Virus record (IMG/VR): IMGVR_UViG_3300035698_021529
Location: 1 to 20,630 of that record
Source of the DNA: a virus
Reading direction: 5' to 3' (one strand)
DNA length: 20,630 nt
In this document: positions 1-20,630 of the stretch, piece by piece
Layout of the letters: each line of letters begins with the position of its first letter
How positions within the stretch are numbered: position 1 is the stretch's first letter
The notes under the pieces: generated by a model
What the model was told of the DNA's origin: nothing
The model's input: the letters and a program-made list of their open reading frames with translations, nothing else
Database searches by the model: none
Program-made: the position numbers and the translations under genes

Positions 1-214
1 AATTGTCGTGCGAGACCGGGAACCAAACACCATCCTTGGGAATAAATACTGTTATGTCGGTGATAGTTAATGTTGTACCGTCCTCAAGTTCCGTCAAATC
101 TTTTTTGGTCAACGACCACCAGCCGTCTTTCCAAGACCAATCCCAGATATCGGAAGCTGCCATGCAAGTGGCAGATAATAATATCGCAATCAATAGGAGT
201 TTAAGTCGTTTCAT
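1..214 (-). CDS. Small secreted protein, 3' end cut by the window edge
   Basis: The first 71 codons are visible and the frame is still open at the left edge. The start ATG (214-212) has a GGAG ribosome binding site 6 nt upstream. The N-terminus is a textbook signal peptide: MKRLK basic end, then a hydrophobic LLLIAILLSATCMAA stretch, with a probable signal peptidase I cut near residue 20. The Cys in SATC is not a good lipobox, so a lipoprotein is possible but less likely. The exported part is rich in Trp (DIWDWSWKDGWWSL) and acidic residues. The start overlaps the end of the preceding 56-aa gene by 14 nt. I do not recognise the family; an envelope or lysis-related role is only a guess. Confidence 0.75.
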   Translation of the reverse strand, partial: MKRLKLLLIAILLSATCMAASDIWDWSWKDGWWSLTKKDLTELEDGTTLTITDITVFIPKDGVWFPVSHDN

Positions 215-371
215 TTTTATCTCCATATAGAATTTTATCATAGCCGCATAAGATGGTCTGTGCCATATCTTCCATATCTTCCATTCCAGCCCTCAGTTCC
301 CTTTCGGATGTCCCGCTTGTCTGAATAATATCATGGGATATAAGTAGTGATACTTTTTCAAAGTCCGTCAC
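201..371 (-). CDS. Small 56-aa protein, GTG start
   Basis: An open frame of 56 codons begins with GTG at 371-369, whose last bases overlap the TGA stop of the upstream 102-aa gene (GTGA junction), and it ends inside the next gene (14-nt overlap). A purine-rich GGGGGGTGGG lies just before the GTG. The protein starts MTDFEKVSLLISHD and holds a repeated EDMEDM, so it looks like a short mostly helical soluble protein without signal or membrane segment. The unusual start and the short length make it easy to miss; the tight coupling on both sides is the main evidence. No family recognised. Confidence 0.55.
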   Translation of the reverse strand: MTDFEKVSLLISHDIIQTSGTSERELRAGMEDMEDMAQTILCGYDKILYGDKNETT

Positions 372-676
372 AGCCCACCCCCCACTATCGCACCAACAAC
401 CCCTTCGGTGACAGCCTTTACAGCATTCGGATCAGGAGCCTGTAGAGACCTTGCCATTTTCAGCTTAATCACGTCAGCGAAAGCAGCCTCTGTGAGAACC
501 TTATCTGTTTTAGCTACAAATACGTTCTGTTTGTAATGTAGATTCTCGGCATGGATGCTGTTTGGGTCAATCAAGAGATAGTTATATTCAAGTTCGTGCT
601 GTATGCAGCCATTAAGCCATGTCGCGACTATCCACATTATTAAAAATAACGCTAAGATGAATAGTGATTGTTTCAT
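368..676 (-). CDS. Membrane-anchored or lipoprotein-like small protein
   Basis: A 102-aa protein with a GGAGG ribosome binding site ending 7 nt before the ATG. Residues 4-23 form one hydrophobic segment (SLFILALFLIMWIVATWLNG) directly followed by Cys24; LNGC resembles a lipobox but Asn at -2 is atypical, so it is either a lipoprotein or a signal-anchored protein. The rest would lie outside the cytoplasmic membrane. Residues 85-102 (AVKAVTEGVVGAIVGGGL) are Gly/Val rich and could be a second amphipathic or membrane-active segment. Its start overlaps the 28-aa gene before it by 3 nt and its stop overlaps the next GTG. A small o-spanin-like or envelope role fits the architecture, but nothing in the sequence proves it. 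Confidence 0.7.
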   Translation of the reverse strand: MKQSLFILALFLIMWIVATWLNGCIQHELEYNYLLIDPNSIHAENLHYKQNVFVAKTDKVLTEAAFADVIKLKMARSLQAPDPNAVKAVTEGVVGAIVGGGL

Positions 677-759
677 TCTACTGCCTCCTTAAAGTAATTC
701 TTCGCCGCTTCAAGGGCTTGTTCTTTTGCGGGGAGTTTTAGAAATTGGTTTATGGTCAT
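673..759 (-). CDS. 28-aa microprotein between sbcC C-half and the membrane protein
   Basis: A 28-codon frame (begins MTINQFLKLPAKEQALEAAK) that starts in an ATGA overlap with the stop of the SbcC C-terminal half and ends in an ATGA overlap with the start of the 102-aa gene. No independent ribosome binding site is visible, so it would depend on translational coupling. The two overlaps fit the style of the whole operon and fill the gap exactly. The peptide is predicted helical and amphipathic. It also carries the GGAGG site for the next gene inside its last codons, so it may act mainly as a translated leader. Function unknown. Confidence 0.5.
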   Translation of the reverse strand: MTINQFLKLPAKEQALEAAKNYFKEAVE

Positions 760-1325
760 AATTTTAAAACCTTTCCTATTTGTAATTCTGTTATATGAGT
801 CACCATAATAAATTGCATTTTAAAATCTTTTGCTAATCCTTTTAATAATGATTTTATATTGTCCCGATACTCCTCCGAAACAAATTTAAAAGGTTCATCC
901 AATATTAAAATTCTACGCAAAGACGGCTTTGCTAAAACTAAACAGGATAACCGTAAAGCAAATGCAGCAACATCCACAACACCACCACTATCAGAATTTA
1001 AAGCATCTTCGATCTCATAACCGTCTTTTAATAAAATCAAATTAGCTTCCGTTCTTCCACGTTTTCTTTCAAAGTTAATTTTAAATCCATAATTATCTTG
1101 AAATACTGTCTGCAAACACCTACTTACTACACCAGCTATTTGATGGTGTGCTTTTTGTTGTATTGTTTGAGACACTTGTTGTGTGATCAGTTGAGCTGTC
1201 CCTAAATACTCATAATCCATGACAGCTTTATCTAATGCTGAATTTTCGTTTTCATGGATTTGTTGAGCAGTATTTAAATCGTTTATTTTTTTATTTACTT
1301 TTTTTCTAGTTTCTAAAAGATTCAT
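756..1325 (-). CDS. SbcC/Rad50 C-terminal half (Walker B ATPase lobe), split gene
   Basis: This 189-aa protein is the C-terminal ATPase lobe of an SMC-like Rad50/SbcC (T4 gp46 type). A short helical N-terminus (about 1-60, the end of the descending coiled coil) leads to an ABC signature in reduced form, DSGG at 112-115 (usual LSGGE), Walker B ILILDEPF at 139-146 with D143 and E144, and an H-loop IMVTH with H177. Walker A is absent; it sits in a separate gene at 2991-4010, so the two products must pair to make each ATP site. I chose the ATG at 1325 because it follows the previous gene's TAA by one base (TAAtATG) and avoids a 60-nt overlap; an upstream non-ATG start would add 21 unlikely residues. 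Expected partner of the SbcD nuclease in end resection and recombination. Confidence 0.85.
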   Translation of the reverse strand: MNLLETRKKVNKKINDLNTAQQIHENENSALDKAVMDYEYLGTAQLITQQVSQTIQQKAHHQIAGVVSRCLQTVFQDNYGFKINFERKRGRTEANLILLKDGYEIEDALNSDSGGVVDVAAFALRLSCLVLAKPSLRRILILDEPFKFVSEEYRDNIKSLLKGLAKDFKMQFIMVTHITELQIGKVLKL

Positions 1326-1326
1326 A

Positions 1327-1638
1327 TTACTGATCCCATTTAATGTTGAAACACTCAGCGAAAGCAATCCACATAATCTTTCTTTCACTTTTTAATAAAG
1401 TGTGCATATAGGCATTCATACACCGTTTGAAAGATATGATCTTGCCGGTCAATTGATTATACCGATCTTTAGGATGCTGGCGGGCCTCCATGACATAGAG
1501 ATTAAATATCTCATAATTATTTTTTACTTCTACTCGTATATGACATTCAGTATCCACCATCTGTCTGCCTTTACGTGTAGGGTGTAATTTAACAAAATGA
1601 ACAGTAATAATTTTATCATCAAAATCAAATTTTTTCAT
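1327..1638 (-). CDS. Conserved-looking protein of unknown function inside the sbcCD cluster
   Basis: A 103-aa basic protein with a GGAG site 6 nt before the ATG. The N-terminal half alternates charged and hydrophobic residues in a beta pattern (DDKIITVHFVKLHPTRKG, then HIRVEV, then NLYVMEARQHP); the C-terminal half looks helical (GKIISFKRCMNAYMHTLLKS followed by ERKIMWIAFAE). I have seen this sort of fold in other phage early regions but cannot name a family. It lies between the coiled-coil gene and the SbcC C-terminal lobe, 3 nt after one and 1 nt before the other, so it is probably co-expressed with the SbcCD complex and may be a subunit or regulator; that is inference from position only. 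Confidence 0.7.
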   Translation of the reverse strand: MKKFDFDDKIITVHFVKLHPTRKGRQMVDTECHIRVEVKNNYEIFNLYVMEARQHPKDRYNQLTGKIISFKRCMNAYMHTLLKSERKIMWIAFAECFNIKWDQ

Positions 1639-1641
1639 TTT

Positions 1642-1887
1642 CTACTCCAAAGATTCATCCCATTTTTCTTCAAACGTTTTTATAGCTTCTAATAATTCAG
1701 TTTCAATAGAAACACTTTTGATTTTTAGTTGTTTCAATTTCTTTTTTGCTTCGTTTAACGTCTTGCAACCAAATTCACTTTTAAGTGTTTTCATAATCTG
1801 TTCTAAAGCACCCGCTGCTTTATCTGCTTTTTGTTGAGCAGCATCAACTTTCTTTTTTAATTGATTATATTCGTCGAGTGTTGCCAT
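1642..1887 (-). CDS. 81-aa coiled-coil protein, probable third piece of split SbcC
   Basis: Nearly the whole protein is heptad-patterned helix: residues 3-35 (starts DEYNQLKKKVDAAQQKADKA) and 46-78 (begins NEAKKKLKQLKIKSVSIETE), broken at residues 36-45 by LKSEFGCKTL, which looks like a turn. A helical hairpin of this kind is what the arms of Rad50/SbcC look like, and the gene sits between sbcD and the SbcC C-terminal lobe. It starts in a TAATG overlap with the zinc-ribbon frame upstream; GGAG lies about 9 nt before the ATG. It could supply part of the descending arm missing from the short C-terminal half. Alternatively it is an unrelated coiled-coil adaptor. The coiled coil is visible; the Rad50 assignment is inferred. 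Confidence 0.7.
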   Translation of the reverse strand: MATLDEYNQLKKKVDAAQQKADKAAGALEQIMKTLKSEFGCKTLNEAKKKLKQLKIKSVSIETELLEAIKTFEEKWDESLE

Positions 1888-2095
1888 TATTTTTTATCTC
1901 CAATAATTCCAGGATGTTCTTTGTTAATGCATTTTCTGCACAAATCAGGATGTGGCAATCCAGCCATCACCATCGCACCACAATCAGGGCAATGATATTG
2001 CCCGATAGGCTGACCTTTCAGTTTTTCTGGCTTTTCATCACATACTGCTTGAAAACCTCCTCTACAGAATCATAACACCGTCCACATATTAACAT
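1887..2095 (-). pseudogene. Zinc-ribbon small gene broken by a -1 frame change (frameshifting or indel)
   Basis: Starting at the TAATG overlap with the sbcD stop, frame one reads MLICGRCYDSVEEVF and stops at 2020-2018 after 25 codons. The -1 frame, open from about 2067, reads on through QYHCPDCGAM and LCRKC to a TAA at 1889-1887 that overlaps the ATG of the coiled-coil gene (TAATG). Joined, the product is about 69 aa with CGRC, CPDC and CRKC pairs, a typical phage zinc-ribbon protein. The second frame has no ATG, GTG or TTG start of its own. The switch could occur at the TTTT run near 2053-2056 or the A5 run just before the first stop (2026-2022). Either programmed -1 frameshifting or a one-base homopolymer error explains it; I cannot tell which. 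Confidence 0.55.
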
Positions 2096-3015
2096 TATTT
2101 TGTCTCCATTGCTTTAAGGATTATTTGCTTTACTTCTTTTATCGTTTTATGTGTTTTGAAAAACTGTTTCATTGCTTCTGTAAAATCTAATGCAGTATTT
2201 CCTAACTTTTCTAATTCCTCAATAAATTCTCCCATATCCATTTCTTCTTCAACAACATCTTCTCGAGCTGAAATATATCGATCTTGAGAAGTGTCTAAAT
2301 AATGTACTTCAATTTCTCCATCTGCTCTTAATAAACCTACTTGTGGTTTATAATTTATCTCATCTGATTTTCTTCTCATAAAAGTACCACAATTAAAAAC
2401 TGTAGATTTTGAGGTTTGTGATTTAAAACCTTTATGATTATCACCATAAACTATAATGTTATAACCTGATGCATTTGCTTTAGTAGGACTGTATTTGTTT
2501 TCTTCTGGTGCTCCCGGATATGAATGGCCTTTCATATGAATATATTCATGTGCTATTGCAATATGAATATCGCCCTCATCTGTGTTTTCAGTTTGTTTTT
2601 TTATTTTACTGCCAAAAGGAAAAGCATGAAGAATTACATTATTTATTCGAACAACACTATTTTTAATGTCCATGGTTTTTACAACGCCTATATTAACTAA
2701 TGTCCAATAGGCACTTTTCATTATATCTTCATAATTGTGTTGTGGTAAATCATGTTGTCCCGGAATAGCGATCATTTGAGGCATGTAGCAAGCAGCAAAA
2801 TTTATAAGTTCAGGAGGGCTATTCCATTTATCAAAAACATCACCAGCACAAATAATAGGGCAATTATGTTTTTGTTTTAGTTTAGTCAGTTCGAGTAAAG
2901 GTCTTCTCATCGCATCGTACCAATCTTCTTCAGCACTTCTCCAGATCGGAGGATTGTGTTGTAGGTGTATGTCAGCAACAAAAATTGCAATTATTTCGTC
3001 ATTGGTTTTTGACAT
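2095..3015 (-). CDS. sbcD: SbcD/Mre11-like nuclease (T4 gp47 type)
   Basis: A 306-aa calcineurin-like metallophosphoesterase. The Mre11 motifs appear in order: DIH (D15, H17), GDVFD (58-62), GQHD (86-89, where the family usually has GNHD), HAFPFG, IAHEYIH and GDNH. The Asn-to-Gln change in motif III touches a metal-site residue, though it need not inactivate. The C-terminal third is acidic and helical and probably the Rad50-binding part. I chose the ATG at 3015 (MSKTNDEI) because it follows GAAGGGAAG and gives a normal N-terminus right at the first beta strand; an upstream start would add 24 residues encoded inside the previous gene. It overlaps the SbcC N-half by 25 nt. With SbcC it would form the ATP-dependent exo/endonuclease that resects DNA ends for UvsX recombination. 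Confidence 0.93.
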   Translation of the reverse strand: MSKTNDEIIAIFVADIHLQHNPPIWRSAEEDWYDAMRRPLLELTKLKQKHNCPIICAGDVFDKWNSPPELINFAACYMPQMIAIPGQHDLPQHNYEDIMKSAYWTLVNIGVVKTMDIKNSVVRINNVILHAFPFGSKIKKQTENTDEGDIHIAIAHEYIHMKGHSYPGAPEENKYSPTKANASGYNIIVYGDNHKGFKSQTSKSTVFNCGTFMRRKSDEINYKPQVGLLRADGEIEVHYLDTSQDRYISAREDVVEEEMDMGEFIEELEKLGNTALDFTEAMKQFFKTHKTIKEVKQIILKAMETK

Positions 3016-4010
3016 AGTGGACACTTCCCTTCGATGGCTTTGCCTAATTGTTTTTTGCATAGTTTCAAATCGTTTTCTATTTGACATATCTTTTCCTGCT
3101 GATACTGAATGTCATCGATAATATCTTTCAGTGCATCATATAGATCATCTGTTGTGGTGTATTGCTTTTTCAATAATTTTATTTCATCAAATGATTCAGG
3201 TCTCCGTGATAGTTCGGTTTGATGGATTTTAGCTGATTTTATGCTATTACGTAGTGTTCTAATGGACATGCTGATATCTTGGCTATTCCTATACACTACA
3301 AGAGCTGAATCCCCTACGAGCTTCAGTTGTGCTGCGTTTTCTTTTGTTTTTAGTAGTCTAACACCTTTTGATAGTAGATCATCGATCCTGAGCGATTTTG
3401 AAGCGTTTTGTTCTTTTACTGTTTCGATATGCTCTATACGACATAAGTCTTCATTCATATCTTCAGCATATTGCAATTCTTTTTCTTTTTCAATCGCATT
3501 ACTTAATCTAAGTTCAGTTGATGTTTTTTCTTGTTTAGCTGCTGTTAATTTGGATGCGATGTCAGATAATGTGGTATCAATTACATCTAAGTTGATGATA
3601 GAATTTAATTGACGAGATACCTGTCCCGCTGTTTCTGAAAACCAAAAAGGAGCATCGTGTTGGTTTTGAAAATTGATATCTGATATATTCAAAAACTTTT
3701 CGATTTCAGGCGATACACCAGAACCGAACGCTACAAATGGTTTTTTATTCAATTTATATTTATTGATGGACTTGCTTCTTATGCGAGTAACTTTTGAATC
3801 ATCTGCAAATAATCTTATAATGGTTTTATCTTTACCCCATTTAATATACTGCATTCCGGATGGTTGATTTAACATAGCCAATCTTAATGCTCGTATGACA
3901 CAACTTTTCCCAGCATAACTTGAGCCGACTATAGAAGTGACACGAGGCCCAAATTCTAAATCTAATTTGGCATGCTTTCTGAAATTTCTTATTTCTATTT
4001 TTTCAATCAT
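2991..4010 (-). CDS. SbcC/Rad50 N-terminal half ending at the zinc hook, split gene
   Basis: A 339-aa protein carrying the N-terminal ATPase lobe: MIEKIEIRNFRKH first strand, Walker A GSSYAGKS (29-36), a Q-loop region around NFQNQHDAPF, then coiled coil from about 150 to 325. It ends with EGKCPLCQKPMTK, so the zinc-hook CxxC (C330, C333) sits nine residues before the stop. A full Rad50 would turn at the hook and run back to a Walker B lobe; here that half is encoded separately at 756-1325. The stop overlaps the start of sbcD by 25 nt, which should give balanced synthesis. The hook Cys pair can still dimerise with that of another molecule. The domain reading is strong; the idea that the separate pieces assemble is inferred. 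Confidence 0.9.
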   Translation of the reverse strand: MIEKIEIRNFRKHAKLDLEFGPRVTSIVGSSYAGKSCVIRALRLAMLNQPSGMQYIKWGKDKTIIRLFADDSKVTRIRSKSINKYKLNKKPFVAFGSGVSPEIEKFLNISDINFQNQHDAPFWFSETAGQVSRQLNSIINLDVIDTTLSDIASKLTAAKQEKTSTELRLSNAIEKEKELQYAEDMNEDLCRIEHIETVKEQNASKSLRIDDLLSKGVRLLKTKENAAQLKLVGDSALVVYRNSQDISMSIRTLRNSIKSAKIHQTELSRRPESFDEIKLLKKQYTTTDDLYDALKDIIDDIQYQQEKICQIENDLKLCKKQLGKAIEGKCPLCQKPMTK

Positions 4011-4062
4011 TTAATTCGGCCTCAGCTAACAAGCTACCACATTTTAATATAGCATGTTCCCA

Positions 4063-4266
4063 TTATTGCTCCAGTTTTGTTTTACCTTTTAGATTATCTA
4101 ATAAGGCTTGTATTTTTGTATAGGGTGTTTTTGTAAGTAATGTAAGTCCCGCAATTATCATATTAGATTTGGTGCATTCAAACTTCTTTACTAGATTCTT
4201 TAATTCAGTTTTTTGTTTTTGATTTATTGCTGCACTTACTGTTGTTAAAGAGTAATGTCTGGTCAT
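4063..4266 (-). CDS. Small ribbon-helix-helix-like protein
   Basis: A 67-aa protein that starts in an ATGA overlap with the upstream gene and has a strong GAGGAG site 8 nt before the ATG. The N-terminus HYSLTTVSAAIN looks like the beta strand of an Arc/CopG ribbon-helix-helix fold, followed by helix QKQKTELKNLVKKF, the turn ECTKSN and helix MIIAGLTLLTKT. This order (strand, helix, turn with Ser, helix ending in Leu repeats) is typical of phage and plasmid repressors of that fold. The basic C-terminal tail may help bind DNA or RNA. It could autoregulate the block served by the promoter at 4869-4905. The fold is judged by eye only. Confidence 0.65.
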   Translation of the reverse strand: MTRHYSLTTVSAAINQKQKTELKNLVKKFECTKSNMIIAGLTLLTKTPYTKIQALLDNLKGKTKLEQ

Positions 4267-4835
4267 AATACTGCTCTCCTCATAAAAGTATGAACCCAAT
4301 GATTAACATTTATTTTCCAATATCCATTCCCTATAGGATCTGATTCTATGGGACAATATTTATTACCAAGATAAGTAATAAAATTCATATGTTTAATATT
4401 TTCCGCTTTATAGCGTGCTTTGTTTTTCATAATAGTAGCAGCAGCCCATCCAGCTTGAGTATCAAGGTCAATAGCTTTTGCATTCATCACACCAAACTCT
4501 AAACCGGGAGCACCATTTTCAGCTTTTCTAATTGCAAAAAGAGTAAGCAGGTAATCACCAGTGCAACCATTTCTATCTGCTGCTGCTTTTATAATTTCGT
4601 ACTCATCGCCGAATTCCTTTTTTAGCACATCAAAAATATGGGGGGCGGCTGAGGAGGATTTACTTTCGGAGGAATTTGTACCGCCCCCCTGTTGATATGA
4701 GGCTGGAACAGCCTGTGGGAGTGCAGAAGTATGTATTGCATTCTTACCTGCAATATTTACAACCAAAGTAATGAAAAGCAATATAATGATCGCTATAAGG
4801 ATTGCATTATAATCTGATATTTTAAATTTCCGCAT
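4263..4835 (-). CDS. Membrane-anchored lysozyme/transglycosylase-like protein
   Basis: A 190-aa protein with an uncleaved-looking N-terminal membrane segment (about residues 11-29, NAILIAIIILLFITLVVNI), a flexible linker rich in Gln, Gly and Ser (about 40-65), and a C-terminal domain with LTLFAIRKAENGAPGLEFGV, whose Glu next to the AENG turn matches the catalytic Glu region of phage lysozyme-like/transglycosylase domains, and a late FITYLGNKYCPI plus NVNHWV block often seen in such domains. Residues after the anchor would face the periplasm. The anchor could make it a signal-anchor-release endolysin or a host-wall remodelling factor. Ribosome site AGGATAGGA is just before the ATG and a promoter lies 34-70 nt upstream. 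It is odd to see it inside a DNA-metabolism block. Confidence 0.55.
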   Translation of the reverse strand: MRKFKISDYNAILIAIIILLFITLVVNIAGKNAIHTSALPQAVPASYQQGGGTNSSESKSSSAAPHIFDVLKKEFGDEYEIIKAAADRNGCTGDYLLTLFAIRKAENGAPGLEFGVMNAKAIDLDTQAGWAAATIMKNKARYKAENIKHMNFITYLGNKYCPIESDPIGNGYWKINVNHWVHTFMRRAVL

Positions 4836-4868
4836 TTTCCTATCCTTTTAAAGTATTATTATTGCTAA

Positions 4869-4905
4869 CACTTATATTATCTGGATTTTTCTCGTTTTTG
4901 GTAAA
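4869..4905 (-). promoter_or_regulatory. Candidate promoter for the lysozyme-like / sbcCD genes
   Basis: In the 71-nt gap before the lysozyme-like gene the minus strand reads TTTACC (4905-4900), 18 nt, then GATAAT (4881-4876) followed by ATAAG. This resembles a sigma-70 -35/-10 pair (TTGACA/TATAAT). The same 38-nt arrangement occurs before the UvsY-like gene at 10486-10520 with 31 of 38 positions identical and no gaps, which is far more than two AT-rich gaps should share by chance. The start point would fall near 4869, giving a leader of about 34 nt. Confidence 0.6.
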
Positions 4906-4906
4906 T

Positions 4907-5287
4907 TTATTTTTTCTTTTTTGGGAATTTCTTTCTTTTTTCTTTTTTGGATAGTGATTCTGCTCCACCATGTCCTTTTTTACAGGTATAACCACTTGTT
5001 GTGTCATACTGCACTCTGCCGCAAATACTGCAATACAATTTTGTTTTTCTTTTCTTTTTCCTTGGCCTAAGGATGTTCCAAGCATCACCTAATTCAACAA
5101 AATTAGAAGTACCGTAAAGCATTTCTCTAATCTCATTTTCTTTTTTAATCATCTCTGCAAAAGCATCACCATACTCTAATTTTTCAATAGGTGCTAATCG
5201 ACTCACTACTTCATAACGAGTCCATTGTTCAAGCAAAATTAAAAGTTTTTTGACCTGAGATTTTTTTATCTTGTCTGGGTCTATCAT
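4907..5287 (-). CDS. Zinc-ribbon protein with basic tail
   Basis: A 126-aa protein. Residues 1-75 are helical and mixed-charge (opens MIDPDKIKKSQVKKLLILLE). A zinc ribbon follows near residues 87-107: YCSICG, then YTCKKGHGG, that is two Cys in CxxC plus a later Cys and His. The last 20 residues are almost all Lys, Arg and Ser. Such a layout suggests nucleic acid or replisome binding. I place the start at ATG 5287, 7 nt after a GGA, rather than at the in-frame TTG two codons earlier. It overlaps the upstream zinc-ribbon gene by 59 nt in another frame, a long overlap, so one of the two ends may be less well defined than shown. No named family recognised. Confidence 0.7.
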   Translation of the reverse strand: MIDPDKIKKSQVKKLLILLEQWTRYEVVSRLAPIEKLEYGDAFAEMIKKENEIREMLYGTSNFVELGDAWNILRPRKKKRKTKLYCSICGRVQYDTTSGYTCKKGHGGAESLSKKEKRKKFPKKKK

Positions 5288-5438
5288 TTTCAATCCTATC
5301 TACAGTAGAATGAATCCAACCACATATATGATTTTTGCATTGCCATTTACCTTGATACCATTTCACACTACGTCGGTTGCAAGCATAACACACATAAGTT
5401 TTTCTTTTGTTTTTTAATTCTTCAGAGCACACACTCAT
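5229..5438 (-). CDS. Small zinc-ribbon protein
   Basis: A 69-aa protein with a GAGGTAG ribosome site placed right after the stop of the upstream nuclease gene. The core is a clear zinc ribbon: CYAC at about 17-20 and CKNHIC at about 34-39, separated by a basic beta hairpin (NRRSVKWYQGKWQ). The C-terminal 20 residues overlap the next gene's start and look less conserved (DRPRQDKKISGQKTFNFA). Short proteins of this type commonly bind nucleic acid or a polymerase in phages. No specific family recognised. Confidence 0.65.
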   Translation of the reverse strand: MSVCSEELKNKRKTYVCYACNRRSVKWYQGKWQCKNHICGWIHSTVDRIENDRPRQDKKISGQKTFNFA

Positions 5439-5440
5439 GG

Positions 5441-6013
5441 CTACCTCTTATTATTTTTGCATATTATCTTTATGTCTTTTGGGGATAAGTTTTTTAAAAA
5501 CTCATCAAAAAGCACCCCTGTAATATTTGCACGTTTTTCTTTTTTAGTTTTGTATCGTATAGATGCTTTTGATGACCATGCTCGTATTGCAAATAAAGTG
5601 CCACGAAAGAATCTTGATGGCATGTATATCATAGCTTTCCGCCGATCGCGTTTTACAATTAACAGCCAAGAAAGTGAACCAGCTTTTTTATGATCTTCTT
5701 GGGCTTGTATAATAAACTTTTCAAATGGTTCATTCACAGCAGAATCAGGTTTATCTAATAACCCTGCAAATGTTGTTGTGGAATAACCCCGTTTTAATTC
5801 GATAGTACAAACATCGATTAAAGGTTGTCCTATTGGATCGGTTGCTTGAATATCTCCTTGTTGCCCAAAAGTCTTTTTGCCTTGCCCGTAACGGACTGTA
5901 GCACGGCCCCCACTAATAGAGGTCCGCCAGAAAACATCATCACGCTTACCATCAGTCCACCATAGACTGAGTTGTTTACTGATTTCTCTTTCAAATGAAG
6001 ACCCTTTAGCCAT
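5441..6013 (-). CDS. PD-(D/E)XK-like nuclease, probable Holliday junction resolvase type
   Basis: A 190-aa protein. The N-terminus GSSFEREISKQLSLWW carries the early Glu of Hjc-like and restriction-endonuclease-like folds; residues 52-54 are QGD of a GDI metal-site motif (FGQQGDIQAT), and TIELKRG near 71-77 gives the E-x-K half of the PD-(D/E)XK signature. The middle region binds with many basic and aromatic residues. The family usually cleaves branched or nicked DNA, which fits its place between the flap nuclease and recombination genes. The ATG overlaps the end of the flap nuclease gene by 8 nt and has AAGGAAA about 10 nt upstream. An alternative is a host-DNA degrading nuclease. Fold is fairly secure, substrate is inferred. 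Confidence 0.75.
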   Translation of the reverse strand: MAKGSSFEREISKQLSLWWTDGKRDDVFWRTSISGGRATVRYGQGKKTFGQQGDIQATDPIGQPLIDVCTIELKRGYSTTTFAGLLDKPDSAVNEPFEKFIIQAQEDHKKAGSLSWLLIVKRDRRKAMIYMPSRFFRGTLFAIRAWSSKASIRYKTKKEKRANITGVLFDEFLKNLSPKDIKIICKNNKR

Positions 6014-6872
6014 TTTTATATTTCCTTTTGTTCATCTTGATTGGCATTCTATCTTTGATTGATCTCATGCCTAACTTAGCAGCTACTTTATTCCAACCGT
6101 TTCGCGTCAATTTATCTTTTTTGAGTTTGAAAAATTTTGTCCCTGCATAAGGTAAAGCAACTAATGGGTAATTGACTTGAAAAAAATCAGGTTCTTGTTC
6201 TATTATTTTTTTGTATGTTTTAGTTTCAGTGTTCAATTCCTTTTTAAGAAATTTTATAATAGTTTTTTCACCCACCCCTTTAATACCGATAACGTTGTCA
6301 GTAGAACAACCAGCCAGTGCTTTAACGATAGGCCAAATTGTAGGTTTTATGCCAAACTCTTTTTTGAACCATTGTAAAGTGACTGTCTTGTTGTTATTGG
6401 GTAGATATTGAGACACATTAAAAGATAGAAGCTGAAATAAATCATGATCAGATGACACTATAACAGCCTCTTGATCTGATGGTATACTGATACTAACTGA
6501 TGCAATTAAATCATCTGCTTCATAACCTTTTTGACAAAACACATTTTTAAAGCCTATCGTTTTCAGATATACTTTTCTGAGCATTTTCATTTGATGCCGA
6601 AAAGCATTCTCAAACTTAATTTCCTCATCATCTAAATCCTGCTTGATGCGATTTGCTTTGTACTCTGGATAAACTTCTTTTCGTTTACTTGATTTAGAAT
6701 CCCAACAGAATACAAAATTGGACGAATCAAACATTTCTTGATAAGAAATTAAACCTTTTAACAACCCATAGATAACACCAGTGGCAGAATCACCATGAGA
6801 TAACCCACCCATCGAATGCTTTGCTCTATGGCAAAGGAAATTACAATCTAAGATGATCCATTTTTTATACAT
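6006..6872 (-). CDS. 5'-3' exonuclease / flap endonuclease (T4 RNase H, PolA N-domain type)
   Basis: A 288-aa FEN/5'-nuclease family protein. Visible motifs: LDCN with D9 at the N-terminus, FCWDSKSSKRKEVYPEYKANR (metal-site Asp and the basic arch), EADDLIAS (acid cluster), IVSSDHDLFQLL, and the helix-hairpin-helix/acid block LAGCSTDNVIGIKGVGEKT. It would remove RNA primers and 5' flaps, a job that in bacteria belongs to the N-domain of DNA polymerase I. Here PolA's three activities are in three genes: this one, the exonuclease at 14025-15218 and the polymerase at 11826-13208. The start overlaps the previous gene by 8 nt. The C-terminal 60 residues are very basic, as expected for DNA contact. 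Confidence 0.93.
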   Translation of the reverse strand: MYKKWIILDCNFLCHRAKHSMGGLSHGDSATGVIYGLLKGLISYQEMFDSSNFVFCWDSKSSKRKEVYPEYKANRIKQDLDDEEIKFENAFRHQMKMLRKVYLKTIGFKNVFCQKGYEADDLIASVSISIPSDQEAVIVSSDHDLFQLLSFNVSQYLPNNNKTVTLQWFKKEFGIKPTIWPIVKALAGCSTDNVIGIKGVGEKTIIKFLKKELNTETKTYKKIIEQEPDFFQVNYPLVALPYAGTKFFKLKKDKLTRNGWNKVAAKLGMRSIKDRMPIKMNKRKYKNG

Positions 6873-7134
6873 TAGTATTTTCTGTTAAAACTAAATCGAC
6901 TTTTTGTATGTTTATATTTTTAATATGACTCATTAATAAGAATTCACCTGTTTCTATATTTACACACAACATATCCTTATTAGCAGTTGTTGAATCCTCA
7001 TCATCTTCTTCCTGTTCTTCAAAAAACACGGACGGCTTAGTTACTACATAATAATCACTTTTATACCGGAATGTGTCTGATGGTAATAGTTCAGATGCTT
7101 TTATATCAACACAACCTATAATTCTAATTCCCAT
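6865..7134 (-). CDS. Small beta-rich protein, unknown function
   Basis: An 89-aa acidic protein with AAGGAACAG before its ATG. It opens GIRIIGCVDIKASELLPSDT, followed by FRYKSDYYVVTKPSVFF, an acidic loop EEQEEDDEDS and a late LCVNIETGEFLLM strand. The pattern of a strand, a 'pGDtFr' turn, another strand and a closing 'vNlkTGel' strand is one I associate with small barrel proteins frequent in phage early regions, with no known activity. It overlaps the genes on both sides (19 nt upstream, 8 nt downstream), so it should be co-translated with the flap nuclease. Confidence 0.65.
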   Translation of the reverse strand: MGIRIIGCVDIKASELLPSDTFRYKSDYYVVTKPSVFFEEQEEDDEDSTTANKDMLCVNIETGEFLLMSHIKNINIQKVDLVLTENTNV

Positions 7135-7343
7135 TTTCTGTTCCTTTCGCCAATACTTTTAAAAATAAAATCCGATACATAAAAAATACGACCTTCACCA
7201 TTACAGTCTATCATGTGAATGAAATTTCTTTTTTTTGCTGTGAGTCGACATGGATTGCCTGTTTTTATGTACTGTTTTGTTTTTTTAACAATAACATTTA
7301 TAGTCATGTTTCTTTTTAGGAATGATGGTTGTACTGTAGGCAT
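7116..7343 (-). CDS. Small basic protein, unknown function
   Basis: A 75-aa protein with an excellent GGAGG site 7 nt before ATG 7343; an in-frame TTG four codons earlier would bury that site, so I reject it. The sequence (MPTVQPSFLKRNMTINVIVK start) is basic and beta-patterned, with a later GEGRIFYVSDFIF segment. It follows the 33-aa membrane microprotein by 1 nt and overlaps the next gene by 19 nt. No family recognised. Confidence 0.65.
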   Translation of the reverse strand: MPTVQPSFLKRNMTINVIVKKTKQYIKTGNPCRLTAKKRNFIHMIDCNGEGRIFYVSDFIFKSIGERNRKWELEL

Positions 7344-7344
7344 C

Positions 7345-7446
7345 CTAGCCTCCAAAAAATAAATTTACAACATATACAAAGCCTATAGTGGCAAATATCC
7401 AGCATGTAATGCCTAAGAATATAAGACCTAACCATAACCAAAACAT
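7345..7446 (-). CDS. 33-aa single-pass membrane microprotein downstream of recA
   Basis: An open frame of 33 codons that begins 7 nt after the recA stop and ends 1 nt before the next ATG, so it fills the gap exactly. Almost the entire product is one hydrophobic helix (MFWLWLGLIFLGITCWIFAT, then more Ile/Val/Phe). Its last codons contain the GGAGG that serves the next gene. The ribosome site is weak (AAAGG about 14 nt before the ATG), so coupling to recA is likely. Short hydrophobic phage proteins of this size include holin-like and membrane-targeting peptides; no function can be assigned. Confidence 0.5.
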   Translation of the reverse strand: MFWLWLGLIFLGITCWIFATIGFVYVVNLFFGG

Positions 7447-7453
7447 AAACCAA

Positions 7454-8527
7454 TCAATACCTTTGTTTTCTTTTGATTGAACATGCTTTTTCGATTTCAT
7501 TCCAGACATCTCCTACAATTTCTCTCAAGTCTAGTATCATGTCATTATCTTCAATATACTTTATGAGTTTTGCTCTGGTAAGAACAACATCAAATTCTTT
7601 GGCTTTAATCTTCGTCCCTTTTAATCCCCAGTGCAATTCGTCCACTAAATAATCTATGCAAGAACCAGTTTCATCTATCCCAAAAGAATGATAAATAGGA
7701 ACTTCAACTGCCCTATCTCGACCAGATACTCGATTTTTTTTGGTTCTGATTTTACAGATACTTCCGATCTGACGTGATTTCTTTTTAATAGTCTTTTCTA
7801 TCTTACCCCTAACAGAGGACCATAATTCCACGCAAGCATAAAATTTAAGCGAGTGGCCTCCCGCATGTGTTTTCTTCTCAAAACCAAAATCAAAGTTGGC
7901 TCTTGTCTGGCTGATAATGATTAAAATAGAACCAGATTTTCTCAAAGGCGCTAGCAACTGTCTGACATTTTCTGAATTTTTCTTTGCTTTACCATCACCA
8001 AATGAGCCAGTGGTTTTCTTTCCTTTACGGGTTGCATTCTTTCCAGCTTTAAATTTTTTCTTTTCATATTCAGATGATAAACTATCCATCGAATCTAATA
8101 TATAAATGAAAGGTTTTCCTGTATCGAATGCGTCATCAAGATTAAAATAGAAGTCTTCAATATTAGCTGAGTATAATGGTGATCCATCTTTTGCTTTTCT
8201 GGGAGCCCTAACTCTTCGTGCAACTTCTTTACCGAAGAATCTCGTTATGTCCATTAAAGAACCACCTTCAACATCGTCATGGATAAAATCATAATCTTCA
8301 AAGTTTGGATTGATAGAGGCTTCTGCCAAGCAAGTAAGGGATAAAAATGTTTTCCCACTTGTACTATCACCAACGAGCCAAAAGTATTTACCTTTAATAA
8401 AACCACAATCAGGCTTTCCACTTATTGCAAGATTTAAAAGGGTCGAGCCTGTGGAAAGATAATCAGCTTTTGTAATTTTAACTTTCTTTTTTTTCTTTAG
8501 CTGCTTTTTCACATCTTTAGTTTTCAT
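7454..8527 (-). CDS. RecA/UvsX-like recombinase
   Basis: A 357-aa RecA-family ATPase. A very basic N-terminal tail (KKQLKKKKKVKITKAD) precedes LSTGSTLLNLAISG, Walker A GDSTSGKT (53-60), DVEG, Walker B FIYILDSMDSLSS (about 140-152), a disordered Lys/Gly-rich loop (about 154-180) and ILIIISQTRANFDFGF with the end-of-core Gln, the equivalent of the RecA allosteric Gln. C-terminal part is shorter than in bacterial RecA and fits phage UvsX-like proteins. It would form filaments on SSB-coated single strands, loaded by the UvsY-like protein. The ribosome binding site is poor (CGAAAG at best) and an intrinsic terminator sits 13 nt upstream, so the level is probably held below that of SSB. Confidence 0.92.
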   Translation of the reverse strand: MKTKDVKKQLKKKKKVKITKADYLSTGSTLLNLAISGKPDCGFIKGKYFWLVGDSTSGKTFLSLTCLAEASINPNFEDYDFIHDDVEGGSLMDITRFFGKEVARRVRAPRKAKDGSPLYSANIEDFYFNLDDAFDTGKPFIYILDSMDSLSSEYEKKKFKAGKNATRKGKKTTGSFGDGKAKKNSENVRQLLAPLRKSGSILIIISQTRANFDFGFEKKTHAGGHSLKFYACVELWSSVRGKIEKTIKKKSRQIGSICKIRTKKNRVSGRDRAVEVPIYHSFGIDETGSCIDYLVDELHWGLKGTKIKAKEFDVVLTRAKLIKYIEDNDMILDLREIVGDVWNEIEKACSIKRKQRY

Positions 8528-8539
8528 TTTTACTTTCGT

Positions 8540-8582
8540 AAAAAATTAAGGAGGGACCGCCAAATCCTTTTGACGGCCCTCC
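8540..8582 (-). terminator. Intrinsic terminator between ssb and recA
   Basis: On the minus strand GGAGGGCCGTC (8582-8572), a 10-nt loop and GGCGGTCCCTCC (8561-8550) pair over 11 bp with one bulged T and one G-T pair, and are followed by TTAATTTTTT (8549-8540). It lies 8 nt after the end of the -1 extension of the SSB frame and 13 nt before the recA ATG. There is no room for a full promoter between hairpin and recA, so it should act as a partial terminator that lets some transcripts through. Confidence 0.8.
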
Positions 8583-8589
8583 AATTTCA

Positions 8590-9815
8590 TCATCCATGTT
8601 TTGTATCATCGCAATCATCCCAGATGGAACAATCGGCACATCCTTGTAGTTCATCGGTATCCTTACCGAATCTACCCTTGGCTGGACATCTTACTTTTTT
8701 TTTGACTTCTTTTTACTCGCTTTCTTTTTGACAACCTTTTTCTTTGTTGTCTTTTTCTTAACAGTTTTCTTTTTGGTGACCTTTTTCTTTTTCTTCTTTA
8801 CTGGTTCATCAAAAGGGATGTCGTCCTCATCATCGTCGTCGTCATCATCATCATCGTCATCGTCATCATCATCGTCATCGTCGTCGTCATCATCATCGTC
8901 ATCTTCATCATCGTCGTCATCGTCATCTTCTTCATCATCTTCGTCATCGTCATCTTCTTCATCATCTTCGTCATCATCATCATCTTCGTCATCATCATCA
9001 TCATCATCATCTTTTTTCTTTTTCTTAGTTGCTTTCTTCTTTTTGGTTTTAGGCTCATCTTCTTCGGCGTCATCTTCATCATCTTCATCCTCATCTTCAA
9101 GGAGAAGTTTCTTCAATTCAGCATAAGTCTTGATGTCAAGAATATCGTCAAGACAAATAGCTTGATCCTGCAACTCTTCATCCAAATCATTCTTCTGCTT
9201 CTTAAAATCAATTCTCTCAACAGAAAAACCCTTGCCCATAAAACCAGATTCGACAATCATTTTCAGTGTATGATAATTATCAGGATCACAGAAAGTGTCC
9301 ATATTATCATCATCATCTTCATAAGCACTTTCTAATGCTTCGTCCATTGCTTTGCCAAAATAAGCATGTGAAGATTCCCATATCTTGACCTTATTGGCAT
9401 CTTCTTTAACGTCGACGATATTCATGATCATTCTTTTGCTGGGGCGCAAAGCTTTGATCACATCTTCATCTGCTTCTGGGTCTTTAGCAAGCTTTGCTGT
9501 AAACTCACAAATAGGACAAGGTTTCTGTGCTGTTCTTGCAGGACAGATAACCCAATCTTGATTAGGACCGATTCCTCTATGGACAAAGAATGTTCTTTCC
9601 CAATAACCCATGCCCTTGTCTGCTCTTGGGTTGCCCTTACCAACTTCATACGGAATAATACCAATTCTTGTTGTTTTAGCAGTCTTTAATGAAAAAGTCT
9701 CCACACCATTTGGGATCTTCAAAAATGATGGACCAAAACCTTGCCCTGCCGTTTCTCTCCTTTTCTTTGTTGATTCGCCTACACTAAGTTTCTTACGCTT
9801 TTTTCGTTTACTCAT
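8590..9815 (-). CDS. Single-stranded DNA-binding protein (gp32-like) with Asp tract; -1 frame Cys tail
   Basis: In frame zero this is 374 aa, ending at TAA 8693-8691. Residues 20-235 are the DNA-binding core, with a zinc-type cluster CPARTAQKPCPIC (91-103) as in T4 gp32-like phage SSBs. Residues 269-332 are almost only Asp and Glu; 333-338 reads IPFDEP and the C-terminus is almost all Lys. The last codons hold an A9 run followed by G and the TAA; a -1 slip there continues for 34 codons to TGA 8592-8590 and adds VRCPAKGRFG, CADCSIWDDC. The span drawn includes that tail; without it the gene is 8691-9815. Ribosome site GGAG is 7 nt before the ATG. It covers single strands for replication and recombination. 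Core assignment is secure, the tail is inferred. Confidence 0.9.
8820..9011 (-). repeat. GAT/GAC (Asp) trinucleotide tract in the SSB gene
   Basis: On the plus strand this is an almost pure run of tca, tcg and tct triplets, which on the coding strand is GAT/GAC with some GAA/GAG, for 64 codons. The synonymous mix suggests old repeat expansion plus selection for acidity, not a fresh microsatellite. Length change in steps of 3 nt would be in frame. Assemblies often collapse such tracts, so the true length may differ. Confidence 0.9.
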
Positions 9816-9818
9816 GTG

Positions 9819-9965
9819 CTACTCCTTGTTTTTGTTCTCATTGTTAATAAATTGCTTGCCTCTAAGGAACCCCATAGTTCCATATTTTATGCATAGATAT
9901 ATCATAGAAGGAAGGACAAAAACTAACCCAACTATAATCAATACGATTTTAAATATTGCACCCAT
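9819..9965 (-). CDS. 48-aa single-pass membrane microprotein between uvsY-like and ssb
   Basis: An open frame of 48 codons that starts in a TAATG overlap with the UvsY-like gene's stop and ends 3 nt before the SSB start; its final codons contain the GGAG of the ssb ribosome site. Residues 4-27 are one hydrophobic helix (IFKIVLIIVGLVFVLPSMIY) and the C-terminus is polar and basic (GKQFINNENKNKE). A membrane microprotein in the middle of a recombination cluster is curious; a second one follows recA. Function unknown. Confidence 0.6.
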   Translation of the reverse strand: MGAIFKIVLIIVGLVFVLPSMIYLCIKYGTMGFLRGKQFINNENKNKE

Positions 9966-10471
9966 TATGTTTTACTCTGTTTACTTCTTTTTAATTTCTT
10001 TTTATTTTTGCTCTTTGCTCTTTGATTTTTTAATGTCTCATAAATTTCTTTTGAATCTTCTTTAAACTTTGGTGTTGCATAATATTGTTGCCCGTGTAAA
10101 TCAACAACCTTTTCTAACATTCTTTTTCGTTGATCTATGGCAGTTACTGCCCCTACTAATATATCAACACCGTGTTGCAATCCTCTTATTATGGACTCAT
10201 GTTCTCGTATGCGTTCATTTAAAACCAACACTGTTTTAATGGAAGTTTCGGTAGGTTTTTCTTTTAAGCCAAATTCGATAGGATCTGCTCTGATCTTTAA
10301 TTCTTCTTCTGCTTTGACAACATCTAACTCTGCTTTTTCTTCTGCTAAATCTTTTTTAGTATCGGCCAGATTTTCGATATACTGAAAACATAGTTTAGGT
10401 TGATGTTCGCACTCCTCGACTAATAGATTTCTGTCGATGTCTAAAATTTCTGCTTTAAATGGTCTTTTCAT
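9965..10471 (-). CDS. UvsY-like recombination mediator (putative)
   Basis: A 168-aa helical protein: an N-terminal acidic part with LDIDRNLLVEECEHQPKL, a long coiled coil from about 33 to 60 (ADTKKDLAEEKAELDVVKAE), the motif ADPIEFGLKEKPTETSI, a second helix pair (VLNERIREHESIIRGLQHGV), and the block IDQRKRMLEKVVDLHGQQYY before a Lys-rich tail. This order, in particular 'DxxIRxxPxxyGL' then 'alxxRKxaLExlvxLhgqxYFa', is the pattern I know from phage proteins annotated as UvsY-like recombination mediators. Position directly before ssb and recA fits: it would help the recombinase displace SSB. A promoter lies 15-49 nt upstream of its ATG and AAAGGAAC is the ribosome site. Confidence 0.65.
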   Translation of the reverse strand: MKRPFKAEILDIDRNLLVEECEHQPKLCFQYIENLADTKKDLAEEKAELDVVKAEEELKIRADPIEFGLKEKPTETSIKTVLVLNERIREHESIIRGLQHGVDILVGAVTAIDQRKRMLEKVVDLHGQQYYATPKFKEDSKEIYETLKNQRAKSKNKKKLKRSKQSKT

Positions 10472-10485
10472 TTTAGTTCCTTTCT

Positions 10486-10520
10486 ATTATATTATCTGGG
10501 TTTTCCTTGATTTTTGTAAA
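10486..10520 (-). promoter_or_regulatory. Candidate promoter for the UvsY-like / ssb / recA operon
   Basis: The minus strand reads TTTACA (10520-10515), an 18-nt spacer, GATAAT (10496-10491), with an overlapping exact TATAAT at 10491-10486. The element is the twin of the one at 4869-4905. Transcription would begin near 10484, leaving a leader of about 12 nt that just covers the AAAGGAAC ribosome site. It lies in the only sizeable gap of this part of the operon (67 nt between the clamp loader stop and the next gene). Confidence 0.6.
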
Positions 10521-10538
10521 TCTATTTTATTTTTTTAA

Positions 10539-11468
10539 TTATTGATCATTCACTACTTCATAGCAAGCTGCTGTTACTCCAGCAAATTTACTATCATAAA
10601 AATGATCTCTAAAAGATTCTAATATATTATACGCTCTGTTTGAATCACCCCAGTTTTTCAGTAACGCTGATTGAGCATACCCCATTACCATATATCTAAT
10701 TCCCTCGGCGTCGGCATCTTGTTCTTTTAAATCTAATAAAATTTTAGCAACTGATTTCCAATTAGCTCTTGAGTTCATCAGGATCCTTGCTAATTCAAAA
10801 GTAGCAACTTCATGTGTTGTTTTTTCAATAGTGTCGAGCATATCTTCTATTGAATCCATATCGATTACTTGATGCAATAATACTAAAGCTTTGCGGGCAG
10901 ATCCTTCCGCAATTTCTATGATCTTGACCACTACTTTATTTGATACTTTTTTCTTTTCCTTTTTACAAATGTTTTTAAGTAATGAAGTCATGTCCAATGC
11001 ATTTAGATTTTTGACTTTTACTTCGTTTGATCTTGTACGTATGGTCCTTTTAAGTTTATTTGGGTCTGTAGTTGCAAGCATAAAATAAACATGGTCAGGT
11101 GTATCTTCTAACATCTTCAGGAATGCGTTCTGGGCGTCGTTAGTCAACTTATGAGCTTCATCTACTAACCATATACGAACATCGCCACCTATCGGTGCTA
11201 AGTGCATCACGCGTCTGATCTTACGCACTTCATCTATACCTCTTACGTCAGCACAGTTCATTTCGTTGAAATCTGTTTTAGAACACTTCAATTCCTTTCT
11301 TAAAATCCTCGCTAATGTTGTTTTACCGCAACCACTTGGACCTGAAAATAAAATAGTATGTGGTATTGTTTTCTTTTTGATCATAGTTTGCAAACTTCTA
11401 ACGCAAGCATTTTGCCCAACCACTTGATCTAATGTTTTTGGTCTGTATTTTTTGTAAAGTTCTTTCAT
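10539..11468 (-). CDS. Clamp loader AAA+ ATPase (T4 gp44 / DnaX-RFC type)
   Basis: A 309-aa AAA+ protein. It starts ELYKKYRPKTLDQVVGQ, the standard clamp-loader N-terminus, then Walker A GPSGCGKTT (43-51), Walker B WLVDEAHK (D103, E104), sensor 1 MLATTDPNK and IRTRSNE in place of the usual SRC motif. The C-terminal third is helical and would form the collar. No zinc-binding module of the bacterial DnaX kind is seen, so it resembles gp44/RFC small subunits. No second clamp-loader subunit is found in the window; it could be elsewhere or a homo-oligomer could suffice. It would open the DnaN-type clamp encoded at 16094-17110. It starts in an ATGA overlap with the previous gene. Confidence 0.93.
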   Translation of the reverse strand: MKELYKKYRPKTLDQVVGQNACVRSLQTMIKKKTIPHTILFSGPSGCGKTTLARILRKELKCSKTDFNEMNCADVRGIDEVRKIRRVMHLAPIGGDVRIWLVDEAHKLTNDAQNAFLKMLEDTPDHVYFMLATTDPNKLKRTIRTRSNEVKVKNLNALDMTSLLKNICKKEKKKVSNKVVVKIIEIAEGSARKALVLLHQVIDMDSIEDMLDTIEKTTHEVATFELARILMNSRANWKSVAKILLDLKEQDADAEGIRYMVMGYAQSALLKNWGDSNRAYNILESFRDHFYDSKFAGVTAACYEVVNDQ

Positions 11469-11662
11469 TTTTTACTCCAGCCTAAAAGTTTCATTATTCT
11501 GACAACATCCAAATTAGTTACAAAGTTTAATCTGTGTTCTGTTCTATATTTATCGATTCCTTTTAGGATTTCTAATTCCTCTTCGGGAGTTATTTCAGGA
11601 GAATTTTTACGTTTTGGTTTTCGCCCCATTGTCATTTTGTAGGGATGTTGTTTGTTCCGCAT
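11465..11662 (-). CDS. Small basic protein before the clamp loader
   Basis: A 65-aa protein, GGAG 8 nt before the ATG, which itself overlaps the preceding stop (TAATG). A basic N-terminus (GRKPKRKNSPEITPEEE) leads into two helices with EILKGIDKYRTEHRLNFVTN and LDVVRIMKLLGWSKK. The 'FVTNLDVVRILKxLGW' ending looks like a conserved phage module; I cannot name a function. The size and the basic front suggest DNA or protein binding in the replisome. It is translationally coupled to the clamp loader by 4 nt. Confidence 0.7.
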   Translation of the reverse strand: MRNKQHPYKMTMGRKPKRKNSPEITPEEELEILKGIDKYRTEHRLNFVTNLDVVRIMKLLGWSKK

Positions 11663-11829
11663 TAAACATTCTCCAATAACTCCTGTACTAAAATAGCATG
11701 CTTTAATTCATCTGAAAAGTTATCACCGTTTGTTTCCATGGCTTTATGCTTAATATTTTCGAGCATCCATGTATGAGACTCTTTTGCTTGTGCTACAACT
11801 TCTTCTAATAATTCTTTACGCTCACTCAT
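11662..11829 (-). CDS. 55-aa helical protein between polymerase and the small basic gene
   Basis: An open frame of 55 codons that begins in an ATGA overlap with the polymerase stop and ends in a TAATG overlap with the next gene. The product is acidic and helical (starts SERKELLEEVVAQAKESHTW, ends AILVQELLENV) with no motif known to me. It fills the gap of 166 nt between the neighbours exactly, and its last codons carry the GGAG ribosome site of the next gene. Possibly a small polymerase accessory, by position only. Confidence 0.7.
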   Translation of the reverse strand: MSERKELLEEVVAQAKESHTWMLENIKHKAMETNGDNFSDELKHAILVQELLENV

Positions 11830-13208
11830 ATCTTCCTTTCCTTTTTCTCATACCAACTACCACCAATAGGAGCAACTTCTGCATCGATATTTAGTGGTAC
11901 GTTAATCCATTTCCAATGCTTTCGTATATCGACTGTCATTACTTGTTTCACAATTTCTAAATAATTTTGTAATTCCTTTTTATAAACATCCGCAACTAAA
12001 CTATCATGGATCTGTCCGACAAGTAATGTTTTCATATTATATTTTTTGAGTAGTTTTTGGATCCGAATAATAGACCACAGTAGCCAATGAAATGCAGTTC
12101 CTTGTACTGGATAATTTATGACTTCGTTACGTTTCATTGAGCCTTCAATTCTAAAACCTGTTAATGTTTCAAAAAACCCATTTTTCAGATATTCATTATA
12201 CCAGTTCTTTTTCCATTTACCGTAAACTTTGAATCGTTTATTCCAGAAATCACCTTCGACTTCTTTTAAATGTCTTTCAAAAGTACCTTTTAATGGTCTT
12301 TTTTTTGGATTGCAATTTCCTAATCTTCTGACACCTTGACTTTGCAAATGCTCTTTTAAAGGAATACCATCTGCTGTTTGTAATTTCATTTTTCCTATAG
12401 CTTCCCAAAGGTTTTGGGCACAGTGTAAATAATAATCACCATAGAATTGCGGAAATACAAACATGTTTTTACCGCAATATCTGATTTCTTTATTGATCTG
12501 ATTTCTTTTTAGTTTGAAGCATTGTCCCGCCATATCTCGGTGCAAATCTTTAGTCTTGTCTTCAATGTAAGAAATCATTACCGGGTCTTTATGATAACAT
12601 GCAGCACCTGCAATCTCAACGCCACCATAATCGACTTCAACTATTCTATGATTTTTACGGGCAATAAAAGTCCGTCTGATTAACTTTGCCATTGTTGGAT
12701 CACGAATCGGTATATTTTGAAAATTAGGATTGCTGCTGCTGCTTCTATATGTTATCGCAAGATGAAGATTAAAAAATGGATGTAAATAACCATCAGTTGA
12801 TTCCTGTAAAATGCCACCCAAATATGTGCTGTTTGCTTTTTTTAATTTTTCGACCTTAAGCAGGTTCCTAACAAATGGCAAATCTATTTCTGATAAAGAA
12901 GTTGCATCCGCACATGGTCTACCAGTTGGTGTAAAAGAAGTACAGGGATATTTTTCGATCTCAAAAAGCACTATACCTAATTGTTGTCTTGAACCTAAAT
13001 TTGTTTCTTTTCCATATTTTTTTCTCCACGTTTTATATAGTTTATCTTTTTCTAATCTTTTGGTTGATCTTTTTATTTTCTTTTCTGTACTAGCAATTGT
13101 CCTATTTAAATAATCGACATCAATTTTCATACCGTTTGCTTCAATCTGAGATAAAGCAATACTGCCATTATGTAATAATTTATAAGCTTCGTTGGTAGTT
13201 GGTATCAT
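11826..13208 (-). CDS. Family-A DNA polymerase, polymerase domain only
   Basis: A 460-aa protein holding the palm, fingers and thumb of PolA without the exonuclease parts. Landmarks: FTPTGRPCADATS (93-104), SSNPNFQNIPIR (158-169), motif A VEVDYGGVEIAG (D193), O-helix RYCGKNMFVFPQFYG (R243, K247, F252, Y256), NEVINYPVQGTA (361-372) and motif C GQIHDSLVA (H401, D402). The O-helix has one residue more between K and F than E. coli PolA, and motif C has Ser where the family often has Glu. The partner 3'-5' exonuclease is a separate gene at 14025-15218, fused to a glycosylase. The ATG overlaps the previous TGA (ATGA). This is the phage's replicative polymerase. Confidence 0.95.
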   Translation of the reverse strand: MIPTTNEAYKLLHNGSIALSQIEANGMKIDVDYLNRTIASTEKKIKRSTKRLEKDKLYKTWRKKYGKETNLGSRQQLGIVLFEIEKYPCTSFTPTGRPCADATSLSEIDLPFVRNLLKVEKLKKANSTYLGGILQESTDGYLHPFFNLHLAITYRSSSSNPNFQNIPIRDPTMAKLIRRTFIARKNHRIVEVDYGGVEIAGAACYHKDPVMISYIEDKTKDLHRDMAGQCFKLKRNQINKEIRYCGKNMFVFPQFYGDYYLHCAQNLWEAIGKMKLQTADGIPLKEHLQSQGVRRLGNCNPKKRPLKGTFERHLKEVEGDFWNKRFKVYGKWKKNWYNEYLKNGFFETLTGFRIEGSMKRNEVINYPVQGTAFHWLLWSIIRIQKLLKKYNMKTLLVGQIHDSLVADVYKKELQNYLEIVKQVMTVDIRKHWKWINVPLNIDAEVAPIGGSWYEKKERKI

Positions 13209-13711
13209 GTTTTAGGATTATCCTTACATTCTTCTTCATAACAGCAAACTTCGCAAGTAACACCCCTGTCATGCTGACCAAAACATAATTTATTTAATTT
13301 AGCCCTTGTCAATCTACTCATATTCGATTTCTTCTTTGGTTTTGGTTTTGTCTTCTTAACAGGTAAGGGAGATTGAAGTCCTTCACAATCATCTGATTCG
13401 TCTTCATCATCGTCTTCTTCATCATCATCATCATCGTCGTCATCATCTTCATCTTCATCATCCATTTCTAATGCCTGGTCGTCCAAAGTCTTTTTTGTTG
13501 GTATACTTTTTTCTGTAGGATATTTTTCAGGCGCTGCTGCTAAAATTGCCTTTTCTAATATGATTCGTGGGTGATGATCGTGGCCATGTCCTTCAACACC
13601 ACCAATTAAAAGATCACAAATCCCACGGCCAGCATCATCCAGTATAACAAGGTCTGAGCATAAGCAGACATTTTTATCTTCGCACCATTTGATCAGTTCA
13701 TTTATTCGCAT
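13205..13711 (-). CDS. Asp-tract protein with Lys linker and C-terminal Cys motif
   Basis: A 168-aa protein of four parts: an N-terminal mixed domain (1-80, with GVEGHGHDHHPRIILEKA) rich in His, an acidic tract (83-110, almost all Asp/Glu), a Pro/Lys linker (117-128, PVKKTKPKPKKK) and a C-terminal CFG motif: C143-FG, C153-x2-C156, C162. The N-terminal part mentions CLCSD at 16-20, so there may be a second metal site. The Cys tail resembles the CFG-x-x-D...CxxC...C endings of some phage SSB and related proteins, and has the same CxxC-x5-C spacing as the frameshifted tail of the SSB here. It lies directly before the polymerase gene (ATGA overlap) and is probably a replisome-associated factor. 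Confidence 0.75.
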   Translation of the reverse strand: MRINELIKWCEDKNVCLCSDLVILDDAGRGICDLLIGGVEGHGHDHHPRIILEKAILAAAPEKYPTEKSIPTKKTLDDQALEMDDEDEDDDDDDDDDEEDDDEDESDDCEGLQSPLPVKKTKPKPKKKSNMSRLTRAKLNKLCFGQHDRGVTCEVCCYEEECKDNPKT

Positions 13712-14025
13712 TATGATTTCTCCATTATAATTTTTTTAATAGTTTCGGCATGGCATCTTTTCGGAGCACACCAACAAAATAATCTTAACTTACCAAATTG
13801 TTCATAAATATTTGCTAATCGGATTATCTCTGATACAATAAAAGTGTCACTACTGGCTATTCTTTTTTGTAACCAGGCTCCGTATTTATCGCAAACTAAA
13901 TCTCTTTGTGATTCCTTTTCTAATAGAAAAGGATTACCTAAAGGTGATTTTCCCCGGCAAACTTTTATATCCCATGGATTTATTATTTTATTTTTTCTTA
14001 AATTGCAAATTACTATATTACCCAT
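13711..14025 (-). CDS. DUF4326-like protein
   Basis: A 104-aa protein. The middle carries KVCRGKSPLGNPFLLEKESQ, then VCDKYGAWLQKRI, and the end YEQFGKLRLFCWCAPKRCHA, i.e. the 'RpSkwGNPF ... WL ... G.dL.CWCaP..CHg..L' pattern of DUF4326. That family is common in phages next to nucleotide and DNA metabolism genes; its activity is not known to me. The gene is bounded by TAATG overlaps on both sides with GGAGAAA preceding each ATG. Confidence 0.85.
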   Translation of the reverse strand: MGNIVICNLRKNKIINPWDIKVCRGKSPLGNPFLLEKESQRDLVCDKYGAWLQKRIASSDTFIVSEIIRLANIYEQFGKLRLFCWCAPKRCHAETIKKIIMEKS

Positions 14026-15218
14026 TAGAATTTCTCCATCATTTTAATTTGTTTCATCGCCACTTTATACTCGAGCAAACTGTCGAGGCCATTGTATAAT
14101 AATAACTCTTTCAAATCCAATTCTTTTATTCGATTAAATTCATTTTTTCCTGATTTCAGATAAGGTTTGATATGATGATCATAATCACCAACACCAAAAA
14201 GAACAAACGATTGAAATTTAACACTTGTAATCCCGCTTCTGTTATCTAAAACATGGGCAGCAAGCATTGTGTCCCATATCCAATTCCTAACATGGAATCC
14301 TAATTTTGCTTTTGTCCACCGATCTTCAAATTTTAGATTAGATGCTATTTTGCCACATTTTGATTTTAGTAGTTTTATAGTTTCATCTATTGCAGAACCG
14401 TGCCATGGATATGCTATTGTTCTTTTGCCATTCCAACAGACAGAACAAGAAACGATCTCTGCTCTTTCATCATCTGGCTTTAAACAGTTGCATTCATAAT
14501 CAAAAGCAAAGTTTCCTTTTTTACCTTGTAAATCTTTTAAAAACTTTGCTGCTTTATTTGGATTCATTTCTACTTCGATTTGTTTTTCAAAGTTTGGTAT
14601 TGTTTCCCATGGTTTTGTTTTCTTTCTTACTGCTGTTTTGATATGCTTCTCAAATATCTTAGTTAATATATTGTCATTTCTGTTTAATAAATAAGACGGA
14701 TGATATGTAGATATTATCCAAGCATTTGGTTTGTGGTTTGGAATGCAAAAGCCAGCCCATCGGCCTAAAGCATCCACTTTGCTCACCCATATTGGCTTGA
14801 TCAGAGATTTTAAAGCAGCATTTCCCAATAAGATGATAATATTGGGATCGTGTTTTTTGATTGTCTTCATTAAATTAGGACGGCAGCAAGTAATTCTTGT
14901 ATCACTGATAGGTCCTTCTGTTTTGGGTTTACATATTACAGCATTAGTTCTTATGCAATCTTTATATAGATTCACACCTGCTTTGAGCAATGCCTTTTCT
15001 AATAATCCATCTTTTCTGAACACGATAGGATTATTTTTCTTGTCTTCCTTATATCCGGGTGCTTCTGAAACGATCAGAATCTTTTTCTTGCCTTTACCAG
15101 CAGGCTGTATTTTAGGCGAACGACAAGTTTTAGCATAACCACATAAGCCACATTGCGCTAATATGGATGTGGGTGCGGAGCTTGCTATTTTAGAATTATT
15201 AAAAAAGGTGTTATTCAT
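14025..15218 (-). CDS. Uracil-DNA glycosylase (family 4 like) fused to 3'-5' exonuclease
   Basis: A 397-aa two-domain protein. Residues 20-190 are a UDG-superfamily domain: C23 and C26, then C96 and C111 in the spacing of the 4Fe-4S cluster of family 4 (x2, x69, x14), motif SEAPG (51-55) and HPSYLL (173-178). Residues 236-397 are the DnaQ/PolA-type proofreading domain: ExoI FAFDYE (D240, E242), ExoII NLKFED (294-299, with Glu where PolA has Asp, then Asp), DTMLA (D316), ExoIII YNGLDS (Y375, D379). The polymerase partner is separate. UDG would scan for uracil or deaminated bases in front of the fork, or process a modified base if the genome is hypermodified. Start overlaps the methyltransferase stop (ATGA). 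Domains are clear, the role is inferred. Confidence 0.92.
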   Translation of the reverse strand: MNNTFFNNSKIASSAPTSILAQCGLCGYAKTCRSPKIQPAGKGKKKILIVSEAPGYKEDKKNNPIVFRKDGLLEKALLKAGVNLYKDCIRTNAVICKPKTEGPISDTRITCCRPNLMKTIKKHDPNIIILLGNAALKSLIKPIWVSKVDALGRWAGFCIPNHKPNAWIISTYHPSYLLNRNDNILTKIFEKHIKTAVRKKTKPWETIPNFEKQIEVEMNPNKAAKFLKDLQGKKGNFAFDYECNCLKPDDERAEIVSCSVCWNGKRTIAYPWHGSAIDETIKLLKSKCGKIASNLKFEDRWTKAKLGFHVRNWIWDTMLAAHVLDNRSGITSVKFQSFVLFGVGDYDHHIKPYLKSGKNEFNRIKELDLKELLLYNGLDSLLEYKVAMKQIKMMEKF

Positions 15219-15976
15219 ATAACGATGCCTAATGTAGGTTTATTTTGTTCTCGTCTGATTCTTTTCTTTGCTATTTTATAATATGTTTCATCAATTTCTA
15301 TTCCAATAAATTTGCGTTTCGTTCTAATACATGCAACAGCAGTTGTCCCTGAACCTATTGTAAAATCAAGTACTGTTTCGCCTTTATTAGTATATGTCTT
15401 GATTAGGTATTCCATTAAGGCTACTGGTTTTTGAGTAGGATGAGCATACTTCTTATCGGATCGTTTATGATAAGTGATTATGGTTTGTGGATTCTGATGC
15501 GTATATGTTCTCTTTATTTTATCGATAGTACTTGAAGGATTGGAACCACTATAACTTCCTAATGTGCCTCTTATTAGTGTATTTCTTTTTTTCATTTGGT
15601 GGTTATATGTGATCCTGTTTAAACCGAAAACTACTGTGTCTTCATGCCTTGTCATCGGTCGATACTTAGCTATTTGAAATCCACTTGGTATAACTTTATC
15701 CCACACCCAGCAATACTTAAACATATCCATATTAGACGCTATCAGCTTCGTTGTAAAGGGCTGGGAGGCTGTCAGCACGATTGCACCGTTTGGCTTGATT
15801 AAACGCTTTAGCTGCTCCCACATCGGTTCTAACGGGATGATAGAGTCCCACTTGCAAGCAGTAGTACCATAAGGCGGATCTGTTAAGATCATATCAATGG
15901 ATTTATCTGGAAAAGTTTTCATTACTTCCAAACAATCGCCCTGTATGATGACATTCTTTTTCAAGATGCTATTCAC
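15215..15976 (-). CDS. DNA methyltransferase, beta class (N6-adenine or N4-cytosine)
   Basis: A 253-aa amino-methyltransferase. Motif IV DPPY (33-36) comes before the SAM motif (DFTIGSGTT from about 204), with a target-recognition stretch between (RTYTHQNPQTI region) and HPTQKP as motif X: that is the permuted beta class, which acts on exocyclic amino groups. It is not a C5-cytosine enzyme. Start is GTG (15976-15974) overlapping the TGA of the 42-aa zinc-ribbon gene (GTGA). No restriction partner is seen, so it is an orphan methylase; it may protect phage DNA or mark it for the phage's own factors. The target sequence cannot be told from here. Confidence 0.92.
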   Translation of the reverse strand: MNSILKKNVIIQGDCLEVMKTFPDKSIDMILTDPPYGTTACKWDSIIPLEPMWEQLKRLIKPNGAIVLTASQPFTTKLIASNMDMFKYCWVWDKVIPSGFQIAKYRPMTRHEDTVVFGLNRITYNHQMKKRNTLIRGTLGSYSGSNPSSTIDKIKRTYTHQNPQTIITYHKRSDKKYAHPTQKPVALMEYLIKTYTNKGETVLDFTIGSGTTAVACIRTKRKFIGIEIDETYYKIAKKRIRREQNKPTLGIVI

Positions 15977-16101
15977 TTTGCTATAATTATCCTTTCACTA
16001 CTACATCTAGGACAAGTTGTTTCAGTCCTATCTTTTACTATCCACATATTCATACATACATAACAGTAGGCTGGGTACACAATAAATACATTACTATTCA
16101 T
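15973..16101 (-). CDS. 42-aa zinc-ribbon microprotein before the methyltransferase
   Basis: A frame of 42 codons, ATG at 16101 overlapping the clamp gene end by 8 nt, with GAAGAAG as weak ribosome site and a GTGA junction to the methyltransferase. The product is a plain zinc ribbon: CYVC (C13, C16), then MNMWIVKDRTETT, then CPRC (C30, C33). The four Cys and the linker fit a rubredoxin-like knuckle. It may be an accessory of the clamp or methylase. Confidence 0.65.
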   Translation of the reverse strand: MNSNVFIVYPAYCYVCMNMWIVKDRTETTCPRCSSERIIIAK

Positions 16102-17110
16102 CTTCTTCGACTTTACCTAAAACTGTGATGTATTTGAATTTACCAATAACTGTTTTTAATCGGTCTTTTGAAATGATGCAAGGACTGTTTTTATCTATGA
16201 TGGTTTTTAATGTTTTAGGACTAATAGAAAAGCTCAGTGCTCGTTTTTTGTATTTTACTTTACCGTGCTCTTTATACCACCCCGAAACACCTAATCCTGT
16301 CACTGTTACCTTATCTTTTGTAAGATCGACCTGTACTGAATTACTATCAGCACTATCTGAAGAAAAGATAGAAGCTCGTTCGATCATATCATTGATGCCA
16401 GTGGGTAAAGATATTTCTTCTCCCTCTACCTTGAAGAAATTTGTAAGTTTAGGATATGTTTCAATGAAAATTCTACAACTAAAAACTAAACCTTCAGAAT
16501 TTCTAAAATGGATCCAAGATTTAGTTTCACTGTATTCAATCATACCAGAATCTTTGAGTTGGCTCATTGCAGAACGGCGGATCAAAAGAGGTTCTTTGAT
16601 GTCCATTTTCATTTTGTATCTTGAAGCCTCTACGTTATTACAAGATTCAATCCATTTAGGAGTAATTCTAATGCAAGTTAATATAAATTGGGCTTCATCA
16701 GAACCCGCTGTTTCTATAACGAGGTTTATGGCGTCTGAAAAATCATCTGGAAGAATTTTCCACTTTTTTGGTTTTTCAAGATGTTCAATAGGCATTAGAA
16801 TTTCACTATCCATTCTGATACCAGCTTTTTTTCTTTTTGCTTTTATTTGCAATTCATGTGGATCTTTCTTGATTTCTATCTTTAGATTTTCATCAGGCAA
16901 AGATTTTAATATTGATAATAGAGGTGCTGACTGAACTGCACCAGTAATATCAAGATCAGTTTTTATAGAACAGGAAATTTCATCGTTGTATGTTGTCATT
17001 CTTTTATTCTTAAAAACAATGCAAGACGACTGTTCAATAATTTCTCTAATCGATAATCCCGGTTGTACAAATTCCACTTGCTTCAATAATATCTCTCTGT
17101 TAATGTCCAT
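16094..17110 (-). CDS. dnaN: Sliding clamp, DnaN (beta) type
   Basis: A 338-aa protein with three repeats of the DnaN fold, against about 366 aa in E. coli. N-terminal VEFVQPGLSIREIIEQSSCI and LSILKSLPDENLKIEI, middle IETAGSDEAQFILTCIRI and LLIRRSAMSQL, C-terminal SFSISPKTLKTIIDKNSPCI and KFKYITVLGKVEEDE match the beta-clamp pattern (strand-helix repeats with a C-terminal KYITVL strand), not T4 gp45. I chose ATG 17110 (MDINREILLKQ) since AGGAAAT stands 8 nt before it; an upstream start would add 14 residues that overlap the previous gene. It would be loaded by the clamp loader at 10539-11468. Confidence 0.85.
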   Translation of the reverse strand: MDINREILLKQVEFVQPGLSIREIIEQSSCIVFKNKRMTTYNDEISCSIKTDLDITGAVQSAPLLSILKSLPDENLKIEIKKDPHELQIKAKRKKAGIRMDSEILMPIEHLEKPKKWKILPDDFSDAINLVIETAGSDEAQFILTCIRITPKWIESCNNVEASRYKMKMDIKEPLLIRRSAMSQLKDSGMIEYSETKSWIHFRNSEGLVFSCRIFIETYPKLTNFFKVEGEEISLPTGINDMIERASIFSSDSADSNSVQVDLTKDKVTVTGLGVSGWYKEHGKVKYKKRALSFSISPKTLKTIIDKNSPCIISKDRLKTVIGKFKYITVLGKVEEDE

Positions 17111-17123
17111 TTTTATTTCCTTT

Positions 17124-17657
17124 TTATCTGCGTTTAGATGTGAATTTAACATGGTTTCTTTTTTTTATTTCTTCCTCTACAGCTGTTTCTGATCTACCAG
17201 TGAGCCCAGCTGCTACCTCAAAAGCCCATTTAGTAATACCTAATTTTCCTATTATGCCTTTCAATATCTTATCTTCTTTTTCTGCAACCTTGCGCACCTT
17301 ATTGCTTGTTTTCCTTCCTATACTAGAAAAGTATGTGCAACCATCTCTTGTATAACTTCTCCAAATATGCCTTGTTTTTTCAAAAAGGCCGCATATCTCT
17401 TTACCAGCTTTAGAATCGTAATATTTTCCGCATTTTATTTTACATAATTTAGTTTTAATGGCCTCTTTTGTGCGACCATACTTAATTGCTAATTTTTCAT
17501 ATGAAGCATGATTTAAAAAATAATCCCAGTACACACTTATTTCATCTTCTGCCAACCATACTTTTTTTGCATTAAAGTTATTTGTTGTACTGCCTTGATG
17601 TATTAAATGAGATGATTTATCAAGTTCTTCGTCTGAAAAAAATCTATCATTATTCAT
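17124..17657 (-). CDS. Putative DNA-binding helix-turn-helix protein
   Basis: A 177-aa basic protein. Residues 33-75 contain VWLAEDEISVYWDYFLNHAS followed by YEKLAIKYGRTKEAIKTKL, a Trp-containing three-helix pattern like a Myb/SANT or sigma-type HTH with a turn at YGRTKEAI. A second candidate HTH is KWAFEVAAGLTGRSETAVEE near the C-terminus, with a basic end. No catalytic motif is seen. AAGGAAAAG stands before the ATG; the start overlaps the glycosyltransferase end by 8 nt. Could be a transcription factor for the cluster or a target-site binder for the modification enzymes; both inferred. Confidence 0.6.
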   Translation of the reverse strand: MNNDRFFSDEELDKSSHLIHQGSTTNNFNAKKVWLAEDEISVYWDYFLNHASYEKLAIKYGRTKEAIKTKLCKIKCGKYYDSKAGKEICGLFEKTRHIWRSYTRDGCTYFSSIGRKTSNKVRKVAEKEDKILKGIIGKLGITKWAFEVAAGLTGRSETAVEEEIKKRNHVKFTSKRR

Positions 17658-18492
17658 TTTCTTTTCCTTCTAAGTAAATAAGTTTCATGCCATAGTTATT
17701 GACACCTTTAAGGTTTTTATACTTATCTTTTTTGATCAATCTGTTCTTTTTAAAATGTGAATAAAAAACCTGGTGTTGCGGTCTACCCCATTTTTGAGTA
17801 ACTGTTACTATGCCCGGGTGTTGTTCTACAAGTGATTCTGCCATCTGTAGTCGGCCATCATCTTGATAAAGTTCATCTGCATTTCCACCATCATCAATAC
17901 CAGTAGGTGTTTTGCCAGCAAGGAAAGCATTGAATAAAATAGTACACTGCCCACTTTGTAAAACCCTGATACTCAAATCAGTATCTTCATTATACCTACC
18001 TCTCCATCTTTGAGGTATACTATTCTTGATTAAAATACATGAGTAAATTCTTGTGTTTAAATAATATGCTGGTCGATAGGATGAAGCCACCATAAAGAAA
18101 TCATAATTGAATCCACTAAGACCTATATTTTTATATCTGTTCACAAAGTCTTCAGCGCATTTAAGAATAGTGCCGGAAGTAACCATGGTTTTCATATTTC
18201 TGTTGAGTCTTTTGAAGTTCATTATATTATCATCTAAGATCCAGTGCTTTTTAGCACCAACAGAAATCGAATGCTCCCATACCCAATTTCTTGCTGGAAT
18301 GGAACCTTTCCCTAAGTTACTGAAAGGCAGTTTGAGAATATTTGATTTGTCAATTACTTTTGCATATTTTTTATACTCTTGCGGTTCGACAACAATCTTG
18401 TAAGGCACTCCCATGTCCTCTAGGGCTCTGCTTGTCTTTCGCCTCTCCCATCTACCTTTGGAGATAATATATATTGGGTACTTAGGTTGCAC
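17650..18492 (-). CDS. TET-associated (TAGT) family-like glycosyltransferase
   Basis: A 280-aa protein with GTG start (18492), GGAG 8 nt upstream. Motifs I recognise for the TAGT family of phage DNA-base glycosyltransferases: PIYIISKGRW (6-15), VPYKIVVEPQEY (29-40), LPFSNLGKGSIPARNWVWEH (55-74), WILDDNI (84-90; D87 and D88 as nucleotide-sugar/metal site), LNTRIYSCI (145-153), RGRYNEDTDLS (164-174) and QHPGIVTVTQKWGRPQH near the C-terminus. The family is known to glycosylate oxidised methylcytosine made by TET/JBP enzymes in phages. I see no TET-type dioxygenase or C5 methylase here. Context: next to UDP-xylose synthase and FkbM methyltransferase. Family call is from memory of the motifs; substrate is inferred. 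Confidence 0.8.
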   Translation of the reverse strand: MQPKYPIYIISKGRWERRKTSRALEDMGVPYKIVVEPQEYKKYAKVIDKSNILKLPFSNLGKGSIPARNWVWEHSISVGAKKHWILDDNIMNFKRLNRNMKTMVTSGTILKCAEDFVNRYKNIGLSGFNYDFFMVASSYRPAYYLNTRIYSCILIKNSIPQRWRGRYNEDTDLSIRVLQSGQCTILFNAFLAGKTPTGIDDGGNADELYQDDGRLQMAESLVEQHPGIVTVTQKWGRPQHQVFYSHFKKNRLIKKDKYKNLKGVNNYGMKLIYLEGKENE

Positions 18493-19339
18493 TTATTTCT
18501 CCAAGTTCAAATCCTATCCTGTCTTTTTTATTCCATAAGTCATAGCATGCAGGACACAGTGCTTTTGTTTTTGCAATTATATCTATGCCACAACCGCAAC
18601 ACTTCATTCCTTTCATAAGCACTTTACATTCCCCGGAAGTTTCTTTTTCTCTTATCCAACTTCCAGCTTGTGTCCATCTGCAATCCCACTTTGGTTGTAT
18701 GACAGTTTTAAATCCAACGTCTAATAATGTTTGTATAATTGCTTCTGCTTTTTTTATCCAATTTTTATATATAGGATGAAAATCAATAATAACTGCTCTT
18801 AAATTTGGTTGAACTATAGGCAGATCATACTCACCACCCTCTATATCAATTTTTACTATCGACGCCTCCTTAATTGCTTTTAAATAATTTATAGCAGGTA
18901 CTTCAATTTTATATGCTTTTCTTTTTGATAGTACTATGCTGTTCGTTACTCCTATTCCTTTTGAAATAAACAGATCAACTGCTTTTTTATTACCGTTTAC
19001 AATGGCTACTTGTTTTATTTTCAAATTAGGTAATTGTGTTAATTTTAAAATATTATATGAATTTGGTGTTGGTTCATATGCAATCACTTTTTTTACTGGA
19101 AATCTTGCGCATCGTATGGCATAGGTGCCTACATAGGCTCCTATGTCTACTACTACATCTGAATGTCGTAATGGAATAGAACGGTGTTCTTTTATGGGAG
19201 TAATAAAAGGTTTTCTGCCATCGAAAATAACATTATGGCCACCAGGTACTCCACCACCAGTTACTAATTTATATGGTGTTTTTTTCTTTTTTTGAAATAA
19301 TCCTAAAGATGGTTGAATTTCAGTTTTTTTATTCTTCAT
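18482..19339 (-). CDS. FkbM-family methyltransferase with C-terminal zinc ribbon
   Basis: A 285-aa Rossmann SAM methyltransferase. Motif I VVVDIGAYVGTYAI (62-75), acidic motif II AYEPTPNSY (87-95), and SIVKIDIEGGEYDLPIV, the FkbM signature (D-E-G-x-E), are clear. The last 50 residues contain KCCGCGIDI and LCPACYDLW, a CxxC-x(n)-CxxC zinc ribbon, not usual for FkbM enzymes. FkbM proteins O-methylate sugars or related hydroxyls. I put the start at ATG 19339, 8 nt after GGAG; the ATG two codons earlier is too close to it. The gene sits between UXS and the TAGT-like gene, so the likely acceptor is the sugar they make and place. Confidence 0.88.
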   Translation of the reverse strand: MKNKKTEIQPSLGLFQKKKKTPYKLVTGGGVPGGHNVIFDGRKPFITPIKEHRSIPLRHSDVVVDIGAYVGTYAIRCARFPVKKVIAYEPTPNSYNILKLTQLPNLKIKQVAIVNGNKKAVDLFISKGIGVTNSIVLSKRKAYKIEVPAINYLKAIKEASIVKIDIEGGEYDLPIVQPNLRAVIIDFHPIYKNWIKKAEAIIQTLLDVGFKTVIQPKWDCRWTQAGSWIREKETSGECKVLMKGMKCCGCGIDIIAKTKALCPACYDLWNKKDRIGFELGEISAT

Positions 19340-19586
19340 CCACATATCTCCGCGTTACATCTTGTCCTTTAAATGCGATTTTAGAATAAAAGATTGATTT
19401 TGTTTTTGGTGTAATGGTTCGTTTTATTCTTTTTGCAAATTTATCCACATCTTTTTTATTAGCAAATCGTATTGTTATTGTTTGATATACTTCCCTTTCT
19501 TCTTGAACAAATTCTGGCATATCTTGCCATTCTATTCTCCAATCATCTGCATTTTCAAATAAAACATTTTTATTTTTTTTGCTCAT
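19329..19586 (-). CDS. Small conserved-looking protein between UXS and FkbM genes
   Basis: An 85-aa protein. ENADDWRIEWQDMPEFVQEE is followed by REVYQTITIRFANKKDVDKF, AKRIKRTITPKTKSIFYSKI and DVTRRYVDEE. The pattern 'W.dMPEFvQe..ey.tI.vRF....dv..Fakli...ITpKTKSiw' seems to be a phage module of ferredoxin-like fold that I have seen near ParB-like and methylase genes; I cannot name a function. AAGGAAG is about 12 nt before the ATG; it overlaps both neighbours by 11-17 nt. Confidence 0.65.
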   Translation of the reverse strand: MSKKNKNVLFENADDWRIEWQDMPEFVQEEREVYQTITIRFANKKDVDKFAKRIKRTITPKTKSIFYSKIAFKGQDVTRRYVDEE

Positions 19587-20544
19587 CTTTTAAAACTTCC
19601 TTAAAGTATTTAATTGTTTTTAAAAGACCGGTTTTTAAATCTATTTTTGGTTCCCAGTTCAATACTTCTTTTGCCAATGTAATATCAGGCTGTCGGATTA
19701 AAGGATCATCAGCTGGCAAGTCTTTATATATCCATAATGGCCATGAATGTGAAGGAGGTTGGATGAGTCCTAAAATTATTTCTACTAAATCTAATATAGA
19801 GTATTCTACAGGATTTCCAATATTGACTGGCCCCGTAAAATTATCTGCCGTATTCATTAGACTGATCAGACCATTTATTGTATCATCTACATAGCAGAAA
19901 GAACGTGTTTGAGAACCATCACCATAAATTGTTATGGGTTTATTTTGAAGTGCTTGCACTATCATATTGGACACTACTCGACCATCATTGATTTGCATAT
20001 GAGGCCCATAAGTATTAAAGATACGGGCTACTTTTATGCGAGTTTTGTGTTGTCTCCAATAATTAAACATCAGTGTTTCAGCACAACGTTTGCCTTCATC
20101 ATAGCAAGATCGTATACCAATTGGATTAACATTACCATTATACGATTCTACTTGAGGATGAATAGTAGGATTTCCATATACTTCACTTGTGGAAGCTTGA
20201 AGTATTTTAGCTTTATCCACTCTGGCTAATTCCAATATCTTTAGAATACCACATACATTAGTTTTTGTTGTTTGTATTGGATCGGATTGATAGTGAACAG
20301 GTGATGCTGGACACGCTAAATTATAAATCTCATTAAACTTATTATGGTAAATTTCTAATGAAATGGATATATCAGCCCAATAAGGGATGAAATTCGCATA
20401 ATTATCTATTAAAGGTTTTATATTATTCCTATCCCCTGTAGAAAAATTATCAATACATATCACCTTATGCCCCATATCAAGTAATTTTTTACAAAGATGA
20501 GAACCAAGAAATCCAGCACCACCTGTCACTAAAATTGTTTTCAT
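19570..20544 (-). CDS. UDP-glucuronate decarboxylase / UDP-xylose synthase-like epimerase
   Basis: A 324-aa short-chain dehydrogenase/epimerase. NAD motif TGGAGFLGSH (7-16); active-site STSE (118-121) and Y148-x3-K152 in SCYDEGKR. LACPASPVHYQSDPIQTTKT (77-94), SEVYGNPTIHPQVESYNGNV, FNTYGPHM, NDGRVVSNMIVQAL and YGDGSQTRSF are hallmarks of UDP-xylose synthase (UXS) rather than of GalE or dTDP-glucose dehydratase. The reaction would be UDP-glucuronate to UDP-xylose plus CO2 with bound NAD, in the cytoplasm. The UDP-glucose dehydrogenase that makes the substrate is not here and may be the host's. AAGGAT is 9 nt before the ATG. First full gene of the cluster at this edge. Confidence 0.92.
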   Translation of the reverse strand: MKTILVTGGAGFLGSHLCKKLLDMGHKVICIDNFSTGDRNNIKPLIDNYANFIPYWADISISLEIYHNKFNEIYNLACPASPVHYQSDPIQTTKTNVCGILKILELARVDKAKILQASTSEVYGNPTIHPQVESYNGNVNPIGIRSCYDEGKRCAETLMFNYWRQHKTRIKVARIFNTYGPHMQINDGRVVSNMIVQALQNKPITIYGDGSQTRSFCYVDDTINGLISLMNTADNFTGPVNIGNPVEYSILDLVEIILGLIQPPSHSWPLWIYKDLPADDPLIRQPDITLAKEVLNWEPKIDLKTGLLKTIKYFKEVLKDEQKK

Positions 20545-20578
20545 TGCATCAGATCCTTATTTAAGTTGCTGAGAAGTA

Positions 20579-20630
20579 TTACACAAGTTTGTATTTTTTA
20601 TCCTTTTTGCTTTCTATTACAACACCCTCT
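20579..20630 (-). CDS. C-terminal end of an upstream gene, cut by the window edge
   Basis: Sixteen sense codons without a stop run in from the right edge and end in TAA at 20581-20579: EGVVIESKKDKKYKLV. The spacing of 34 nt to the UXS start is normal for an operon, so this is likely the tail of the previous gene. Too short to name. The EGVVIE string recalls ligase-type motifs but I do not rely on it. Confidence 0.35.
   Translation of the reverse strand, partial: EGVVIESKKDKKYKLV

Follow-up and report, generated by a model that had tools for sequence, protein, structure and literature searches.

The window analysed here is the whole of a 20,630-base IMG/VR record, part of a phage region for replication and recombination that also encodes a DNA polymerase A, a clamp loader, a RecA-like protein, a 5'-3' exonuclease and a PDDEXK nuclease. 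A cluster on its minus strand, running from 4010 to 756 in the order N, Mre11, zinc-ribbon frame, K, 103-aa ORF and C, raises the question of whether a phage can build its Rad50 from separate chains. In Rad50/SbcC a single chain passes from the N-lobe through an ascending helix to the zinc hook and returns through a descending helix to the C-lobe, whereas the phage version ends at the hook. The features of the cluster are as follows.

2991..4010, minus strand: N, the N-lobe protein, 339 aa (Pfam AAA_23 above cut-off, AlphaFold, Foldseek)
3903..3926, minus strand: Walker A GSSYAGKS, N residues 29-36; G29, G34 and K35 invariant in 87 relatives
3660..3662, minus strand: Q-loop Gln117 of N; invariant in 87 relatives
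3012..3023, minus strand: zinc-hook CPLC, N residues 330-333; C330 and C333 invariant in 87 relatives
2095..3015, minus strand: M, predicted Mre11/SbcD-like nuclease, 306 aa; Metallophos above cut-off
1642..1887, minus strand: K, 81-aa coiled-coil protein; two predicted helices flanking an EFGCKTLNEA loop
1327..1638, minus strand: 103-aa ORF between K and C; intact, accessory and outside the conserved set
756..1325, minus strand: C, the C-lobe protein, 189 aa; N-terminal helical arm, then Rad50 C-lobe
981..989, minus strand: signature-motif region SGG, C residues 113-115; G113-G115 nearly invariant in relatives
894..899, minus strand: Walker B Asp143-Glu144 of C (ILILDEPFKF); D143 and E144 invariant in 87 relatives
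795..797, minus strand: H-switch His177 of C (MVTHI); nearly invariant in the N-C alignment

The ATG of the Mre11 gene sits inside the hook codons of N, and N and C share one reading frame in the window (4010-756+1 = 3255). The start of C is the ATG at 1325, giving 189 aa; an upstream GTG would give 210 aa. The zinc-ribbon reading frame at about 1890-2080 is without a usable in-frame start and looks frame-shifted, and the 103-aa ORF had no match above cut-off in family profile searches. Among the five phosphoesterase motifs of Mre11/SbcD, the canonical protein carries GNHD and GHxH; the window M has the DIH and GDVFD motifs together with GQHD and GDNH at those two places, and most of its relatives likewise have GQHD and GDxH.

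The N chain consists of a Rad50 N-lobe (residues 1-140), a helical arm (141-326), the CPLC zinc hook and a short tail. Its AAA_23 score is 41 bits against a cut-off of 27, and the top PDB match in Foldseek is 1F2U chain A. The AlphaFold model of the window N, built with 87 sequences, has a pLDDT of 90 and places helices at 141-178, 180-268 and 275-326, with a break at 269-274 and the hook following the last helix. The chain ends in CPLCQKPMTK, so that the six residues QKPMTK lie past CPLC. The sequence-only reading had correctly seen that N stops near the hook, and its figure of nine residues after CPLC is the count from the first cysteine. Such an ending is general: of 107 non-redundant representatives, 103 have their last CxxC starting 6-24 residues from the C-terminal end, and certain N chains carry up to about 20 residues beyond CPxC that look like the first part of the descending helix in Rad50. 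The Walker A residues, the Q-loop glutamine and both hook cysteines are invariant among the 87 aligned N sequences. N thus has two features of Rad50/SbcC, an N-lobe with Walker A and Q-loop and a CxxC hook ending an ascending arm.

The third, a C-lobe with signature, Walker B and H-switch, is found in C. This chain matches the PHROG 15167 'ATPase' family at E=6e-27 and the SbcC family phrog_77 at E=4.5e-6, its PDB matches are weak and are Rad50 C-lobe chains, and D143/E144 and the GG signature are kept across its relatives. The 189-aa C-lobe with Walker B is as first described, but it does not have hardly any coiled coil, since a helical arm opens the chain; in the model of a related locus, L287, a single helix spans this arm and the base helix. 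The 967 positions of phrog_77 are matched by N at about 297-650 and by C at about 869-954, in separate ORFs on the same contigs, which leaves unmatched some 200 positions between them, where the descending arm is expected.

The two lobes were considered together at locus L287, where N and C lie in frame and the stops were read through for an AlphaFold prediction, with an alignment of 26 read-through rows in which all motifs were aligned. The resulting 743-aa model has pLDDT values of 80-96 over most of both lobes, with a pTM of only 0.54. Against complete Rad50 heads it gave TMt values of 0.71 (3QKT_A) and 0.68 (3QKU_A); the corresponding values for the window model of N only are 0.26 and 0.25. 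Values as high as 0.71 and 0.68 are unlikely to come from one lobe, and the model resembles a Rad50 head made of both lobes; its linker is artificial and out-of-frame, so that it backs, without proving, the assembly of free chains. The two chains N and C very probably form one Rad50 head.

In the proposed arrangement, the N chain would run from the N-lobe, with Walker A and Q-loop, up the ascending arm to the zinc hook, and the C chain would add a short length of arm to the C-lobe, with its signature, Walker B and H-switch; both lobes would combine into a single ABC-ATPase head. Two such N+C heads would close on ATP, with Mre11 docking at the base, and the terminal CxxC motifs of two N chains would share one zinc in the manner of Rad50, each chain ending at the hook without turning back. 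K, of about 80 aa and encoded just upstream of C, would pack on the N arm and stand in for the middle of the descending arm. That the complex acts as an ATPase and a nuclease, that it dimerises through the hook and that K serves as an arm piece are inferences; of these, a hook-to-hook zinc dimer of two N chains is likely. As a whole, the explanation of the cluster as a phage Mre11-Rad50 complex with its Rad50 in separate chains is quite probable.

The set is widely conserved. IMG/VR was queried with N, C, Mre11 and K, which gave about 400 loci. When every ORF in these loci was searched with profiles, the matching ORFs, duplicates included, numbered 369 for N, 383 for C, 376 for Mre11 and 374 for K. 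Counting one locus per distinct N gene, all four genes occur together in 231 loci, in the order N-M-K-C in 194, N-K-C-M in 32 and other orders in five. A Mre11-like gene is thus present in the same region in all 231, as in the partnership of Rad50/SbcC with Mre11/SbcD, and Mre11 lies near N in nearly all relatives. The placement of Mre11 and several small genes between the lobes had been taken as part of the arrangement; they are present in the window, but the position of Mre11 varies and is incidental, given the 32 N-K-C-M loci and four loci in which Mre11 is fused ahead of N, and the small genes apart from K fall outside the conserved set. A scan of genome contigs with the alignment A1 gave one locus only, in Sutcliffiella horikoshii. 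A split head with the hook on one chain only, conserved and with all ATPase motifs kept across both chains, is strongly supported by the motifs, the conservation, the absence of another Rad50-type N-lobe from 32 of 33 large records and from Mvi-JY20, and the predicted joint head, and this much of the multi-chain head first proposed stands; that K and C provide the arm is plausible only.

K itself, noticed from the sequence as an 81-aa coiled-coil hairpin between the lobes, proved to be a conserved family of 75-146 aa present in the 231 loci. A scan with K alone gave 34 new loci; in 30 of these K neighboured C, and most also had it next to N and Mre11. In relatives the K and C genes are usually adjacent and often overlapping (median gap -4 nt). 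K and the C-lobe helix may plausibly make up the returning arm, because the N-K-C order follows the Rad50 chain and K is conserved and under selection; that K is an arm piece replacing the lost middle of the descending arm has about an even chance. With somewhat less than an even chance, the split head is true and K is a separate regulator or inhibitor. K is short, its two predicted helices flank a conserved loop, and its size does not follow the length of the N arm, all of which would suit a regulator, whereas the parallel of the N-K-C order with the Rad50 chain, the close and often overlapping position of K beside C and its presence in nearly all sets speak for an arm piece.

A reading that divides the head itself fares much worse. 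N could be a DNA-bridging zinc-hook protein and C a regulatory ATP-binding fragment, each working apart with no joint head, and the genes are indeed distant in Magritte and on the L003 contig. In Magritte, where N is without a hook, the linear record measures 133 kb, with gp2 at 0.4 kb and gp155 at 93.8 kb, so that N and C are 93 kb apart. Against this, N and C are neighbours in nearly all loci, the ATPase motif set of each chain is incomplete alone while both are conserved, and the joint model matches complete Rad50 heads; separate function is improbable. The usual compact arrangement is also found in other cultured phages. Microcystis phage Mvi-JY20 has a complete, overlapping N-M-K-C set in which every gene is annotated as hypothetical, and its N ends in CSQCNRLVLGGNPCQSSS. 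In Bacillus phage vB_BboS-125 (NC_048735), N is gp32, K is gp34 and C is gp35, with a Mre11-like ORF downstream. As in the window, its N ends with CPLC and K and C are in one cluster; unlike the window, its N is 471 aa with a longer arm, and an AP2-domain gene lies between N and K. Its annotation reads 'exonuclease' for gp32, hypothetical for gp34 and 'ATPase' for gp35, without any split-Rad50 label.

Joining of the pieces into an ordinary single-chain Rad50, by trans-splicing, a split intein or frameshifting, would agree with the shared reading frame of N and C in the window, but is very improbable: many stops and usually the whole Mre11 gene intervene, the two are in a common frame in only part of the loci, the chain ends show no extra domain, and the genes are sometimes many kb apart. 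Related phages were checked for fused versions, and no N-C or K-C fusion ORF was found in profile searches of the ORFs of about 400 loci; a weak second K match at each of L317 and L052 was dismissed as a coiled-coil cross-hit. The fusions that do occur are of Mre11 ahead of N, in four ORFs (L305, on a record of 218,948 bp, L312, L313 and L316), of which three stop soon past CPxC and that of L316 past CGEC, with C a separate gene in all four. L305, which we take to be Bacillus phage 0305phi8-36, has its C-lobe gene and K gene after the Mre11-N fusion. A full-length Rad50 elsewhere in the genome was also looked for: an AAA_23 search covered 33 records between 45 and 143 kb long (31 contigs from IMG/VR plus phages vB_BboS-125 and Magritte). 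In 32 the one match was the split N, with no second Rad50-type N-lobe, the 33rd having a second match below cut-off, and the complete genome of Mvi-JY20 has one AAA_23 match.

Purifying selection acts on all four genes, with median dN/dS in close pairs of 0.17 for N, 0.13 for M, 0.12 for K and 0.13 for C (19-22 pairs counted, some from duplicate contigs, so that independent pairs are fewer). A rad50 gene broken by mutation, with the pieces as remnants, could look like this in one contig alone, but was rejected as having next to no probability from the conservation and selection data, namely the identical breakpoint in hundreds of diverse contigs, the invariant motifs and dN/dS of 0.12-0.17.

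The phage set shares with Rad50/SbcC and Mre11/SbcD (T4 gp46/gp47, E. coli SbcCD and the archaeal proteins) the two lobes, their motifs, the CPxC and the Mre11 partner, and Rad50/SbcC proteins are the best structural matches of both N and C. It differs in the separate, short-armed C-lobe chain and the extra protein K. By descent the set is Rad50/SbcC, but as a variant and not an ordinary member, because the single continuous chain, with an antiparallel arm turning at the hook, is absent and the C-lobe is a separate gene. The P. furiosus Rad50 structures 1F2T/1F2U also have a head formed from separate N-lobe and C-lobe chains; they are a laboratory truncation of a single-chain protein, unlike the phage version, and are without arms or hook. 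Lamassu LmuB, a Rad50-like ATPase, is likewise short-armed and frequently bears a CPxCG hook (PMC10586767), but totals about 650 aa and is a member of a defence system. Fusions of Mre11 and Rad50 have been described in passages of a 2011 survey for Mimivirus R555 and Bacillus phage 0305phi8-36, in the latter of which one P-loop segment was not observed (PMC3175470). Those passages on 0305phi8-36 give no location for the missing half (PMC3175470), whereas L305 has a separate C-lobe gene, and such a gene may explain the segment missed in the fusion. In the open literature, subscription papers lying outside the scope of the search, no description of a split phage Rad50 was found. On the preferred reading, phage genes labelled 'exonuclease', 'ATPase' and hypothetical become one recognisable complex, whose small parts would be handy for structural work, and hundreds of phages would keep in pieces a Rad50 thought to need one continuous chain. 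What the phage gains can be guessed at as an independent supply of the lobes or an adjustable arm length.

Models of Rad50 and SMC proteins assume that ATP-driven changes in the head reach the hook or hinge through an unbroken coil of two strands. That assumption would be put to the test by a natural Rad50 with the strands on different chains and the hook near a free C-terminus. The length of the N arm, measured from Asp145 to the hook in 219 representatives, falls into groups with medians of 144, 192, 235, 297 and 346 residues, with few between and an overall span of about 140 to 350, while K and C are short throughout. Since K and C do not lengthen with N, they cannot make up an entire returning arm where N is long; there, some of the N arm has to double back, associate with a second copy or remain unpaired. 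Self-comparison of N arms gave a repeat of 47 residues, and also of 94, clearest in the long arms, and prolines cluster about 57 residues ahead of the hook and more weakly near one-repeat intervals beyond. It is possible, though doubtful, that the unpaired long N arm is a self-supporting stack of helical repeats of about 47 residues with the hook on its free end, changing in length by whole repeats, and equally tentatively that the C-lobe and K are base subunits; if true, the ATP state would be coupled to the hook without need for a continuous two-stranded coiled coil. Covariation within the arm, examined for a hairpin as against a straight rod, is noisy and dominated by relatedness, with just a weak anti-diagonal where the turn is predicted. 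An unexplained covariation excess was also seen in the N arm at offsets of 44-46 residues.

The arm between the N-lobe and the hook of the split Rad50 varies in length by steps, with medians of 144, 192, 235, 297 and 346 residues among 219 relatives, and an internal repeat of 47 residues underlies these steps; covariation within the arm is highest at offsets of 44-46 residues. In four large-phage loci (L305, L312, L313 and L316) Mre11 is fused N-terminally to the split N protein, and the C-lobe remains a separate gene. Microbacterium phage Magritte encodes a hookless version of the split Rad50, in which the N protein (gp155) lacks CxxC and the C protein (gp2) is distant from it on the record.

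Canonical Mre11 carries GNHD and GHxH at sites where many relatives of the window Mre11 (2095-3015, minus strand) carry GQHD (about 160 of 258) and GDxH (about 190 of 258), and the metal binding of such relatives may differ from that of canonical Mre11.

1890-2094, minus strand: zinc-ribbon coding frame (CPDCG...CRKC; phrog_34602/29033)

This frame has no in-frame start codon and is preceded, in a different frame, by MLICGRCYDSVEEVFKQ; the region appears to hold a frameshift, either natural or sequencing-derived.

The DNA polymerase A of the window is, like Rad50, split over separate genes.

11826-13208 and 14025-15218, minus strand: DNA polymerase A pieces, two genes

The polymerase domain has its own gene, and the second gene joins a uracil-DNA glycosylase domain to a 3'-5' exonuclease domain.

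8691-9815, minus strand: acidic protein gene, between RecA-like and clamp-loader genes

The product, possibly the single-strand binding protein, contains an extended acidic run composed largely of Asp and has a tail rich in lysine.
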